A stretch of 63,168 nt of DNA from the NCBI GenBank assembly GCA_015521735.1, contig WANQ01000023.1, positions 1 to 63,168 on the forward strand, in the 5' to 3' direction. This stretch comes from Pyrodictiaceae archaeon. Lineage in GTDB: Archaea; Thermoproteota; Thermoprotei_A; Sulfolobales; WANQ01. Both the position numbers and the translations under genes were made by a program. This document shows positions 1 through 63,168 of this stretch, in pieces. The notes below the pieces were generated by a model. It saw only the letters and a program-made list of their open reading frames with translations, ran no database searches and was not told the DNA's origin. How positions within the stretch are numbered: position 1 is the first letter of the stretch; each line of letters opens with the position of its first letter.

Positions 1-34
1 CAATAAATACAGTAGCTTAAAATACGTGTATACT

Positions 35-92
35 TTTCAGCTGATTGGGGTAAATCATCCCCTAAGGTCATAGGTAATACCATTCATCACGT
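35..92 (-). ncRNA. Candidate C/D-box guide sRNA
   Basis: On the minus strand the boxes fall in canonical order: C (GTGATGA, 84-90), D' (ATGA, 68-71), C' (GGGATGA, 55-61) and D (CTGA, 37-40). Spacers are 12 nt (C to D'), 6 nt (D' to C') and 14 nt (C' to D), which fits archaeal 2'-O-methylation guides bound by L7Ae, Nop5 and fibrillarin. A TATA-like CTTTATTA (minus reading, 121-128) would start transcription near 98, just before box C. D' is one base off consensus. The rRNA or tRNA target was not identified. Confidence 0.6.
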
Positions 93-184
93 TTTCAGTT
101 AATCACTAACCACTAAACCCTAATAAAGACTAGGCACCCTAGCCTAGAATAGAAGCAAGTATTGTACAGCGAGGAACAATGTAA

Positions 185-949
185 TTGAAGTACCATGAGA
201 TTAAGTCAACTAGAATTACTAGAATAATATCAGGGTTAAAGGCATTAATAGATGTAATAGAATACATAATGGAGCTACCCGAAGTAGTTAAAATAGACAT
301 TCATATAAATCAAATACTTGGAAATAGCCCTATAAGTGCTCAGATAAAAATATACTCTATCTCAGCTAATGAAATACAAGAAGAGTTAAAGAGATTAAGT
401 GAATACTATCAAAACCCAACACTAGTATATAAGATGGAGTTAATTGAAGTAAACGAGCAATATCGTGGAGAAGTACTTAGTTCTGAAATACTAGAATTAT
501 ATGATAAACTAGTTGATTACGCCAAGAACGTAGTGATAAATACCTTGAAACAATATCTAAACAGTGGAAACGAGTACTTCATAGCAATACTTGGTAACGG
601 TGAACTAGTAACATTGGAGGGGTGGGAGGAAAAAGTAACTGTACCATTTCCTCCAGGTACAGAAGTGATAATAACGGGGCATACGCATCCAAAAACACCT
701 TGTATACCAAGCAAAAAGGATCTTGAATCAACCATAAAGCTATTATCTGATCAAGGAATAGGCTCAATAATAGTCTCACCATACTGTACACTATGCATAT
801 ATAGACGAGGACCCTTCATAGAAGAAGACTACTACGAACTCATTAAACTATCACGTGAACTAGGTAAAGTAGAAAGCTTAGCTAAAGCCTTAAGCATATT
901 AAATAGTACATCAAGTAAGCTAAAATATGTAAAAATAATTATGCTCTAA
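185..949 (+). CDS. JAMM/MPN-like putative metalloprotease
   Basis: A 254-residue protein whose second half carries the JAMM zinc motif H-x-H-x7-S-x2-D: H166, H168, S176 and D179. A candidate upstream glutamate is E130. JAMM enzymes are zinc isopeptidases that act on ubiquitin-like modifiers, and archaeal stand-alone versions can cleave SAMP-type conjugates. Here that role is inferred from the motif only. The first 100 residues are helical and match no domain I recognise. The start is TTG, supported by a GAGGA ribosome-binding site 9 nt upstream; a nearby ATG at 178 runs directly into a stop. It heads a plus-strand series with the M28 peptidase. A second JAMM-like protein lies at 13267-13893. 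Confidence 0.75.
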   Translation: MKYHEIKSTRITRIISGLKALIDVIEYIMELPEVVKIDIHINQILGNSPISAQIKIYSISANEIQEELKRLSEYYQNPTLVYKMELIEVNEQYRGEVLSSEILELYDKLVDYAKNVVINTLKQYLNSGNEYFIAILGNGELVTLEGWEEKVTVPFPPGTEVIITGHTHPKTPCIPSKKDLESTIKLLSDQGIGSIIVSPYCTLCIYRRGPFIEEDYYELIKLSRELGKVESLAKALSILNSTSSKLKYVKIIML

Positions 950-988
950 TAAACCATTAAGCTAGACAATAAGGGGGATTAAGACGTA

Positions 989-2785
989 ATGAAGGACAAT
1001 GGTGTAAAAGAAGTATTTAGTATCCTAAAAGAACTCACAGAGATAGGCGAAGTAATAGCAGGCTCTGAAGCCGAGAAAAGAATAATCCAAGTAATAGAGG
1101 ACTACTTAAAGGAAATACATCTAGACGTACAACTAGAGCCAATAAACATAATGTACTGGAAACCCATAGAAGCAGAAATAACAATTGGAGAAAAAACAAT
1201 AATACCAACAATACAGCCATACTCACCATCAATACAAGTTGAAGGAAAACTAGTCTATGTAGGATACGGGTTAAGAGACGAGGAACTAAATAAGATAGAA
1301 CCATATAACTCAATAGTATTAGCTAAACTCCACGAAAACCCTGACTATTATGAAACCCAGTACATGAATATACTTGAAAAAAACCCACTAGCAATAATAT
1401 TCTATGACCCATGGCCAAGTAGAAGAAGAATACTTGTAGCAACAGGATCACTAGACTATAGGTTTAAGCCTGGAAAACCCCTACAAGCACCAATACTTCA
1501 CATAAAACATGAAGAAGGAATAGAACTAGTAAAGCTTTCCCCAAGTAGCATTAAGGCCTATGTTGAAGTAAAAACCAGCGTAAATCATAGTGCTCAAGGA
1601 TATAACGTGCTAGCAACACTACCTGGAAGAGAAGAAGAATACATAATACTATCAGCGCATCACGATCACTGGTTTACAGGAGCAATAGACAACTTAATAG
1701 GTGTATCAATAATATTATACTTAGCAAAAACACTTTCAAAGAAACCACATAAAACCTCAATAAAAATAATATCATTTACAGCTGAGGAATCAGGAGCACC
1801 AGGATACACTCCATGGTACTGGGCATATGGGTCAAGAAAACACGTCGAAAACCTTGAAAGACTAGAACTATTAGACAAAGTAATAGCAGTAGTAAACATA
1901 GACTCCATAGCACGAAAACCATTAAACATAAACGCTACTGGCATAGAATTCCAAGCACTCATAAAATCAATAGCTGATAAACTCGGAGTAAACTATAAAC
2001 TAGGATTCGACCACCCATACTGTGACTCATATAGTTTCAGCATAAAAGGAATACCATCAGTAACATTCAATACACTAAACGAAATAGCCGACATATACCA
2101 TACAGACCTAGATACAGTACACGAAATAAGTAAGGATTTAATTAAAGAAACAGTAAGTCTTATCGAAAAACTAGTAGAACACATAACAATGAAAAACACA
2201 CCTTACGAAGCATTCGGCTACCTAACATACGCGTACAAACTATATGAAGAGCTAAAGAATAGAACACCACCATCAGTACACATACATGCCTATAGACTAT
2301 TACAGGCAACAAGAACTGCAATAAACAAAAACATGTACAAGGAATTACACAACACCTACAAAAAGCTAAATAAACACATAGTAAAACCAGTATTTAGAGG
2401 CACTTATGAGAAAGATGTAGGAGGATTTGAGATAACCCTACTACCAGAACTAGAAATAATGGAAGATGTAAGTAAAATAAAGGAAGCTAGAAAACTATTA
2501 GAGGATAAAAGAATTATAGATGCACTAAAACTACTAGAAAGCATACCTAGAGCAAGAATAATACCTGGTATAGAGGAAAAAATAAATGAAACAAATATTC
2601 GCGAAATAGCCAAACTAGTAGAAGTGAAACCCGAACTGCTAAGTCAAGCAATAAAACTATTAGATGAAGAAAAACAAGCACTTACAACACTAGTACTTAA
2701 ATACTACGATGAAATAGCTTTAACTCTAGCAAAAATAGTAGATGAATTAATATCCAAAGTAGTAGCGAGCAAGGAAACAGAGTAG
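989..2785 (+). CDS. M28-family zinc aminopeptidase
   Basis: A 598-residue cytoplasmic peptidase of the M28 family, which removes N-terminal amino acids using two zinc ions. The metal-binding set is visible: the AHHDHW segment (H224-H227), D234 in GAIDN, E266 and E267 in TAEESG, D305 in NIDS, and H371 in YHTDLD. The N-terminal 200 residues resemble the PA-like insert common in this family. The C-terminal 200 residues are helical and charged, longer than in minimal M28 enzymes, and may help oligomerisation. No signal peptide is seen. A strong purine-rich site (GGGGGAT) precedes the ATG. It follows the JAMM protein after about 40 bases, so the two are probably co-transcribed. Confidence 0.85.
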   Translation: MKDNGVKEVFSILKELTEIGEVIAGSEAEKRIIQVIEDYLKEIHLDVQLEPINIMYWKPIEAEITIGEKTIIPTIQPYSPSIQVEGKLVYVGYGLRDEELNKIEPYNSIVLAKLHENPDYYETQYMNILEKNPLAIIFYDPWPSRRRILVATGSLDYRFKPGKPLQAPILHIKHEEGIELVKLSPSSIKAYVEVKTSVNHSAQGYNVLATLPGREEEYIILSAHHDHWFTGAIDNLIGVSIILYLAKTLSKKPHKTSIKIISFTAEESGAPGYTPWYWAYGSRKHVENLERLELLDKVIAVVNIDSIARKPLNINATGIEFQALIKSIADKLGVNYKLGFDHPYCDSYSFSIKGIPSVTFNTLNEIADIYHTDLDTVHEISKDLIKETVSLIEKLVEHITMKNTPYEAFGYLTYAYKLYEELKNRTPPSVHIHAYRLLQATRTAINKNMYKELHNTYKKLNKHIVKPVFRGTYEKDVGGFEITLLPELEIMEDVSKIKEARKLLEDKRIIDALKLLESIPRARIIPGIEEKINETNIREIAKLVEVKPELLSQAIKLLDEEKQALTTLVLKYYDEIALTLAKIVDELISKVVASKETE

Positions 2786-2801
2786 GCAGAAGGGTGCTTT
2801 A

Positions 2802-4361
2802 ATGAAAATACTAGTAGTTACATCGAAAATGGCTGAAGGAATAGTGAGAAGAATAGTTGCTCAACTAGATGTGGAAGTAGACATAATCGTAATAGAAAAA
2901 CCACCAATAGCAGCTGCACTAACAGTAAACATAATCCTCAATGAACTAGTTAAGCGGGGGATAGGCAAAGACTACGACTACATAATTATACCTGGACTAA
3001 CATCAGGTGATGCAAAGATAATCCAGGATAAACTAGGTATAAAGACAATTAAGGGGCCCATACACGCAAGTGACATACCGATAGTAATAGAAGCACTAAA
3101 AGAAGGCAAAAGGTTCTCAACACTTAAACCAGCAGATGAAATACTTAGAACAACTGTGAAATCAAGACTAGCTAAAGCCATAAAATTCTTTGAAGAAAAG
3201 AATAAGGTAGCAATAAGCTTCAAAGAACTCAAAATATACTATAGAGGCCCACCAGTAAAAGTAGTAGCAGAACTACCGTGCACAAACAATATAGCTAGCC
3301 TAATAGAAAAAGCTGAAAGATACGAAGAAGAAGGAGCTGACATAGTAATTGTGGGGTCATCATATAACCATGGAACTAGAGTTTACGAAGTAGTTAAAAT
3401 ACTCAATAAGAAGCTAGGAGTACCTATTGGCGTAGACACTAATAGCGAATACGAAATAAGAAAATCCATTGAAAACGGTGCAAGCATAGTATTTAGTCTA
3501 GACTCAACACTAATTGAAAAACTATCAGACTATGCAAAACACGCAGCATACGTAATAATACCTGACGAAGGCTTCACAGACACAGACGACATCGTAGAAG
3601 CTAGGTTTAAGAGCTTAAAATATAACATATTAAAAGCTCAAAGACTAGGATACGATAAAGTAATTGCAGACCCAGTACTAAACCCCATCCCCCTAGGCTT
3701 ATACAAAACACTCACATTAACAGAAAAAGTAGTAAATGAACTAAAAATACCAACAGTATTCACAGCAAGCAATGTAGTAGAAGGACTTGAAGCAGACACA
3801 CATGGAGTAATAGCAGTACTAGCAGGTTTAGCAGTAGAACTAGGAGCAAGCCTCTTCCACGTAGTAGAAGACGCTGCATATGAAAGAGGAATTGTAGCAG
3901 AAGCAAAATTAGCGTTAACAGCTACAACTATATCAAAGTACATGGAAACACATGTTAGAAACATAGGCTTAGACATGCTAGTACTAAAAGACAGAAACAA
4001 GCATCCAACATCACCTATAGAATCTAGGAAAACAATAGTAGTAGACAAAAAACTCGAACCACTAATGGATCCTAAAGGATACTTTAAAATAAACGTCCTA
4101 GAAAACAACATAGAACTAGCATACTATAAGTATGGTGACGAGAAAGCTCAAGTAAAATTCACAGGGACAGATGCCTTAAGCATAGGTAGAGCTATGCTAA
4201 GAGAAATAAAAGGCTTAAAGGAAGACCACATACTATACATAGGATATGAGCTAGCAAAAGCAGAAATAGCATTAAAACTAAACAAAAACTACATCCAAGA
4301 CGAGGACTTATTTAAACCCATAAAAGAAAAGCTAAAACAGGTTCTAGGTAATGAAAATTAA
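2802..4361 (+). CDS. Dihydropteroate synthase-like protein (archaeal family)
   Basis: A 519-residue member of the archaeal dihydropteroate-synthase-related family (TIGR00284 type, MJ0107-like). The middle forms a TIM barrel with DHPS-like strands: an EEGADIVIVGSSYNHGTRV segment near residue 182, IGVDTNSEYEIRK near 211, and VIADPVLNP near 288. The N-terminal 140 residues form a Rossmann-like domain that bacterial FolP lacks. The family is linked to pterin or methanopterin-type cofactor synthesis, but the exact reaction is not established, and this organism shows no other pterin genes in the window. It sits 16 bases after the M28 gene, with an AGGGTG ribosome-binding site, and its end overlaps the next gene by 11 bases. 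Confidence 0.8.
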   Translation: MKILVVTSKMAEGIVRRIVAQLDVEVDIIVIEKPPIAAALTVNIILNELVKRGIGKDYDYIIIPGLTSGDAKIIQDKLGIKTIKGPIHASDIPIVIEALKEGKRFSTLKPADEILRTTVKSRLAKAIKFFEEKNKVAISFKELKIYYRGPPVKVVAELPCTNNIASLIEKAERYEEEGADIVIVGSSYNHGTRVYEVVKILNKKLGVPIGVDTNSEYEIRKSIENGASIVFSLDSTLIEKLSDYAKHAAYVIIPDEGFTDTDDIVEARFKSLKYNILKAQRLGYDKVIADPVLNPIPLGLYKTLTLTEKVVNELKIPTVFTASNVVEGLEADTHGVIAVLAGLAVELGASLFHVVEDAAYERGIVAEAKLALTATTISKYMETHVRNIGLDMLVLKDRNKHPTSPIESRKTIVVDKKLEPLMDPKGYFKINVLENNIELAYYKYGDEKAQVKFTGTDALSIGRAMLREIKGLKEDHILYIGYELAKAEIALKLNKNYIQDEDLFKPIKEKLKQVLGNEN

Positions 4362-5040
4362 GATACAGATTCCGAGAACCCACATAATAGGTTTACAAAA
4401 AATAGACGACATGAATATATCTCTAGGAATACTAGTTGACGAGAACATTTTATCCCTAGAATTCAACGATAAGTACACTAAACAACTAGAGTGTAAGGGG
4501 CCTAAAGAACTCTGCTCATACGCGTCTAAAGCACTATCAGATTACAGAGGACTATTATCTGTAAATCAATTAACTAGTACAATAGATGAAATAGACGTTA
4601 ACCTATATGAGCATGTACTAGTAGTATTAAAGCTATTGATTGAGAAGAAGAGCTTCACAATGTCGGATGTACTTATACTAAAATCTGAATTATTCAGCGA
4701 ATACGAGCTAGACCCAGTAATAGCATGCACCATGTACTTTGGAGGAATAAACCTAGCTATTTGGAGAAACATAGTTAAACCATCATGCTTAAGACTGCCA
4801 TCAACTAACAAGTATGTGGAAGAAGTAGATAGGGAAGCAATAGCTAGCTCTAAAGGTCATTGGAGAACTAATCTAGTATCTATAGCTCTAAGTCTATGGT
4901 TAAACGAGTTCACTGATGATAGTGTAATAGCTTATTGGAATAGAATGGAGAAATACTATAGGCTAATACATTCTCTAAAACCCAAGCCCAATCTAATGAA
5001 ACCCGCATTGGCGATGATACCTATAGAGGTACTTGTCTAA
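4351..5040 (+). CDS. Hypothetical protein, coupled to DHPS-like gene
   Basis: A 229-residue protein I do not recognise. The N-terminal third is predicted to be strand-rich and the rest alpha-helical. There is no signal peptide or membrane segment, and only scattered cysteines (C48, C53, C126, C144) without a clear metal motif. Its start overlaps the end of the DHPS-like gene by 11 bases, so translation is probably coupled and it may act in the same pathway. It meets the alkyltransferase gene tail to tail with a 4-base overlap. Codon use resembles its neighbours, so I take it as a real gene. Confidence 0.7.
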   Translation: MKIKIQIPRTHIIGLQKIDDMNISLGILVDENILSLEFNDKYTKQLECKGPKELCSYASKALSDYRGLLSVNQLTSTIDEIDVNLYEHVLVVLKLLIEKKSFTMSDVLILKSELFSEYELDPVIACTMYFGGINLAIWRNIVKPSCLRLPSTNKYVEEVDREAIASSKGHWRTNLVSIALSLWLNEFTDDSVIAYWNRMEKYYRLIHSLKPKPNLMKPALAMIPIEVLV

Positions 5041-5462
5041 GGATCATAAAGTAATTCTTCCACATCAACTATGTGCTCCTTAGAAACCTTACCATTGACA
5101 ATGCTTACACCTTCAATTCTTAAAAGCTTCTCCTTAACCCTAGATCCACCACGTGAATAACCCCCAATACTTCCATTACTCATAACAACTCTATGGCAAG
5201 GTATTATCAATGGTTTATCGTTAAGAGCCATAAACCTAGCAATAACTCTAGGGTGAAGCCTCAGGATTTTCGCTAAAGACTTATACGTAGTAACCTTACC
5301 CAAAGGTATAATACTTGTAAGAATATAGATGGCCTCACGTAAATCCTTTACGCTAGCCCTACTAATACGGATCTCCCCCTCCCTCTCCTCTACAACAATC
5401 AACTCATAACCCCGGTAGAGAACAATTTCTACTAGGGGGATTAAGTGAATAAGAGTACACAT
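5037..5462 (-). CDS. ogt: O6-methylguanine-DNA methyltransferase
   Basis: A suicide DNA-repair protein that moves the alkyl group from O6-alkylguanine to its own cysteine. The active-site PCHRV is present with C89 as acceptor. It is preceded by the helix-turn-helix region GKVTTYKSLAKIL, and followed by the conserved GGYSRGG. At 141 residues or fewer it is short, keeping the C-terminal catalytic domain and almost none of the N-terminal domain. The longest reading frame starts at an ATG that overlaps the divergent gene by 18 bases. An internal TTG at 5402 (giving MIVVEE) would remove that overlap, so the start is uncertain. Confidence 0.85.
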   Translation of the reverse strand: MCTLIHLIPLVEIVLYRGYELIVVEEREGEIRISRASVKDLREAIYILTSIIPLGKVTTYKSLAKILRLHPRVIARFMALNDKPLIIPCHRVVMSNGSIGGYSRGGSRVKEKLLRIEGVSIVNGKVSKEHIVDVEELLYDP

Positions 5463-5924
5463 ATACTGTTCGGAATAGGCTTTACATTACTACTATTAAA
5501 CCCTACAAGAACTATACCATTAATTTTAGTACTAATGTCTTCTATAATAGGAGCATCACTACCAGACTTAGATTTAAAGTTTAAGCATAGAATGATACTA
5601 CACAACATCTTCGCGGTCACCGTCTCCGCCTTCTTAGTGTACTTTGCATCTACGATGATCCCAATAGTTAACTGGTACACCACTTACATTACATTAGGCT
5701 TTACTTTAGGCTATATATCACACATACTCTTAGACTCTCTAACCAAAGCTGGTATAGCATTATTCTACCCAATAACTCGTAAGAGAATAAGAATCCTACG
5801 TCTTAGATCAAATTCTTCAATAGCAAACGCATTACTATCACTAATAAGTTTGCTAGCAATAGTTTATTGGGCTTACAGAAACAGTCTAGTAGAATTCAAG
5901 CCTTTATGGCTACAACAACCCTAA
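5445..5924 (+). CDS. YdjM-like membrane metal-dependent hydrolase
   Basis: A 159-residue integral membrane protein of the YdjM/DUF457 family. It has about four hydrophobic segments, with the family's conserved histidines and acidic residues: STHILFG near the N terminus, SLPDLDLKFKHR around residues 36-47, and SHILLDSLTK near 86-95. Members are predicted membrane-bound hydrolases and their substrates are unknown. The start is GTG, chosen because GGGGGA lies a few bases upstream. The gene is divergent from, and overlaps the 5' end of, the alkyltransferase frame. Its 3' end overlaps the ASCH gene tail to tail by 15 bases. Confidence 0.75.
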   Translation: MNKSTHILFGIGFTLLLLNPTRTIPLILVLMSSIIGASLPDLDLKFKHRMILHNIFAVTVSAFLVYFASTMIPIVNWYTTYITLGFTLGYISHILLDSLTKAGIALFYPITRKRIRILRLRSNSSIANALLSLISLLAIVYWAYRNSLVEFKPLWLQQP

Positions 5925-6560
5925 ACCAATAGCTAAAACACCGTAACGTTCTTCATCACCTCTACCGTAATACTTATAGTAAACCTTAACACCCTCGTCA
6001 ATACTTCTCACACCAGGCAATACTCTGTTTAATCCTTCAGCTAAGATCATATTCCTAAAACTAGGATAAACCCTAAGATACTTAACATAAGCATAAACCT
6101 CTTTACCCGTAGAATTAGATTTAAATATAATGCAATCACCAATACTTATTCTCCTACGTTTCTCATCGTACAGTCTACCCTCAACAACTTTTTCGCCAGC
6201 CAGGATCTTTCCAAGCCAGTTATCCTCAACATGCATTAAGTGCGTACACTCCTCACGACAAGTCCATGAAACACCACTATAAACTACTAGTAGCTTAGGG
6301 TAAGGATTCTCGTATAGAATGTTGATGGGTATGTAGTACAAGTTGTCTACAATAACATGCCTAGACGTTATAGTAACATAATGTACTGGTCCACCACACC
6401 AATCTACTCTAACACTAACTGAAGCACCATCGCCTTCAACCCTTCTAATATAGCCTAAGTACTCCACCATGGGCTTACTACTAACATCCTCTCCTACAAT
6501 AACTGCTTTACCACGACAATAGATCATTATGGAGTTATCACTTAAACCTGCTATTAGCAT
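5910..6560 (-). CDS. ASCH-domain protein with N-terminal extension
   Basis: The C-terminal half (residues about 115-210) reads as an ASCH domain, a PUA-like beta-barrel fold thought to bind RNA or modified bases. The support is the pattern LGKILAGEKVVEGRLYD followed by IGDCIIFKS and a YVKYLRVYPSF strand, as in archaeal ASCH proteins. Most archaeal ASCH proteins are only 100-120 residues. This one carries roughly 110 extra strand-rich N-terminal residues that I cannot assign, including C15, C50, C101 and C105. A role in translation or RNA metabolism is plausible but inferred. Confidence 0.65.
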   Translation of the reverse strand: MLIAGLSDNSIMIYCRGKAVIVGEDVSSKPMVEYLGYIRRVEGDGASVSVRVDWCGGPVHYVTITSRHVIVDNLYYIPINILYENPYPKLLVVYSGVSWTCREECTHLMHVEDNWLGKILAGEKVVEGRLYDEKRRRISIGDCIIFKSNSTGKEVYAYVKYLRVYPSFRNMILAEGLNRVLPGVRSIDEGVKVYYKYYGRGDEERYGVLAIGLGLL

Positions 6561-6642
6561 CTAAATCAACCATGATTATATTGTGCTAGGTTAAGCTAAA
6601 AATAGTTAAGAATTATAAAACCATGTTTACTTAAAGATAAGT

Positions 6643-6716
6643 AGAGAGGTTATGTGGTACCGCTGTCCCCATAGGAGCCGAAAGGCGATGAACGAGCCTT
6701 CCCCTTTACCGAAACA
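6643..6716 (+). ncRNA. GC-rich candidate sRNA, C/D-like
   Basis: A GC-rich island in an AT-rich gap. A TATA-like ATTATAAAA at 6612-6620 would start transcription near 6643. Degenerate boxes can be read: GTTATGT (6649-6655) as C, CCGA (6678-6681) as D', GCGATGA (6685-6691) as C' and CCGA (6709-6712) as D, with spacers of 22, 3 and 17 nt. A run of T follows at 6717. The segment can also fold as AAGGC/GCCTT closed by tandem GA-GA, like an L7Ae K-loop. The class is therefore uncertain; expression from its own promoter is the better-supported part. Confidence 0.4.
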
Positions 6717-6778
6717 TTTTTGGTTAAACAAAGGAACTACTAAGAGGTAAAAATAGACACTAAGCATGGGGGTAGCAC

Positions 6779-7195
6779 ATGCCCGTATACTATGAAGAGA
6801 TAACTGTTTCTACATCATCTAGATTCGAGTTAGTAGATATAACTGATAGAGTTGAAGAAATAGTTAGGAAGAGTGGAATAAGAAATGGTATATGCATGGT
6901 TTTTGCACCACACGCTACAGCTGCAATAATAGCTAATGAACACGAGTATGGCTTATTAAAAGACATTATAAGGCTTATTAAGGAATTATTTAAACCTGAT
7001 GCCGACTGGAACCATAATAGGATAGACGATAACGCACATGCACATCTAGGATCCTCTATCATTGGTGCGAGTAGAGTTTTCCCCGTAATAGATGGTAGGC
7101 TCATACGTGGTACATGGCAGAACATATTTCTAGTCGAAATGGATGGTCCTAGAAGGTATAGAAGAGTAGTTGTAATGGTATTAGGAGAGGAGTAA
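6779..7195 (+). CDS. YjbQ/UPF0047 family protein
   Basis: A 138-residue single-domain protein of the UPF0047 (YjbQ) family. The family signature is present: a segment ending in APHATAAIIANE, then DADWNHNRIDDNAHAHLGSSIIG, and near the end GTWQNIFLVEMDGPR. The histidines in these segments form a conserved pocket. YjbQ of E. coli has weak thiamine-phosphate synthase activity, but the true role of the family is unsettled. Length is typical. The ATG is preceded by GGGGGT. It is a single gene with no obvious operon partner. Confidence 0.85.
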   Translation: MPVYYEEITVSTSSRFELVDITDRVEEIVRKSGIRNGICMVFAPHATAAIIANEHEYGLLKDIIRLIKELFKPDADWNHNRIDDNAHAHLGSSIIGASRVFPVIDGRLIRGTWQNIFLVEMDGPRRYRRVVVMVLGEE

Positions 7196-7243
7196 AATAC
7201 CACGGGTTTGTGATATTGTTTATCTGGTGCACTATCAATTCAG

Positions 7244-7474
7244 CTATATCGGCGGCTTAAGCCCACGTTCTGTGTAGTGTTTTTTAGGTCTAATTACTAT
7301 TAAACCTGTATCCTCATCTATTTCTATTATGAAGTCTGTTCCCCACTTCTCAACCAAGCTCTTAGGCAAGTACAAGTTCAACGGTAACGTATAGTATTCG
7401 TAAACATATTCCTTTCCTCTAACTATTTTACGCCCTATAACCTTTCTTGCCTTAGCTTCTCTAATACGAGGCAT
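7244..7474 (-). CDS. Small AbrB/SpoVT-like protein
   Basis: A 76-residue protein. Its second half, from YYTLPLNLYLPKSLVEKWG to an IVIRPKK strand, resembles the swapped-hairpin AbrB/SpoVT DNA-binding fold (strand, short PK helix, acidic strand). The first 25 residues are basic. It may be a small transcription regulator or the antitoxin half of a pair, but no toxin gene is adjacent. I use the ATG at 7474 rather than the GTG at 7492, because a TATA-like CTTAAATA (minus reading, about 7504-7511) puts the likely transcript start near 7482, giving an almost leaderless message. Confidence 0.6.
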   Translation of the reverse strand: MPRIREAKARKVIGRKIVRGKEYVYEYYTLPLNLYLPKSLVEKWGTDFIIEIDEDTGLIVIRPKKHYTERGLKPPI

Positions 7475-7683
7475 ACAAACACCGTTCTCCACATTCTCGT
7501 AAAGGTATTTAAGATTTGTGCACCGAACTTACTGTGGTTTAATAATACTTTCTAAACACTTAGCATATACGTTGAAATATAAGGGTACACTAGCAGTTTA
7601 TATCCGTTATAGTGATATAGCAGATAGGAAACCATATTACTACACACTGAATTGTTATTCCAGTGCTGTGAGGTAGTCCAGTA

Positions 7684-8886
7684 TTGGGTAGCCGTGAACC
7701 AAAACTATACATTGCTGAAGTAGAAGAAATATTGTCTGGTGAAGCAACAGACATATACTTCGTGAGAACCAGGGAGATACTAGAGAAGCATCGTTTAGGT
7801 GATACTTGGGTTAGAATGGAAATACACGCCTACAGCTTCCCCAAAGGCTATGACTGGGCTGTTTTCGCTGGACTAGAAGAAGCACTAGCATTACTTAAAG
7901 GCAAAAAGGTTAACGTATACGCAATACCCGAAGGCACACTATTTAAACCAATAGAACCGGTAATGGTTGTTGAAGGACCATACAATGAGATATCAGTCTA
8001 CGAGACAAGTCTACTAGGAATACTAAGGCATGCAACAAGTATTGCTACACGTGCTGCAAGAATAAAAAAGCTAGCTGGAAACAAGCAAGTATTATTCTTT
8101 GGTTTAAGATCACTACACCCAGCTATACAGCCTATGGCTGATAGAGCAGCCTACATAGGAGGAGTTGACGGAGTTTCAGGTGTTTTATCTAAAAAATACA
8201 TTGGCGTAGAACCAAAGGGAACTATGCCCCATGCACTAATACTGGTATTCGGTGACCCAGTTAAAGCATGGAAGGCTTTCGACGAGGTAATGCCAGAGAA
8301 TGTTCCACGAATAGCACTAGCCGACACAATGTATGATGAAAGACTTGAAGCACTAATGGCTGCACAAGCACTTGGAGATAGACTATATGGTGTAAGATTT
8401 GATACACCAGGTAGTCGTAGAGGAAGTATGAGAAAGATAGTACTAGAAGCTAGATGGGCACTAGACATACATGGATTCAAGCACGTCAAAATATTTGTTA
8501 GCGGTGGAATAAATGAAAAAGCGGTAGTAGAGCTAAGAGACATAGTCGATGGATTCGGCGTTGGCACTAGCATAGCCTTTCCACCAAGCATAGACTTAAG
8601 CATGGATATTGTAGAGAAAATGGTTAACGGGAAATGGATACCATTATCAAAGAGAGGCAAGTGGCCTGGAATGAAGCAAATCTACAGATGCAGGCCAGGC
8701 TTAAACGACGTAATAACTCCATGGAATAGTCCTCCCCCCAAGTGTAGTGATGGCTCACGACCCGTACCCCTCCTTAAAAAATACATGGAGCAAGGCAAGG
8801 TAATAGTAGACCTTCCAAGCGTAGATGAAATACGGAGATACGTGCTCAAACAATTAGAAGAACTACCAGAGCCAACACCAGTATAA
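7684..8886 (+). CDS. pncB: Nicotinate phosphoribosyltransferase
   Basis: A 400-residue enzyme of NAD salvage that joins nicotinate to phosphoribosyl pyrophosphate to give nicotinate mononucleotide. Family marks include the [11 protein letters not shown] helix, the [10 protein letters not shown] segment with its conserved histidine, the [11 protein letters not shown] segment, and the C-terminal phosphate-binding [13 protein letters not shown] and FGVGTSI. The sequence resembles the archaeal form typified by Thermoplasma. A C-terminal tail with two cysteines follows the barrel. NadM (56355-56891) and NadE (48934-49740) supply later NAD steps. The start is TTG. A TATA-like GTTTATATCC lies at 7594-7603, so a leader of about 60 bases is likely. 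Confidence 0.88.
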
Positions 8887-8894
8887 CCAAGTTT

Positions 8895-8957
8895 TATCAG
8901 TACTTAAAGGCTTCTTCATAGCACACGCTCTGCGAGTACAGCCTTCATCACACCATT
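8895..8957 (-). ncRNA. Candidate C/D-box guide sRNA
   Basis: Minus-strand boxes: C (GTGATGA, 8945-8951), D' (CAGA, 8929-8932), C' (GCTATGA, 8916-8922) and D (CTGA, 8897-8900). Spacers are 12, 6 and 15 nt. A TATA-like ATTAATAT at 8981-8988 predicts a start near 8959, eight bases before box C. C and D are perfect; D' and C' each differ by one or two bases, which is usual for the internal pair. This is among the best-supported small RNAs in the window. The target was not identified. Confidence 0.68.
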
Positions 8958-8980
8958 AGTTAAATTTAGGCGTGAAACCT

Positions 8981-8988
8981 ATATTAAT
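8981..8988 (-). promoter_or_regulatory. TATA box of the C/D sRNA at 8895-8957
   Basis: ATTAATAT centred about 26 bases upstream of the predicted 5' end of the small RNA, followed by no protein start on that strand. The position matches the usual archaeal TATA-to-start distance. Confidence 0.5.
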
Positions 8989-9015
8989 GTAAGAGCAGGT
9001 AACCCGGGTAATGCT

Positions 9016-9825
9016 ATGAAGCATAAACTAATAGTAGTACGCATACCCGAAGAAGTATACAAGGAATTAGAGGAGCGTGCAAAAAGACTAGGATACCAGC
9101 TTGTATCAGACTATGTCAGATCAATAATAATGAAGGAGTTAGGTAAAGCAAAGCCTCCACTAATAGAAGAATTAGAGTCAAGACTATCCAAGCTAGAAGA
9201 AGGAGAAATACCACCAAAACTATACGAGCGAATATGGAAGATAGCACTATCAGCCATAGAAGAATCACCACAAACAACACTTACAGTAGATGAACTAAAA
9301 CCCGTACTCGAAAAATGGCTTGACACACTAATGTCTAGAATCGAGAGAAGAGTACAAGACCTAGTAAACCCATACACAGCTAAAATAGACGAAGTATACA
9401 GAAGACTAGCTGAAATACAGGAAAAACTAGAAGAAATAGAAGAAAAAACAAAACAACTAGAAGAGAAAATAAAAGAATACAAGCCAAGACAAGTAGAGAA
9501 AAGAAAAACCGGCATAGAAAGACTTAGAGAACAAGGAGTCGTATTCGAAAGCGAACTATACAGACTTAGAAACAGAGATGCATTCTTCGAGTACCTTGCA
9601 AGAAGTGGAGCAAAGATAATAGAAGCCAAAAACGAAAGAATAGCACTAGACCCAGAATTCTGGGAAAAATTCACCCACAAACTATCCGAAATAACCACAA
9701 GCAACGAAGACGAAATAAAAATCCTACTAACAAAACAAGAACACAAACTATTCGAAAAACTAAAGGAATCAGGACTCCTATACTACGACTCCAAGTCTAG
9801 AAAATGGAAATTAGTAGAAACTTAA
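9016..9825 (+). CDS. RHH/coiled-coil DNA-binding-like protein
   Basis: A 269-residue protein in three parts. Residues 1-45 look like a ribbon-helix-helix (CopG-type) DNA-binding segment: a basic strand KLIVVRIPEEVYKELEER, then a helix and turn ending in SDYVRSIIMKEL. Residues about 120-165 form a long heptad coiled coil rich in E and K. Residues about 175-265 are helical, with a winged-helix look and a closing YYDSKSRKWKLVE hairpin. The combination suggests a dimeric DNA-binding or bridging protein, perhaps a chromatin or regulatory factor. I do not recognise a characterised homologue. Its codon use, heavy in AAA and ATA, matches the window. Confidence 0.6.
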   Translation: MKHKLIVVRIPEEVYKELEERAKRLGYQLVSDYVRSIIMKELGKAKPPLIEELESRLSKLEEGEIPPKLYERIWKIALSAIEESPQTTLTVDELKPVLEKWLDTLMSRIERRVQDLVNPYTAKIDEVYRRLAEIQEKLEEIEEKTKQLEEKIKEYKPRQVEKRKTGIERLREQGVVFESELYRLRNRDAFFEYLARSGAKIIEAKNERIALDPEFWEKFTHKLSEITTSNEDEIKILLTKQEHKLFEKLKESGLLYYDSKSRKWKLVET

Positions 9826-9836
9826 GCCAAGAGATG

Positions 9837-9904
9837 TGTCAGCCCACACCCTATATCAGCATCCAAGAACCCTAAGTCTACGCGGGGCTCAATCCTCATC
9901 CACA
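9837..9904 (-). ncRNA. Candidate C/D-box guide sRNA
   Basis: Minus strand: C (TGGATGA, 9896-9902), a C'-like TGGATGC (9859-9865) and D (CTGA, 9839-9842), with 16 nt between C' and D. I see no convincing D' box. A TATA-like GTTTATAAG (minus reading, 9928-9936) predicts a start near 9906, four bases before box C. The promoter fit is the main support. A 64-codon minus-strand frame with one hydrophobic stretch covers the same bases, and I take that as incidental. Confidence 0.42.
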
Positions 9905-9927
9905 CCAAAACATATACTACAAAAGCG

Positions 9928-9936
9928 CTTATAAAC
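9928..9936 (-). promoter_or_regulatory. TATA box for the sRNA at 9837-9904
   Basis: GTTTATAAG on the minus strand, a near-consensus archaeal TATA element, centred about 26 bases before the predicted 5' end of the C/D-like RNA. Confidence 0.45.
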
Positions 9937-10038
9937 ATAAAGACATACAACACACATAGCAGAAAAAGAACACATGATGAGGGCCGTCTATACCGAGACA
10001 AGCCCAACACCTCCATGCGGAATCTTATACGGGCTGAT

Positions 10039-10064
10039 TTGAGTTGCCGAAGAACTCAGTTTTT
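10039..10064 (+). terminator. Hairpin followed by T-run
   Basis: GAGTT (10041-10045) pairs with AACTC (10053-10057) over a seven-base loop and is followed by five T at 10060-10064. It has the form of an intrinsic terminator. It lies more than 200 bases after the nearest plus-strand gene end, so which transcript it would stop is unclear. Confidence 0.3.
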
Positions 10065-10087
10065 ACGACTCTCCCAGTAGTATAATG

Positions 10088-10145
10088 GGCTTAATGGATT
10101 ATGATAGAGAAATAGTACGCTACTACACTGAAATACCATTAAGCC
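10088..10145. repeat. 10-bp perfect inverted repeat in a gene-free gap
   Basis: GGCTTAATGG (10088-10097) and CCATTAAGCC (10136-10145) are exact inverse copies separated by 38 bases. The loop contains a smaller hairpin AGTA-CGC-TACT. Apart from the sRNA, the hairpin and this repeat, the 414-base gap at 9826-10239 shows no gene I can support. Confidence 0.5.
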
Positions 10146-10239
10146 TTTAATGAACAAGGATACTCCCAACTTGTTTACCATGAGATCAATAGTAATAATA
10201 AAGGAGATAGAAATCAATAAAACCAGGAAGAATTGAAAG

Positions 10240-11082
10240 TTATATTTCTATGATGTTTAAGCCTAGTTTGTTCGCTATTTCTTTTATTTTCTTGCGTTGT
10301 GTTGATTTTACGCCTTTCTTTTCTATTATTATGTTGTTGCTTTGTGGTTTGGATCGTTTTATTGCTTGGAGTATTATTTCTTCGTCTATGTAGTCTATTA
10401 CGTGTTTGGAGAATATGTGTCCTAGGCAGTAGTTGGTTGTTAGCATTATTTTTGTGTGTTTACGTGCGTAGTGTCCTCCACCAAATCCTGTTGAAGGCAT
10501 GCATTCTGGTAGGGTGTTTGTGATGGAGTCTACTACGACTCTTGCTACGAGGTTTCTTGCCTTTTCATCGCTCCATTCTTCTGGGCTACTACCTATTTCT
10601 ATGAATACTATGGGTTTGCTTAGACTTGTAGGTCCGTGGTGAGTGACTTCTAGGGTTACATCGTATTCTTCTTTGAGGTTTTCTTCAGTAGCGTATTTGT
10701 CGAGGAGGGTTATTAGTTTCTTAGCCATGGGTGGGAATGCTATTGATAATTCTCTAGGCTTACCGCCTGCTTCGGCATTGTTTGTTGGGTTGCCTGGGTG
10801 GTGTACTGTTAGGCTTTTGATTTTGGCTTTACTGCTATGCCTAGATAATACTATGTAGTATTCTACGTCCAAGTAGTTGTCTAGGAATTCAAAGAATATC
10901 ACGTCTTCATTAAACCCAGCTAATACTATGTCGTCGCCAATGTAGTAGGTATTGCCTGCTAGTACTCCTCCTTCCCTAAGACCTAGTAGTTCTACTACGT
11001 GTTTAGCTATACCCTTACCAGCTAGGTCGCGTGTAGAGTATACTAGTCCTACTCTAGCCTTAACCTTATTCCTAGGCTCCAA
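10240..11082 (-). CDS. dtdA: D-aminoacyl-tRNA deacylase, GEK1/DTD2 type
   Basis: A 280-residue enzyme that hydrolyses D-amino acids wrongly attached to tRNA, protecting translation in the cytoplasm. It is the archaeal and plant (GEK1) type, unrelated to bacterial DTD. Recognisable segments are SRHSSKAKIKSLTVHHPGN, the histidine-rich LEVTHHGPTSL, VFIEIGSSPEEW and the glycine-rich TGFGGGHYARKHT. Length is typical for the family. The start is TTG with GAGGAG five bases upstream. MoxR lies upstream on the same strand, separated by 159 bases that may hold a small RNA on the other strand. Confidence 0.9.
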   Translation of the reverse strand: MEPRNKVKARVGLVYSTRDLAGKGIAKHVVELLGLREGGVLAGNTYYIGDDIVLAGFNEDVIFFEFLDNYLDVEYYIVLSRHSSKAKIKSLTVHHPGNPTNNAEAGGKPRELSIAFPPMAKKLITLLDKYATEENLKEEYDVTLEVTHHGPTSLSKPIVFIEIGSSPEEWSDEKARNLVARVVVDSITNTLPECMPSTGFGGGHYARKHTKIMLTTNYCLGHIFSKHVIDYIDEEIILQAIKRSKPQSNNIIIEKKGVKSTQRKKIKEIANKLGLNIIEI

Positions 11083-11144
11083 GGCTCCTCTAGAGGAGAC
11101 GTATACTAGGACTTAATATAGGCTACTGTAGACTATAGTTGAAG

Positions 11145-11230
11145 TGGGGATGTCGAGGCCCGACGCAGCTCGGCGACAGAGCCAATGAATAATATGGAGG
11201 CTGTGAAGATAGAACCCCCGGCGGAACCCA
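11145..11230 (+). ncRNA. GC-rich structured RNA candidate, class unknown
   Basis: A GC-rich island between two minus-strand genes. It folds locally: TGTCG pairs with CGACA around an inner CCGA/TCGG hairpin, and AGCC pairs with GGCT around an AT-rich loop. A TTAATATA at 11113-11120 could start a plus-strand RNA near 11143, but the same element could instead serve the minus-strand deacylase gene. I find no C/D boxes and no K-turn, so class and strand are both open. Confidence 0.3.
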
Positions 11231-11241
11231 TAATACTCGTT

Positions 11242-12207
11242 TTATGCTGGAACAACTGTTTTCCTTAGAACATCCACGACTATGTCCTCCTGGGTAATAC
11301 CACTGTATAGGGCATCTGGTTTAAGTATAATCCTGTGTGCGAGAACTTCTAATGCAATAGCTTTAACATCGTCAGGTACTACGTAGTCTCTACCAGATAG
11401 TAGGGCGTAGGCTCTTGAGGCTAAGTACAAGTGTACGCTTGCTCTTGGGCTTGCACCATATCTAACCATTTCATGTCTACGTGTACTTTGGACTAGGTCT
11501 ACAATGTATTTTTCAACAAGGTCGCTTACATGAACTTTCCACACCATTTCCTGTAGCCTCAATATATCATTTGATGAAGCTATTACTTCTAAGCGCCACT
11601 TGTATATGGCTTCTTGTTTACGTAAGATCTCTATTTCCTCCTTAGGTGAAGGGTATCCAAGCCTTATTCTCATCATGAACCTATCTAGCTGTGCTTCTGG
11701 TAGAGGGAATACTCCTTCTGTTTCAATAGGATTCAACGTAGCTATAACCATGAATGGCTTAGGTAAAGGAAAGGTTTTACCCTCAATACTCACCTGTTGC
11801 TCCTGCATTGCCTCCAACAATGCACTCTGAGTCTTGGGACTAGCACGGTTGATCTCGTCAGCTAATAATATGTTGGTGAAAATAGGTCCTTTACGGAAGA
11901 CGAAGTCATTTATTCTTTGATCAAACACGAATGTTCCAAGAACATCTGCTGGAAGCATGTCTGGAGTAAACTGTACTCGCTTGTACTCTAACCCAAGTAT
12001 TGATGCAAACGCTTTTGCTAGCAGGGTCTTAGCTACACCAGGTACACCCTCAATTAATACATGTCCTCCAGCTACTAGAGCAGCTAGTAGTAGTAAGGCC
12101 TCTCTACTCCTACCTACAATAACCTTTGAAATCTCCTCTACTAAGCGAATCCTTATAATCCTAGCGAAGTCTAACTCGTTTTCTCTCAAGGATATAGTAT
12201 ACACCAT
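11242..12207 (-). CDS. MoxR-family AAA+ ATPase
   Basis: A 321-residue MoxR ATPase. Walker A is GVPGVAKT (54-61), Walker B ends in LLADE with D117 and E118, and sensor 1 is in the VIATLNP segment. The C-terminal lid includes the [15 protein letters not shown] helix typical of the family. MoxR proteins work as chaperones that insert metals or activate partner proteins carrying VWA domains. Here no VWA, DUF58 or TPR gene is adjacent, so the partner is unknown. A second MoxR-type gene, of the RavA subgroup, lies at 21339-22499 next to a VWA protein. Confidence 0.88.
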
Positions 12208-12328
12208 ATACCATCAAGTACTCCATAATATATTAGTGTTATAGTCAGCCACTAAGAATAATACTCAGGAGTACATTAAAACAAGGTGTAACTCTAATAA
12301 AGGAGTACTAGGAAACTGGGGTTCATAG

Positions 12329-13138
12329 TTGAAGCTCAACTTCATGATAAAACCCGTTATAGGTGTCGTACACCTACCACCTCTTCCAGGATCACCACTA
12401 TACCGTGGATGGGAGACTAGGTTTGAGGACATAGTTGATAGAGCTATTAGAGATGCTATGACGTTAACTGAGGGAGGAGTAGATGCTATTATAGTAGAGA
12501 ACTTTGGAGATAAGCCATTTAAGCCTAGGGTACGCGAACCTGAAACCATAGCAGCTATGGCGGTTATTGTTAGAGAGGTTAGAAGAGAAACGGGTTTACC
12601 TGTAGGAGTAAATGTGTTAAGGAATTCTGGGCCAGAAGCTCTCGCAATAGCGTATGCTAGTGGTGCTAGTTTTATCAGAGTTAACTCACTTGTATATCCA
12701 TCCTATGCTCCATCAGGAGTTCTTGAGCCAGTTGCAAGAGAGATAGTAGAGCTTAAGACAAAGCTTAACGCAGACATACAGGTATTAGCAGATGTACATG
12801 TAAAACACTCAGTACCAGTACATGGGCTAAGTATTGTGGAGGAGTCTATTGAAGCAGTTGAGAGGGGCTTAGCTGACGCACTAATAGTAACGGGTAAGCG
12901 TACCGGAGAACCAGTTGAAGCTAAAGACATAGTCTTAGCTAGTAAGGCTGGAAAACCAGTACTAGTTGGTAGTGGTGTTACCCCAAGAAACATAAGACTA
13001 TACTGGAAGATAGCAAGTGGCTTCATCGTAGGCTCATACTTTAAGGAAGGAGGTAGACCAGAAAACCCTGTAGTGGTTTCAAGGGTTAAAGAACTAATGG
13101 ATATAGTGAACTTTCTACGCAGAAAAGAGGGTTTATAA
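12329..13138 (+). CDS. BtpA/SgcQ-family TIM-barrel protein
   Basis: A 269-residue protein of the BtpA family. The opening GVVHLPPLPGSPLY and the VDAIIVENFGDKPF strand-helix are diagnostic, followed by VGVNVLRNSGPEALAIAYA and a C-terminal KPVLVGSGVTPRN phosphate-site-like loop. In cyanobacteria BtpA affects photosystem I stability; in non-photosynthetic organisms the function is unknown, and related SgcQ proteins sit in sugar operons. The fold suggests an enzyme acting on a phosphorylated sugar or similar compound. The frame can start at TTG (12329) or ATG (12344). The last bases of the gene contain a TATA box that seems to drive the RNA at 13162. Confidence 0.85.
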   Translation: MKLNFMIKPVIGVVHLPPLPGSPLYRGWETRFEDIVDRAIRDAMTLTEGGVDAIIVENFGDKPFKPRVREPETIAAMAVIVREVRRETGLPVGVNVLRNSGPEALAIAYASGASFIRVNSLVYPSYAPSGVLEPVAREIVELKTKLNADIQVLADVHVKHSVPVHGLSIVEESIEAVERGLADALIVTGKRTGEPVEAKDIVLASKAGKPVLVGSGVTPRNIRLYWKIASGFIVGSYFKEGGRPENPVVVSRVKELMDIVNFLRRKEGL

Positions 13139-13139
13139 A
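13132..13139 (+). promoter_or_regulatory. TATA box inside the 3' end of the btpA-like gene
   Basis: TTTATAAA preceded by a purine-rich, BRE-like AGAAAAGAGG. Its centre is about 26 bases before the start of the structured RNA at 13162-13240, and it lies on the last codons of the preceding gene. Confidence 0.55.
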
Positions 13140-13161
13140 GACCTCAGTACAAGATAGTACC

Positions 13162-13240
13162 TTGGTGTCTCGGCCCCTCTACGCTCCCGTAGTCACGGGA
13201 GAGAATGAGAGGGGCTTGCGCGTCGGGACACTACATTCTC
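13162..13240 (+). ncRNA. Structured RNA with nested stems, class unknown
   Basis: Three nested helices are exact or nearly so. GTGTCTC (13165-13171) pairs with GGGACAC (13225-13231). GCCCCTCT (13173-13180) pairs with AGAGGGGC (13208-13215). CTCCCGT (13184-13190) pairs with ACGGGAG (13195-13201). GAGAATG (13201-13207) also complements CATTCTC (13234-13240), so a pseudoknot or alternative fold is possible. A TATA box at 13132-13139 gives a predicted start near 13160. An ACA follows the outer stem at 13233, but there is no 5' guide pocket or K-turn, so an H/ACA assignment is not secure. Confidence 0.55.
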
Positions 13241-13266
13241 AATACGCGTTGTATGTTGATGTTAGC

Positions 13267-13893
13267 CTATGTTGTAAAGTGGTCTACACGTACACTTGCA
13301 TACTTTTCCATAGCGCTAGCGAACTCATCCAATATCAGCATTGCCTTAGACTTACTAGGATAGGGTGCCATGAATACTCCTTCACCAGTATCTACGGGTG
13401 CATAAGCATCAGTATATGCTTCTATTATGCTTGAAAACTCTGCTATAGCTAAAGCAATGTTTCTCCAAGACTCCTTAGGCTTAATGCACAGTATTATTGG
13501 CTCACCTTCTATCATAGAGCCTATGCACTCAAGACTACTCCCCCTATTATACGCATTCAATGCATCACTAGGAGTAGGTATGGGTAATGGTATAGGGTGA
13601 GTATGAAATAATCCATTACAGTTAGGGCAAATCCTAGAATACTTGTAGACAAGTACACCGTCAACACCCATTACACCTGATGACACATAGACTAAACCGT
13701 TATCGCTAATTAGGTAGGCGTGTTCTAATAGAAGCTTAGTGTTGGCTTCGGCTGCTTTAACAATTCTAGTTACTTCATCTACGTCGCCAGTTAACACTTT
13801 ACTAACATAGCCAGCACTATACACTATAGGACTACGGCTATGAGCATAGGAGTCAAGTATTACATCGAACATTAGATCTAATGGTGGAGTCAA
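13267..13893 (-). CDS. JAMM/MPN-domain protein with CxxC
   Basis: A 208-residue protein with the JAMM pattern H97-x-H99-x7-T107-x2-D110, where threonine replaces the usual serine. Just before it is a CPNC pair (C89, C92) that could bind another metal. An N-terminal acidic residue such as E57 may complete the site. The fold class is that of zinc isopeptidases and deubiquitinase-like enzymes, and activity on SAMP-type conjugates is inferred only. The C-terminal 80 residues are helical. It faces the btpA-like gene tail to tail across the structured RNA. The other JAMM protein of the window is at 185-949. Confidence 0.72.
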   Translation of the reverse strand: MTPPLDLMFDVILDSYAHSRSPIVYSAGYVSKVLTGDVDEVTRIVKAAEANTKLLLEHAYLISDNGLVYVSSGVMGVDGVLVYKYSRICPNCNGLFHTHPIPLPIPTPSDALNAYNRGSSLECIGSMIEGEPIILCIKPKESWRNIALAIAEFSSIIEAYTDAYAPVDTGEGVFMAPYPSKSKAMLILDEFASAMEKYASVRVDHFTT

Positions 13894-14060
13894 ATAAGGT
13901 TCACCTAGTACTCATTTAGAGAGGTTAGTCCTCCCACACTGTGCTAGCCGGGTTAATAACTTGTAGTTAAGTGTTAGTAAGAGTTGAAGATAACCGTAAA
14001 TACTAGTATTACAAGTAATACATATGTGACAGGTTATGGAATGCTGTTGAGGTGTAGTTG

Positions 14061-14570
14061 ATGTCTAATGCTGACACAGTACTTGATATGAAGTTGAGGG
14101 AGTTTATAGAGAAGTATAAGAATGAGCTACCACGCTACATAGTTGTTGAAGAGAGTGTTACTTTTAAAAACATATTGGGTTTACTTAGAGAAAGCATTGA
14201 CTATGAGAATAAGGGTGCTGAAGTAATTATTGTAGTAGATAGACGTGGAAAACCCATAGGTATTATAGAGGATATGGAGCTTATCGAGATAATATCACCT
14301 CATCCACGATGGATTCTATCAGTGCTTAGACCACCCATAGCTAGAAAAGCTAGAAGCCTAAGGAACTTGTTAAACATACCTGTAGGCCAAATAGCTAGGC
14401 TTATGCATCCCATAGTAAGCGAAGATATAACGATAAGGGAAGCATTAGATCACATGGATAGGTTTAAGAGTAGGTACCTCATAGTAGTTGATAAAAGAGA
14501 TAAGATTAAGGCAATTATTAGTTCAAGGAACATTCTAAGCAAGATTCTAGAGAAGCTAATGGAGGAGTAA
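14061..14570 (+). CDS. Protein with two CBS domains
   Basis: A 169-residue protein made of a CBS pair: residues about 15-80 (through VVDRRGKPIGIIEDMELI) and 105-165 (through VVDKRDKIKAIISSRNIL). CBS pairs bind AMP, ATP or SAM and sense energy state. It ends five bases before the antiporter gene, so the two are translated together, and it probably regulates that transporter. I chose the ATG at 14061 over the TTG one codon earlier. A GAGGTG-type site precedes it. Confidence 0.82.
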   Translation: MSNADTVLDMKLREFIEKYKNELPRYIVVEESVTFKNILGLLRESIDYENKGAEVIIVVDRRGKPIGIIEDMELIEIISPHPRWILSVLRPPIARKARSLRNLLNIPVGQIARLMHPIVSEDITIREALDHMDRFKSRYLIVVDKRDKIKAIISSRNILSKILEKLMEE

Positions 14571-14574
14571 TGCA

Positions 14575-15744
14575 ATGGGTTTTACCGAGTTCTTAATAGC
14601 ATTAGTTGTAGCGTTGATTATAGCTAAGGTTTTAGAGGAGCTACTCGTTAGGGTGGGTTTACCACCAGTTATAGGTGATATAATTGCTGGTATAATTGTT
14701 GGTAAGTCTTTTCTCGGAGTATTTGTTCCAGAAGAAGGATCAGCTATAGATATGATCTCATGGCTTGGAGTAGTTCTTCTCTTATTCTATGCTGGGCTTG
14801 AAACAGATTATCGTAGCTTTATGGGCGGTATTAAGAGGTTCATAATCGTATCCATACTAGATGTTTCCGTAGCATTCGTTAACGGGTTCATAGTAGGCTG
14901 GATACTAGGGTATCCGTTAAACCAAAGCATATTCATAGGAACAATACTAGTAGCTACAAGTGTAAGCTTAACAGTTAAGACCCTATTAGACCTAGGCAAG
15001 CTTGATACAGATGAAGGGCTAACTATCTTGGGAGTAGCGGTTTTAGATGATATTCAGGGCTTAATAGTTCTTGTAGCAGCTCTAAGCGTTGTAGTATACG
15101 GTGTTATTGACATCAAAGATATTCTAGTTGTTGGTGTCTCAGCGTTTCTATTCTGGTTAGCCTCAGTTATAGTCATAAGCAGGCTTTCAACAAGTGTGTT
15201 TAAGGTTTTCTCAAAACTGCATATAGATAACGCTGTACCAATACTATCAATAATACTGGGCTTACTCGTAGCAGGATTAGCAGGTATAATAGGTTTATCG
15301 CCAATAGTTGGAGCTTATGCAGCTGGACTAGCACTGGCTAAGTGTAGAAGGTTTCAGATAGTAGCAGACAAAATAAAGGTACTCGTAGACCTCTTAGCAA
15401 CACTATTCTTCATAGCAAGCTCAGCTAGAATAGCCGTAGAAACAGCACTTAAACCAGAATACATATGGCTATATGCATTATTCATAGGCTTCGCACTACT
15501 AGGTAAAACTATAGGTAATACTGTTGGCTCAAGAATAGCAGGCCTACCTTGGAGAAAAGCCATAATAGTAGGAGTAGGCATGTGGCCTAGAGCTGAAGTA
15601 GCACTCATAGCAGCAACAATGGGTATGACTCATGGAGTTGTAACAACCCCCATATACTTTGCAACAGTAATGCTAATAATAGTGTCATCACTAATAGTCC
15701 CACCAACAATAAAGCTACTATATAGGCTACAAGAAAAACAGTAA
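14575..15744 (+). CDS. CPA2-family Na+/H+ (or K+/H+) antiporter
   Basis: A 389-residue membrane protein with about twelve hydrophobic segments, matching the KefB/NapA branch of cation-proton antiporters. Family marks are VGLPPVIGDIIAGIIVG near the N terminus, LLLFYAGLETD, and LGVAVLDDIQGL, whose paired aspartates form the ion-binding site in NapA-type electrogenic exchangers, plus a WPRAEVALIAA helix near residue 340. No C-terminal RCK or TrkA domain is attached; the upstream CBS protein may take over that sensing role. Substrate (sodium or potassium) cannot be decided from sequence alone. Confidence 0.85.
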   Translation: MGFTEFLIALVVALIIAKVLEELLVRVGLPPVIGDIIAGIIVGKSFLGVFVPEEGSAIDMISWLGVVLLLFYAGLETDYRSFMGGIKRFIIVSILDVSVAFVNGFIVGWILGYPLNQSIFIGTILVATSVSLTVKTLLDLGKLDTDEGLTILGVAVLDDIQGLIVLVAALSVVVYGVIDIKDILVVGVSAFLFWLASVIVISRLSTSVFKVFSKLHIDNAVPILSIILGLLVAGLAGIIGLSPIVGAYAAGLALAKCRRFQIVADKIKVLVDLLATLFFIASSARIAVETALKPEYIWLYALFIGFALLGKTIGNTVGSRIAGLPWRKAIIVGVGMWPRAEVALIAATMGMTHGVVTTPIYFATVMLIIVSSLIVPPTIKLLYRLQEKQ

Positions 15745-15808
15745 CTAGAGCCCCCAAACTCAAATAACTAGCCTACCCTTACACCTAGAAACTATGGGCT
15801 GAACACCG

Positions 15809-16678
15809 GTGGTAAAGGTTAAACTAATAGCATACTCTAAACCCATAATAGGAGGCGATCCCAGACATCTACCACTACTAGCATTTAAGGTAAGTACAGG
15901 TAAACTACACGATAAGCCAATAGAATACTATCTAAGCGAAGAATACCCTAATGAAAAAGTAAAGAGAATAATACTTGCAGCCACGGAATTCCCCAGTATA
16001 CTTGAACACATAGTACTTACATTCATTATCGAGGATATATCAAGAGTATGCTCACACCAACTAGTAAGGCATAGATTAGCATCATTTACACAGGAATCGC
16101 AAAGATATAGTGAATCATATATGAGGAGGGCTGTAGAAAAAATAGTAGAAGCATACACTAATGGTAGAATAGGATCCGCGGAGGCAAGGGATGCTATAAG
16201 AAAACTATACCAGGAGGAAAGGTACAGTGATATAATAGAAGCATTTCTCAATGACTCATCAATAAGGTATCTTCTAGGAAGAGATTGTAGAGCATGCCGT
16301 GATATGCATGAAGAGTATAGAAAGATATTACTGGAGGCAGTTAATGAATCATTTGTTATACCTAAGGATATTAAAGGCAAAGAACTAACATGTTTTGCTG
16401 AAGACCTCATAAGATCTATACAAAGATACTATGAACTACTAAATAGTGGTGTAAAATACGAGGATGCACGCTTCATAATACCTCAAGCAGTTAAAACAAG
16501 ACTCATGGTCACAGTTAATCTAAGAGAACTACTACACATAGCATGCCTAAGATTAAGTCCTAAAGCACAATGGGAGATTAGAGAAGTAGTAGAAGAGATG
16601 ATTAAGGAAACTAGCAAAATCATACCCGAAGTAAACGAGCTAGTAAAGAGTTATTGTAGGCTCTATGGTGTAAGATGA
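15809..16678 (+). CDS. thyX: FAD-dependent thymidylate synthase ThyX
   Basis: Converts dUMP to dTMP using FAD and methylene-folate or a related C1 carrier. The ThyX signature RHR-x7-S-x-R is exact: R87-H88-R89 and S97-x-R99. The surrounding helices, such as LEHIVLTFIIEDISRVCSHQ, match the family. Compared with the 220-250 residue bacterial enzyme it is longer (289), with an insertion around residues 105-165 carrying a CRACRD pair. The start is GTG. It is a single gene, and its 3' end overlaps the convergent secreted-protein gene by 16 bases. Confidence 0.9.
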   Translation: MVKVKLIAYSKPIIGGDPRHLPLLAFKVSTGKLHDKPIEYYLSEEYPNEKVKRIILAATEFPSILEHIVLTFIIEDISRVCSHQLVRHRLASFTQESQRYSESYMRRAVEKIVEAYTNGRIGSAEARDAIRKLYQEERYSDIIEAFLNDSSIRYLLGRDCRACRDMHEEYRKILLEAVNESFVIPKDIKGKELTCFAEDLIRSIQRYYELLNSGVKYEDARFIIPQAVKTRLMVTVNLRELLHIACLRLSPKAQWEIREVVEEMIKETSKIIPEVNELVKSYCRLYGVR

Positions 16679-18084
16679 CTAAAGTTATCTGCACTAGCTT
16701 TAGTCGAGTTACCCTCCTCTATTAATTGTTCAACATACCTTCTAATAGACTCTAAGTCTATTTTAGGAGTAATGTTTATTCTCCTACGGCTCCATATAGT
16801 ATCTATAACAATGCTGTTAGGTATGGTAATGCTACTTCTATGCCTAATGGGTATTGGTTTAAGAGTTTTATTAGTAAATACAATTATTGTGTCATTAAAC
16901 CTACTACTACTTGCACTAGTAGTTATGGGGTCAATGTCTATTGTTAATGGGTATCTAACAAGAACTCCTACTGAAGTAATAGGTGCATAGTATACTAGTT
17001 CCACGGACATATTAGCAATGGTATCTACTGTTCCAGAAACCTCTAAATCTATTGTTCCATTAGCTGACAGAGTATCTGTTGAATTAAACACTATATATGT
17101 TGTCTCATTATTCGTAACAGTATTATTAATCACTTGTATTGATGTTGTAATATACCTGCCATTACGTATGTATAATGAGAGAGAATTTATTGAGCCGTTT
17201 ACTACTGTAAAGTTTAATAGTCTTAACCCAACTCTATAGTTTCCAGCCCTATTAACTACTTTCCATAAACTGCCACTCCACGTAGCATCAACACATGATA
17301 CATTCAAGAGGATATCATCGAAGGCAGCATACATGTAGGCATTACCGCTACCAAGCCATACATCGAAATAGTAGATAGCTACAACAGCAATACTATATGT
17401 TCCAGGCCTTAGATTACTCAATTGTGTTGTAACATCGGTTGATACCTGTGTCCAAGAAGTGTTTCCATAGAGACTCGTGGTATATAGTGTAATTAGCTGT
17501 GACGTATTATCAGTCCAGTTTACTAAGTATACTGATATGTTGTAGTAGATTATCGGTATAGGAAACAATCCACTAACAGTATAATAAGCTACTGTAGCGT
17601 AGGCGAAGGACAAGTTAGCTGATAATAGACCAGTACATGGATACGTTATATTCTCTATTATGTAGTTGTAGCCTTGATAGGGATCTGTAATGTTAACTGC
17701 ACCTAATAACACGTAGCCCCACGTACTATATCCTGTAGCGTTTACCCACCATCCACGTAGGTTTCCTCCTCCAGCAGTACCATCATCATCTCCTTCACCA
17801 TAAAACCATGCACCATAGCCATCAACAAAATCACCGTTTCTTATGAGATCAAGTACTTGTTGAACCATAGTTACTTTAACATAACCTGAAGTCGCATTAG
17901 GTCCTACACTTGCATTAGGTGCTAGTGGTTTTAGTATTATTGGTGGCTCTATAGCTGTTACTACGCCTAGTATTGGGTAGGTTACAATGAGTCCTGCGTA
18001 TGCGGTAATGCTAGATAACACTATAAGTACGACCACTAGGGTCAAGGTCTTCTTGGTTTTTGTGTTTACTAATCTAGTGTACAT
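16663..18084 (-). CDS. Secreted or anchored glycoprotein-like protein
   Basis: A 473-residue protein with an N-terminal hydrophobic segment (about residues 13-32, preceded by lysines) that fits a signal peptide or membrane anchor. The rest is strand-rich, aromatic and asparagine-rich, and holds 23 N-x-S/T sequons. Residues about 75-280 look like a jelly-roll or lectin-like beta sandwich, starting LIRNGDFVDGYGAWFYGEG and ending before AAFDDILLNVSC. It has no hydrolase motif I recognise, and the tail is basic then polar with no second membrane segment. It is a plausible surface client of the AglB glycosylation system at 59258-61381. Confidence 0.7.
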   Translation of the reverse strand: MYTRLVNTKTKKTLTLVVVLIVLSSITAYAGLIVTYPILGVVTAIEPPIILKPLAPNASVGPNATSGYVKVTMVQQVLDLIRNGDFVDGYGAWFYGEGDDDGTAGGGNLRGWWVNATGYSTWGYVLLGAVNITDPYQGYNYIIENITYPCTGLLSANLSFAYATVAYYTVSGLFPIPIIYYNISVYLVNWTDNTSQLITLYTTSLYGNTSWTQVSTDVTTQLSNLRPGTYSIAVVAIYYFDVWLGSGNAYMYAAFDDILLNVSCVDATWSGSLWKVVNRAGNYRVGLRLLNFTVVNGSINSLSLYIRNGRYITTSIQVINNTVTNNETTYIVFNSTDTLSANGTIDLEVSGTVDTIANMSVELVYYAPITSVGVLVRYPLTIDIDPITTSASSSRFNDTIIVFTNKTLKPIPIRHRSSITIPNSIVIDTIWSRRRINITPKIDLESIRRYVEQLIEEGNSTKASADNFSHLTP

Positions 18085-18156
18085 GGCTCCTTATCTATAA
18101 TTCTAGAATATTAACTCCTTAATATATAGGTTTTGGTTGATAAGCTATATATACTA

Positions 18157-18941
18157 CTACTTCGTTGACGCGATAACTCTTTTTGCTAAATCTATTGCTC
18201 TAGGAATCCAAGCCTTCCTCTTTAATACTTCAAACAATATCTTCTCTAATACTAGTATCCTAGCACCTCTATCAATGCATTGAGGATGGAATGTTAGTGA
18301 GATATAGCTTCTCCTCCTCCACGCATAATCTATTTCCTCTAACCACATATCAAGGACTTCTCTAGGAGTAGTCCTCGATATTTCAAGGTAGGGCCAGTCA
18401 TCTAGTCTCCAATCAACTGGTAATTCCACTATAACCCTATTGTCTATTCTAATAGTGTAGGGTTCGTCTTGATCCATAAGACTGCTGTCATACAAGTATC
18501 CTCGGCTAACAAGTATGCTTAAAGTTATGGCTAAACCTCCAGTAAGGTGCACGGAAACCCAAAGGCCCTGTCCCAATTACCTTAGAAATTGATTTCTCGG
18601 CTAAGTCAAATACTCTTAACTCTTCATCGAAGACCAGTCTATCTAATCGTTCATGCATATAACCGTGCTGAGCAATCTCGTGTCTACGTCTATGAACCTC
18701 AAGTACTGTGTCCGGGTATTTCTCAGCAATCCATCCAGGTACAAAGAATGTTGTCTTAACCCCATACCTATCTAGTAAATCAAGTATACGCCAAATACCC
18801 ACCCTTTACACCATATCTTCCACGACTAATAGCTATAGGGTCTTCCCCCTTCCTTACCTCAGCGCTTTCGCTGTCTAAGTCAAATGAGAGTAGTAGTGTG
18901 AACTCATGGTCTTGTGGGGTAATATTCATGGAGTAATTCAT
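18157..18941 (-). pseudogene. Polysaccharide deacetylase broken by two frameshifts
   Basis: Three minus-strand fragments join into one NodB-type (PgdA/CDA1) carbohydrate deacetylase. Fragment one starts near 18941 and contains the metal-site LSFDLDSES and SRGRYGVK. Fragment two (18802-18506) contains VKTTFFVPGWIAE, EIAQHGYMHE and GFRAPYWRF. Fragment three (to 18157) contains LSILVSRGYLYDSS and ISLTFHPQ. Removing one G near 18801 and one C near 18523-18527 restores a continuous frame of about 260 residues with all expected catalytic motifs. Each break is a single-base insertion. They could be real inactivation, sequencing error, or programmed shifting; the normal codon use suggests recent loss or error. 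Confidence 0.75.
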
Positions 18942-19045
18942 GATGCTCTCCTCGTACTCTTTTATTATCCCTACACCTATAATATCTAGTTAGGCTATGA
19001 ATAATTCATTGAACTCCTAACACGTTGATGGGGTTAGCAGAGTAA

Positions 19046-20641
19046 ATGAGCAGTATAGTGCTGAAAATAGCGTTTATGCTCGTAAAGAACTATGTAGTTA
19101 ACCCCTTCATTCATAGGTATAGGTACATGCTTTTAGGCTTAATAGTACTACTAGGACTTGCTAGCATAAGCATATTCTATGCTCCAGCCGAAAAACAGGA
19201 AGCAATAGTGTATGGTGCTAAGACACTCTTACGGGATTTAGGGTTATCGCATAACATTATAGTTGATCTATTGAGCTCGGCTACAATGCTTGCAATAGTT
19301 TACATGATCTTCCGTGGAGGATTATTCATAGTTGTAGCTGAGGAAGCAGAATACGAACTACTACTAACACAGCCCATAAGCATTAGAACATACTTTGCTG
19401 GTAAAACACTGTCAATAATACTACAGTACCTATCATACAGCGTACTCTACGTAACAGTTATCCCAATAGTACTATTATTCACCCATGACATAGTTAAGGC
19501 AATAATAGCTCCACTAATCCTAAGCTTAATTCTATCAATATTCCCGCTCTCTAGGCTCCTAGTAGATACTCTAAGAATCATAGTGAAGAATAATACTAGA
19601 AGTCAACGAGTAGTAGATGCAATAATAATATCATATGTTGTAGTAGGATTACTTCACTCAGCTATAGCCAAGAATATTTCACCAATACTATCCCTACCAC
19701 TTAAACCAGTATTTGAAGCAATATACCACTCCTTTACCACCAAGCCAGTAGTAGTCATGTTACAGTACGTGTCATTAACAATTCTAGAATTATTCTTGAT
19801 AGCATTGACAATAACTCTTATTTCAAGTAAGCTTACACCAGAACACATTAAACCATTATACCTTATTGCTAGAGAACGATTGCTATGGAGTATAAGGCCT
19901 CAAACAAGAATAAAGTTTAAACATAGTAGTCTACGAAGCAATGTGTATAAGATAGTAGTGGGTTTAACTCATCTAAGTGGAATGCACATACTATTGTATG
20001 CTATAACGCTTACTGCAGCAGTAATTACTGCTGAAGCCTTAAAAGTAATAGCGTATAGGTATTTTACACCACTAGTACTTGACATGATTGCAGTATTTCT
20101 AACACCATTCCTATTGTCGATAGCTGCTTCTGGTTTAGTAAACATGATGTTGGGTAACGACTTAGCTTATCTATGGGTTCATAGAGTATATGTTATAGAC
20201 TCTAAACCCTTAGCAGAAGCCCTAATAGTAAAGTACGTGTTGAGTTTAACTGAAGCATTATTAGTGGTTGGAGTAGTTAACTGGATTCTTTCAAACAACT
20301 TCTACCTAGTATTAACACCTATAATAGCATTACCTTTAACTATTATAACTGCACCAATAGTATTATTCATTGTGTTAAGATTTGCTTCTAGGAGGAAGGT
20401 TATTAAGCAAGCTGTTGTAGGCTTATACGTCGTGGAAGACCTAGTCTTAATGTTGTTATGGTCTATAATAGTTATGTTCTTTCTAGCTGTAACAGTAGCA
20501 TATAACTACGTTGTACACTTCATAACAGTTTACTCAGCAATAACACTAGTAATAGTATCAATAGCTTCATCGACCATCATAGGTCTTGCATCAACCAGGT
20601 TATTATCTAGGTATATTGCCAGAATAGATGTAGTATCCTAG
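19046..20641 (+). CDS. ABC-2-like multi-pass membrane protein
   Basis: A 531-residue protein with ten or more hydrophobic segments in two halves, linked by a basic region near residues 270-300. The segment EYELLLTQPISIRTYFAGKTL resembles the cytoplasmic coupling loop of ABC-2 type exporters, and the second half has a similar VIDSKPLAEALIVKYVL. No ATPase gene is adjacent, so its energising partner, if any, is elsewhere. The substrate is unknown. The gene starts after an unrelated 104-base gap shared with the divergent deacetylase pseudogene. Confidence 0.6.
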   Translation: MSSIVLKIAFMLVKNYVVNPFIHRYRYMLLGLIVLLGLASISIFYAPAEKQEAIVYGAKTLLRDLGLSHNIIVDLLSSATMLAIVYMIFRGGLFIVVAEEAEYELLLTQPISIRTYFAGKTLSIILQYLSYSVLYVTVIPIVLLFTHDIVKAIIAPLILSLILSIFPLSRLLVDTLRIIVKNNTRSQRVVDAIIISYVVVGLLHSAIAKNISPILSLPLKPVFEAIYHSFTTKPVVVMLQYVSLTILELFLIALTITLISSKLTPEHIKPLYLIARERLLWSIRPQTRIKFKHSSLRSNVYKIVVGLTHLSGMHILLYAITLTAAVITAEALKVIAYRYFTPLVLDMIAVFLTPFLLSIAASGLVNMMLGNDLAYLWVHRVYVIDSKPLAEALIVKYVLSLTEALLVVGVVNWILSNNFYLVLTPIIALPLTIITAPIVLFIVLRFASRRKVIKQAVVGLYVVEDLVLMLLWSIIVMFFLAVTVAYNYVVHFITVYSAITLVIVSIASSTIIGLASTRLLSRYIARIDVVS

Positions 20642-20659
20642 AGAAGGAATGCATAGAAG

Positions 20660-20718
20660 GGTCGGCGAGGGCGACACCGATCACCATTCTCACTACCTTG
20701 CCTAATCCTCATCCCCTC
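20660..20718 (-). ncRNA. Candidate C/D-box sRNA (second of tandem pair)
   Basis: Minus strand: C (GGGATGA, 20709-20715), D' (GTGA, 20690-20693), C' (GTGATCG, 20678-20684) and D (CCGA, 20662-20665). Spacers are 15, 5 and 12 nt. Three boxes deviate from consensus, so this is weaker than its neighbour at 20735-20800. No separate TATA box is visible, so it would be cut from a transcript shared with that RNA. Confidence 0.4.
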
Positions 20719-20734
20719 TTTCCTAAGAACATGT

Positions 20735-20800
20735 TGTCAGGGGAGCAACTCGTCATCACTTTGATGTTATTCAGCTGAAATCCGGGCTCGTCATCCAGTT
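20735..20800 (-). ncRNA. Candidate C/D-box guide sRNA
   Basis: Minus strand: C (TGGATGA, 20791-20797), D' (CTGA, 20771-20774), C' (GTGATGA, 20753-20759) and D (CTGA, 20737-20740). Spacers are 16, 11 and 12 nt. D', C' and D are perfect. A TATA-like CTTATATAG (minus reading, 20829-20837) predicts a start near 20807. The D'-guide pairs with AAATCCGGGCTCG, which looks like part of a tRNA T-arm and acceptor stem; that target is a guess. Confidence 0.65.
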
Positions 20801-20828
20801 TCTCTAAATTCTAGCCTAGCCACTAATA

Positions 20829-20853
20829 CTATATAAGGGTAAGTCTATATAGG
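20829..20853. promoter_or_regulatory. Back-to-back TATA boxes
   Basis: Two TATA-like elements lie side by side. CTATATAAG (20829-20837) is placed to fire leftward into the C/D sRNA at 20735-20800. TCTATATAGG (20844-20853) is centred about 26 bases before the leaderless start at 20878. Confidence 0.5.
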
Positions 20854-20877
20854 CTAACTATTAGAGGGATAGACCTA

Positions 20878-21273
20878 ATGCTAATGTTCAATGAAACAGG
20901 GTTCGGCTATATAGTAGTTAACAGTAAAAGGTATGATCATGACATAGTTGTTTACCCAGATGGTAGCGTGGAGGCTAGGCTAAAGAATTTATCCTCTAAG
21001 TATAAGAGCATGTATGGGCATACACCGTTATCTAAGGAAGAGATAGAGTATTATCTGTCAAGAATGGATCCCGGTAAGTTAGAGTACATCGTCATAGCTC
21101 TAGGCCAGTATGGAGACTTACCCCTGACTCCTGAAGCAAAGAAAGTACTAGAAGATCTAAGTAAACATGGTGTCCATGTAGTTATGGTTAAGACTCCTAA
21201 AGCCTTGAGTATATTGAATAGACTATATCGTGAAGGAAGAAAGGTTTTAAGTATAATACATGTTACATGCTAG
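20878..21273 (+). CDS. Mth938-like (DUF498) domain protein
   Basis: A 131-residue single-domain protein of the Mth938/DUF498/NDUFAF3 superfamily. The support is the opening GFGYIVVNSKRYDHDIVVYPDGSV (read in parts), the YIVIALGQYGDLPLTPEAKK segment around residues 75-94, and a closing strand after LSKHGVHVVMVKTPKALSI. In eukaryotes relatives assist complex I assembly; archaeal members are uncharacterised. The message is probably leaderless. It is followed 65 bases later by the RavA-like ATPase, but co-transcription is not certain. Confidence 0.8.
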   Translation: MLMFNETGFGYIVVNSKRYDHDIVVYPDGSVEARLKNLSSKYKSMYGHTPLSKEEIEYYLSRMDPGKLEYIVIALGQYGDLPLTPEAKKVLEDLSKHGVHVVMVKTPKALSILNRLYREGRKVLSIIHVTC

Positions 21274-21338
21274 TCTTTTACGGGAAGCCTTTTAGCCTCA
21301 ACTAAGCCCTATGTAGTCTAGGACTAAGAGTTCCAGCT

Positions 21339-22499
21339 ATGGTGTACAAGGTATTGGTGGACGAAAAGCAAGGTCTATTAGAGCTTCCTCAAAAATTCGT
21401 AGCTGAACTAGCATATCCCTTTGTTGGAAGGGAAGAGGAAGCTAAGGTGATAACACTAGCATTACTTGCAAGAGAACACGTTGTACTAGTAGGAGAGCCA
21501 GGTACTGCGAAATCAGCTTTAGCTAGAAGAGCTGCTGAGCTACTAAATGTTAGGTTCTTCAAATACCTTCTAACACGTTATACTGAGCCAGCAGAACTGT
21601 TTGGGCCATTGGACATTAAGGGGTTAAAGGAGGGAGTGTATAAGAGGATAACACGTGGTAAGTTACCAGAAGCAGAAATAGCTTTCCTAGACGAGATATT
21701 TAACGCAAATTCTGCTATACTTAACGCATTACTCAGTATTCTTCAGGAAAGAGTACTCTACGATGGCTATACTGAGATAAGAGTACCTTTATGGACCATG
21801 ATTGGTGCTAGTAATAGGGTACCAGATGAACCTGAACTAGAAGCACTATATGATCGTATGCTTCTTAGACACTTCACTAAGCCTGTAGAAGAGAATAAGT
21901 GGGGTGATCTACTAGATGCTTCGTGGAGAATAGAGTCTGGTAGAATACCTCCACCAACACCAATAATGGGTATGGAGGAGCTTAAGAAGCTACACAAGAT
22001 GGTTCTTGAAGTAAACTACCAGTTAGTTAAAAGTAAACTACTCAAACTCTACGCTATATTTGAAGAGAAAGGTATACACTTAACTGATAGACGTAAGGGT
22101 AAAGCCCTAAAGGTAATAGCAGCACATGCGGTATTGAATGGTAGGCTTAAAGCAGTTGAAGAAGACCTTGTAGTATTAAAGTATATTGCTCCAAGAGATG
22201 AAGAAGACCTAGATAAGGTTACAGCAATAATAGCTGAAGAGCTTAAGACACCAGCTAAGTATCTAAGAGAACTAGCTGATATTGAAGCAAATACACGTGA
22301 GCTCTCAAGAATTATTGAGGGTATACCAGACTATGATCCACGACTCGTAGAAATACACAGGAATCTAAGGATAGCACGTGAACGTGTACTAGAGCTTGCA
22401 CGTGAGAGTGGTAATGAGAGTGTTGAAGCAAAAGCACAAGAAGTTATATACATCATAGACACATTATTGGAGAGGATATCTAAGAAACTGGGGTTCTAG
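21339..22499 (+). CDS. RavA-type MoxR AAA+ ATPase
   Basis: A 386-residue AAA+ protein of the RavA branch. Walker A is GEPGTAKS (52-59), Walker B ends FLDE with D118 and E119, and the [14 protein letters not shown] segment after strand 2 is typical of RavA. The C-terminal third is helical. RavA ATPases act as chaperones with the VWA protein ViaA. The next gene, seven bases downstream, is a VWA protein, so the pair is conserved here. Bacterial links to respiration and metal cofactor assembly may not carry over. It is distinct from the MoxR at 11242-12207. Confidence 0.87.
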
Positions 22500-22506
22500 T
22501 ATAACT

Positions 22507-23862
22507 ATGAAAACGCTAGCTTCTAAGAAGGATAGGGGAGTACTAAGAGGTATAGACTATGAGGACCCAATAATAGTCTACCGTGGAGAAAGAGTTATAT
22601 CGGCATTACGTAAGCTTAGAGGAGATGAAGGTAATGTATCAACTAGTTTAGCAGTAGACGTATTCTACTCATACTATCTACCAATGCCAATACTAGAAAT
22701 GCAGGAACAGATACCCAAGGAGAAGAGAATCCACTACCAGCTAATATCGTCAATGCTCACAGACCCCTACGTAGACCAGGTTAGAGCTCACACAATAGCA
22801 GACTCTACTACAAGCATGGTTATGGCTGTTAGCTACCTTGAGAAGGTACTGGAGCTACTAGAACAACATGGCCTAGGTCTAGGTGAGGGAAGTGGAGGTG
22901 AGTCACAGAAAGGAGTAGGTAGTAGTGGGCGAGGGGAAGGAGAAGAGCAAGGCGAGGAGGTAAGTGATAAAGAGGAATTAATAAAGGAGATTAGCCGTGA
23001 AGCTATGAGGAAGGCTTCAGAGGAAGCAGAAGTAGCTAAGAAGATACAAAGACTTGCACAAGGACTATCAGCTGGTGTAGGGTCAAGTCTATTATTTGAG
23101 GATAGAGTTCACGAGGTACTAAGACTAGCACGAAACACTGATGTTAGAAGAATACTTTACCTACTAAGCGGTTTACCAAGACATAGTCTTAGAGCTAGAC
23201 GTAGAGTTACAAGACATCCACGTGGAGAACTTAGAGGCTACGAGCATGGATCAGATATAGAAAGACTTGTTCCAAGTGAAATAGCGTTACCCTCAGAATA
23301 CTTTAATGTAAAGTTTGCTGAAAACAGACTCCTATTATACGAGAAAGTGTTACCAGAAAACTGGGGTCCACTATACATACTATTAGATAAGTCGGGTAGC
23401 ATGGATGGAGCTAAAATGCTTTGGGCTAAGGCTGTTACACTAGCATTATATGTTAAAGCCGTTAGAGAAGGTAGGCCTTTCTACATGAGATTCTTTGATA
23501 GCGTACCCTATCCACTAGTGAAGGTTAGACGTAGACCTAGACAACACGAGGCATTAAAGTTATTGGAGTATATTGCCAGGATTAAGGGTAGCGGTGGAAC
23601 AGATATCAGTCGAGCAATAATAACGGCATGTGAGGACATTCACCGTGGTAGTGTAAGCAATGTTAGCGAAATAGTATTATTAACTGATGGTGAAGATAGG
23701 GTATCAGAGCCTATGATACGTAGAGCACTATCAGTTAGCAATGCTAAGCTAATAACAGTAATGATACAGGGAGACAACCCAGACCTAAGAAGACTTAGCT
23801 CTAAATACATGGTAGCAGTTAAGCTAGATAAAGAAGAAGCAATTAATGTAGTAGAGTTATAG
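22507..23862 (+). CDS. ViaA/CoxE-like VWA-domain protein
   Basis: A 451-residue protein whose C-terminal 170 residues form a von Willebrand A domain with a complete metal-ion-dependent adhesion site: D294-x-S296-x-S298, T365 with D366 in GSGGTD, and D394 in LLTDGE. Residues about 123-157 are a low-complexity linker of glycine, serine and glutamate. The N-terminal part is helical. It is the expected partner of the RavA-type ATPase just upstream, and the spacing implies one operon. Its last six bases overlap the convergent TatD-like gene. Confidence 0.85.
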   Translation: MKTLASKKDRGVLRGIDYEDPIIVYRGERVISALRKLRGDEGNVSTSLAVDVFYSYYLPMPILEMQEQIPKEKRIHYQLISSMLTDPYVDQVRAHTIADSTTSMVMAVSYLEKVLELLEQHGLGLGEGSGGESQKGVGSSGRGEGEEQGEEVSDKEELIKEISREAMRKASEEAEVAKKIQRLAQGLSAGVGSSLLFEDRVHEVLRLARNTDVRRILYLLSGLPRHSLRARRRVTRHPRGELRGYEHGSDIERLVPSEIALPSEYFNVKFAENRLLLYEKVLPENWGPLYILLDKSGSMDGAKMLWAKAVTLALYVKAVREGRPFYMRFFDSVPYPLVKVRRRPRQHEALKLLEYIARIKGSGGTDISRAIITACEDIHRGSVSNVSEIVLLTDGEDRVSEPMIRRALSVSNAKLITVMIQGDNPDLRRLSSKYMVAVKLDKEEAINVVEL

Positions 23863-24633
23863 TCTAAGAAACCTCAAGGCATTCAACGACACAAGTTTAT
23901 ACGCGTCAACCCTACCCAAATGACTAGATAATACCTCATAGGCATTCTTCAACGCTATAGGATTACTAGGATATAGCCCAGAATCACTATTAAGGACTAT
24001 TCTATCAGCAAGCTCTGGATATTTTTCTACAACCCATACAACATCCATAGCCCTAGTCTTCCCCTCCTGTATACTAAACCCAGCCCATAATCTATGGCTT
24101 AAAACCATATCCAATAGTAGTGGGCTAGGAGTTAAATGGTCAATTAACACAAGTTCGCTGGAAATACCAATCTTATCTAAGACTTCAATAATCTTCTTAA
24201 CAATAGCTATCTTATTGCTTCTCGGAGTATGTACTATGACGGGTAAATCTAGTTCTTTAGCCATTTTCAACTGTTTCTCAAGAACCCCTAATTCCGCGTC
24301 ACCACCAGTCTCTAAGCCTACTTCACCGAGTACTTCAACTTGCTCCAAGTACTCTCTCGTAAGGCTAATATAGTCTTCCAGTTTACCCCTAGGTATACAT
24401 CGGGGATGAATACCTACACCTACTATAACCCTTAACCCTAGTACACCACACCTATTCTTCTCAAACAATAAGTGCTCGTAGTGGTCTCTAAGACTACTAA
24501 CACTACTAGGCGGAATAGGCGTATAGGCAAGTGTAACGAAACCATCATATCCTGAATCAACCATAAGCTTTAAGTCGTAGAAGCTAAGAAAGATTGAGTG
24601 TAGATGCCCATCAATAAACCCCATAGAGTTCAC
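23857..24633 (-). CDS. TatD-like metal-dependent hydrolase
   Basis: A 258-residue TIM-barrel hydrolase of the TatD-related amidohydrolase group. Metal-site segments are FIDGHLHS (HxH near the N terminus), VGIHPR, VLGEVGLE (glutamate ligand), PVIVHTPR, LIDHLTP and the closing LNSDSG aspartate. All expected ligands are present. TatD enzymes are often 3'-5' DNases, but members of this archaeal subgroup have unproven substrates. A single cytoplasmic enzyme, facing the VWA gene tail to tail. Confidence 0.82.
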   Translation of the reverse strand: MNSMGFIDGHLHSIFLSFYDLKLMVDSGYDGFVTLAYTPIPPSSVSSLRDHYEHLLFEKNRCGVLGLRVIVGVGIHPRCIPRGKLEDYISLTREYLEQVEVLGEVGLETGGDAELGVLEKQLKMAKELDLPVIVHTPRSNKIAIVKKIIEVLDKIGISSELVLIDHLTPSPLLLDMVLSHRLWAGFSIQEGKTRAMDVVWVVEKYPELADRIVLNSDSGLYPSNPIALKNAYEVLSSHLGRVDAYKLVSLNALRFLRL

Positions 24634-24797
24634 CGAGACCCTTAAATGTTTTGCAGGAAAATAAGGGTTGCAATGGGACTAGTCAACTATTTTAAGAGTA
24701 ACCAAGGATTTTTACGAGCTTATTGAGATATCTAATCTAACCAGAACACATTGCCTAGCAAAGTAAGTTATTCGCTATGAGTCATTGAGGAGAAACT

Positions 24798-25661
24798 ATG
24801 TTGAGCGAAGTAACTGAACTTAATGAAAGCGTAAACGTTTTAGACCTAGAATACGCGGTAGGTAGGAGTATTGAAGACTTACTTGAAAAAGCACTTAGCC
24901 TACACCATGTGGATATTAGGGATCTTCAATTATACCTAGCTCTATCTAAACATGGGCTTATCTTGTCTAAACCTCTTAGCCAAGGCTACGCCCTTATTAG
25001 TAGTCTAGGCTACTACTACCTACTCGTACTTAAAGGTGAAGTCAAGCTTAGCTTAGAGAAACTATTCTCGCCTCCCGGAACAATAGTTTTTGAGGGCGAT
25101 GAGCTATTCTTTAATCCACTAATAAGAGTGTACCATGAATACATACTTAGTATATGGAAACCTGTAACCAAGGCCAAAATAGCATTATTTACGCCGTGTT
25201 CTAACATTAAGCCAATACCTGAAAGCTTTATGAATAAGAAGATTGATGGGCTTCTAAGAAAATATTTGTTAACTCAAGTAGTTGATAGATACATAGTATC
25301 TGAGCCTCTAGGAATAATAGATTATAGCCAAGCATACCTATTTCCAGCAGCACACTATGATTATCCTCCAGAGAAGCTTACGGTTAGAGAGAAACGTGTT
25401 TATATTGAAATAATAGCGGAATTCCTCGAAAAAATATCTAGGACTTACGACTACGTAGTCTATAGTCTACCTAGAAGACATAGGCAAGTATTTGAGGAAG
25501 CATTAGACGTAGCTAATGTTGTTGCGGTGTACGTACCGTATAATATCTACTATTTACCTAGACTTAGAAACGAGTTGCTAAGACTTTCAGCTTTAGTTAT
25601 GGGTCAAGGTATTAATAGCCATGTACTAGTAGATAGCGGGTATGTAGTAAAGGCTTATTAA
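24798..25661 (+). CDS. DUF5591 (archaeosine-synthase C-terminal-like) protein
   Basis: A 287-residue protein whose second part matches the DUF5591 domain found at the C terminus of ArcS-type tRNA-guanine modification enzymes. The pattern is KIALFTPCSNIKPIPES, then VSEPLGIIDYSQAYLFPAAHYD, then a YDYVVYSLPRRH segment. The TGT catalytic barrel and PUA domain of full ArcS are absent, so this is a stand-alone version whose partner would lie elsewhere. A role in archaeosine or another tRNA modification is plausible, not shown. The ATG follows a GAGGAG site. Confidence 0.65.
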   Translation: MLSEVTELNESVNVLDLEYAVGRSIEDLLEKALSLHHVDIRDLQLYLALSKHGLILSKPLSQGYALISSLGYYYLLVLKGEVKLSLEKLFSPPGTIVFEGDELFFNPLIRVYHEYILSIWKPVTKAKIALFTPCSNIKPIPESFMNKKIDGLLRKYLLTQVVDRYIVSEPLGIIDYSQAYLFPAAHYDYPPEKLTVREKRVYIEIIAEFLEKISRTYDYVVYSLPRRHRQVFEEALDVANVVAVYVPYNIYYLPRLRNELLRLSALVMGQGINSHVLVDSGYVVKAY

Positions 25662-25706
25662 CTCTAAGTCAAAATTATTCCCACCCACCTTGAAGAGGTG
25701 TGTATA

Positions 25707-27038
25707 GTGACTAAAGAGTTTGAACCCTATCCCTTCTTTGTTAAAAAGGACTATACACCAGATCCAGAAAAAGACGTTATAGTTGTATTTAGAGTTAAGC
25801 CTGCTAAAGGGTTTACAGTAGAGGATGCTGCTGGAGGTATAGCAGCTGAATCTAGTGTTGGTACGTGGACAACTCTATACACATGGTATGATAGGGCTAG
25901 GATAAACAAGTTAATGGGTAAAGCATACTACTTCAAGGACTTAGGTGATGACACATATATTGTTAGAGTAGCTTATCCAGTAGAATTATTTGAAGAAGGC
26001 AATATGCCTGGATTCTTAGCCTCAGTAGCAGGTAACATATTTGGTATGAAGAGAGTTGAAGGATTAAGAGTAGAAGACATATACCTACCCTACGAATTCC
26101 TAAAACACTTCAAGGGGCCTTCTAAGGGGATTAAGGGTGTTAGAGAAATATTCAAGGTATATGATAGACCAATTGTTGGAACAGTGCCTAAGCCAAAAGT
26201 AGGTTATACTCCAGATGAAGTTGAAAAACTAGCATATGAGATACTAGTTGGAGGAATGGACTATATAAAAGATGACGAGAATCTTGTTAGCCCATCTTAT
26301 TGTCGGTTTGCTGAAAGAGCTAAGAGGATAATGAAGGTTATAGATAAGGTTGAAAAAGAGACTGGTGAAAGAAAGGTTTGGTTTGCTAATATAACAGCTG
26401 ATGTTAGGGAAATGGAGAAGCGCTTGAAGCTTGTAGCTGACTATGGTAACCCCTATGTTATGGTAGACGTGGTTATTGTTGGATGGGCTAGCTTAACCTA
26501 TATCAGGGACTTGGCTGAGGAGTATGGGCTAGCAATACATGCTCACCGTGCAATGCATGCAGCCTTTACTAGGAACCCGTACCACGGTATATCGATGTTT
26601 GTGCTAGCTAAACTCTACCGTACAATTGGTGTAGATCAAATACACGTAGGTACACCAGGTGTAGGGAAACTAGAAGCAAAGACAATAGACGTTATACGAT
26701 ACGCCAAGATACTTAGAGAACAACACTTCACACCAGATAAAGACGATGAATTCCACCTAGAACAAAAAATGTATCACATAAAACCAGCACTACCAGTATC
26801 ATCTGGAGGCCTTCACCCAGGAACACTACCAGTAGTAGTCCAACACTTAGGCAAAGACCTTGTAATACAAGTTGGTGGAGGAGTAATAGGGCACCCCGAC
26901 GGCCCAAGAGCAGGTGCTACTGCTGTAAGACAGGCTCTTGAAGCAATAGCTAAGGGTATACCATTAGATGAGTATGCTGAAACACATAAGGAGTTAAAGA
27001 GAGCACTTGAGAAATGGGGACATGTAGTCCCAGTCTAA
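25707..27038 (+). CDS. rbcL: Form III ribulose-bisphosphate carboxylase
   Basis: Archaeal RuBisCO, which in these organisms recycles nucleoside ribose through the AMP pathway by carboxylating ribulose-1,5-bisphosphate to two 3-phosphoglycerates. All key residues are visible (numbered from this start): K162 in the TVPKPK segment, K188 (carbamylated) with D190 and E191 in YIKDDEN, H280 in HAHRAMHA, loop-6 K321 in GVGKLE, and the phosphate-binding SSGGLHPG and GGGVIGHPDG. I use the GTG at 25707, six bases after a GAGGTG site, over the GTG at 25698. AMP phosphorylase and ribose-bisphosphate isomerase genes are not in the window. Confidence 0.94.
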   Translation: MTKEFEPYPFFVKKDYTPDPEKDVIVVFRVKPAKGFTVEDAAGGIAAESSVGTWTTLYTWYDRARINKLMGKAYYFKDLGDDTYIVRVAYPVELFEEGNMPGFLASVAGNIFGMKRVEGLRVEDIYLPYEFLKHFKGPSKGIKGVREIFKVYDRPIVGTVPKPKVGYTPDEVEKLAYEILVGGMDYIKDDENLVSPSYCRFAERAKRIMKVIDKVEKETGERKVWFANITADVREMEKRLKLVADYGNPYVMVDVVIVGWASLTYIRDLAEEYGLAIHAHRAMHAAFTRNPYHGISMFVLAKLYRTIGVDQIHVGTPGVGKLEAKTIDVIRYAKILREQHFTPDKDDEFHLEQKMYHIKPALPVSSGGLHPGTLPVVVQHLGKDLVIQVGGGVIGHPDGPRAGATAVRQALEAIAKGIPLDEYAETHKELKRALEKWGHVVPV

Positions 27039-27056
27039 AACACCTATTACCTTATT

Positions 27057-28274
27057 CTAAGTTCTAGGTTCAACAATGTATCTTTTTTGAGGATTTGTGT
27101 GACCTGTCAATATAACTCCTAACCGCTCATATCTCTTGGCAAGTTCTGCTTCAAGTCTCCTCCTAACATACTCTAGTGAGCGTGCTTCAAGTCTCACCAT
27201 AGTATCTATTACATCTATGAAGTATGGTACAGCGTTTTCACTAGTCTTACTTGCTAAGTAGGAGATTATCTTGTCTACTCCTAGGTTACCATAATCAAGT
27301 ATTTCTAGCTTAACTGCTTGATTAAATGATGTAGGAGTATAAGGTTTATAGAAGCATACCTCTACTTCACCATACTCTGGGTGCATGTTAAGGTTATCGT
27401 TTATTGCTTCACGATATTTTCTACGTAGTTCTTCTCTTGGAACCCTCATGTACTCAACCATTACTGGTAGAATGTCTCTAAGCTTACCAATACAAGTATA
27501 CTCTCCTTGCCTAAGCGCTATGCTCATAAGAGCTTTATCATTGATAGGTAGCCTTGACCTAACATAAACAGATAATGTCCTAGAGTAAGCTCTCTTCAAA
27601 ACACCTATAAGTGTTATACCAGCCTTCTTAGCCTTATGCAATGTCTCTATAACGTATTCTTCTAGTCTCTGAAGCCTAGGACTACGTTCTTTTGCTTTAG
27701 GAGTCTTATATAATAGCTTATACGGTATTATTTCTCCATCGAATACTATCATGTCTAAGTCTACTAGGTTCTTAAGCTTATAATCTATTAGTGTTAAAGC
27801 TACCTTCTTCTCCATTATCTTAGCTTTAGTATAGACTATATCCTTAATCTCCTCTACATCGTAGAATAACACGTCTCCTATCATATCATAGCTCTTTATG
27901 TTTAAGTGATCTCTTTTCCTACAACCATATAGAACATAGCCAGCTACAATAGCTGAAAGCCTTCCACCAACAAGTTCTAATCCTTCTGGTGGATAAGTAG
28001 AATCTATAGCACCTACACAGTAATCTACTTGTAGAGTCCTGGGTATAGGGTTAAATGAGAGTTTTTCTTGGAGTTTAGCTTCATCTACTATTTTTCTAAG
28101 AACACTTACCTTATGCTCTATTCTCCTTATAATCCTGCCTATCTTACTTAAAACACTTAGTAGAGCTGGTTGAGAGCCGTAGAGTTCTAGGAAGTCTACT
28201 TCCTCTAGTTCAAGAAGTTCTACTAGTTCTTCTGGAATATAGTATTCGTGTACTCTTCTCCTATTAGGCTCCAA
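27057..28274 (-). CDS. nurA: NurA 5'-3' nuclease
   Basis: A 405-residue NurA-domain protein, a Mn-dependent exonuclease that resects DNA ends with HerA. The NurA domain shows GAIDSTYPPEG (first catalytic aspartate, about residue 90) and VFDGEI (second aspartate, near 178), with a late VPYFIDVIDTMVR segment. It lies 3 bases after the HerA gene on the same strand. In many archaea Mre11 and Rad50 are in the same operon; here they are not. The start is TTG with AGG just before it. Confidence 0.88.
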   Translation of the reverse strand: MEPNRRRVHEYYIPEELVELLELEEVDFLELYGSQPALLSVLSKIGRIIRRIEHKVSVLRKIVDEAKLQEKLSFNPIPRTLQVDYCVGAIDSTYPPEGLELVGGRLSAIVAGYVLYGCRKRDHLNIKSYDMIGDVLFYDVEEIKDIVYTKAKIMEKKVALTLIDYKLKNLVDLDMIVFDGEIIPYKLLYKTPKAKERSPRLQRLEEYVIETLHKAKKAGITLIGVLKRAYSRTLSVYVRSRLPINDKALMSIALRQGEYTCIGKLRDILPVMVEYMRVPREELRRKYREAINDNLNMHPEYGEVEVCFYKPYTPTSFNQAVKLEILDYGNLGVDKIISYLASKTSENAVPYFIDVIDTMVRLEARSLEYVRRRLEAELAKRYERLGVILTGHTNPQKRYIVEPRT

Positions 28275-28277
28275 GGC

Positions 28278-29774
28278 CTAGCTTACCTCTCTAACCCTTA
28301 ACAGTATGGGTCTTCTTAGAGGGTTCATGAGCCCTGCTACAAAGAATTCTCTTGGTGCAAGCATTGCTAGTGTTCCCTCATTAAGTCTGCCAAGGTCAAG
28401 GTATCCAGCAATCTCGTTGAGGTCTCCAGTTGATTGTAGTTTACTGAAGAATACTGTTCCTAGATTGCTTCGAATACTTGTACGTATGTCTCTAGCAACT
28501 CTTTGTGATGCTAGGATTATGAAGTAGCCCCACTTCCTACCCTCTCTTGCAATACGTTCTAGCTCTACTGCACTAATACTCCTACCTTCTCCTGCATAGT
28601 TTTGTGCTTCATCTACAATTAATCCTAGATTTATTGGCTCATGCCTACTAAATATCCATTCCCAGCCAGCACGTGCAGTATCAGCTATAATAGCCTGCTT
28701 TACTATGAGCTCTGTATCAGGACTTAAATCCACTATTATGAACTTCTTCTTTTTAGCCATATCAATTAATTGCTGTGGCGTTGTAGTCCTCTTATTTAAT
28801 TGCTCAAAGAACTCATCGCTGAGGAAGAAGTTTATGAATGCTCTTACTCTACCAACACCTGTCTCCCTAGCACCCATGTAGGACATAGCTCTAATGAGGA
28901 CGTTCATGTAGTCTTCTTTTACCCATTTATCTTTTCCTTGACCTCCTATCTTTTTCTGAACCCTATACTTAGCGCCAAAGCATTCTTCAACACTACTATG
29001 CTTACCCTCAATAATACTTGCATAACATATTGTTGCAGCCATAATATAGTCTGCGTAGTGATCTGATAACCTACTCAACTCTAATATTAGTCTAGCAATA
29101 ATGTCTGGTGAAAGCTTTATCTTACTACTCTCTACTACATGGTCTCCATAGCCTTTAGCTCTAAATGGTTGTGCATAGTCTACACCTGTATGGTCGAAGA
29201 CTATGAGTGAATAGCCTTGTTCAACTATTTCCTCTATAAGAGCTCTAACAAGCCTACTCTTACCCATACCTGTAGCTCCAAAAACTCCTACATGGTAGCG
29301 TAGTGCATCTGGATTTAATGGAAGCTTCCATCCACTATACTTGTGTTCTCCTACAACTATTTGCTTCTCTAATGCTATGTACTTAGATAAGAACTCTCCA
29401 TTCTCCACTAAGAATACTCTTGAGCCTGGATGAGGTGCATTTATGTTTTCCCGGAAACCACTACTGGTTATAGCACCATATATTTCAACCCAAGCATTAC
29501 TATAGCCTAAAACCAGTTCATCCTCTAAAGCATCGGGATGATCTGTGTAGACGGTTCTAACACCTCTTCTAAGGAAGGGTTCTAGTCTATGAACCCATCT
29601 TACTACACCCAGCATTAGCTTATCAGAGTATTTTTTATCATAGATTACTACTATTTGTTCATCAGCAACAATGTTTTCAGCATCATTTCTAAGAGCTATT
29701 GGTGCTAAACCAGCACTTGCACCACTAAGTACTATACCTATTTCCCTACCAAACACATTAGGTGTTATGAGCAT
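28278..29774 (-). CDS. herA: HerA DNA translocase/helicase
   Basis: A 498-residue hexameric ATPase that pumps DNA for resection with NurA. The N-terminal HAS barrel covers about residues 1-110. The DUF87 motor has Walker A GATGMGKS (166-173), Walker B within LIVDEAQNYAGEG, and a C-terminal arginine-rich SQRVARDIRTSIRSN segment as in FtsK/HerA proteins. The usual length is about 500, so it is complete. It is the first gene of the herA-nurA pair. Confidence 0.93.
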   Translation of the reverse strand: MLITPNVFGREIGIVLSGASAGLAPIALRNDAENIVADEQIVVIYDKKYSDKLMLGVVRWVHRLEPFLRRGVRTVYTDHPDALEDELVLGYSNAWVEIYGAITSSGFRENINAPHPGSRVFLVENGEFLSKYIALEKQIVVGEHKYSGWKLPLNPDALRYHVGVFGATGMGKSRLVRALIEEIVEQGYSLIVFDHTGVDYAQPFRAKGYGDHVVESSKIKLSPDIIARLILELSRLSDHYADYIMAATICYASIIEGKHSSVEECFGAKYRVQKKIGGQGKDKWVKEDYMNVLIRAMSYMGARETGVGRVRAFINFFLSDEFFEQLNKRTTTPQQLIDMAKKKKFIIVDLSPDTELIVKQAIIADTARAGWEWIFSRHEPINLGLIVDEAQNYAGEGRSISAVELERIAREGRKWGYFIILASQRVARDIRTSIRSNLGTVFFSKLQSTGDLNEIAGYLDLGRLNEGTLAMLAPREFFVAGLMNPLRRPILLRVREVS

Positions 29775-29881
29775 TACAGTACACCGTTAAGAGCCCTCGC
29801 ATCTAACAATACTCTACGTACTTCATAGTATATAATACTTTAAGGGTATTACGTATGAATAGACTATTAACAATAATAGAA

Positions 29882-31222
29882 CTAGTCCTTTTTCTCAAGT
29901 AATGCGTAGAAGAAACCCGTTACCCCATGCCTATGAGGCCAAGCCCTCATAGTACCAGGAATAAATCCTTGATCAAAAGGCTTCTTCAACTCTACAATCC
30001 TTAACACTCCTTCATATCTACCTAGAATCCACTCTATGTTATCCTCATTCTCCTCCTTCAACACACTACACGTAGTGTACAGTAGTCTTCCACGAGGCTT
30101 AAGTAATTTAACAGCTACTTCAAGTAGTTCTCTTTGAAGTCTTACAAGTTTCTCTAAGGTTTCCTTGCTAAGCCTCCATTTAGCTTCAGGGTGTTTAGCT
30201 AATGCACCAGTACTACTACATGGCGGATCCAATAACACTCTATCAGCAACCCCTTCACCTAATACGTCAACTGCCTTCCTGGCATCCATAACATGTACCT
30301 CCGCTATTCTAACGCCTGTCCTCCTAAGCATTAACTTGAGCCTCCTAGCTCTATCCCTAAATAACTCAAACGCTATGATACGTCCCTGATTCCTCATTAA
30401 CTCAGCTATGTGTGTTGTCTTTCCTCCTGGTGCAGCACACATGTCAACTACAGTCATACCAGGCTTAGGGTCTAAAACAATAGATGCAAGCGCACTAGCA
30501 TCATCTTGTGGTATTATTTTGCCCTCCCTTAATAGTTTAGATGAACTATAATTGAATGGCCCATGAACTTTTACTACTGTTTCAACATACTTACTCCTTG
30601 AGACAATGTATCCCTCTTTCTCTAATTCCTCTAATACTTCTTCAACTGTAGTCTTTAACGTATTAACTCTAAAGCTTAGTAGTGGAGGTTTACTAGTAGC
30701 TTCAAGGAATTCTAATGCTTCACTCCATCCTAGCATTTCAACAAGTTTTTCTATAAACCAGTAAGGTGTATTATACTTAAACTCTAGTTCCTCGACTCCT
30801 TTACTTGGCTTATAGTCTAGCTCGTCAATCCTTCTTACAAGTAAACCTATATCGTCAACCCTAGATGTATGTTTAATTAATTCTCCTACGACTAGAGGGC
30901 CATACTTAGCTAGGCTTAAGTAAACATTACTGTTTCTACCACTACCAAAATATTTCTCATACACTAGTGCTCTAAGAAGCATTAATGTAGGCTTATCTAG
31001 TTCTCTTGGATTACAGCAAGTCTTAGCTATTATGCGGTCAATTAATCCTTGTCTACGAGCAATACCGTAGATTATAGCAGTAAATACTCTATCCTTACTA
31101 GTACCAATTAGCCCATACCTATGGAATACTCTACGCTTACCAACTTGTCCTGGCTTAACTTCATCCCATGCAATTAATGCTTCAATAAGTGCTTTCACGT
31201 CTCTAGCGTTTATCTTTAACAT
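29882..31222 (-). CDS. RNA m5C methyltransferase (NOL1/NOP2/Sun, RsmB-like)
   Basis: A 446-residue SAM-dependent methyltransferase for cytosine C5 in rRNA or tRNA. Residues 1-140 form a NusB-like helical domain, as in RsmB. The catalytic domain has SAM motif CAAPGGKTTHIAEL, the motif IV DPPCSSTGAL with its cysteine, and the motif VI TTCSVLKEEN with the nucleophile cysteine. The C terminus GVTGFFYALLEK is the family's closing strand. Whether the substrate is rRNA or tRNA cannot be told from sequence. It is transcribed on its own, just upstream of a leaderless divergent gene. Confidence 0.9.
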   Translation of the reverse strand: MLKINARDVKALIEALIAWDEVKPGQVGKRRVFHRYGLIGTSKDRVFTAIIYGIARRQGLIDRIIAKTCCNPRELDKPTLMLLRALVYEKYFGSGRNSNVYLSLAKYGPLVVGELIKHTSRVDDIGLLVRRIDELDYKPSKGVEELEFKYNTPYWFIEKLVEMLGWSEALEFLEATSKPPLLSFRVNTLKTTVEEVLEELEKEGYIVSRSKYVETVVKVHGPFNYSSSKLLREGKIIPQDDASALASIVLDPKPGMTVVDMCAAPGGKTTHIAELMRNQGRIIAFELFRDRARRLKLMLRRTGVRIAEVHVMDARKAVDVLGEGVADRVLLDPPCSSTGALAKHPEAKWRLSKETLEKLVRLQRELLEVAVKLLKPRGRLLYTTCSVLKEENEDNIEWILGRYEGVLRIVELKKPFDQGFIPGTMRAWPHRHGVTGFFYALLEKKD

Positions 31223-31261
31223 AGCTTGCTACTTCCTCTTAGTAAACCATTAAGTCATTGT

Positions 31262-31271
31262 GTTTATAAAG
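31262..31271 (+). promoter_or_regulatory. TATA box that decides the start at 31302
   Basis: GTTTATAAAG at 31262-31270 implies a transcript start near 31292. That excludes the upstream GTG at 31260 and supports the leaderless ATG at 31302 for the COG3044 ATPase gene. Confidence 0.5.
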
Positions 31272-31301
31272 ACTTCTAAATACATAGTGCTTTGGATAAA
31301 C

Positions 31302-32939
31302 ATGGTTAAGGCTAAGAGCATTAAGTCTATACTAGAGGAAATAGATGGTAGAGGGTATAAGGCTTACCGTAAGCTTACTGGAGCATCAGAGACTATTAAG
31401 AATATACGAGTAGAAGTAGTCAAGGTTCAAGGGGACCCATATGCTCCTCCAAGCATAGTTAAGGCAACTACTAGGTTAAACCTACCATCCTGGTGTAAGG
31501 GGAGAGAAGTAGCAGTAGCTGACTGGATTACTAGAAGACTTTACAGAGAACTATCTAGAGCATCAAGTAAGGTAGGTGAAGGTAGAAGTGGCTACCTAGG
31601 CATACCTAGGCCTAGCCCAATAATTATACGTAGGAGCTCTGTTGAAATACTAGGTAACAAGCTTATAGCAAGAATAAGAGTTGGATTACCCTCAAAGCGT
31701 AGAAGAATTCTAGGCACTATAGCCGAGGAACTGTTGCTCGAGAAAATACCGCGAGCTCTAGGCAACGTCATAGACCAGTTGAAAGTACGTGAAAAAGAAC
31801 TTAGAGTACATGTACGTACATGGGATATGCAGGAGTATATTAGGAGAATACTACCAGGGATGAAGCTAGTATCATTCGTAGGCGATGGCTCAATATTACC
31901 CAGGAAATGTGGTGGATGCGAAGAACCATTACCCAACGCTGTACCCTTTGAGTCTCCTCCAAGTCTTAGAGTAGAAATAGAGCTTCCCTGGAATGAAACC
32001 ATAACTGGAATGGGGGTTAAGCAGGGTATAACACTGGTTATGGGCTCAGCATTCCATGGTAAGTCGACGCTAATAGAAGCAATAGCTTCTGGTGTATGGA
32101 ATCATATACCAGGTGATGGACGTGAAAAAGTTGTAACCATAAGAAACGCTATGTATGTTAGAGCTGAGGATGGAAGATACGTTTCATGCGTAGACGTATC
32201 ACCCATGATATATAACCTACCAGGAGGCGTTAACACTAAGTGTTTTACTACAAGAGATGCAAGTGGTGCTACAAGTACAGTAGCATCTATTCAGGAAGCA
32301 GTTGAAGTAGGAGCAAAACTAATAGTTCTCGACGAAGACACTGTAGCAACAAACGTGTTATATATAGACGAGAGAATACAAGGAGTAATTAAGCATAAAA
32401 CCATAACACCACTATCACTAATAGCTAAGCCTATGACTGAAAAAAGCATATCATTAATAATAGCTTCATCTGGAACCCTAGAACTAGCATGTATAGCCGA
32501 TACAATAATATTAATGGACGAGTACAAAGCAATAGACGTAACCAGTAATGTAAAGAAGCTATGCAGTAAAAATAATGGTAAGAGCATAGAGGAATACCAT
32601 ATACCACCTTCTAGAATAATACATAGGGTTCAACCACTACATAAACCTAAGATTAAAGGCTATGTACTAGAAGATCGAAACCTACCAGCACCAATACCTA
32701 TACAAAACATTCATATCCAAGAGAAATCTCAGTATAACTCACTAGTAGCAATAGCTCGTAGAATCATGGAATTCAAAGGCAAGAGACTAGTAGACATTGT
32801 ACATAGCCTAGAAGATACGCTAAGGAATAACCCTTACCATCTAGTAGGTGATAACCCTGATATAGGAGAGGTAAGAGCCTTAGACATAGCCTACATGCTT
32901 AACCGGCTACCTATAATCTCCTTTAAGCCATCTATGTAG
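31302..32939 (+). CDS. ABC-class ATPase of COG3044 (MRB1590-like)
   Basis: A 545-residue predicted ATPase of the ABC class (PF09818). The diagnostic Walker A is GSAFHGKST (about residues 248-256), after a long N-terminal domain. It also shows the TTRDASGATSTVASIQEA signature-like segment and a LIVLDEDTVATN Walker B. The trypanosome relative MRB1590 binds RNA and works in RNA editing complexes; bacterial and archaeal members are uncharacterised, so RNA handling is inferred. An unusual CGGCEEPLPN cysteine pair sits before the motor domain. I use the ATG at 31302 because the frame's earlier GTG lies at the TATA box. Its 3' end overlaps the convergent gene by 33 bases. Confidence 0.85.
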   Translation: MVKAKSIKSILEEIDGRGYKAYRKLTGASETIKNIRVEVVKVQGDPYAPPSIVKATTRLNLPSWCKGREVAVADWITRRLYRELSRASSKVGEGRSGYLGIPRPSPIIIRRSSVEILGNKLIARIRVGLPSKRRRILGTIAEELLLEKIPRALGNVIDQLKVREKELRVHVRTWDMQEYIRRILPGMKLVSFVGDGSILPRKCGGCEEPLPNAVPFESPPSLRVEIELPWNETITGMGVKQGITLVMGSAFHGKSTLIEAIASGVWNHIPGDGREKVVTIRNAMYVRAEDGRYVSCVDVSPMIYNLPGGVNTKCFTTRDASGATSTVASIQEAVEVGAKLIVLDEDTVATNVLYIDERIQGVIKHKTITPLSLIAKPMTEKSISLIIASSGTLELACIADTIILMDEYKAIDVTSNVKKLCSKNNGKSIEEYHIPPSRIIHRVQPLHKPKIKGYVLEDRNLPAPIPIQNIHIQEKSQYNSLVAIARRIMEFKGKRLVDIVHSLEDTLRNNPYHLVGDNPDIGEVRALDIAYMLNRLPIISFKPSM

Positions 32940-33476
32940 CCATGCAATCCTTGAAGTAAAGGGTACGTGTAACATACTAGCTGTAAAACCATTAACTTTG
33001 CCAAAAGCTATCTCTATAGCACTTGCAGCTTTAACCCATAAGCTAATAATAGATGAATCAACATCTCCTCTAGCTACTAGTTCCTCAAGACTTGATGTAA
33101 TGTCTATGTACTTTGATAAGACCTCTCTTATCTTATCACGGTTAACTACTACTAGTTTATCAACATATGCTTCAATATAGAAGAAGCTTAACCTCATAGT
33201 TGATATAACCTCTACAGCTGTAGCTAGATCTTCTACAAACATAGTGTAGTCGTCAATAATCTTTACATTGTATTTACCCTTAATGTAACTTAGTACTCTG
33301 TCGAGTAGCTTCTTAACAGCTACTATATTGGTTCCCAGAATACTTGCTAGTTCACTTAAGCTAAGTCTACGTGTAGGTACTCCTGGGTAAAACTTGATTA
33401 GTACTCCACCACTACTAGTAATAGACGATAGTACTTCCTCTACTATACTTTGTAGTCTAACGTCAATGCTAGCCAA
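32907..33476 (-). CDS. Hypothetical protein, possible winged helix
   Basis: A 189-residue soluble, mostly helical protein. Residues about 30-60, including RLSLSELASILGTNIVAVKK, look like a helix-turn-helix or winged-helix segment that could bind DNA. There are no metal-binding motifs, membrane segments or enzyme signatures. It overlaps the ATPase gene tail to tail by 33 bases. It is followed on the same strand by another unknown gene, with only 73 bases between, so the two might be read from related promoters. I do not recognise a family. Confidence 0.55.
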   Translation of the reverse strand: MASIDVRLQSIVEEVLSSITSSGGVLIKFYPGVPTRRLSLSELASILGTNIVAVKKLLDRVLSYIKGKYNVKIIDDYTMFVEDLATAVEVISTMRLSFFYIEAYVDKLVVVNRDKIREVLSKYIDITSSLEELVARGDVDSSIISLWVKAASAIEIAFGKVNGFTASMLHVPFTSRIAWLHRWLKGDYR

Positions 33477-33549
33477 GTAGAATACGTCACCCAGAAATAT
33501 ACTATTATTTACCTGGGCTTATATTAGCCTTGCTTAACTGTATATCATG

Positions 33550-34473
33550 TCAACGTTTAACGTGTACGGGTTTTGAAATCCATGTTTCAAGTAGAGGGTT
33601 GTGGGGTGGTGGATTCCTTCTACTAGGCCCAACATGTACTTTAACACTATAATCTACTTCAACTACAAATACCTCATCACTAAAGTAGAACTTCCTAACA
33701 CCCTCAAGTATACACCTAGCATATCTCTTCATTGACACATAGTCTTCTAGCTCATCATACAGCTGGGGCTTAATCTTTGAGAGTTTTTCAATAGCGAAAG
33801 GCTTACCTTCATTTACGAAACCTACTACTTCGTCAATATATGCTTCAACATTATCTAATAGTTCACCTAAATCAACATTTAAGTACTTAGATAGTGCTTC
33901 TAAGTCTACTATTGGAACTGGAGTATGAGCGTGATCAGTGAAGTACACTATAGGCCTATTACCTATCATTAAGACCAGTCTTGGATCAATATGTACTATT
34001 CTCCAATGACTCCTGGCCTGATATTCAACTACATTAAGCTCACTCTTACCTAACACTATACTCCAAGGCTCATACTCAGCTCCATCACCAGGCCATACAT
34101 CGTATGGGAACTTAAACCAATAAGTAATGTAAAGGTATTGGTCGTCGACATCAATCCATGAACCAGTTTCCAATGGGTATAAGGGTTCATCAAGGTACCG
34201 TGAACTAGCTCCAACACCAACCATGAGCTTAGGCGGAATAAATACTGGCTTAAACTTTTCAACCAACATCTTGTACTCTTTAACATACTCACTAAACAAT
34301 CTCTTCAACGCGTACAGATTATTAATTGAAAGTCCTCGATTAAAGTAATCCTTGATAATAGGGGAGAGCCTATCTTCAAGAACATATGATGCTACTTCAT
34401 CAAATGAATATGAATGCGAGCTAATAGTTTTAGGAGTTCTAGGCGGTAATAGTATTGAAGTAGCCAACACCAT
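33550..34473 (-). CDS. Hypothetical protein, aromatic-rich
   Basis: A 307-residue soluble protein I do not recognise. The middle (residues about 100-180) is strand-rich and aromatic: GSWIDVDDQYLYITYW, then FPYDVWPGDGAEYEPWSI, then SHWRIVHIDPR and IVYFTDHAHTP. The GD-x-x-EYEPW and HAH patterns might bind a metal, and the arrangement faintly recalls Vps62/NPP1-type beta sandwiches, but this is not strong enough to name. The N- and C-terminal parts are helical. A possible TATA element (GATATATAC, minus reading, near 34524-34532) precedes it. Confidence 0.5.
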   Translation of the reverse strand: MVLATSILLPPRTPKTISSHSYSFDEVASYVLEDRLSPIIKDYFNRGLSINNLYALKRLFSEYVKEYKMLVEKFKPVFIPPKLMVGVGASSRYLDEPLYPLETGSWIDVDDQYLYITYWFKFPYDVWPGDGAEYEPWSIVLGKSELNVVEYQARSHWRIVHIDPRLVLMIGNRPIVYFTDHAHTPVPIVDLEALSKYLNVDLGELLDNVEAYIDEVVGFVNEGKPFAIEKLSKIKPQLYDELEDYVSMKRYARCILEGVRKFYFSDEVFVVEVDYSVKVHVGPSRRNPPPHNPLLETWISKPVHVKR

Positions 34474-34529
34474 ACGCCTTGAACTATAGCATCATTACCG
34501 TTGAGTTAGCTAATCTACGGCAGAGTATA

Positions 34530-34596
34530 TATCAGCATCGGGGCATCTCCACATAGGCATACACGTAACCTCGGCAACCTACCCTATCATCATAAA
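34530..34596 (-). ncRNA. Candidate C/D-box guide sRNA
   Basis: Minus strand: C (ATGATGA, 34587-34593), D' (CCGA, 34571-34574) 12 nt later, a poor C' (ATGTGGA, 34548-34554) and D (CTGA, 34532-34535) 12 nt after it. C and D are perfect and the first spacer is ideal. The weak C' and long D'-C' spacer lower the score. It sits just upstream of the promoter for the minus-strand gene that starts at 34473. The rest of the 421-base gap (34597-34894) shows a 9-bp inverted repeat (34637-34645 with 34711-34719) and the promoter region of the next gene, but no gene. Confidence 0.5.
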
Positions 34597-34894
34597 CCCA
34601 ATATATAGTAACACCCTTATCCCGATATTGAGGATTTCCAAATAATAGTTTAGGTAAGTCTGCACTCCCTGCCTACTTCCACCATCATGTAGTATAATAA
34701 GTATTGAATGTTATTTGGATTTTACCTATAATATTAGGTGCTAAGCTATCTAATGGATTGAATATTGGCTATGGAATCATAATTTTAATGTAAGAGCTTG
34801 TCTCTAGAGGTCAAAATAATATGGTTTGACTGTATAGACCATGTATACTTATAACTGTATTATAGATAATTAGATGGCGTAACGGGAGAGAGGA

Positions 34895-35299
34895 ATGGAG
34901 GAGAAGCGAAAGGCTAGGCTAGCCATAGTTCCCATAGACAAGCTTAAACCTCATGAGAAAATAGATGAGAGGCATCTTGAATGCCTAATGGACATAATAG
35001 TTAGGGATGGAGTACTAATTAAGCCCTTACTTGTAGATGCTAAGACAATGATAATACTTGATGGACACCATAGATACGAGATTCTAAAGAGACTTGGTAA
35101 GAAATATGTACCAGTACTTCTAGTAGACTATGATAGTGATATAGTTGACGTAAGCTCGTGGAGAAGAGATTGGAGAGTATCTAAGGAGCTTGTAAGAAAG
35201 GCAGGGCTTTCAGGTAAATTATTACCTCCTAAGACTAGTAAACATATATTGAAGATAAAACTCCCAAATGTTAACATGCCATTAGAAAAACTAGAATAA
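34895..35299 (+). CDS. serK: Free L-serine kinase SerK (ParB/Srx fold)
   Basis: A 134-residue member of the ParB/sulfiredoxin-fold serine kinases known from Thermococcus (SerK). These phosphorylate free L-serine, in Thermococcus with ADP, to O-phospho-L-serine. The conserved core is visible: KLKPHE, a probable catalytic E29 in RHLECL, and the DGHHR motif (56-60) followed by RYEILKRLGKK. The archaeal length is often 240 or so; this one keeps the core and a short tail. The next gene, 19 bases downstream, is the O-phosphoserine sulfhydrylase that uses its product, which strengthens the call. Confidence 0.78.
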   Translation: MEEKRKARLAIVPIDKLKPHEKIDERHLECLMDIIVRDGVLIKPLLVDAKTMIILDGHHRYEILKRLGKKYVPVLLVDYDSDIVDVSSWRRDWRVSKELVRKAGLSGKLLPPKTSKHILKIKLPNVNMPLEKLE

Positions 35300-35318
35300 A
35301 CACATATGAGGTGTTTGT

Positions 35319-36521
35319 ATGGTTAAAGTAGATATTGTAGAACTAAGCAAGCTTAAGCCTGTGAAACCTAGACCTCAACTAAACAACATTCTAGTAAAAG
35401 TTACTCAAATACTTAGGGAGAATTCTGTTAGGGAAACCATAGTTGTTGACGAAAACTTCACTGTTAATGATAACTATGAGTTGTACTGGGCTCTGAGTCT
35501 ACTAGGGGTTAAGTACGCTCCAATATCAAGTAGCCTGGTTAAGGAGATAAACATACCACTTGAAGTACTAGGATTATTCGAAGACATAAACCCTAGCTTA
35601 TACAGGGTATTCAACAATACACTTGAACTATTATACCGTAACTGGCCTACACCTCTAGTAAAACTGAAAACCTTGTCCACAAACAAGTTGAATGTCTGGG
35701 CAAAGCTTGAAGGCTTTAACCCCTATAGCGGTAGTATTAAGGATAGAATAGGATGGTACATGTTCATAAACAAGGGAGATAGTAAGACAAAGAAGCTTCT
35801 CTATGAAGCCACGTCAACTAATACTGGAATGGCCTTAGCTGCAATGGCAGCTATTCACGGTTATAAGGCTAAATTATACCTACCAGCTTCTATTCAGAAA
35901 GTATCAGACACATTACTAAAGGTTATGGGCGCGGAAGTAGTAAGGAAGCCTAAAACACTTACAGTAGAATTTGTTGATGAAGTAGAAGAAGATGCTAGAA
36001 AAGATAATGCAGTTCACCTCAACCAGTTTGAAAACGACTATAACTTTGAAGTACACTTAAAGTACACGGCTAAGGAAATAGAAATACAATCACGTAGTGT
36101 AGGCTTTATTCCAACAGCAATAATAGGTGGTATAGGTACTTCAGGGCACATGTCAGCTATAGCCTTCTACTTTAAGAATAGATTTAGGGGGCATACTAGG
36201 ATATACTGTGTTCAACCAGCAGAGGGCCACGTAATCCCTGGTATTAGGAGAATAGAAACAGGCATGAAATGGATACACATGGTCAACGTAGACAAAATCA
36301 TAGATGTTGAACGAGACGAAGCAATAAGAGAGGCAATAAACATTGCTAGAACTGAGGGAATACTAGTTGGACTTAGTAGTGGAGCAGTTACTGCAGGGTT
36401 CAAGAAGCTAGTAGAAGAAGGAGTACTATCTGAGGGGAACATAGTACTAGTATTCCCTGACCACGGCTTCAAGTATTTTGAGCAATTCGAAGACTATCTA
36501 TCCAGAGTTGAAAGAAAGTAA
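35319..36521 (+). CDS. O-phosphoserine sulfhydrylase with degenerate SerK-like N-domain
   Basis: A 400-residue PLP enzyme that makes cysteine from O-phosphoserine and sulfide, of the Aeropyrum OPSS type. The PLP lysine is K141 in the SGSIKDR motif; the substrate loop is TSTNTG (about 165-170) and the phosphate-binding loop is GGIGTSG near residue 270. Residues 1-85 resemble the kinase encoded just upstream: KLKP at the start, the same strand-helix order, and NDNYELYWALSLLGVKY in place of DGHHR. The kinase residues are lost there. The operon with SerK gives a two-step path from serine to cysteine. Confidence 0.85.
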   Translation: MVKVDIVELSKLKPVKPRPQLNNILVKVTQILRENSVRETIVVDENFTVNDNYELYWALSLLGVKYAPISSSLVKEINIPLEVLGLFEDINPSLYRVFNNTLELLYRNWPTPLVKLKTLSTNKLNVWAKLEGFNPYSGSIKDRIGWYMFINKGDSKTKKLLYEATSTNTGMALAAMAAIHGYKAKLYLPASIQKVSDTLLKVMGAEVVRKPKTLTVEFVDEVEEDARKDNAVHLNQFENDYNFEVHLKYTAKEIEIQSRSVGFIPTAIIGGIGTSGHMSAIAFYFKNRFRGHTRIYCVQPAEGHVIPGIRRIETGMKWIHMVNVDKIIDVERDEAIREAINIARTEGILVGLSSGAVTAGFKKLVEEGVLSEGNIVLVFPDHGFKYFEQFEDYLSRVERK

Positions 36522-36533
36522 TCTTTGTTTAAA

Positions 36534-37340
36534 CTACATTCTACCTATAGCTCTAACACCATACCTTCTCACATGTCTTAGAATATACTTGAACAATAGG
36601 TAAGCTATAGTAGCCATAGCCAATGCCACTATGGTTGATACGAGTATTTCTGTTTCTAACCCAAGATAGGGTTCAAGTCCTCTTACACCATACCTAACTA
36701 TTTCAGCTGGATGAGCATAGGGTATTATTAGAGCTATGCTTCTTAGCTGTGGAGGTAGTTTTGATAGAGGTACAGCTAAGCCTCCTAAGATAAATGATAC
36801 AAAGTTCGCTATGTCCAATAGTGTACCAGGTATACCTATACGGAAAGATAATGCTGCCAAATATAAGCCGTAGGATATAGTCATGGTGCACAATAATACT
36901 AATCCTAGTGCAACATACAATATGTTGTCTACTAATAGTACTTCGGGGCCTGTGAGCCCCGTAAATACTAGTGCTACTAGGAGGCTTGATGAAACAGTTA
37001 TGGTTAAGCCAACTAGTGCTCTACCAACTAGTACTGGGGCAGGACTAGTATTGGTTAGTAAGTGTTCTTCAACAAAGCCTTGGGATACAAAGAACCATGT
37101 CCATCCACCAATATACCAGACACTTGTGGATAGGAATTGCCACATAATAATACCCCATAACGCTATAGGAGCCATTAGACTCCACTGTTCTTTGGGAATG
37201 AACATTAGTGCTCCAAGAACAAATATTGTTAGCCATAGAATAATAGTTAATATGTTGTTTAGGAAGCTAAACTTGTATCTCCAAAGCCTTAATAGGTGAA
37301 GCCACACTATAGCATGGATTCTCGTAGCATTCTTAGTCAT
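36534..37340 (-). CDS. ABC-2 type exporter permease
   Basis: A 268-residue membrane protein with six predicted segments and the ABC-2 permease pattern, including a FVSFILGGLAVPLSKLPPQL region and IPYAHPAEIVRYGVRG near residue 220. It ends a three-gene minus-strand operon with a second permease (2 bases upstream) and an ATPase. The two permeases likely form a heterodimer. Such transporters export drugs, lipids or polysaccharides; the substrate is not evident. Confidence 0.82.
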   Translation of the reverse strand: MTKNATRIHAIVWLHLLRLWRYKFSFLNNILTIILWLTIFVLGALMFIPKEQWSLMAPIALWGIIMWQFLSTSVWYIGGWTWFFVSQGFVEEHLLTNTSPAPVLVGRALVGLTITVSSSLLVALVFTGLTGPEVLLVDNILYVALGLVLLCTMTISYGLYLAALSFRIGIPGTLLDIANFVSFILGGLAVPLSKLPPQLRSIALIIPYAHPAEIVRYGVRGLEPYLGLETEILVSTIVALAMATIAYLLFKYILRHVRRYGVRAIGRM

Positions 37341-37342
37341 TC

Positions 37343-38155
37343 CTAGATCACCCCACTCTTCTTAACCATTTTCTCAGATCCAGAGAGAGCTATACTTGCA
37401 ACTCCATTGTAAAACAATGTTAACGCTAATAATGCGTAGGCAACAATGAATAATGCACGAAACTCTGGTATGCTATAAGTTGCAACCATACGTGTAGCTT
37501 CAACTATGTATGATGTAGGGAATATTCTTGACATATACTGTAGTACTTTGGGTAAGACATCTATTGGATAGAATACGCTTGAAACAAGTAGTATTAATGG
37601 TGTTAGGAATGCTGCAACATTGCTTTCCTCGCGTAATACTAATGTTATTGATGCTACTATAATTGACAAGCCTATAAGTGGAAGCATACCCATGTATACA
37701 AGTAGTAAGACTATGAGTAGTTTACCTGCACCCAATAGTCCCTCAAAATATACGGCACCTGGTAATACTGCTAAGATACCCATAGTGCTAGATAAGAGTG
37801 CTCCAGGTAAAGGCTCTAGGACAAGTACCTTGTACATCTTAGTAGGTGTAAGCATTAGGTACGGTAGTGTACCAAGCCATCTATGGTATAATGCATTAGT
37901 TGCAACAGTATCTATTATGAATAGACTTGACATAACGATACCACTACCAGCAAGTATGTAAAGTATAGGGTTAGCTATGTTGAGTCTCTCCTTATACGTC
38001 TCGAAACTACCATAGATCATGCCTAAAGCTATTAAAAGGAATGCTGTAAGATAAGGCCATATAATCATTGAGAACAATAACCACCTATTATTCTTAAGCC
38101 ATGCAATCATGCCGAAGAATCCAGCTCTTAAGATATCAGTAGACTTAACCCCCAC
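37343..38155 (-). CDS. ABC-2 type exporter permease
   Basis: About 270 residues with six hydrophobic segments and the ABC-2 core, including VFYPIDVLPKVLQYMSRIFP and a following SYIVEATR. The longest frame begins at 38194 and would overlap the ATPase gene by 50 bases. I prefer the GTG at 38155, which has a GGGTGGT site six bases upstream within the ATPase gene's end and gives a typical 11-base overlap. It is the middle gene of the exporter operon. Confidence 0.82.
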   Translation of the reverse strand: MGVKSTDILRAGFFGMIAWLKNNRWLLFSMIIWPYLTAFLLIALGMIYGSFETYKERLNIANPILYILAGSGIVMSSLFIIDTVATNALYHRWLGTLPYLMLTPTKMYKVLVLEPLPGALLSSTMGILAVLPGAVYFEGLLGAGKLLIVLLLVYMGMLPLIGLSIIVASITLVLREESNVAAFLTPLILLVSSVFYPIDVLPKVLQYMSRIFPTSYIVEATRMVATYSIPEFRALFIVAYALLALTLFYNGVASIALSGSEKMVKKSGVI

Positions 38156-39167
38156 GACTACCACCCTTTGTAAGAATAATGAATACGTCTTCAAGTGAGG
38201 GTTCTTTAATCCTTACCTGATGTACCTTCATATTGTTAGAGTAGAGCCATTCAAGCATTTTCTCTATAACATATTCTTCTTCTCCAGGCCGAGCTACAAT
38301 CCTAATCCTAGTTCTACCAGACTCAATTGCCTCTAATGCCACCTCTCTTAAACCAGTCAAGGCTACTATCTTTTCCTCAAGACCATTTAGCATGTTCTTA
38401 GGTATGGATACTATTAGTTCAAGTGATACTCTATCAGCAGCTTTTCTCTTAAGTTCTTCAACAGTACCATAAGCTATTATCTTTCCTTTATCTATTATTG
38501 CTACGTGATCACATATTAGTTCTGCTTCAAACATGTTATGAGTAGTTATCAGTACAGTCTTGTCTCCACTGCGTGCCAGCTTAACTAATAATTCTCTTAT
38601 AGTTCTAGCTGACGCAGGATCCAATCCTATGGTGGGTTCGTCGAGGATTAATACTGGCGGGTCATGGAGTAGTGCTCTAGCTAGTGCTAAGCGAGCTTTC
38701 ATTCCAAGACTATACTCCTCGTAGAGTTTATCTGCTGCCCCTAGTTCCTTTAACCCTACAAGGCCTAGAACATACTCTATTCTCTCGTTGAGATAGCTTC
38801 CTTTAAGACCTCTCAACATGCCAAAGTATTTTAGGTTCTCTCTCCCAGTAAGTTTCCAAAAGAATCCTTTCTCTACGCTTAGTGTTACTCCTATTACCTC
38901 TCTAACTTTTTCAGCTTCACTTACCACATCGTATCCTAGAACCCTGGCTTCACCGTCATCGGGTAGTAGTAGTGTTGTTATTATTTTTACAGTTGTAGTC
39001 TTACCTGCACCATTAGGCCCTAGTAAACCAAATACCTCTCCCTTCTCAACTGTAAAGCTTACACCTCTTAGAGCTTGCACTATCTTCCTAGTACGCTTTA
39101 TAAACCCTTTACGCTCCCAAGTAACATAGTTCTTCACTAAGTTCTTAGCCTCTATAGCAGGCGCCAA
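38145..39167 (-). CDS. ABC exporter ATPase (DrrA-like)
   Basis: A 340-residue ATP-binding subunit. Walker A is GPNGAGKTT (about residues 51-59), the signature is YSLGMKARLALARAL, and Walker B is VLILDEPTIGLD. The C-terminal 100 residues form the extension common in DrrA-type exporters. It heads the operon and has a TTG start with GGAGG shortly upstream. With the two permeases it should form a complete exporter; the cargo is unknown. Confidence 0.92.
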   Translation of the reverse strand: MAPAIEAKNLVKNYVTWERKGFIKRTRKIVQALRGVSFTVEKGEVFGLLGPNGAGKTTTVKIITTLLLPDDGEARVLGYDVVSEAEKVREVIGVTLSVEKGFFWKLTGRENLKYFGMLRGLKGSYLNERIEYVLGLVGLKELGAADKLYEEYSLGMKARLALARALLHDPPVLILDEPTIGLDPASARTIRELLVKLARSGDKTVLITTHNMFEAELICDHVAIIDKGKIIAYGTVEELKRKAADRVSLELIVSIPKNMLNGLEEKIVALTGLREVALEAIESGRTRIRIVARPGEEEYVIEKMLEWLYSNNMKVHQVRIKEPSLEDVFIILTKGGSRGG

Positions 39168-39283
39168 TGCTCTTCAGCCTCCTACTTCACCCTTACCCTT
39201 AGGCTAGTTCCACTAACATAAAAGCTTCGTAGACTATTTTACACAGTTATTAGGGGAGTGTACTGCACCAATAACATAATTGA

Positions 39284-39991
39284 CTAACGTATACTGTAGG
39301 GACATACTTCTCTATAAGGACATGTACTACACTTAGCTTTGGAAGGCATAGGTTTAGGTGGTCTAAGCTTTTTCCAATAAGCCATAGCCCATGAAAGTAT
39401 TTCACGTGCCCTAACTTCATCGTATACTATTCTTACAGCCTTTACATTCGACTCTGTAATCCTACCATTATTCTTTAACTCTACTAACGCCTTGAATACT
39501 TCATCTTTAACACCTCTAACTATATAGTACTTTGAACTATTTACCCTGAATCCTAGGCTATGAAGCATTGCTAGGTGAAGATACGCCAATACCGTATCAC
39601 TTCTATATACTTGTGGATTGGGTTTCTCGGTAATGAAAGCTTTAACTACTACCTCAACCCTATCACCATTAACTAGTATAGCGTCAGGTGAAGCAATTAC
39701 TGGGACATCCTCTATAACGGCTATTAATGGTACTCTGATCCACCCCTTAACTACTGGGCGCTTAACAACACCTAGGGTTAGAGATACTATTCTGCGAGCA
39801 ATACTCTCACGGTGTTCTAGGTCTACATCGCCTCTACTGTACGCGTAGTCTAAGCGTTGCTCACAATAGAATTGTTGTTTAACTTCACTTCCACGAATAA
39901 AGCCTAAGCCAAACCTTAGTCCACGAGCCCTTAAGCTGCCTGAATAGAATTCTTCAGCAATACCCTTAAGGTTCTCCCATGGATTAGCCAT
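39284..39991 (-). CDS. Cas4-like PD-(D/E)XK nuclease family protein
   Basis: A 235-residue protein with the Cas4/RecB architecture: one cysteine in the N-terminal FYCEQRLDYAY segment, a SPDAILV aspartate near residue 122, and a C-terminal CSTCPYREVCPY cluster. Together these four cysteines could hold a 4Fe-4S cluster. The catalytic E-x-K segment reads EVVVK, so the position usually holding glutamate is valine, with a glutamate two residues earlier. Activity is therefore uncertain. No CRISPR array or other cas genes are present, so this is a stand-alone version. It follows the SWIM-like gene after three bases. Confidence 0.72.
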   Translation of the reverse strand: MANPWENLKGIAEEFYSGSLRARGLRFGLGFIRGSEVKQQFYCEQRLDYAYSRGDVDLEHRESIARRIVSLTLGVVKRPVVKGWIRVPLIAVIEDVPVIASPDAILVNGDRVEVVVKAFITEKPNPQVYRSDTVLAYLHLAMLHSLGFRVNSSKYYIVRGVKDEVFKALVELKNNGRITESNVKAVRIVYDEVRAREILSWAMAYWKKLRPPKPMPSKAKCSTCPYREVCPYSIR

Positions 39992-39994
39992 GTA

Positions 39995-40525
39995 CTACCC
40001 TCTACTAAGTCTACTAACAATGTATTTGACTACAGGTAGTGTTTTCAGACTTAAATGCTTACCACGTAACATGTACACGTACTTGTAGAGTGTTAGTGCT
40101 ATTATAGCGTCTTTACAGTACCCTCTAAACCTATAGGATTCACATGTACATGTATACGATGACCTTGTAATAATAGTTCTATGGACATAGCCTTCCTTTA
40201 CAGCATCAGCTACTTCACCGTCAATAACTTTTGCCTCTACTTCACCAGTAACCTTAATCTTCAACACTAAGTCTACGTACTTTCTAGCAGCTACTACACG
40301 TGTAGTTGAAAGCCTATATACCTTTAACAAGTCTATTTCATCATCATATACGATTACTATGTGATAAGTCTTCGCATGCAATAGGACTTCATGAGCACCT
40401 TCTATAAGCTTTAATAGCTTCTCCTTAACCCTCCTATCAACGCCATACTCAATTAACTCCCTTCTAACACTCTTAAAAGCCCCGTCAATTAATTCATCGT
40501 ATTTATCTACAACCCTTATCAACAT
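39995..40525 (-). CDS. SWIM-like zinc-binding protein
   Basis: A 176-residue protein with a C-terminal C-x-C-x8-C-x-D motif (within TCTCESYRFRGYCKDA), matching the SWIM zinc finger except that aspartate replaces the last histidine. SWIM domains bind DNA or protein and occur with repair proteins and recombinase paralogues. The first 100 residues are helical then strand-rich. It is the upstream member of a two-gene operon with the Cas4-like nuclease, so they probably work together, perhaps in DNA repair. Confidence 0.65.
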   Translation of the reverse strand: MLIRVVDKYDELIDGAFKSVRRELIEYGVDRRVKEKLLKLIEGAHEVLLHAKTYHIVIVYDDEIDLLKVYRLSTTRVVAARKYVDLVLKIKVTGEVEAKVIDGEVADAVKEGYVHRTIITRSSYTCTCESYRFRGYCKDAIIALTLYKYVYMLRGKHLSLKTLPVVKYIVSRLSRG

Positions 40526-40666
40526 ATCCCTTAACCACCACTATTCTTTCCAATAACTTATAGTGTAAGAGGTTTATAAGATAGCTTGACGAGACAACTA
40601 TTACTCGGTAATCTGGGTATACCCTAGAGAAGGCTACTTTAACTATAAGAAGGGTGTTTCATTAGA

Positions 40667-41569
40667 GTGTCAACAAATATATCCATTATAGCACGCGTAT
40701 TAGGCGATAAGACTCTAAGATTACTCAAGTCTATATGCGGGTTTAATGGAGTAGTAGGTTTAGTTATCTATGGATCTCTTGCTAGAGGTGAGTATGTTTC
40801 AGGTTTAAGTGATATCAATGTAGCTGTTATAGGCCTAGACAGTATTGATAAGAAGACTATTTGGAGAAAACTATCAGTTGATCCTAGGATATCTCCACTA
40901 CTATTATCTGAAGATAAGCTTAAAGAGCTGTGTGTGAAAGGCGATATACTATGCCATAACCTGTTTAAGGAATCACTAATTCTCTGTGGATCCAATAGAC
41001 TTAAAGAAATAAGTATATACTATGGGCCAAGAACCACATCCTACACTATTGCACAGGCAAAAGAACTTGCACTCAACACTCTTGCAATGGCTATAGAAGG
41101 CTATGTACAAGGGAATAAGATTAAGTGCTTAAGGAACTCCTACCACAGTCTAAGATACACTATCACATACTATAGTGTTCGTACAATTCAAAGAGTACCC
41201 TTAAGGGAAAACGACTTAGTAAATACTTGTATAAGAATAGCACCACCAAATCTCTGCAAATTCTTTAACGAGGTAAGAGGTATGCGTAATACATTACAAT
41301 ACCTTAGGCTTGCTGAACTTGAAACACTATTACACATAGTTGCTACTAGCCTAAAAACAACTATTCCACCGATATCTAGCATAATGATGGCGTTAAGGAA
41401 TCTAGGAAATGCTAAGCTAATAGCTCTTAGGATAAAGAAGCTAGAAGAACATAAAGCATACGGTAGTAGAGCACACTACATAGTAACAGCTAGTATCCCC
41501 TCAAAGAAGAAGATAGTTGAAGCAGAAGTTTCATGGAACGGCATAGTATTCGTAGAAGATAGGGCTTAG
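40667..41569 (+). CDS. MNT-type nucleotidyltransferase-like protein
   Basis: A 300-residue protein. Its N-terminal 110 residues form a minimal nucleotidyltransferase: IYGSLARGEYVSGLSDIN, where the usual S-D-x-D reads S-D-I-N, so one of the two metal aspartates is replaced. The middle 130 residues are helical and HEPN-like, with a RNSYHS stretch that is not the canonical R-x4-6-H. The C-terminal 50 residues are new to me. MNT-HEPN pairs often act as toxin-antitoxins; here both parts lie in one chain, and the catalytic changes leave function open. It ends six bases before the GIY-YIG gene. Confidence 0.65.
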   Translation: MSTNISIIARVLGDKTLRLLKSICGFNGVVGLVIYGSLARGEYVSGLSDINVAVIGLDSIDKKTIWRKLSVDPRISPLLLSEDKLKELCVKGDILCHNLFKESLILCGSNRLKEISIYYGPRTTSYTIAQAKELALNTLAMAIEGYVQGNKIKCLRNSYHSLRYTITYYSVRTIQRVPLRENDLVNTCIRIAPPNLCKFFNEVRGMRNTLQYLRLAELETLLHIVATSLKTTIPPISSIMMALRNLGNAKLIALRIKKLEEHKAYGSRAHYIVTASIPSKKKIVEAEVSWNGIVFVEDRA

Positions 41570-41574
41570 AAGCA

Positions 41575-42039
41575 ATGCCAAACATACCGCCAGTTAAAGC
41601 AGTTTACGCCATGCTCTTCACGCTAGCAGAACCCACTACAATAGTAATAGGCTCTCTGGGAAGCATTAGGTTAAGTAAAAGAATATATGCCTACATAGGA
41701 AGTGCTAGAGGTTTTGGAGGACTAAGAGCAAGAGTAAGGCATCATCTACGAAGACCTAAGCGTAGAATGCACTGGCATATAGACTACATTACAGTAAACC
41801 CAGCATTCAAACCCCTTAAACTAGTATACATAGAAACCGGTATGGACTTGGAAGAGAAACTAGTAGAAAGAATACTAAGTACAAACCACTACAATGTAGC
41901 AGTAAGAGGCTTTGGATCAAGTGATAAGAAAAGCATATCACACCTACTCGTATGTGAAAGCAATAGTATAGACTATTGTCTTAGAGTACTAGTTGAATCC
42001 ATTAAAATCTATGGTGAACCCAAAGTAGTAGACCTATAA
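41575..42039 (+). CDS. DUF123/GIY-YIG-like nuclease-family protein
   Basis: A 154-residue protein of the DUF123 group, a GIY-YIG relative sometimes fused to endonuclease III. It shows YAYIGSARGFGGLRARV (the YIG equivalent), a HHLRR basic stretch, and HWHIDYIT, all family features. Biochemical activity of the group is not established. It follows the MNT-type gene closely and is probably in the same transcript. Confidence 0.8.
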   Translation: MPNIPPVKAVYAMLFTLAEPTTIVIGSLGSIRLSKRIYAYIGSARGFGGLRARVRHHLRRPKRRMHWHIDYITVNPAFKPLKLVYIETGMDLEEKLVERILSTNHYNVAVRGFGSSDKKSISHLLVCESNSIDYCLRVLVESIKIYGEPKVVDL

Positions 42040-42151
42040 AACAATAATACCAAATCATAGTGGAATATGTTTTTCCAGTAGATTTATATACCTTGCATAC
42101 ACCAAGCTAGCCTAACAAACCCCCGTAAAATACGTAAGAGTTTGAGTAGAA

Positions 42152-42577
42152 TTGAGTAAGGAAGTAAAAGTATCTAATCTAAAACCAGGTATGAACAATA
42201 TTTCTCTAAAAGTAAGAGTAATAGAAGCAGGAGAACCAAAGGTTATACAAACTAGGAAAGGCCCTAGAACAATAAGTAATGCTGTTGTAGGAGACGATAC
42301 AGGTAGAGTTAAGCTAACGCTGTGGGGAGATAAAGCTGGAAGTATAAGTGAAGGCTCAGCAATAGAAATAGAGGGTGCATGGACAACAGCTTACAAAGGC
42401 GAAGTACAGTTAAACATAGGCTCACGTGGCAGCATTACAGAGATATCTAGTGAAGAAGTACCAGAAGCCAATGAAATACCTGAGAAATCACCAAAAGCAC
42501 CAGAAGGCTACAGACAGCCACGTAGAGGTACTGGATCATATACTCGTGGCGGATATCGTAGGAGTAAAAGGTGGTGA
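42152..42577 (+). CDS. ssb: Single-stranded DNA-binding protein (crenarchaeal SSB)
   Basis: A 141-residue protein with one OB fold (residues 1-100) and a flexible basic tail rich in G, R and Y. Landmarks are LKPGMNNISLKVRV at the start, VVGDDTGRVKLTLWGD, and AYKGEVQLNIGSRGSI. This is the single-OB SSB typical of Sulfolobus-like archaea, which coats single-stranded DNA during replication and repair. The start is TTG. A PqqD-like gene follows seven bases later and is probably co-translated. Confidence 0.92.
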   Translation: MSKEVKVSNLKPGMNNISLKVRVIEAGEPKVIQTRKGPRTISNAVVGDDTGRVKLTLWGDKAGSISEGSAIEIEGAWTTAYKGEVQLNIGSRGSITEISSEEVPEANEIPEKSPKAPEGYRQPRRGTGSYTRGGYRRSKRW

Positions 42578-42584
42578 ATAAGAA

Positions 42585-42875
42585 GTGAGTAGAAGTAAGG
42601 AGGAAGTACTAGGATACCGGTTACAGAGGAAGGGAGACTTAATAGGCAAGTCTAATGATAATGAATACTTCGTAGCACTAGACGAAGAACACGTATTCTC
42701 AATGACTGCTGGAGCACTATACGTGTGGAGTCTCTGTAATGGCGAGCTCACTGTAAGAGACATAATAGACAAGATAAGTAAGGAAGCAAACATACCGTAT
42801 AGCGAACTAGAACAACCAGTCATAGACCTCGTAAACCAGTTACTTGACCTAGGCTTAGTTGAAATAAAAGAGTAA
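42585..42875 (+). CDS. PqqD-like (RRE) winged-helix protein
   Basis: A 96-residue protein of the PqqD family, the fold also called the RiPP recognition element. The pattern is clear: DEYFVALDEEHV-like strand region, MTAGALYVWSLCNGELTV, and a closing helix with DLGLVEI. In bacteria PqqD binds precursor peptides for radical SAM enzymes. No precursor or maturase is next to it here; it instead shares an operon with the SSB gene, which is unusual. The start is GTG. Confidence 0.75.
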   Translation: MSRSKEEVLGYRLQRKGDLIGKSNDNEYFVALDEEHVFSMTAGALYVWSLCNGELTVRDIIDKISKEANIPYSELEQPVIDLVNQLLDLGLVEIKE

Positions 42876-42934
42876 GTAGCATAGAAAACAGCTCACTATT
42901 CACCGAGTTAAACATACTCTTTTTAGCTAGTTAT

Positions 42935-42997
42935 GGTCAGCCGAGGACCACTTCCTCATCCACTCAGTAGAGGTCCCGGGGTACTTCTTCATCCCAT
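42935..42997 (-). ncRNA. Candidate C/D-box sRNA (second of tandem pair)
   Basis: Minus strand: C (GGGATGA, 42989-42995), D' (CTGA, 42964-42967), C' (TGGATGA, 42956-42962) and D (CTGA, 42937-42940). Spacers are 21, 1 and 15 nt; the first is long and the second very short, which lowers the score. Both D boxes are perfect. It lies downstream of the C/D RNA at 43050-43108 on the same strand and may share its transcript. Confidence 0.48.
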
Positions 42998-43049
42998 TTC
43001 CTAGGATAAGGCTCTTCCCAAGTTAGAAGTCAAGAGCATAGGATATGTG

Positions 43050-43108
43050 TATCAGCAGTGCCTAGGATCCACATCCCTATTACTCGGTATTCGGCAAACT
43101 CATCATTT
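43050..43108 (-). ncRNA. C/D-box guide sRNA overlapping a stop codon
   Basis: Minus strand: C (ATGATGA, 43100-43106), D' (CCGA, 43084-43087), C' (GGGATGT, 43071-43077) and D (CTGA, 43052-43055). Spacers are 12, 6 and 15 nt, all canonical. The C box contains the TGA stop codon (43103-43105) of the upstream gene. A TATA-like AAATATAAC inside that gene (43135-43144) predicts a start near 43113. The RNA thus seems to be made from a promoter inside the coding region. Confidence 0.65.
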
Positions 43109-43687
43109 ACCTAGGTATTTTAGAGTTCTCTCTAAGTTATATTTCTTAGCTTCATCTACAATGTCTCTAGCATAGTTTTTAGCATTGAATGCTACTAGTA
43201 GAGTATATATTGAGTAGTCTACGACGCTTCTAGTAAGCTCTACTATCTTATCCTTAGCTTCACTGACCTCTAGTAAGCGTTCTGTTGGGTGACTATACTC
43301 GGCTAGCTCAAGGTATAGGTGTAGAATCCTATTCTTAATGGATCCATGTATTAATGGCATTTTAGTAATCATCTTAGCATTAAAAATACTTGCAGTTCTC
43401 CTACGCCTACCTAGTTCTCTTAACGCTGACTCAACGTTATCTCCATGTTTAAGGCTCAAGTATGATAGCTGAATACATGTTTCAAGAAGTAGTCTTAGGT
43501 CACGTAGATAGTCTAGTAGGTGTTCTTGTTCAAGATTACCTTTAGCGTTCTCAACTATTTTCTCAACTATCATTAAAGCTCTACTAGTTAACTGGTTTTC
43601 AACGTTACTGTGTATTAGCTTCACGGTTTTCCTAAGGACTATGAGAACATTATAGTTTTCTAAAAGACTTGTTGAGGCCTGCTTCAT
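43103..43687 (-). CDS. Helical partner of the RNA-ligase-like protein
   Basis: A 194-residue, almost wholly alpha-helical protein with no enzyme motifs. A YLELAEYSHPTERLLE stretch near residue 135 recalls helical bundle families, but not enough to name one. Its start codon overlaps the stop of the upstream RNA-ligase-like gene (ATGA overlap), so the two are translationally coupled and probably form a complex. Its own 3' end carries the promoter and C box of a C/D sRNA. I do not recognise the family. Confidence 0.6.
   Translation of the reverse strand: MKQASTSLLENYNVLIVLRKTVKLIHSNVENQLTSRALMIVEKIVENAKGNLEQEHLLDYLRDLRLLLETCIQLSYLSLKHGDNVESALRELGRRRRTASIFNAKMITKMPLIHGSIKNRILHLYLELAEYSHPTERLLEVSEAKDKIVELTRSVVDYSIYTLLVAFNAKNYARDIVDEAKKYNLERTLKYLGK
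43135..43144 (-). promoter_or_regulatory. TATA box inside a coding region, for the sRNA at 43050-43108
   Basis: AAATATAAC (minus reading) in the last codons of the helical-protein gene, about 26 bases before the predicted 5' end of the C/D sRNA. Confidence 0.45.
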
Positions 43688-44970
43688 TGTATCTCCTTTA
43701 GCTTTTCTACAAGGCTACGTAGTTCTCCAACAGCTTGGCCCAATACTTTATCACTACATATAGTTGCGGCAAGCTTCTTGGCAAATCTCTTAGGAGTATT
43801 CTTTCTCCTAGCACTCTCTAATTCACCAACTAGTCCACGATAGCCTAGACTTGAAATTACTTCTCTAAGGCTTTCACTAAATAGTTTATCTTCTACGAGT
43901 TTCTCTAAACTACCATATAGTTTAACTAGTTCTTCAGCATCCTTTCTAAGACCCTCATATACTAGTTCAACAGCTTTATCGCCAAGGCCTTCAGAAGCTA
44001 ATACTACAATGCTTTTCGGATCTGAAAAGTACTTTACATTCATTGCTTCAGCATAATACTTTGACGGCACCTCTATAATCAACGGGTTTTCAGGGTCACC
44101 ACTAAACCTTATGAACATGCTGCGATAGTTAAGCGTGTTTTTAGCAGTTCTCACCAGATCCTCTACGCTCTTACCTTTTACTTCAACTACTGGGACATGT
44201 GGATAGTCTATTATCTCCTTTATCTTTGATGGACCAATAAGCTCTCCTGTATCCCTACGTGCACCTACAAGGTATAATTTGTAGTCTTCATAGTGGTCTG
44301 GATCAGGTGGTAGGGGTTTAGTTATAGCTGGTTCAGGTCCTATTAATACAAATGTAAAAGTCCATTTCTCGAAGCCTCTAAGCTTATCTAATAATCCATT
44401 ACTTTCAGCTATCTTAAGAGCTGTTTCAACATAGGGGTTAATTACTTCACCATACTCTCCCATCTCTAATCTACGCTTCTCCCATCTCATATTATGTAAC
44501 ACGTATTTTGTAGAAGCCATCCACTTCTTAAGTATTGGGTCGTAGTAGAAGTTTATTTGCCATCCATCAATTCTCCATGAAGCTTCTACTACTTCTCTAT
44601 CCTCTGGAATATTTACTCCACGTACCCCTAAATCCTGAGCTCTAGTAATAGGATACGATATTATTTCTACTTTACCTGGCTCAGTAAATAATAGTATTGT
44701 TCCATTAGCATTGAATGCTACAGGAAAGTATCGTTTATAAGCTCTTGGATTCCATGAGTAAATACAAATCCTCTTCTCAACGTCTTCCCAGCACTGTTTC
44801 TGTACATACCTATTAAACACGTCGTTATACCTAGATAGCACGTAGTCTTTCTTCTTACTAGGCGAGCCGAGAGCAAAGCCTACATTCCATACTTCTTTTT
44901 CATCAGGCTCCTTACCTAGTCCAAGCCATTCATCTACTTTTTTCTCAACAAACCATATCCAGTTAACCAT
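43684..44970 (-). CDS. Degenerate RNA-ligase-fold protein (inferred)
   Basis: A 428-residue protein. From residue 80 the order of segments follows ATP-dependent RNA ligases of the T4 Rnl1 type: RIDG at 133-136 where the nucleophile K-x-D-G is expected, MASTKYV near 151 (motif Ia), FTFVLIGPE at 205-213 and LYLVGARRDTGE at 232-243 (motif IIIa), then SMFIRF near 284 (motif IV) and VPSKYY near 301 (motif V). The lysine is arginine, and the motif IV and V catalytic residues also look lost. It may bind RNA or nicked ends without ligating. The helical gene overlaps its end; a primase-like gene is divergent. The assignment rests on motif order only. Confidence 0.5.
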   Translation of the reverse strand: MVNWIWFVEKKVDEWLGLGKEPDEKEVWNVGFALGSPSKKKDYVLSRYNDVFNRYVQKQCWEDVEKRICIYSWNPRAYKRYFPVAFNANGTILLFTEPGKVEIISYPITRAQDLGVRGVNIPEDREVVEASWRIDGWQINFYYDPILKKWMASTKYVLHNMRWEKRRLEMGEYGEVINPYVETALKIAESNGLLDKLRGFEKWTFTFVLIGPEPAITKPLPPDPDHYEDYKLYLVGARRDTGELIGPSKIKEIIDYPHVPVVEVKGKSVEDLVRTAKNTLNYRSMFIRFSGDPENPLIIEVPSKYYAEAMNVKYFSDPKSIVVLASEGLGDKAVELVYEGLRKDAEELVKLYGSLEKLVEDKLFSESLREVISSLGYRGLVGELESARRKNTPKRFAKKLAATICSDKVLGQAVGELRSLVEKLKEIQ

Positions 44971-45155
44971 CCCATACTACACCTCTAAGGCATACTTGGC
45001 TCATATACCTTGGTATTATTCTATCCGTATCTAAGGATGGGCTTGAATGAGGGTGTACTATAACCCTACTTATATGTTGAAGAGTAAACCCATATAATGG
45101 TTTAACGTAATAGCAGTTTAGAGATAGAGATTCTATCCTCCTAGGCCATTAAGCG

Positions 45156-46511
45156 GTGTTGGGGTTGGTGGATAATCTTTCATGGTATGCTAGGGTTGCT
45201 AGAGAAATAGTAGAGTTCTGTCATGGTAGACAAGTATACATGGATATAGGGGGTAAGCTAGTTGAGGTTCAAGTAAAGTCTACTCAAGACGTCATGAGTA
45301 GTGTATCAAAGCATAGTGGTCCAGTAGCGTTTTTAGCAACTCCTACCCTAAACTATGATGACAGTAGGCTAGTTACACCTACATGGCTTATAGGGCTAAG
45401 ATCTAGAGATTACTGGAGACTAGGGCTATATACTGCATGGCTCATAGTAGACTTCTTAGCAAGAGAAGGAGTATCGGAGAGCGTATACTTAGCATATTTT
45501 GGTAAGGGGTTTGAGGTTAGAATACATGAAAAAGCATTACTGGGAATTAATGGTAAAGACTATGAAGAGGTTGCGTGGAAGATAGTGGAGTATGTTCTAA
45601 GGAAACTTAAATTAAAACTACAAAGAATAGTATATGCATCTAAAGGTAACATATATGTTGGAAATGGACTAGACAACCACTTACTCTACGCACCCTTATC
45701 CCTTATCTCATCTAGTGAAGCTGTAGTATACTTCAAAGTAGATGATGTAGACGAATTCGAGCCCTCGTGGGCAAACACTAATAGCATAAGATATTCGAGC
45801 AAGTGGAAACAGTATCGTGAGGGAGAAGTACTAGAGCTATACAATAAGGCTTTAAAGCAAGTAAAAGATACTAAGACTACGATTATTAAAGTAGGCAAAC
45901 AGATCAGTTGGAGAGAAGTTGATAGATTCCAGGTTATGGGGTTACTACAGGCAGCGAGATACTACTTACTAACCAATGATGTAGAGAAGGCTAAGAGCTT
46001 TGGATATAACCGTGCAGTATTCTATGCATGGGCTAAGCATTATGGTGGAAGAGTTAGATACTACTCAAGTACACGTAGAACTCAATCAACAATACAAGCA
46101 ACTAGTACTGTAGAAGATAGGTCTTGGAGGCAAGCAAGTGTTCTTGGAGAACCAGTAACAATCTCACCTCGTGGATGGTATGGTATGGGAGGTGAAGAAC
46201 ATTTACCAAAACACTACGATGAAAACATTGCTCGTAAAATAGAAGTAGTACTACCCTACGAGATAGCATGGAAAGCAGCACTCAACTACCTTAAAAGATT
46301 CCCTAAGGAAGTACTAGTTGACCAGCAAAAGTTCTTTAAATACGTTTACCAGCCAGTAAGAGATAACTTCATAGAAGAAGTAGTAGTAAAGGGTATGCCT
46401 ACAACTACTATGGAGCTAGATAAAGCAGTGAAAACTAGCCGTAGACAAGTAGGTGAAACTATTTTCAAGAAGAAGCATGTAAGCTTAGAAGAATTCCTAA
46501 AGAAAAAGTAG
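45156..46511 (+). CDS. Degenerate archaeo-eukaryotic primase-like protein (inferred)
   Basis: A 451-residue protein. Residues about 55-125 follow the order of AEP primase/polymerase cores: a strand at WLIGLRSRDY where the catalytic D-x-D would lie, a long helix, then YLAYFGKGFEVRIHE where S-G-x-G-x-H is expected. Later ALKQ and YFKVDDVDEFEPSW resemble the third AEP region. The metal aspartates and histidine are not conserved, so it would not polymerise. The C-terminal 180 residues are basic and tyrosine-rich. It is divergent from the RNA-ligase-like operon. The start (GTG 45156, TTG 45165 or GTG 45168) is uncertain. This is a weak-homology inference. Confidence 0.45.
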   Translation: MLGLVDNLSWYARVAREIVEFCHGRQVYMDIGGKLVEVQVKSTQDVMSSVSKHSGPVAFLATPTLNYDDSRLVTPTWLIGLRSRDYWRLGLYTAWLIVDFLAREGVSESVYLAYFGKGFEVRIHEKALLGINGKDYEEVAWKIVEYVLRKLKLKLQRIVYASKGNIYVGNGLDNHLLYAPLSLISSSEAVVYFKVDDVDEFEPSWANTNSIRYSSKWKQYREGEVLELYNKALKQVKDTKTTIIKVGKQISWREVDRFQVMGLLQAARYYLLTNDVEKAKSFGYNRAVFYAWAKHYGGRVRYYSSTRRTQSTIQATSTVEDRSWRQASVLGEPVTISPRGWYGMGGEEHLPKHYDENIARKIEVVLPYEIAWKAALNYLKRFPKEVLVDQQKFFKYVYQPVRDNFIEEVVVKGMPTTTMELDKAVKTSRRQVGETIFKKKHVSLEEFLKKK

Positions 46512-46554
46512 TAGCTAATTAGGATGAGGCAAGAACTAGTAGAGATGAAGAGAC

Positions 46555-47769
46555 TTGAACAAGTTTCCATACAAGCTTACTCCTCCAAAACAAGTGGTCA
46601 ACGAGGCTATAAGATACCTAAAAATAAAGCCAACTATAACAACAGTTGAAGCAACATTTAACGCTATTGAACTCTACGTTGCAGAAAACATTAGGGCAGT
46701 CATGGATATACCACCTTATAATAGAGCTTTATTGGACGGCTTTGCATGTAGGTCAAGCGACCTTGTATACGCTTCAGAAGAATCACCTGTAGTACTAAAA
46801 GTCTCCATGAACTCTAGTAAACTAAGACCTAGAGAATGCGTTAAGGTTAACACAGGAGACAAGGTTCCCGAAGAAGCTGATATCGTTGTACCCAAGGAGT
46901 ATGTTATGGAGTATGGTGATGGAATAGCTATTGGGAGGAGTTTTCCACCAGGCTACGGTATTGGTAGAAGAGGCGAGGATATTAGGAAAGGCGAAGTAAT
47001 AATAAGTGTTGGTGAACGATTAAAGCCTTGGCACATAGCGTTAATATCATCTCAAGGAATAAAGACTATAAAAGTCTACAAGCTACCTAAAGTAGCAGTA
47101 TTCTCTACTGGCTCGGAAATACTAGAACCAGGCGAACCGTATAGGGATGGAATGGTCTACGACTCTACTAGAAGACTAGTACTATCATATCTAAGATGGA
47201 TGGGTTTCCCGGTAGAGGATAAAGGATTAGTACCCGATGATGAAGTAAAGGTTTACTTAAAATTCAAGGAACTATTAGCAGAATACGACATAGTATTCTC
47301 TACTGGTGGTACTAGTCTAGGCGAAAGAGACTACACAGTTAAGGCCTTAAGCAAGCTTAAACCAGAGTACATGGTACATGGCTTTGCAATAAAACCTGGA
47401 AGACCAGGAGCAATAGCCGTAGTAGAAGGTAAACTAGTATTCGCTTTAAGCGGGTTCCCCGTAGCAGCTCTATCAGAACTAGAACTAGTATTCAAGCCTC
47501 TAGTTCTAAAGCTATTCAACATAAAACTCAGACACCCCAAAATCCTTGCAAAGCTTACACGTAGAATACCTAGTCAACCCGGCATAGTCGAGTTATACCG
47601 TGTAAGGGTTTGGAGGAAAGACATGGAATACTATGCAGAACCATTAATGCTTACAGGTAGTGGAATACTATCAACCCTAATACATGGCAACGCACTACTA
47701 GTTATACCAGAAGACTCGACAGGATATGATGAAGGCGACTTAGTAGAGGTAGAATTAATATCCTGGTAA
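46555..47769 (+). CDS. moeA: Molybdopterin molybdenumtransferase MoeA
   Basis: A 404-residue MoeA that inserts molybdenum or tungsten into adenylylated molybdopterin to make the active cofactor. Landmarks are the N-terminal PPYNRALLDGFACRS, KVNTGDKVPEEADIVVP, then the MoaB-like domain with AVFSTGSEILEPGE and IVFSTGGTSLGERDY, ending with a small beta domain. A second MoeA, fused to a periplasmic-type binding domain, is at 53728-55467. Having two is common in archaea that handle both tungsten and molybdenum. The start is TTG. Confidence 0.92.
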   Translation: MNKFPYKLTPPKQVVNEAIRYLKIKPTITTVEATFNAIELYVAENIRAVMDIPPYNRALLDGFACRSSDLVYASEESPVVLKVSMNSSKLRPRECVKVNTGDKVPEEADIVVPKEYVMEYGDGIAIGRSFPPGYGIGRRGEDIRKGEVIISVGERLKPWHIALISSQGIKTIKVYKLPKVAVFSTGSEILEPGEPYRDGMVYDSTRRLVLSYLRWMGFPVEDKGLVPDDEVKVYLKFKELLAEYDIVFSTGGTSLGERDYTVKALSKLKPEYMVHGFAIKPGRPGAIAVVEGKLVFALSGFPVAALSELELVFKPLVLKLFNIKLRHPKILAKLTRRIPSQPGIVELYRVRVWRKDMEYYAEPLMLTGSGILSTLIHGNALLVIPEDSTGYDEGDLVEVELISW

Positions 47770-47815
47770 ACACAGATTTAAGCTGAATCCCAAACTACTG
47801 GGAAGGTAAATAGGA

Positions 47816-48931
47816 GTGTTTGTAGAAAACAAGATATTACTAGTTATCCCGATAATCACTGCTTTCCTAGTACTAGCAATCATAGCACCCCACACAATAT
47901 TTGCTAATACAAGCAATACTGGAGCAGAAGATGCTAGTGCTAGTGTTCTTGAAGTATATGCGTCCAATAAGACACTACTACTTGATGTAGTAGAAGAATA
48001 CAATGTATACAATAGGGGGGATAAGGCATTCAATCTATCAAGCCTAGGTGAACTATACACCTCCTACCCACAAGAAGATCCTAGGCAAGAACTAGTCTCA
48101 TACGACATAAGTATAGGTGGAATTAAAGCAGACTACACAGTTATAGAAGAATTAGGTGGACTATATAGGCAGGCGTTGATAAAGGGCAAGGACTTTACAG
48201 TAGAACCAGGCTCTAACATAACCATAAAAGTACACTATGTTGTCAAAGTCCTACCTCCACCTAAACCAATAACACTAGATGAAGTAGTTAATACTGATTG
48301 GAGTAAAGTATCATTAATTGAATACTATGATAACCTTACTGCACCAACAGTTTTCTGGAACTATACTAACCCGTTAATTAGAATGCTGGTAAACCACTTA
48401 TGGGTTAAAAGTAATGGTAGCTTAGGTAAATATGTTGTTAACGCTATTAACTGGATAATGTATAACGTAGTCTACGGTTCACGTATACCTGCAAGGCATC
48501 CTGTTGAAGTATTAGCTGAATTTAAAGGCGACTGCGATGATGATGCTAACTTGCTGATAACATTGCTTAGAGCTAAGGGGGTACCATCAATTCTAGAAGC
48601 AGGGCTAATATACATTAAAGGCTATGAAGCTAGTGCTAAGATAAACAATGTAGTAGACTATACCATAAGCAGTGGTGGACCCCATGGATGGGTAAAAGTA
48701 TACATTCCAGGATTAGGGTGGAGACCCGTAGACTTAACATTCATAGTAACAGGTTCAATGAACCCGTTAGATGCCTTTAATGAGGGAGCATACATGAAGT
48801 TACCCCTAGTAATAATTGAGCGTAATCTCGGTAGAGACTATGCGTCGGAAACAGTTGAAGAAACACGTAAACTAGAAAAACTAGACGCGTACATGGAGGT
48901 AAGGGTTACGTTAAAACTAGTTGAAGGCTAA
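47816..48931 (+). CDS. Secreted or anchored transglutaminase-like protein
   Basis: A 371-residue protein with an N-terminal hydrophobic helix (about residues 6-28) that acts as signal peptide or anchor. The C-terminal domain carries the transglutaminase core: GDCDDDANL with the catalytic cysteine near residue 242, PHGWVKVY with histidine near 295, and GWRPVDLT with aspartate near 306. The triad order Cys-His-Asp is intact, so it may be a cysteine peptidase or crosslinking enzyme outside the cell. The region between is strand-rich and has several N-glycosylation sites. MoxR systems often include such proteins, but none is adjacent here. Confidence 0.82.
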   Translation: MFVENKILLVIPIITAFLVLAIIAPHTIFANTSNTGAEDASASVLEVYASNKTLLLDVVEEYNVYNRGDKAFNLSSLGELYTSYPQEDPRQELVSYDISIGGIKADYTVIEELGGLYRQALIKGKDFTVEPGSNITIKVHYVVKVLPPPKPITLDEVVNTDWSKVSLIEYYDNLTAPTVFWNYTNPLIRMLVNHLWVKSNGSLGKYVVNAINWIMYNVVYGSRIPARHPVEVLAEFKGDCDDDANLLITLLRAKGVPSILEAGLIYIKGYEASAKINNVVDYTISSGGPHGWVKVYIPGLGWRPVDLTFIVTGSMNPLDAFNEGAYMKLPLVIIERNLGRDYASETVEETRKLEKLDAYMEVRVTLKLVEG

Positions 48932-48933
48932 TC

Positions 48934-49740
48934 CTAGGGTACACATACCTTCAATGGGCTCCTCTTATGACCACTTGCTAGATGTCTCTGCCTTACGGCT
49001 CTGACTAGTTCTAATGGCGCACCTGTTTTCTCAGCTATCTCCTCATCACGTAATCCTACATCAAACATGTAGTAGAGTATTGGGTCTAGTACATCGTATT
49101 CTGCTCCAAGCTCATCTCTAGCCTTATGTCCAGGCCATAGGTCAGGTGAACTAGGTTTCCATGCAATATCTTCTGGTATTCCAAGGTATTCAGCAAGCAT
49201 ACGAACCTGCGTCTTATATAGCCCTAGTAGTGGGTAGAAGTCTGCTGCAGCATCGCCCCACTTAGTAAAGTATCCTAGGAGCCATTCACTTCTATCACCA
49301 CTACCTACTACTAACCGGTTCTCCTTGTTAGCATAGTAGTAGAGTAGGATCATTCTAGCTCTAGCCTTAACATTAGCTTTAGGTATACGTGGTGCAGTAT
49401 CATAATCATCACCTCCAAGCCTTAATACAGCTTCAACTATAGGGGTAATGTCAGCGTAAACAACATCTCGTATCCCAAGAACTTCTATAACTCTCTTAGC
49501 GTCTTCTATACTCTTCCTACTACTCTCTCTATCAGGCATTATTAGTACCTTAACCTTATCTGGCCCTAAAGCTCGTACACTTAGAGCAGTTATAGTCGAG
49601 GAGTCTACTCCACCACTCAACCCTATTACAACTCCGCTAACCCTAGCCTCAGAGACGTGATCTCTAATACATTTAACTAGTTTCTCAGTAGTTTTCTCTA
49701 AGTCTATTTTAAGGAAATCGGGTATAGGGTATTTAGGCAA
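48934..49740 (-). CDS. nadE: NAD+ synthetase, ammonia-dependent
   Basis: A 268-residue enzyme for the last step of NAD synthesis, using ATP and ammonia to amidate nicotinate adenine dinucleotide. The ATP-pyrophosphatase P-loop is LSGGVDSST (41-49). Other marks are MPDRESS, the VVGSGDRSEWLLGYFTKWGD segment, and KPSSPDLWPG. There is no glutaminase domain, so it depends on free ammonia. Length is typical. NadM and the nicotinate phosphoribosyltransferase elsewhere in the window complete the path. Confidence 0.93.
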   Translation of the reverse strand: MPKYPIPDFLKIDLEKTTEKLVKCIRDHVSEARVSGVVIGLSGGVDSSTITALSVRALGPDKVKVLIMPDRESSRKSIEDAKRVIEVLGIRDVVYADITPIVEAVLRLGGDDYDTAPRIPKANVKARARMILLYYYANKENRLVVGSGDRSEWLLGYFTKWGDAAADFYPLLGLYKTQVRMLAEYLGIPEDIAWKPSSPDLWPGHKARDELGAEYDVLDPILYYMFDVGLRDEEIAEKTGAPLELVRAVRQRHLASGHKRSPLKVCVP

Positions 49741-49826
49741 GACTCTACACCCATGGGCTCTTCTACTCTATCTACTACTCGTAAAATTGATAGCATGCAA
49801 GTTAATAAATAATAGGCTCAGATGCT

Positions 49827-50921
49827 ATGGTTTGGACAGTGAGGAGCCTGATATTGGGTAAGGGTAAACCATTAGTATCAATAATAGTGCCAACATATAA
49901 TGAGAGAGAAAACCTGCCAATACTAGTTGAGAGAATATCTAAGGCACTTAACGGGAAGTATAGTTACGAGATAATAGTGGTAGACGATAATAGTCCTGAT
50001 AAAACATGGGAAGTAGCATTAGAACTAGCTAGTAAAGGCTATCCTGTCAGATTGCTAAGGAGGCCAGGTAAGCTTGGCTTAGGTACAGCCGTATTAGATG
50101 GGTTGAAAAAGGCTAGTGGCGAGTACATTGTAGTAATGGATGCTGACCTACAGCATCCACCAGAAGTACTCCCTAAGCTAGTAGAGAAGGCTTTAAGCGA
50201 GAATGCAGATATAGTTGTAGCTTCAAGATACATGCCTGGTGGTGGTGTAGAAGGCTGGAGCTTTATTAGGAAACTAGTATCGAAAACTGCTACACTTATA
50301 GCAAAGATAGTTTTACCCCAAGCAAGGAAGACTAGTGACCCTATGTCCGGGTTTTTCTTATTCAGAAAAGACATTGTAGAGAACGTGAGCTTAAACCCTC
50401 TAGGCTACAAGATTCTCCTAGAAATACTAGTAAAAGCTAGGTATAGAAGAGTAGTTGACGTACCATACGTATTCCACCGAAGACTCCATGGTGAAAGCAA
50501 GCTAGGAGTAAAAGAGATTTGGAGATACATAAAACATGTACTAAGGCTTAGCGAGTATAGGCCTCTAAAATTCGCAGTAGTAGGAGCTAGCGGAGTCCTA
50601 GTTAATGAAGGTGTACTATTCCTTGGACTAACCCTTGGATTAGGAAAAGCTCTCTCAGGCCTACTATCAATTGAAGCTAGCATAATAAGCAACTTCATAC
50701 TAAACGATATCTGGACATTTAGGTCTAGAAGAAAAGGTAGTATGCTTTGGAGACTAATTAAATATCACTTCAGCGTAGCTCTTGGAGCAGTAATAATGTA
50801 CTCAGTATACTTTACACTAGCAGTCATACTAGGCTTCAATCCCTACATATCAATGCTCATAGGCATAGTATTAGGCTTCATAGCAAACTATCTGTTAAGC
50901 GAAATAATAGTATGGAGGTAG
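49827..50921 (+). CDS. Dolichol-phosphate mannose synthase-like GT2 fused to GtrA
   Basis: Residues 1-240 form a family-2 glycosyltransferase of the DPM1 type: VPTYNERENLP, VVDDNSPDKTW, and MDADLQHPPEV with the metal DxD. The enzyme should move a sugar from a nucleotide donor to a polyprenyl or dolichyl phosphate. Residues about 245-364 form a GtrA membrane domain with four segments (ISNFILNDIWTFRSRR within it), thought to flip or anchor the lipid-sugar. The fusion is well known. It likely feeds the N-glycosylation route served by AglB. Confidence 0.9.
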   Translation: MVWTVRSLILGKGKPLVSIIVPTYNERENLPILVERISKALNGKYSYEIIVVDDNSPDKTWEVALELASKGYPVRLLRRPGKLGLGTAVLDGLKKASGEYIVVMDADLQHPPEVLPKLVEKALSENADIVVASRYMPGGGVEGWSFIRKLVSKTATLIAKIVLPQARKTSDPMSGFFLFRKDIVENVSLNPLGYKILLEILVKARYRRVVDVPYVFHRRLHGESKLGVKEIWRYIKHVLRLSEYRPLKFAVVGASGVLVNEGVLFLGLTLGLGKALSGLLSIEASIISNFILNDIWTFRSRRKGSMLWRLIKYHFSVALGAVIMYSVYFTLAVILGFNPYISMLIGIVLGFIANYLLSEIIVWR

Positions 50922-51077
50922 CAGAGAAGATCAAACGTTCTTGTATTCTTAAACAAACTAGTTGAAACACCATACCAAGAGTAGTAAAGACCCCCATTCC
51001 ACATCATGAATTATGCAAGGTAACATCTTTATACTACACTAGTTGCCTCAAGCTTCTAAGAGGTAGTGCTAAAGTTG

Positions 51078-51974
51078 ATGGACAGAGTGGGGCTACTAAT
51101 GTTATTGCTAAGCATTGGTTGGGCAGTGAAGCTCTACTCTACTAGACATAGTAGGAAGGAGCTATGCGATAGAGTTTTCAATATCTTTACTAAGCTATTA
51201 TACAACTTGTTCTTCCCCATAATGTTTTATAACATCTTTGCTACTAGGGGGTTGGATTTAGCTGATGCATCCATTACCATACTGGTTACAGTCTACGTTC
51301 TATTATCAATTCTAATACTATACCCATTCTTAAGAAGCTATAGCCCAGTAATGAGGAACCCCATAATACTTACATCAATATTTCCTAACGTTGTATTCCT
51401 AGGATTCCCTATCCTCCTTACACTTTACGGTGATATAACCTATGCATCTCTTTATAGCCTAGTAATGTTAGTCTACAATATAACTGTTGGAGGACTACTA
51501 GGTGCACGTAGACATGAGGTATTCTATGCTGTAGTGAAGCTACCGATAATTTACGGCTTTATTGTTGGAGTATTAGTCCACTATATGTTTCCGCTTGTAA
51601 TTGAGCCCACGGTGCTGTACACTAAGGCTCTATCATCGATAATTGCTACTTATGGAGCAGCTTTAGTCCTAGGTTACTCTCTACCAGTTACACTTAGCAA
51701 TACAAGGGAATACTATGCTCCAACACTTATACAAGGCTTTTACCGCTTCGTCGTCTCACCTATAATACACTATGTCTTAGCCATGCTACTATCCCTACCC
51801 GAGGCAGCAGTTAAACAATTACTAGTTGAATCAATTATGCCTCCAGCACTAACGAATACTATACTAGCAAGAGTTCATGGATGGAACTATGAGTATACAG
51901 CTACATCAACACTAATTACAACACTAGTATCACTAGCCATAGTCTCCTCTACTACTATGCTAGGCTTATTCTAA
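51078..51974 (+). CDS. AEC (auxin efflux carrier-like) permease
   Basis: A membrane protein of about 298 residues with eight to ten hydrophobic segments and the family mark SIFPNVVFLGFPIL around residue 110 of the longer frame. Its pattern matches the auxin efflux carrier superfamily, whose microbial members export organic acids. The substrate is unknown. The frame also has a GTG at 51066 and a TTG at 51075; GAGGT is too close to the GTG, and a TATA-like CTTTATACT near 51028 suggests a short leader, so I use the ATG. Confidence 0.78.
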   Translation: MDRVGLLMLLLSIGWAVKLYSTRHSRKELCDRVFNIFTKLLYNLFFPIMFYNIFATRGLDLADASITILVTVYVLLSILILYPFLRSYSPVMRNPIILTSIFPNVVFLGFPILLTLYGDITYASLYSLVMLVYNITVGGLLGARRHEVFYAVVKLPIIYGFIVGVLVHYMFPLVIEPTVLYTKALSSIIATYGAALVLGYSLPVTLSNTREYYAPTLIQGFYRFVVSPIIHYVLAMLLSLPEAAVKQLLVESIMPPALTNTILARVHGWNYEYTATSTLITTLVSLAIVSSTTMLGLF

Positions 51975-52044
51975 CAATCACCTCTACATCTGCTACATGG
52001 CTATAATCCAGCATTCAATAGTTTAAGACAGGGTAATCGGCATC

Positions 52045-52437
52045 TCATATTATGCCTTCTCTAGCTAGGATTCTCTTTAGTAAGTGTCCATGAGTTTTAA
52101 TGTACCTTAACGCCTCCTTATATCTTGGACACTCCTTGTCAACTACTACCTCACCACTACTAACATCGTATACTAGTGGGTAGAATCTACACCCAATAGG
52201 TCTATGGGGGTAAATAGTACATTTATTAGTGGATGGGTCTAGGAAAACACAGTGTCCATCCACGTTACGTAGTACTAGTTTGCCTTCGCGTTTTACAGCA
52301 AAGTATTCAGTCTTATAGCCTAGCTTTACCAGTCTTTCAACATCTTCTCTGAACAAGATCATTTCAGTATTGTAACAGCATTTCCCACAGTACTTATCGC
52401 TTACCTTACAGTTTATCTTCACGTAGACTTTAGCCAC
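52045..52437 (-). CDS. YkgJ-family cysteine-cluster protein
   Basis: A 130-residue protein with the YkgJ/PF03692 cysteine pattern: C10, then YCGKCC (C17, C20, C21), and later GHCVFLD, KCTIYPHRPIGCRFYP and ECPRY. It probably binds an Fe-S cluster or zinc; the biochemical role of the family is not established. It follows the radical SAM gene after 14 bases, so the two are in one operon and may act on a shared target. Confidence 0.82.
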   Translation of the reverse strand: MAKVYVKINCKVSDKYCGKCCYNTEMILFREDVERLVKLGYKTEYFAVKREGKLVLRNVDGHCVFLDPSTNKCTIYPHRPIGCRFYPLVYDVSSGEVVVDKECPRYKEALRYIKTHGHLLKRILAREGII

Positions 52438-52451
52438 AGTTTTTTAAGCCT

Positions 52452-53597
52452 CTAGCTTACGGGCTTGTATACTAGTCCAAGTTTTTCAGCATACTCGTAT
52501 GCTTCCTGCATTTCCCTCCACCTTGGCCTCCTAGATATGTCGGGCCATTTCTCAGGATATTTTGCTACAAGGTGCTCTGGACGATACTGCTCCATTACAT
52601 TTACTAGTGCGTGTGGAATGTTCTCGGCAATCCATTTGAGTACTGGTTTTGTACAGCATTCTAGATGGTTTGGTAATACTAGGTGACGTATTATTACCGG
52701 GTCCTTCCACTCAGCAATCATTTTAAGATTACGTGTAACTACTTCCCAATACCTTGGCGCAGCACTTAGCCTTATAGCACACTTATTGCTACCATACTTG
52801 AAGTCGGGGAGCCAGATATCTATTACATCTCTTAGAAGCTTCATAGACTCAACAGTTAAATACATGTTACTATTCCATAGCTGTGGAACGTTTACGTCAA
52901 GGTATAGTAGTGATTCAAGTATAACGTGTAGGCTAGGTGTAGGATCACCACCAACATGATTAATATTTCTAGCACCTGTTTCACGTAGCTCCTTCTGTAT
53001 TAATGCTAGTTTTCTAGCATCAACTAGTATTCCTTCACGTGGTGTAACCTGGCTTATATCATAGTTTTGGCAGAAAACACACCTAAAGTTACATCCACCA
53101 TAAAATATCGTGCCACTAGGAACTAGTGGTGCCTCCTCACCTAAGTGGTGGAACCATGAGTGAACGTAGACTCTATAATCGAGTTGGCATACACCCTTCC
53201 TCTCATATCGGTTAATTCTACATCTACGCTCACATAACTGGCAAGACCTAATAGTCTCCCAAGCTATCCTAGACTTAACATGTAGTAGATTCCACTTATC
53301 GGGTAGAGGTAGTTCCTCAAACCTCATCTTATCACTACGTATCTTCTCGAATACATCCCAAAACCTCTTAGAAGCCTCCTCATGGAGACTCCAAAGCCCT
53401 TCTAAGTCAAGCTTACCTGGATCCTCGTAAACTTCAATCCTCTTAGCAATCATGAACTTAGCAGGCTTAGCATCAACCATAACCTCATAATACCATTTAA
53501 GCCTTCTCCTAACCTCCTCATCCTCCCAAACACTAATAGCATCAGGTCTTACAAGCCTCCAATACCATGAAGGAACACTCATACGCTTAACCACCAT
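52452..53597 (-). CDS. Radical SAM protein, PflA-activase related
   Basis: A 381-residue enzyme with the radical SAM motif CNFRCVFC (about residues 168-175), which binds a 4Fe-4S cluster and cleaves S-adenosylmethionine. Before it, residues 116-132 hold a CQLCERRC and GVCQL cysteine set, as in the archaeal PflA-related group (PflX/COG1313). The NHVGGDPTPS loop and GxxWNSN segments follow. The target protein or small molecule is unknown. It is the first gene of an operon with the YkgJ-type protein. Confidence 0.87.
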   Translation of the reverse strand: MVVKRMSVPSWYWRLVRPDAISVWEDEEVRRRLKWYYEVMVDAKPAKFMIAKRIEVYEDPGKLDLEGLWSLHEEASKRFWDVFEKIRSDKMRFEELPLPDKWNLLHVKSRIAWETIRSCQLCERRCRINRYERKGVCQLDYRVYVHSWFHHLGEEAPLVPSGTIFYGGCNFRCVFCQNYDISQVTPREGILVDARKLALIQKELRETGARNINHVGGDPTPSLHVILESLLYLDVNVPQLWNSNMYLTVESMKLLRDVIDIWLPDFKYGSNKCAIRLSAAPRYWEVVTRNLKMIAEWKDPVIIRHLVLPNHLECCTKPVLKWIAENIPHALVNVMEQYRPEHLVAKYPEKWPDISRRPRWREMQEAYEYAEKLGLVYKPVS

Positions 53598-53727
53598 GAT
53601 ATAGCATGACGCTGGTCTGGTAGTTCCTAATCGTTAACTATGGTTTATCCCGGATAACTAGTTTACTATGCATTAATCACGAGTTAAGGTTATTAGATAA
53701 AATAGCTTATATGTCTCCTTGATAAAC

Positions 53728-55467
53728 ATGAAGCAACAGTTATTCATAGAGTTATTGAGTATTGAGGATGCTTGGAGAAGAATACTCGAGGAAATACCCC
53801 CCAGGACTCTTGGCGTAGAGGAGGTTTTACTTGAGGAAGCTTTAGGTAGAGTTGTAGCTGAGGATGTTTACTCGCCGATAAGCTATCCACCTTATCCTAG
53901 AAGTATTGTTGACGGCTATGCTGTTAGGTCTAATGATGTAGTGAGTGCATGGGAGTCTAGTCCTGTAAGGCTTAGGGTTAAAGGAGAGCTTAGGATAAGT
54001 TCTTCTCCAGGATCCATAAATGTTGGTGTAGGTGAAGCAGTATATGTTGATACAGGTTCTCCTATACCTAGAGGAGCTGATTCTGTTGTACCAGTAGAGT
54101 ACACTAAGCGTGAAGAAGGCTATGTACTAGTGTATCGTTCTACTAGTATAGGAGAGAACATTGCTTGGCCTGGAAGCGATGTAGTTGAGGGAGAACTAAT
54201 TGTTAAGACAGGGACTAGGCTAACAGCATATCATATTGGAGTTCTAGCTAATGTGGGGGTTAGGAGGGTTAAGGTTTACGTTAAGCCTAGGGTAGCAATA
54301 ATATCTACTGGTGATGAACTTGTTGAACCTGGACTAAAACTAGTTGAAGGCAAGGTATATGATTCTAATAGCTTTATGCTTAAAGCATTACTTGAAAGAG
54401 ATGGCTATCCTTCAACTAGACTAGGCATTGTAGGTGATAGAGTAGAAGAACTAGTAAGCCTACTATCCAAGGCTGTAAGAGAATACGATGTAATAGTATT
54501 GTCGGGTGGCACATCAGCAGGTATAGGTGATGTAGTCTACAAGGCGATAGGATTAATGGGTAAGATAGTAGTACATGGATTAAAGCTTAAACCAGGTAAA
54601 CCAACAGTAATAGGAGTTATTGAGGGTAAACCTGTATTTGGGCTTCCAGGGAATCCTGGATCAGCTAGGAATGTATACGAGATACTCGTAAGACGGTATC
54701 TTAGATTAATGGAGGGTGAAAGAGATGTAGAGTTAAGGGAAGACTATGTTGAAGTAGAGCTAGCATTACCAGTACATGGTGCTAGAGGTAGAAGAACGTT
54801 CATACCAGTAATACTAGTTGAGAATAAACGTAGTGGCGGGATTACAGCTTACCCCTACACCTATGAAAGCTACATGATAAAACGAGTACTCGATGCTGAT
54901 GGACTAATAGTTGTTGATGAAACAGAGTATGCACCCCTAAGACCCGGTTCAAGAGTTAAAGCAATAGTTTTAAGGAAGCCTAGGTCAAGAGTAGTTGTTG
55001 GAGAAGAATCCACACTCCTAAGTAGAGTATCAGCTAAATACGGCTTAGAGTCAATACAAATGCCTTCAACCATAGCGCTACAAGCTCTTAAAAAGGGAGA
55101 CGTAGACTTAGCTGTAATAAGCATGTTAGCTATAGGAGTAGAAGAAGTAGAAGGCTTCGAGATAGTTGACTCTATTGTAAGGAGAACATATTTGCTTTCT
55201 TCAAGGAATACCATGGAGCCTTTGAGAATTGCGTGGTATCCTCCAGGTACGGGCTTATCAAGTCTACATGGTAGAGCATATGAGGGAATACTAGGTAAGC
55301 CCCATGTTAGGGTAAGAGTTAGAGGCCCCCTACACGCTAAAACCTTGCTAGAGAAAGGCTACGTAGACTACGCAGTTATCCCAGAGGAATACGTTAACAG
55401 GAATCTAAGAGAACTAGTAGTAAAGGAGCTTAGCCTAGAGAAACTAGTAGCATTGAAGAGTAAGTAA
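53728..55467 (+). CDS. MoeA fused to a LysR-type substrate-binding domain
   Basis: A 579-residue fusion. Residues 1-390 are a complete MoeA (PPYPRSIVDGYAVRS, VYVDTGSPIPRGAD, AIISTGDELVEPG, IVLSGGTSAGIGD). Residues about 400-579 form a type-2 periplasmic-binding fold like the effector domain of LysR or ModE/ModA-type proteins, probably sensing molybdate, tungstate or the cofactor. This fusion is known in archaea and some bacteria. I use the ATG at 53728 because a TATA-like CTTATATG (53704-53711) makes the TTG at 53719 unlikely. With the other MoeA gene it suggests separate handling of two metals. Confidence 0.9.
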   Translation: MKQQLFIELLSIEDAWRRILEEIPPRTLGVEEVLLEEALGRVVAEDVYSPISYPPYPRSIVDGYAVRSNDVVSAWESSPVRLRVKGELRISSSPGSINVGVGEAVYVDTGSPIPRGADSVVPVEYTKREEGYVLVYRSTSIGENIAWPGSDVVEGELIVKTGTRLTAYHIGVLANVGVRRVKVYVKPRVAIISTGDELVEPGLKLVEGKVYDSNSFMLKALLERDGYPSTRLGIVGDRVEELVSLLSKAVREYDVIVLSGGTSAGIGDVVYKAIGLMGKIVVHGLKLKPGKPTVIGVIEGKPVFGLPGNPGSARNVYEILVRRYLRLMEGERDVELREDYVEVELALPVHGARGRRTFIPVILVENKRSGGITAYPYTYESYMIKRVLDADGLIVVDETEYAPLRPGSRVKAIVLRKPRSRVVVGEESTLLSRVSAKYGLESIQMPSTIALQALKKGDVDLAVISMLAIGVEEVEGFEIVDSIVRRTYLLSSRNTMEPLRIAWYPPGTGLSSLHGRAYEGILGKPHVRVRVRGPLHAKTLLEKGYVDYAVIPEEYVNRNLRELVVKELSLEKLVALKSK

Positions 55468-55472
55468 GCTAA

Positions 55473-55482
55473 GCATATAAGC
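55473..55482 (+). promoter_or_regulatory. TATA box of the H/ACA-like RNA
   Basis: GCATATAAGC, centred about 26 bases before the RNA that starts near 55503. No protein frame begins downstream on this strand at a fitting distance. Confidence 0.5.
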
Positions 55483-55502
55483 AAACAGTGTAGAATAAAG
55501 TC

Positions 55503-55585
55503 ATTGAGCGGGGGTCAGAGGCGGGGCGAGGGACCCGCGTAACGGGTCTCAGTGAAACCCCGTACGATTGCACGTCCTACAACAC
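55503..55585 (+). ncRNA. H/ACA-like guide RNA with K-turn
   Basis: A GC-rich RNA. Lower part of the upper stem: GCGGGG (55521-55526) with CCCCGT (55558-55563). K-turn: GA at 55528-55529 opposite an AGT bulge (55551-55553) and GA (55554-55555), giving tandem sheared G-A pairs six base pairs from the pocket, as archaeal H/ACA guides need for L7Ae. Outer stem: GGGACCCG (55530-55537) with CGGGTCTC (55543-55550), loop CGTAA. After the stem, 15 nt precede ACA at 55579-55581, within the 14-16 nt rule. A lower stem is weak, as in truncated H/ACA RNAs of Pyrobaculum. Confidence 0.6.
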
Positions 55586-55589
55586 AATT

Positions 55590-55925
55590 CTATGTTTGCT
55601 CAACTACTTCACTACCCTCACTACTAGCTAATGATATCATAGGTGCTTGTCCACTCTCTTCGCTTCCACTTAAATCCAATACTACTATCCTATTGGTAAC
55701 CCCTCTAGGCCTTTTACTAGGCTTTATAGGTGTACTTGCCTCTAAGTAGTGTTTATCTTCCAGATAGTATTTGCATGCAGGTGCTTCACTTGAAACCCTC
55801 TTATTTCTACGGAAACAGTAACCTCCAATAACGCTAACAGTATAGAATATGCACGACTCGCATTTAGCTAAAGGATTAATTAACTGTATACTCGTGTTTT
55901 TCTTCCTCCTACGACGAGAACCCAT
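55590..55925 (-). CDS. Small cysteine-containing hypothetical protein
   Basis: A 111-residue protein. The N-terminal end is very basic (a run of arginines and lysines), and a CESCIFY (C-x2-C) pair, then YCFRR and ACKYY, give four cysteines that may bind zinc or an Fe-S cluster within residues 22-53. The C-terminal half is polar and probably disordered. I know no function. It is divergent from the 99-residue gene at 56053 and shares its promoter region, with TATA-like elements for each. Confidence 0.55.
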   Translation of the reverse strand: MGSRRRRKKNTSIQLINPLAKCESCIFYTVSVIGGYCFRRNKRVSSEAPACKYYLEDKHYLEASTPIKPSKRPRGVTNRIVVLDLSGSEESGQAPMISLASSEGSEVVEQT

Positions 55926-56052
55926 ACCTATTCTACCATGAGCTATGCTTTAACAATAATGTTTATTAAAAAGAGCTTAGGCTAAATAGTAATCCTTGGT
56001 CTCGGAGCAAGGCTAAAATACCTATGTTTATCAAGACTACACTGGGCTATAG

Positions 56053-56352
56053 ATGCAGGAGTTCTTGTCAATTCTTGAAAAAGTCTCCGAAAACCCACCA
56101 GTATACTCGCTGAAGAGGCCAGCCATTAACGATATACGTAGAGCTATAGAGGAATTATTTGCGGGAAGGATTAGTCAGGTAGCGTTCTATTACCCTAAGA
56201 GTTATAGGATGATCCACGTGTATAGGGATCGTAGTGGTAAGATCCTATTAGTTGATACTAGTGTAAAGAAACCTGTTTTAGAAGAAGTAAAGCAAGTTGA
56301 AGAACTAGTTGACAAGATCGATGAACCATATGAGATACTAGTCTTCCCCTAG
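56053..56352 (+). CDS. Hypothetical small protein
   Basis: A 99-residue acidic soluble protein with a helix-strand-helix pattern: a helical start, an IRRAIEELFAGRISQVAFYYP middle and a strand RMIHVYRDRSGKILLVDTS. I see no motif. A TATA-like GTTTATC (56026-56032) suggests a leaderless start. It meets the nadM gene tail to tail with two bases between. Length and codon use suggest it is real, but I cannot name it. Confidence 0.55.
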   Translation: MQEFLSILEKVSENPPVYSLKRPAINDIRRAIEELFAGRISQVAFYYPKSYRMIHVYRDRSGKILLVDTSVKKPVLEEVKQVEELVDKIDEPYEILVFP

Positions 56353-56354
56353 AA

Positions 56355-56891
56355 TTAATCATATCTAGCAATATTCCTTAGCCTTGAAACGCCGTCTATA
56401 GCATCTATGATTTCAGCAACAACTCTTGGTACCAGTCTCCTCCACCTCTCATCACCTTTTATCATTAGTTCACGAATATAGCTACCACGATAAACATCTC
56501 TATTATATGGTGGTGGTACAAGCACCTTTAACCCTGCATCTCGGAAGACCTGTGCTGTTACAGGATTACGTGTAATTATTGCTTCTACTGGTGGTACAAG
56601 CTTTATAACATATAATGCATTACCCACGTATATTGACATTGTTGGTATCGTGGCTGTAATTATACGTGTTAAGTCAACTCCTTCGCTTCTCAAAGCTTCA
56701 CGTATCATCCATATTCTCTCTCCTGCTGTAAACGGGTTTTGTAGGGTATGGCTTTCATCGGCCATGCCTATGAGTACAACTACTTCATCAAAAATAGATA
56801 ATGCCCAGTTAATTACCATTAAGTGCCCATAGTGGAATGGCTGAAACCTACCAAAGACTAGAGCTCTACGTAAATGTATGTTGTTAGCCAA
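56355..56891 (-). CDS. nadM: Nicotinamide-nucleotide adenylyltransferase
   Basis: A 178-residue archaeal NadM, which transfers AMP from ATP to nicotinamide or nicotinate mononucleotide. The nucleotidyltransferase motif GRFQPFHYGHL (H-x-G-H type) is at residues 14-24, the TAGERIWMIREAL helix follows, and the phosphate-binding RGSYIR (the S-x-x-R site) is near residue 140. Length is standard. It gives the dinucleotide that NadE amidates. Confidence 0.93.
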   Translation of the reverse strand: MANNIHLRRALVFGRFQPFHYGHLMVINWALSIFDEVVVLIGMADESHTLQNPFTAGERIWMIREALRSEGVDLTRIITATIPTMSIYVGNALYVIKLVPPVEAIITRNPVTAQVFRDAGLKVLVPPPYNRDVYRGSYIRELMIKGDERWRRLVPRVVAEIIDAIDGVSRLRNIARYD

Positions 56892-57011
56892 GGCTACTAC
56901 ACCTATTCATGCGTTTCAACTAGTACTACTAGTCTACAATGAGCGTTAAGAGATGCTAAGTCTAAAATACCTTCTACACCAACGTAGAATACGGTTTCGT
57001 GGTGAACTGTA

Positions 57012-57626
57012 TTGAGTAGAAGAGAAGAGAATGTTCTTAGAACAGGAGCATATAGAGAGACCATGAGGACGCTTAAGGAGTATGAAGCAACATTGTTGAA
57101 GAAGGTAGGTGAAATTGAAGCAAAATGCCCTGCATGTGGGAGACCTGGACTTAAAATAGAAGACTACTTATACAATATGCCATTTGTAGGCGATATAATA
57201 TTATCAACTGGTAAATGTAGCTACTGTGGCTACCGCTACAATGATGTAAGAGTTGTTGAAGCTAAGGCACCCCAGAAGATAGTGTTTAATGTGGAAGGAG
57301 TTGAAGACCTTAATGCTCTAGTTGTTAGAGCTTCAACAGCAACGATAAGAATACCAGAAATTGGTGGTGAAATAAAGCCTGGTCCAGCTGCTCAAGGCTT
57401 CATAACCACTATTGAAGGAATATTGTATATGTTCAAGGACATACTAGAGTTTCTCTGCACTACAAGTAGTGATGTAGATAGAAGTGTATGTGAGGAGAAG
57501 ATGGAGTGGATTAAAGAAGCAATTGAAGGTAAGAAAAAGTTTACTCTAATAATGGAGGATCCTGATGGAGTTAGCACTATTGTAGGTAAAAAGAAGAAGC
57601 CAATAATAGAGCCATTAGAGACCTAG
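57012..57626 (+). CDS. ZPR1 zinc-finger protein
   Basis: A 204-residue ZPR1-family protein. It has a C4 zinc finger, CPACG at residues 36-40 and CSYCGYR at 70-76, followed by the beta-barrel ZPR1 domain with the family stretch ASTATIRIPEIGGEI (about 118-132) and GFITTIEGIL. Eukaryotic ZPR1 binds translation factor eEF1A as a folding chaperone; the archaeal role is likely similar but unproved. The start is TTG. The hsp20 gene faces it tail to tail. Confidence 0.88.
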   Translation: MSRREENVLRTGAYRETMRTLKEYEATLLKKVGEIEAKCPACGRPGLKIEDYLYNMPFVGDIILSTGKCSYCGYRYNDVRVVEAKAPQKIVFNVEGVEDLNALVVRASTATIRIPEIGGEIKPGPAAQGFITTIEGILYMFKDILEFLCTTSSDVDRSVCEEKMEWIKEAIEGKKKFTLIMEDPDGVSTIVGKKKKPIIEPLET

Positions 57627-57632
57627 CATTCA

Positions 57633-58178
57633 TTACTCAACCTTTATCTTTACACCTTTTTCCTCTTCAATTTTCTTCTTAGCTTCCTTCTTCTCAATTC
57701 TAACCTCTAATATACCGTTACGATATGTTGCTTTAGCTGTTTCCGGTTTAACCTTAGCGGGTAATTCAACCTCCTTATAATACTTCCTTCTCTCATTTGA
57801 AGCCTTTATTATCAAGGTGTCCTCAGTAGCTCTAACATCAATTTTATCCTTATCTACACCTGGTATCTCCGCTATAACTACTACTTGATTATCTTCCTCA
57901 AACACGTCTACTGGTGGTTCACGTTCCTCACTAATTATTGGTCTACCCCTCATTTTCCTAATATTACCAAACTCCTCTATAACGGGTCTACCGTCGGGGC
58001 CTATGGTTATCCTGAATCCGTATACTATTGGTTGTCCAGGTCTTTGTGGAACCATTTCAGCACGTGATAATAGTTCCTCGAATTCTCGCTCAAACTCTCT
58101 CATAATCTCATCTATTTCACTGAACATGTCCTCGAATAATCTATCAAATATGCTTCTCCTTCTCCTCCACCAGGACAT
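57633..58178 (-). CDS. Small heat-shock protein Hsp20
   Basis: A 181-residue alpha-crystallin-type holdase. The N terminus is basic then acidic-helical (RRRSIFDRLFEDMFSEIDE), the crystallin domain runs about residues 88-172 (VVIAEIPGVDKDKIDVRATE, then a VELPAKVKPETAKATYRNGILEVRI strand set read in parts), and it ends with an I-x-V-like KIKVE. It holds unfolding proteins in solution at high temperature. A single gene, with a likely own promoter upstream near 58200. Confidence 0.9.
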   Translation of the reverse strand: MSWWRRRRSIFDRLFEDMFSEIDEIMREFEREFEELLSRAEMVPQRPGQPIVYGFRITIGPDGRPVIEEFGNIRKMRGRPIISEEREPPVDVFEEDNQVVVIAEIPGVDKDKIDVRATEDTLIIKASNERRKYYKEVELPAKVKPETAKATYRNGILEVRIEKKEAKKKIEEEKGVKIKVE

Positions 58179-58219
58179 GTTCTACACCAGTATAGCATGG
58201 TGTTTTAGAGCTTAAGTCT

Positions 58220-59140
58220 TTAACCCATATCGTTGTTTACCGTAGCACATTGCTCTACTAGCCTTATCGCCTCCTCTACTACTTCATGTATAGTCTTCGG
58301 TGATGGAGGCGTAGATGAGTATAACTGCATAGTTCTAATAACGTTCTCTAAGATAAGCTTTGGATTCGCCTTGCCTTCTACACCTTTAACACTCTCACAG
58401 CAATTCCAGAATATTTTCTCTAGTGGAGTATCCTCTACATAGGATTTGAGTGGTAAGGCTCCTCTACGTAGTGTTGATAATACTGCTATTGATAGTGCTA
58501 GAACAGGGTGTATTTTAAGTACGAGTATTAGTGATTCAGCTATTGAGTCTATGAAGCCTAGATTAATGGTATATAGTCTCAGTATTTCCTCTAAACTAGC
58601 ATCCTTTATACTTGAACCTAGTGATTCATTAGCACTAAGAATTCTCAATATATCGTACTCGTATTTAATGAACTTGTTCTCTAGGTTTTTAGCCAGTAAT
58701 ACTACTTCGTGTGGTATACAGCATGGGTGCTCTATAATCATGTTGTACGGTGCTCCTACCATAGCTCTAGGTATTAGAGCATAGCGTATGGTATCATAGG
58801 GTATTAGGACTAAATAGTTTTTCTCATAGGGTTCCCTTACCCCTAGTAAGCCTATGTTACCTCTACTAGTAGCTGTACATGATACTAGTTTAGCATAGTT
58901 TATGGTTTTCCACGAGCCAGCTCCAACAATTATAGTTGACGTAGATAAAGCATATGGTGGAATACCTTGGCCTGGAGTAATCCTTGTAGCGGAGACCGTT
59001 CTCTCAAGTATTTCTAGGTTTAAGCCCTCATCTAATACTAGTGTAGATTCAAGGTTAGTGTTAAGCCACCAGGTATATGCTAGCTCTTTTTCTTCCTCAA
59101 CTAGTATTATTCTAGGTGTCTTGTACTTCCTGAACACCAA
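58220..59140 (-). CDS. Hypothetical soluble protein
   Basis: A 306-residue protein I do not recognise. Residues 1-150 alternate short strands and turns, with the glycine-rich ALSTSTIIVGAGSWKTINYAK and a CCIPHEV cysteine pair near residue 139. Residues 150-306 are helical and include WNCCESVKG. No membrane or signal segment, no known catalytic motif. It is next to hsp20 on the same strand (41 bases apart) and divergent from the aglB region. Confidence 0.5.
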   Translation of the reverse strand: MVFRKYKTPRIILVEEEKELAYTWWLNTNLESTLVLDEGLNLEILERTVSATRITPGQGIPPYALSTSTIIVGAGSWKTINYAKLVSCTATSRGNIGLLGVREPYEKNYLVLIPYDTIRYALIPRAMVGAPYNMIIEHPCCIPHEVVLLAKNLENKFIKYEYDILRILSANESLGSSIKDASLEEILRLYTINLGFIDSIAESLILVLKIHPVLALSIAVLSTLRRGALPLKSYVEDTPLEKIFWNCCESVKGVEGKANPKLILENVIRTMQLYSSTPPSPKTIHEVVEEAIRLVEQCATVNNDMG

Positions 59141-59257
59141 TGCCCCATACTCCGCTACAACAGTCTACCTCCGTGATATATAGGTTCTTGTGCGTAGAGG
59201 GAGAACTAATATTAGGTTTCACAGAATGATATGGGTTGAGAGCAGTACTAGGAGTTA

Positions 59258-61381
59258 TTGAGGGGTATAGTAGACTTGGCGTTGAATAATAGGTTTCGTA
59301 AAATCATAGTATACGTTATCCTAGGCTTACTTGTTGTAGTAGGAGTAGTTAACATGGCTTCACCACTAATAATGAGAGGTGAAATAGATTTATTTGGAAA
59401 CGATCCATGGATAGAGTATTGGCTTACAAAATACCTTGTAGAACACGGTATAACTTCTTGGTGGAGACTGAAGCCACCCAACCCTGACGTATTGAAGTTC
59501 TGGTACCCTTATGGTAGAGACTTCACCATGACAGCATATCCTGGAGTACCAATGTTTGCTGCATTAACCTATCCTATAGGTAAAGCTCTAGGCTTAACCA
59601 TCAAGGAATGGGTTGCAGTTAACCCAATAATCTTTGGTGCAATAGCCATTATAGCAGCCTTCCTCTTTGGAAGAGAGTTGTTTGGTAATAACTATGTAGG
59701 GTTAGTGTACTCGGCATTCATGGTGGCATTAGCATCTGGTACAGCTAGAAGCTTTGTTGGCTTCGTTGAGAAACAAGGCTATGGTGTAGCATTGATATTA
59801 CTCGCCATGTTCTTCTATATTAGATTGCTTAAGTATAAGAGATGGTTTGATGCAGTTTTATCAGGCTTGTTCCTGGGATTAACCTTCTGGTTCTGGGGAG
59901 GTTACATCTTCGCTTACACATTAGTAGCAATGCATATAGCCCTCCTACCATTCGTTACCAAAATTGATAGGAAGACATTAAATCTATTAACTATATTGGC
60001 AATAGTAACATATATTGTATCACTAGCATACGGTGTGCCAGAAAAACTATTGAAAACAGAGTTATCGCTAAGTATCTTAGCTTCACTAGCCTTAGTCTAC
60101 ATATACAGCTACGTGCTAAATGGTAACCGTAAGTATTATCTAGGATTAATAGTAGCACTAGGCATAGGCGCCATGGTATCTGTTGCATTGCGATTAATAT
60201 CTATTCCAGGTAGAGTGCTCTACGCATTAGGGATATTAACGGATGTAAAGCCTATTGTCGCAACAGTAGCTGAGCATGCAAGACCAGAAAGTGTTGCGGT
60301 TGAAATGTATGTTGCGTTACCACTAGCTATACTCGGTATACTATACAGCATCTACAAGTTGTTGTCTAAGCCCAATGAGAAATGGCTCCTAATAGTATTG
60401 TCAAGTACATTCATGTTGTACTTGTATTCTAGAATGGCTTATTTGTCAGAAATAGGCCTAGTGTTCTCACTACTAGCTGTCCTAGCAATAACCCATTGGT
60501 CCATAACAGTACTACAACGTGCTACAAAGTACAAAGTTGGTAGTTTAACAAAAGTGTTCGCAATTCTAGTACTAGGACTACTATTATTATTTATACCCAA
60601 CGCTGCAATATTAACATTTGCTAGTAGAAGCAACATGAATTTAGGCCTAGACATCTACGGTAATGCTTGGATTGACATGCTGGATTGGATAAAAGAGAAT
60701 ACACCAGAAGACTCAGTAATAGTTGCATGGTGGGACTACGGGTACTGGATAACAGTTAACACTAATAGAGCAACACTAGCAGATGGTGCTACATGGAATA
60801 CAACACAGATATGGTTGTTATCGAAGATACTAATGGGCAATGAATCACATGCAGTAGAGGTAATGAAGCGCTACTTCAACTTACAACCTAATAAGACATA
60901 CGTGTTAGCATACTATATAGCAATAGCATTGAATAATACAACAATGCTAGTATTACCAGGACAAGCAGATATTGGTAAGAGCAATGCAATGTTATTCATA
61001 ATGAACGGCCCCAATGGCCCTAGACCTGCTAATCTAGAAAACTATTCAATAGAGTTTAATTCGAAGATATTACCAAAGTACTGGTATATAACATATTATC
61101 AAGGGAGGCTCGTACCATTAACACCTAAGTGGGATATGCCAGGTAACCAGCTACCATTACTTTACAAGCTAACAATTGATAGCGTTTATGAACTAGGGTA
61201 TAAGTTTGTATACCAAGACCAATATGGTAGGCTAATAAGTGTTCCAAGACCATACCTACAATACTTCAAAGTAGCCCATATAAGCTATGACCAACTAGGA
61301 GTAACAGTTACCGGGCACCCATACTATGTAGTAGTATTCCTATACCAGTATGTAGGCGAGAAAGCACAACAAGAATCATAG
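59258..61381 (+). CDS. aglB: Oligosaccharyltransferase AglB (STT3)
   Basis: A 707-residue membrane enzyme that moves a lipid-linked glycan onto asparagine in N-x-S/T sites outside the cell. About a dozen hydrophobic helices are followed by a soluble C-terminal domain. The catalytic acidic site GNDPWIEYW is near residue 47, and the sequon-binding WWDYG motif is near residue 490. Both are intact. The C-terminal domain is short, as in some crenarchaeal forms. The frame starts at TTG (59258); a TTG at 59276, ten bases after GAGGGG, is an alternative. The secreted protein at 16663-18084 is a likely kind of substrate. Confidence 0.93.
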   Translation: MRGIVDLALNNRFRKIIVYVILGLLVVVGVVNMASPLIMRGEIDLFGNDPWIEYWLTKYLVEHGITSWWRLKPPNPDVLKFWYPYGRDFTMTAYPGVPMFAALTYPIGKALGLTIKEWVAVNPIIFGAIAIIAAFLFGRELFGNNYVGLVYSAFMVALASGTARSFVGFVEKQGYGVALILLAMFFYIRLLKYKRWFDAVLSGLFLGLTFWFWGGYIFAYTLVAMHIALLPFVTKIDRKTLNLLTILAIVTYIVSLAYGVPEKLLKTELSLSILASLALVYIYSYVLNGNRKYYLGLIVALGIGAMVSVALRLISIPGRVLYALGILTDVKPIVATVAEHARPESVAVEMYVALPLAILGILYSIYKLLSKPNEKWLLIVLSSTFMLYLYSRMAYLSEIGLVFSLLAVLAITHWSITVLQRATKYKVGSLTKVFAILVLGLLLLFIPNAAILTFASRSNMNLGLDIYGNAWIDMLDWIKENTPEDSVIVAWWDYGYWITVNTNRATLADGATWNTTQIWLLSKILMGNESHAVEVMKRYFNLQPNKTYVLAYYIAIALNNTTMLVLPGQADIGKSNAMLFIMNGPNGPRPANLENYSIEFNSKILPKYWYITYYQGRLVPLTPKWDMPGNQLPLLYKLTIDSVYELGYKFVYQDQYGRLISVPRPYLQYFKVAHISYDQLGVTVTGHPYYVVVFLYQYVGEKAQQES

Positions 61382-61452
61382 CCCAAAAGCTGGGTTTCCA
61401 GCAGTAAACTATTATTTTATCCACCCACATTGTTTTATGGTGTAATAGGCTC

Positions 61453-62460
61453 TTGGTAGGGAAGCTCGAGTATACTCTACTTAAGAAATACGTGTTCAAT
61501 AGAATAGGAGCTAGGCGCAAAGAAGTAATTGTAGGACCCGGTATAGGTGAGGATGCAGCAATAATAGATTTTGGGGATAAGGTTCTCGTAGTTCACAGTG
61601 ATCCTATAACTGAGGCTGTGGAGAGGATTGGCTGGCTTGCAGTAAACATTGCATGCAATGATGTAGCTGTTCGTGGTGCAAGACCTTATTGGGCTTCAAC
61701 TACAATACTATTACCTGAAGGCTTTAGAGAAGAACTATTGGATGAAATAACAAGAGATATAGATGAAGCAGCAAGGAAGCTAGGAGTAATGATTGTTGGA
61801 GGCCATACTGAGGAAGCTCCAAGACTTGATAGGCCAGTAGTAGTTGTAACAGCTATGGGCTTAGCATCGAAGAATACACTAGTAACTACTAGTGGTGCTA
61901 GGGTAGGAGATCTAGTATTAATGACTAAGACTGCTGGTCTTGAGGGTACAGCTATTATAGCAAGAGACTTTGAGAAACTACTCTTAGATAAAGGTGTTCC
62001 CAAGGAAGTAGTCGTGAAGGCTAAGGAGTTCTTATGGGATATTAGTGTTGTTAGGGAAGCAGTAGAACTAGCATGGCTTGGTGCTACGAGTATGCATGAT
62101 CCAACTGAGGGGGGTGTACTAGGTGGTTTAATAGAGATGAGTATTGCTAGTGGTAAGAGGATAAGGGTGTATGAGGATAAGATACCTATAGCCTATGAGA
62201 CAAGAATTATAGCTCAAGCTCTTGGGATAAATCCATTGAATCTCATAAGTAGTGGTGTACTACTAGCTACTATCCCGAAGAGTATAGCTATGGAGGCACT
62301 AAGGGTTTTAGAAAACATGGGTGTTAAAGCTAGTATTATTGGTGAAGTAGTTAGCGGTGAAGGTGTTGAACTTGTTAGGCGGGAAGGGGTTGAGGAGTAC
62401 CATGACTTCGTTGTAGATGAGATTGCTCGTCTCTGGAGCTTAGCTGGACACCAAATCTAG
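61453..62460 (+). CDS. AIR-synthase-related (HypE/SelD-like) protein
   Basis: A 335-residue member of the PurM/HypE superfamily, which binds ATP and activates small acids or amides. It shows the GIGEDAAIIDFGD ATP-binding segment, VNIACNDVAVRGARP, VGGHTEEAP, and the C-terminal MHDPTEGGVLGGLIEM. The HypE C-terminal cysteine is absent and there are no hydrogenase genes nearby, so its own reaction is unknown. The start is TTG. Its end overlaps the convergent radical SAM gene by 86 bases. Confidence 0.85.
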   Translation: MVGKLEYTLLKKYVFNRIGARRKEVIVGPGIGEDAAIIDFGDKVLVVHSDPITEAVERIGWLAVNIACNDVAVRGARPYWASTTILLPEGFREELLDEITRDIDEAARKLGVMIVGGHTEEAPRLDRPVVVVTAMGLASKNTLVTTSGARVGDLVLMTKTAGLEGTAIIARDFEKLLLDKGVPKEVVVKAKEFLWDISVVREAVELAWLGATSMHDPTEGGVLGGLIEMSIASGKRIRVYEDKIPIAYETRIIAQALGINPLNLISSGVLLATIPKSIAMEALRVLENMGVKASIIGEVVSGEGVELVRREGVEEYHDFVVDEIARLWSLAGHQI

Positions 62461-63168
62461 ATGCTATTAGTTTCTCTAAGTCTCTAGTCTTCCACTTAAC
62501 ATATAGTAGGAATAGTTTTAGCAGTGCTCTAGCTAGTACGTACTGTGGGCCTTTCATGTAGAATGAGTTCATTATATCGTACGCCCACTTCAATGAGTGT
62601 TTTAGGCATGCAACCATTACCTCGATATGGGCTCGTGTAACGTGTATGTCCTTGAACCAGTCCTTATTCTTAAGATAACCCATTGGTACAAAGAACATTG
62701 GTACTATTAGGCTTCTATAATGTTTGAGCCTATCAAGTAGTTCAAGTGTAGCATAAACATCATCCTCATTCTCCTCGGGTAAGCCTAGTATGAGTGTTGC
62801 TGCTGGAACTATACGGTTATCATGCATTATCTGGAATGCTTCTTCAACTATTTCAGGCCATTGTTCAGCTGAATAAGGTGCTGCTTTAGCAGGCATTATT
62901 ATCTTAGCTAACCTAACTGATCCCGTCTCAATGCCTACCTCTACGCCTAGATAATCTTGGTTAGCATGACTGTAAATGTAGTCTGTAAGCCTCGACACGA
63001 GCTTATAGTTTCTTTCAGCGTAAACTATTGCTGCAAGACTAGCATGACTCCATGCAAGGCCTTTATAGTGTCTAAGAGCTACCTCGTGTAGCTTGAATAA
63101 GGGTTCAGGTCTAGGTTTAACGCCGTCAGCACCATATAATAGTACGTCTTCACTATGTAGTATACCAG
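62375..63168 (-). CDS. Radical SAM protein, 5' end beyond window
   Basis: An open frame runs from the right edge down to 62375, so the start and probably the Fe-S motif lie outside the window. The visible part has EDVLLYGADGVKP, then LGVEVGIETGSVRLAK, then AATLILGLPEENEDD, which are late strands of the radical SAM barrel as in B12-binding or MiaB-like families. The C-terminal 60 residues are helical then polar. The GTG at 62998 is internal, not the start. The frame overlaps the AIR-synthase-like gene tail to tail by 86 bases, which is unusually long. Confidence 0.78.
   Translation of the reverse strand, partial: GILHSEDVLLYGADGVKPRPEPLFKLHEVALRHYKGLAWSHASLAAIVYAERNYKLVSRLTDYIYSHANQDYLGVEVGIETGSVRLAKIIMPAKAAPYSAEQWPEIVEEAFQIMHDNRIVPAATLILGLPEENEDDVYATLELLDRLKHYRSLIVPMFFVPMGYLKNKDWFKDIHVTRAHIEVMVACLKHSLKWAYDIMNSFYMKGPQYVLARALLKLFLLYVKWKTRDLEKLIASRFGVQLSSRDEQSHLQRSHGTPQPLPA

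Follow-up and report, generated by a model that had tools for sequence, protein, structure and literature searches.

Two apparently inactive relatives of nucleic-acid enzymes, one of Rnl1-type RNA ligases and one of AEP primases, encoded side by side in a Pyrodictiaceae archaeon

Why should an archaeon encode, back to back, a relative of RNA ligases and a relative of primases that both appear to have lost their catalytic residues, and do the two proteins work together? The question is raised by a locus within the window, the whole 63,168-nucleotide stretch of Pyrodictiaceae archaeon DNA that was analysed. A first-pass annotation had regarded both proteins as apparently dead catalytically and had proposed to unite them in a single LigD-like complex. 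The three open reading frames that it described were confirmed in position and length: a helical protein of 194 residues (43103..43687, minus strand), a ligase-like protein of 428 residues (43684..44970, minus strand) and an AEP-like protein of 451 residues (45156..46511, plus strand). Also present is the four-base ATGA overlap (43684-43687) formed by the start of the helical-protein gene and the stop of the ligase-like gene. The ligase-like and AEP-like genes diverge from a 185-bp intergenic sequence (44971..45155) in which no regulatory element was identified. Single-sequence searches with the locus proteins in Pfam, NCBIfam, PHROG and PDB returned no convincing match. The answer favored here, with a probability of roughly 0.57, is that the locus holds two unrelated pseudoenzymes, a ligase-like probable RNA-end binder and a degenerate AEP paralogue, which are neighbors without needing to act together.

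The AlphaFold2 model of the 451-residue protein (pLDDT 84) is matched by Foldseek to Prim-PolC, PriS, CAPP and the LigD polymerase domain, with E-values of about 1e-4 to 1e-2, and six members of its family match PF01896 (best E 8.7e-5). By this fold and this sequence link to PriS, the protein is assigned to the AEP superfamily by descent. The DxD, SGxGxHxR and KRxxxxPLSLHR motifs are intact in most family members, which share the AEP fold and the DxD, SGxGxH and KR..P.SLH signatures with PriS, Prim-PolC and the LigD polymerase domain. The family nevertheless stands apart from these enzymes through a C-terminal domain of its own and a PCNA-box-like tail, and the window copy departs from them further in lacking the catalytic residues. 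In the motif-column alignment, L78-I79-G80 (45387..45395, plus strand) replaces the catalytic D-x-D and E120 (45513..45515, plus strand) the catalytic histidine of SGxGxH, while KR/HR of the KR..SLH motif is also missing. An intact paralogue occurs in the same genome about 50 kb from the window copy (C23:95827-97143), and the sole PF01896 match of the genome, taken as PriS, lies elsewhere (C5:34858). The family is widespread, mostly intact and apparently uncharacterised, and its alignment marks the window protein as an inactive copy. A KaiC-type ATPase gene neighbors the family.

The most conserved part of the family is the C-terminal domain (residues about 257-412; 45924..46391, plus strand), which occurs alone in other genomes as a protein of 168-278 residues. 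It is followed in the window copy by the PCNA-box-like motif HVSLEEFL (46476..46499, plus strand). A survey of the family tails found [LIM]xx[FWY]h in 36 of 39, against a mean of 2.7 and a maximum of 9 in shuffles; the full Qxx[LIM]xx[FWY], with its canonical leading glutamine, occurs in only four of the 39. Domain and tail are retained in the inactive as well as in the C-only copies. The tail represents a conserved PIP-like motif, from which binding to PCNA is predicted.

Could the window copy simply be a decaying duplicate without function? The tree of the C-terminal domain favors such a reading, as it places this copy next to the intact paralogues found in its own family (77/94; 86/93 in a second run), and so does the rapid evolution of the AEP domain, with a branch of 1.88 as compared with 0.75 in the C-domain tree. 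Functionless decay is unlikely, however, for an ORF of 451 residues that is intact and free of stops and has kept both its C-terminal domain and its tail. Furthermore, six genomes from family f3 and one Ignicoccus-type genome from family f6 have inactive copies in which the same parts are retained, and the AEP-domain tree joins the window copy to other inactive copies (89/98, on long branches). The two trees disagree on a single clade of inactive copies, and the AU test rejects neither topology. Under the preferred reading of two independent pseudoenzymes, the intact family members would probably be PCNA-recruited primase-polymerases for repair or gap filling. The 451-residue protein would be a degenerate paralogue which, since both its C-terminal domain and its PCNA-box-like tail have been kept, most likely occupies PCNA or the partner of the C-terminal domain without performing synthesis.

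The 428-residue protein gave a model of higher confidence (pLDDT 94) that displays the Rnl1 fold, with its nucleotidyltransferase core and helical C-terminal domain. T4 Rnl1 is its best PDB match (Foldseek E 3.5e-12 over 412 aligned columns), and its best matches in BFVD are phage Rnl1-type ligases. The archaeal ATP-dependent RNA ligases Rnl3 (e.g. Mth and Pab Rnl) come next in structural similarity (5d1o, E 6.2e-7) and are more distant than Rnl1. Protein and T4 enzyme (PF09511, RNA_lig_T4_1) have in common a nearly full-length fold, the order of the motifs and the Asp and Gly of KxDG; they differ in that the archaeal protein is the product of a cellular gene and has no Pfam match of its own. 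The family sampled, referred to as R-type, comprises 31 sequences, all archaeal, with a mean pairwise identity of 38%. Searched against PDB sequences, the profile of their alignment gave only chance matches, mostly helical, and the path to Rnl1 runs through intermediates. The A1 profile picks up K-type proteins of Ignicoccus (E 6.5e-12 to 4e-9), one of which matches PF09511 (E 3.7e-7) and aligns directly, if weakly, to T4 Rnl1 at KEDG. By way of these K-type intermediates, the 428-residue protein is assigned to the Rnl1 superfamily by descent. R-type and K-type sequences are separated by a single split in the tree (support 100/99), and one genome (G092) possesses both an R-type gene and a PF09511-type gene. 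The source genome also contains two separate PF09414 RNA_ligase matches.

Conservation of the former active site is as marked as its alteration. Motif I reads RIDG (R133-G136; 44563..44574, minus strand), in which R133 occupies the alignment column of the KxDG lysine found in intact relatives; this position, adenylylated in active enzymes, is Arg in 31/31 R-type and Lys in 5/5 K-type sequences, and the R/D/G pattern holds throughout the R-type set. The first lysine of motif V has become E300 (44071..44073, minus strand), the position being Glu in 29/31 and Asp in 2/31 R-type sequences as opposed to Lys in 5/5 of the K-type. Across the 31 sequences, the glutamate of motif IV is replaced by Arg or Pro, the glycine of the same motif by Ser or Ala, and the glutamate of motif IIIa by Val, Met, Ile, Ser or Asn. 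None of the three residues that characterise an Rnl1 enzyme, namely the nucleophilic lysine of motif I, the glutamate of motif IV and the lysine of motif V, is found in the R-type proteins. Yet the catalytic-site columns have a mean entropy of 0.70, compared with 1.85 for the alignment overall. Because the distant Ignicoccus relatives retain EKLDG (KxDG), EG and KxKS, catalysis would have been lost early and the rebuilt pocket then conserved. Sequence comparison and modelling together indicate that the R-type family is a long-conserved, catalytically inactive and monophyletic deep branch of T4 Rnl1-type ligases. Several earlier readings made by eye are borne out at this point, namely the RNA-ligase fold, the arginine in place of the nucleophile, the altered motifs IV and V, the inferred lack of catalysis and, for the 451-residue protein, the AEP layout devoid of D-x-D and histidine.

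A pocket so strictly maintained might still belong to an enzyme, one that takes up a nucleotide and catalyses a different reaction, such as noncovalent nucleotidyl transfer or RNA-end hydrolysis. In and around the old motifs, the polar residues R133, D135, T154, H159, N160, R238 and S303 are invariant in R-type proteins, as are two cysteines, C60 and C69, and a precedent exists in the earlier modelling of a deviant RNA ligase 2, the ATP pocket of which was predicted to be rewired (PMC4599027). Continued catalysis is nonetheless quite unlikely, given that the phosphate- and metal-binding residues of active ligases have all been replaced (the R54-like Arg, the Glu of motifs IIIa and IV, the Lys of motif V) and that gene neighbors suggest no reaction. 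Among the loci compared, no neighbor is generally conserved; glmS follows the ligase gene in five loci of family f2, and an aldolase and a metallophosphatase gene each lie nearby in four loci. According to the preferred reading, self-adenylylation would have been lost before the family radiated; the former ATP site would have been remodelled by the exchanges K to R, E to R/P and K to E/D, and maintained in its new form thereafter. Binding to RNA has most likely survived, the target probably being an end that is structured or broken and the contacts being made by the cleft of the nucleotidyltransferase core together with the C-terminal helical domain. The protein would protect or sense its RNA target, or serve as an adaptor, instead of joining ends. 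RNA is preferred to DNA as the ligand solely because of the kinship with Rnl1.

The first-pass annotation had proposed a non-catalytic complex for nucleic-acid ends, by analogy with LigD. In this rival reading the ligase-like and AEP-like proteins would recognise such ends jointly, as an inactive version of the LigD-type pair of polymerase and ligase, and the helical protein may or may not belong to the assembly. The locus does resemble LigD-type end joining (LigD PolDom, ATP ligase, Ku) in bringing together an AEP and a ligase-fold protein, and divergent adjacency is seen in the window. The divergent arrangement recurs in a genome of another family (G085), where three small ORFs, one of them LigT, separate the two genes. 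R-type ligase and inactive AEP coexist in three of the genomes sampled (G000, G085 and G079) and are linked in two of them. The two linked pairs belong to different families, f1 and f3, and both lie close to the same DUF123 gene; such an adjacency exceeds random placement and leaves room for a lineage-restricted link. A common complex is improbable all the same. The linkage is rare, in 2/31 R-type loci (the window and G085), and does not bear out a conserved divergent arrangement; the other 29 have no AEP nearby, although some lie at contig ends. In one sample, no AEP of this family was found in 14 of 20 ligase genomes, and co-occurrence is not enriched (6/20 against 51/127 in other genomes; Fisher p 0.46). 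Moreover, the ligase is of RNA rather than DNA type, both proteins are predicted to be inactive, and no PF02735 match to Ku was found in the source genome. Intact AEP relatives and intact K-type Rnl1-like relatives both occur, unlinked, which further weakens the proposal. Three genomes (G109, G091 and G126) have an inactive AEP near trpS without a ligase. As to the helical protein, its ATGA coupling is real, but it is not a conserved part of the locus, since its seven relatives in other genomes all sit away from a ligase; it shows a weak match to the Avd four-helix model NF033474 (E 0.014, 15.7 bits, cut-off 80). A joint complex is unnecessary to account for the data, and the locus most likely encodes two separate non-catalytic proteins that bind nucleic acids.

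An origin in a mobile element was rejected, as no tRNA lies within the window and searches found no relatives of the ligase or AEP alignment in IMG/VR viral contigs, of the intact AEP in plasmids or of the ligase in phages, the phage search with the AEP giving one weak partial match.

Neither the R-type ligase family nor the AEP family was found described in the open-access papers that the literature search covered. A more ambitious reading, very doubtful at present, would be that a conserved archaeal family turned a charge-rearranged RNA-ligase site into a dedicated reader of RNA ends or of a nucleotide, and that some lineages pair it with a PCNA-tethered inactive primase, so that RNA ends would be connected to the replication clamp without catalysis. 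A pseudoenzyme branch of RNA ligases maintained throughout one class of archaea would demonstrate a use of the fold apart from ligation, and the R-type family would make it possible to test what a lysine-less ligase binds. The AEP family, with its PCNA-box-like tail and KaiC-type ATPase neighbor, bears on the repair of DNA breaks in archaea that lack Ku.

The first-pass annotation described a divergent locus, and re-reading of the sequence confirms its layout: a helical protein of 194 aa (43103-43687, minus strand) is joined by an ATGA overlap to a ligase-like protein of 428 aa (43684-44970, minus strand), and a primase-like protein of 451 aa (45156-46511, plus strand) lies opposite, across a gap of 185 bp. 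The window sits within a 167-kb contig of an archaeal genome totalling 2.03 Mb. One flank encodes a Polbeta-type nucleotidyltransferase (300 aa, 40667-41569, with sub-threshold Pfam matches), a DUF123 (GIY-like) protein, an Ssb-like OB protein and a PqqD-like protein, the other MoeA and a transglutaminase-like protein. Searched singly against Pfam, NCBIfam, PHROGs and the PDB, the three proteins give no convincing match.

An AlphaFold2 model of the ligase-like protein (20-sequence alignment; pLDDT 94, pTM 0.88) places T4 RNA ligase 1 first among Foldseek matches in the PDB (E 3.5e-12), followed by archaeal Rnl3 (5d1o, 6.2e-7), and its top viral matches are phage RNA ligases of the Rnl1 type. 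The RNA-ligase call made from sequence is thus borne out and, as modelled, the fold is of the Rnl1 type; the helical C-terminal part also resembles that of T4 RNA ligase 1. Homologues occur in 20 of the 147 genomes sampled from the order, and profile matches, weak ones included, in 36/229 genomes of the class; the phylum sample yields one match from beyond the order. A scan of GTDB genomes recovers 24 loci, in MAGs named Desulfurococcales, Sulfolobales, Acidilobaceae, Thermoproteales and others.

The weak matches lead to relatives of 333-357 aa in the Ignicoccus-type family (f6), which keep the motif I lysine (K-type) and retain EKLDG, the motif IIIa Glu, EG and KxKS. One of them matches PF09511 (3.7e-7), and a weak alignment of it to T4 Rnl1 spans the RG, KFFN and KEDG motifs. 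Five K-type proteins (those of f6 and one from family f5) were compared with 31 proteins resembling that of the window (R-type), in all of which the motif I Lys is replaced by Arg. Across these 31, the motif IIIa Glu becomes V/M/I/S/N, the motif IV Glu becomes Arg (24) or Pro (7), the motif IV Gly becomes Ser (30) or Ala (1), and the first Lys of motif V becomes Glu (29) or Asp (2), while the Asp and Gly of motif I and the Ser of motif V are invariant. Pairwise identity averages 38%, mean entropy is 0.70 at motif columns versus 1.85 alignment-wide, and the tree separates R-type from K-type with support 100/99. From these shared replacements, the low entropy and the split it follows that the loss of catalysis is ancestral and that the altered site was conserved; the suspected inactivity therefore extends beyond the window copy to all 31 R-type proteins. 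Within the class, PF09511 matches are found in eight genomes, from families f5 and f6. One of these eight, G092, has an R-type pseudo-ligase as well as a PF09511-type gene (contigs C15 and C35), which shows that the R-type does not just take the place of the other. As to neighbours, glmS directly follows the R-type gene in five genomes of one genus (L056-L059, L173), and the Ignicoccus-type K-type gene (L167:5135-6513; also L168, L169, L171) is followed by a conserved ORF of 121-148 aa with no Pfam match. No account of the R-type Rnl1 branch was found in the open-access literature searched; the closest parallel to its rewired pocket, the modelled diplonemid RNA ligase 2 (PMC4599027), differs in keeping the motif I lysine.

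The primase-like protein belongs to a family of archaeo-eukaryotic primases (AEPs) with homologues in 57/147 genomes of the order and 100/250 of the phylum sample. Most members keep the full set WDID, SGxGxHxR and KRxFTxPLSLHR; six of 23 match PF01896 (best 8.7e-5), three match TIGR00335 weakly, and a family profile search gives weak matches to PriS structures. In the window copy, L-I-G replaces D-x-D, E120 replaces the His, and KR and HR are absent; its model (pLDDT 84) matches Prim-PolC (1.3e-4), human PriS, CAPP and LigD PolDom. Both the AEP fold and the missing D-x-D and His proposed earlier accordingly stand. An intact paralogue with FWDID, SGEGVHVRIHE, the C-terminal domain and the tail GSLDSFLKK is encoded on the same contig, outside the window (G000:C23:95827-97143; L054:13795-15153), and further inactive copies occur in G085, G109, G091, G079, G115, G126 and G006. 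The C-terminal domain tree groups the window protein with intact copies of its own family (77/94, 86/93), the AEP-domain tree with inactive copies (89/98, long branches); AU tests of single versus separate origin reject neither placement.

The C-terminal domain (residues ~257-412) is the best conserved portion of the family and is encoded by itself in several genomes (168-278 aa). Beyond the order, the AEP portion is often a separate protein of ~300 aa, and the domain stands alone at 168-216 aa (L226-L245); in other archaeal classes, a gene for a KaiC-type RecA-like ATPase often adjoins the AEP gene (11/20 loci). A PCNA-box-like motif occurs in 36/39 tails, including those of inactive and C-terminal-only copies (shuffled: mean 2.7, maximum 9), which makes recruitment by PCNA likely; the full Qxx[LIM]xx[FWY] is present in 4/39, and QTTLF ends two C-terminal-only proteins. 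For this family, too, no account was found in the open-access literature searched; the passages retrieved from the AEP survey by Kazlauskas and co-workers (PMC5862659) name no crenarchaeal members other than pRN1-like plasmid proteins and PriX.

The proposal that ligase and AEP form one LigD-like complex is not supported. An AEP gene lies nearby in 2/31 R-type loci, those of the window and G085; some of the 31 are at contig ends. The divergent orientation recurs in G085, where a LigT-type phosphoesterase and two small ORFs separate the pair. This LigT/2'-5' RNA ligase-like gene (L064:9707-10243) is divergent from the R-type gene and lies between it and the inactive AEP. AEP genes of this family occur in 6/20 ligase genomes of the order versus 51/127 others (Fisher p 0.46, from an AEP search with one query sequence), Ku was not found in the source genome, and relatives of the helical protein occur in unrelated contexts in seven further genomes. 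In G109, G091 and G126 the inactive AEP has trpS, and no ligase, in its vicinity; in G109 and G091 a DUF123-like gene is close by as well, which suggests that AEP and DUF123 may belong to a chromosomal block of some age. A common role of ligase and AEP is possible in a few lineages and is not supported.

For the ligase-like protein, the replacement of catalytic residues and its conservation are established, as is the fold at the level of the model; from its Rnl1 kinship and Rnl1-like helical C-terminal part, it would bind RNA and act without adenylylation. For the AEP-like protein, in which catalytic residues are likewise replaced and the C-terminal domain and tail are present, these two elements would allow it to compete for PCNA, or to ride on it.
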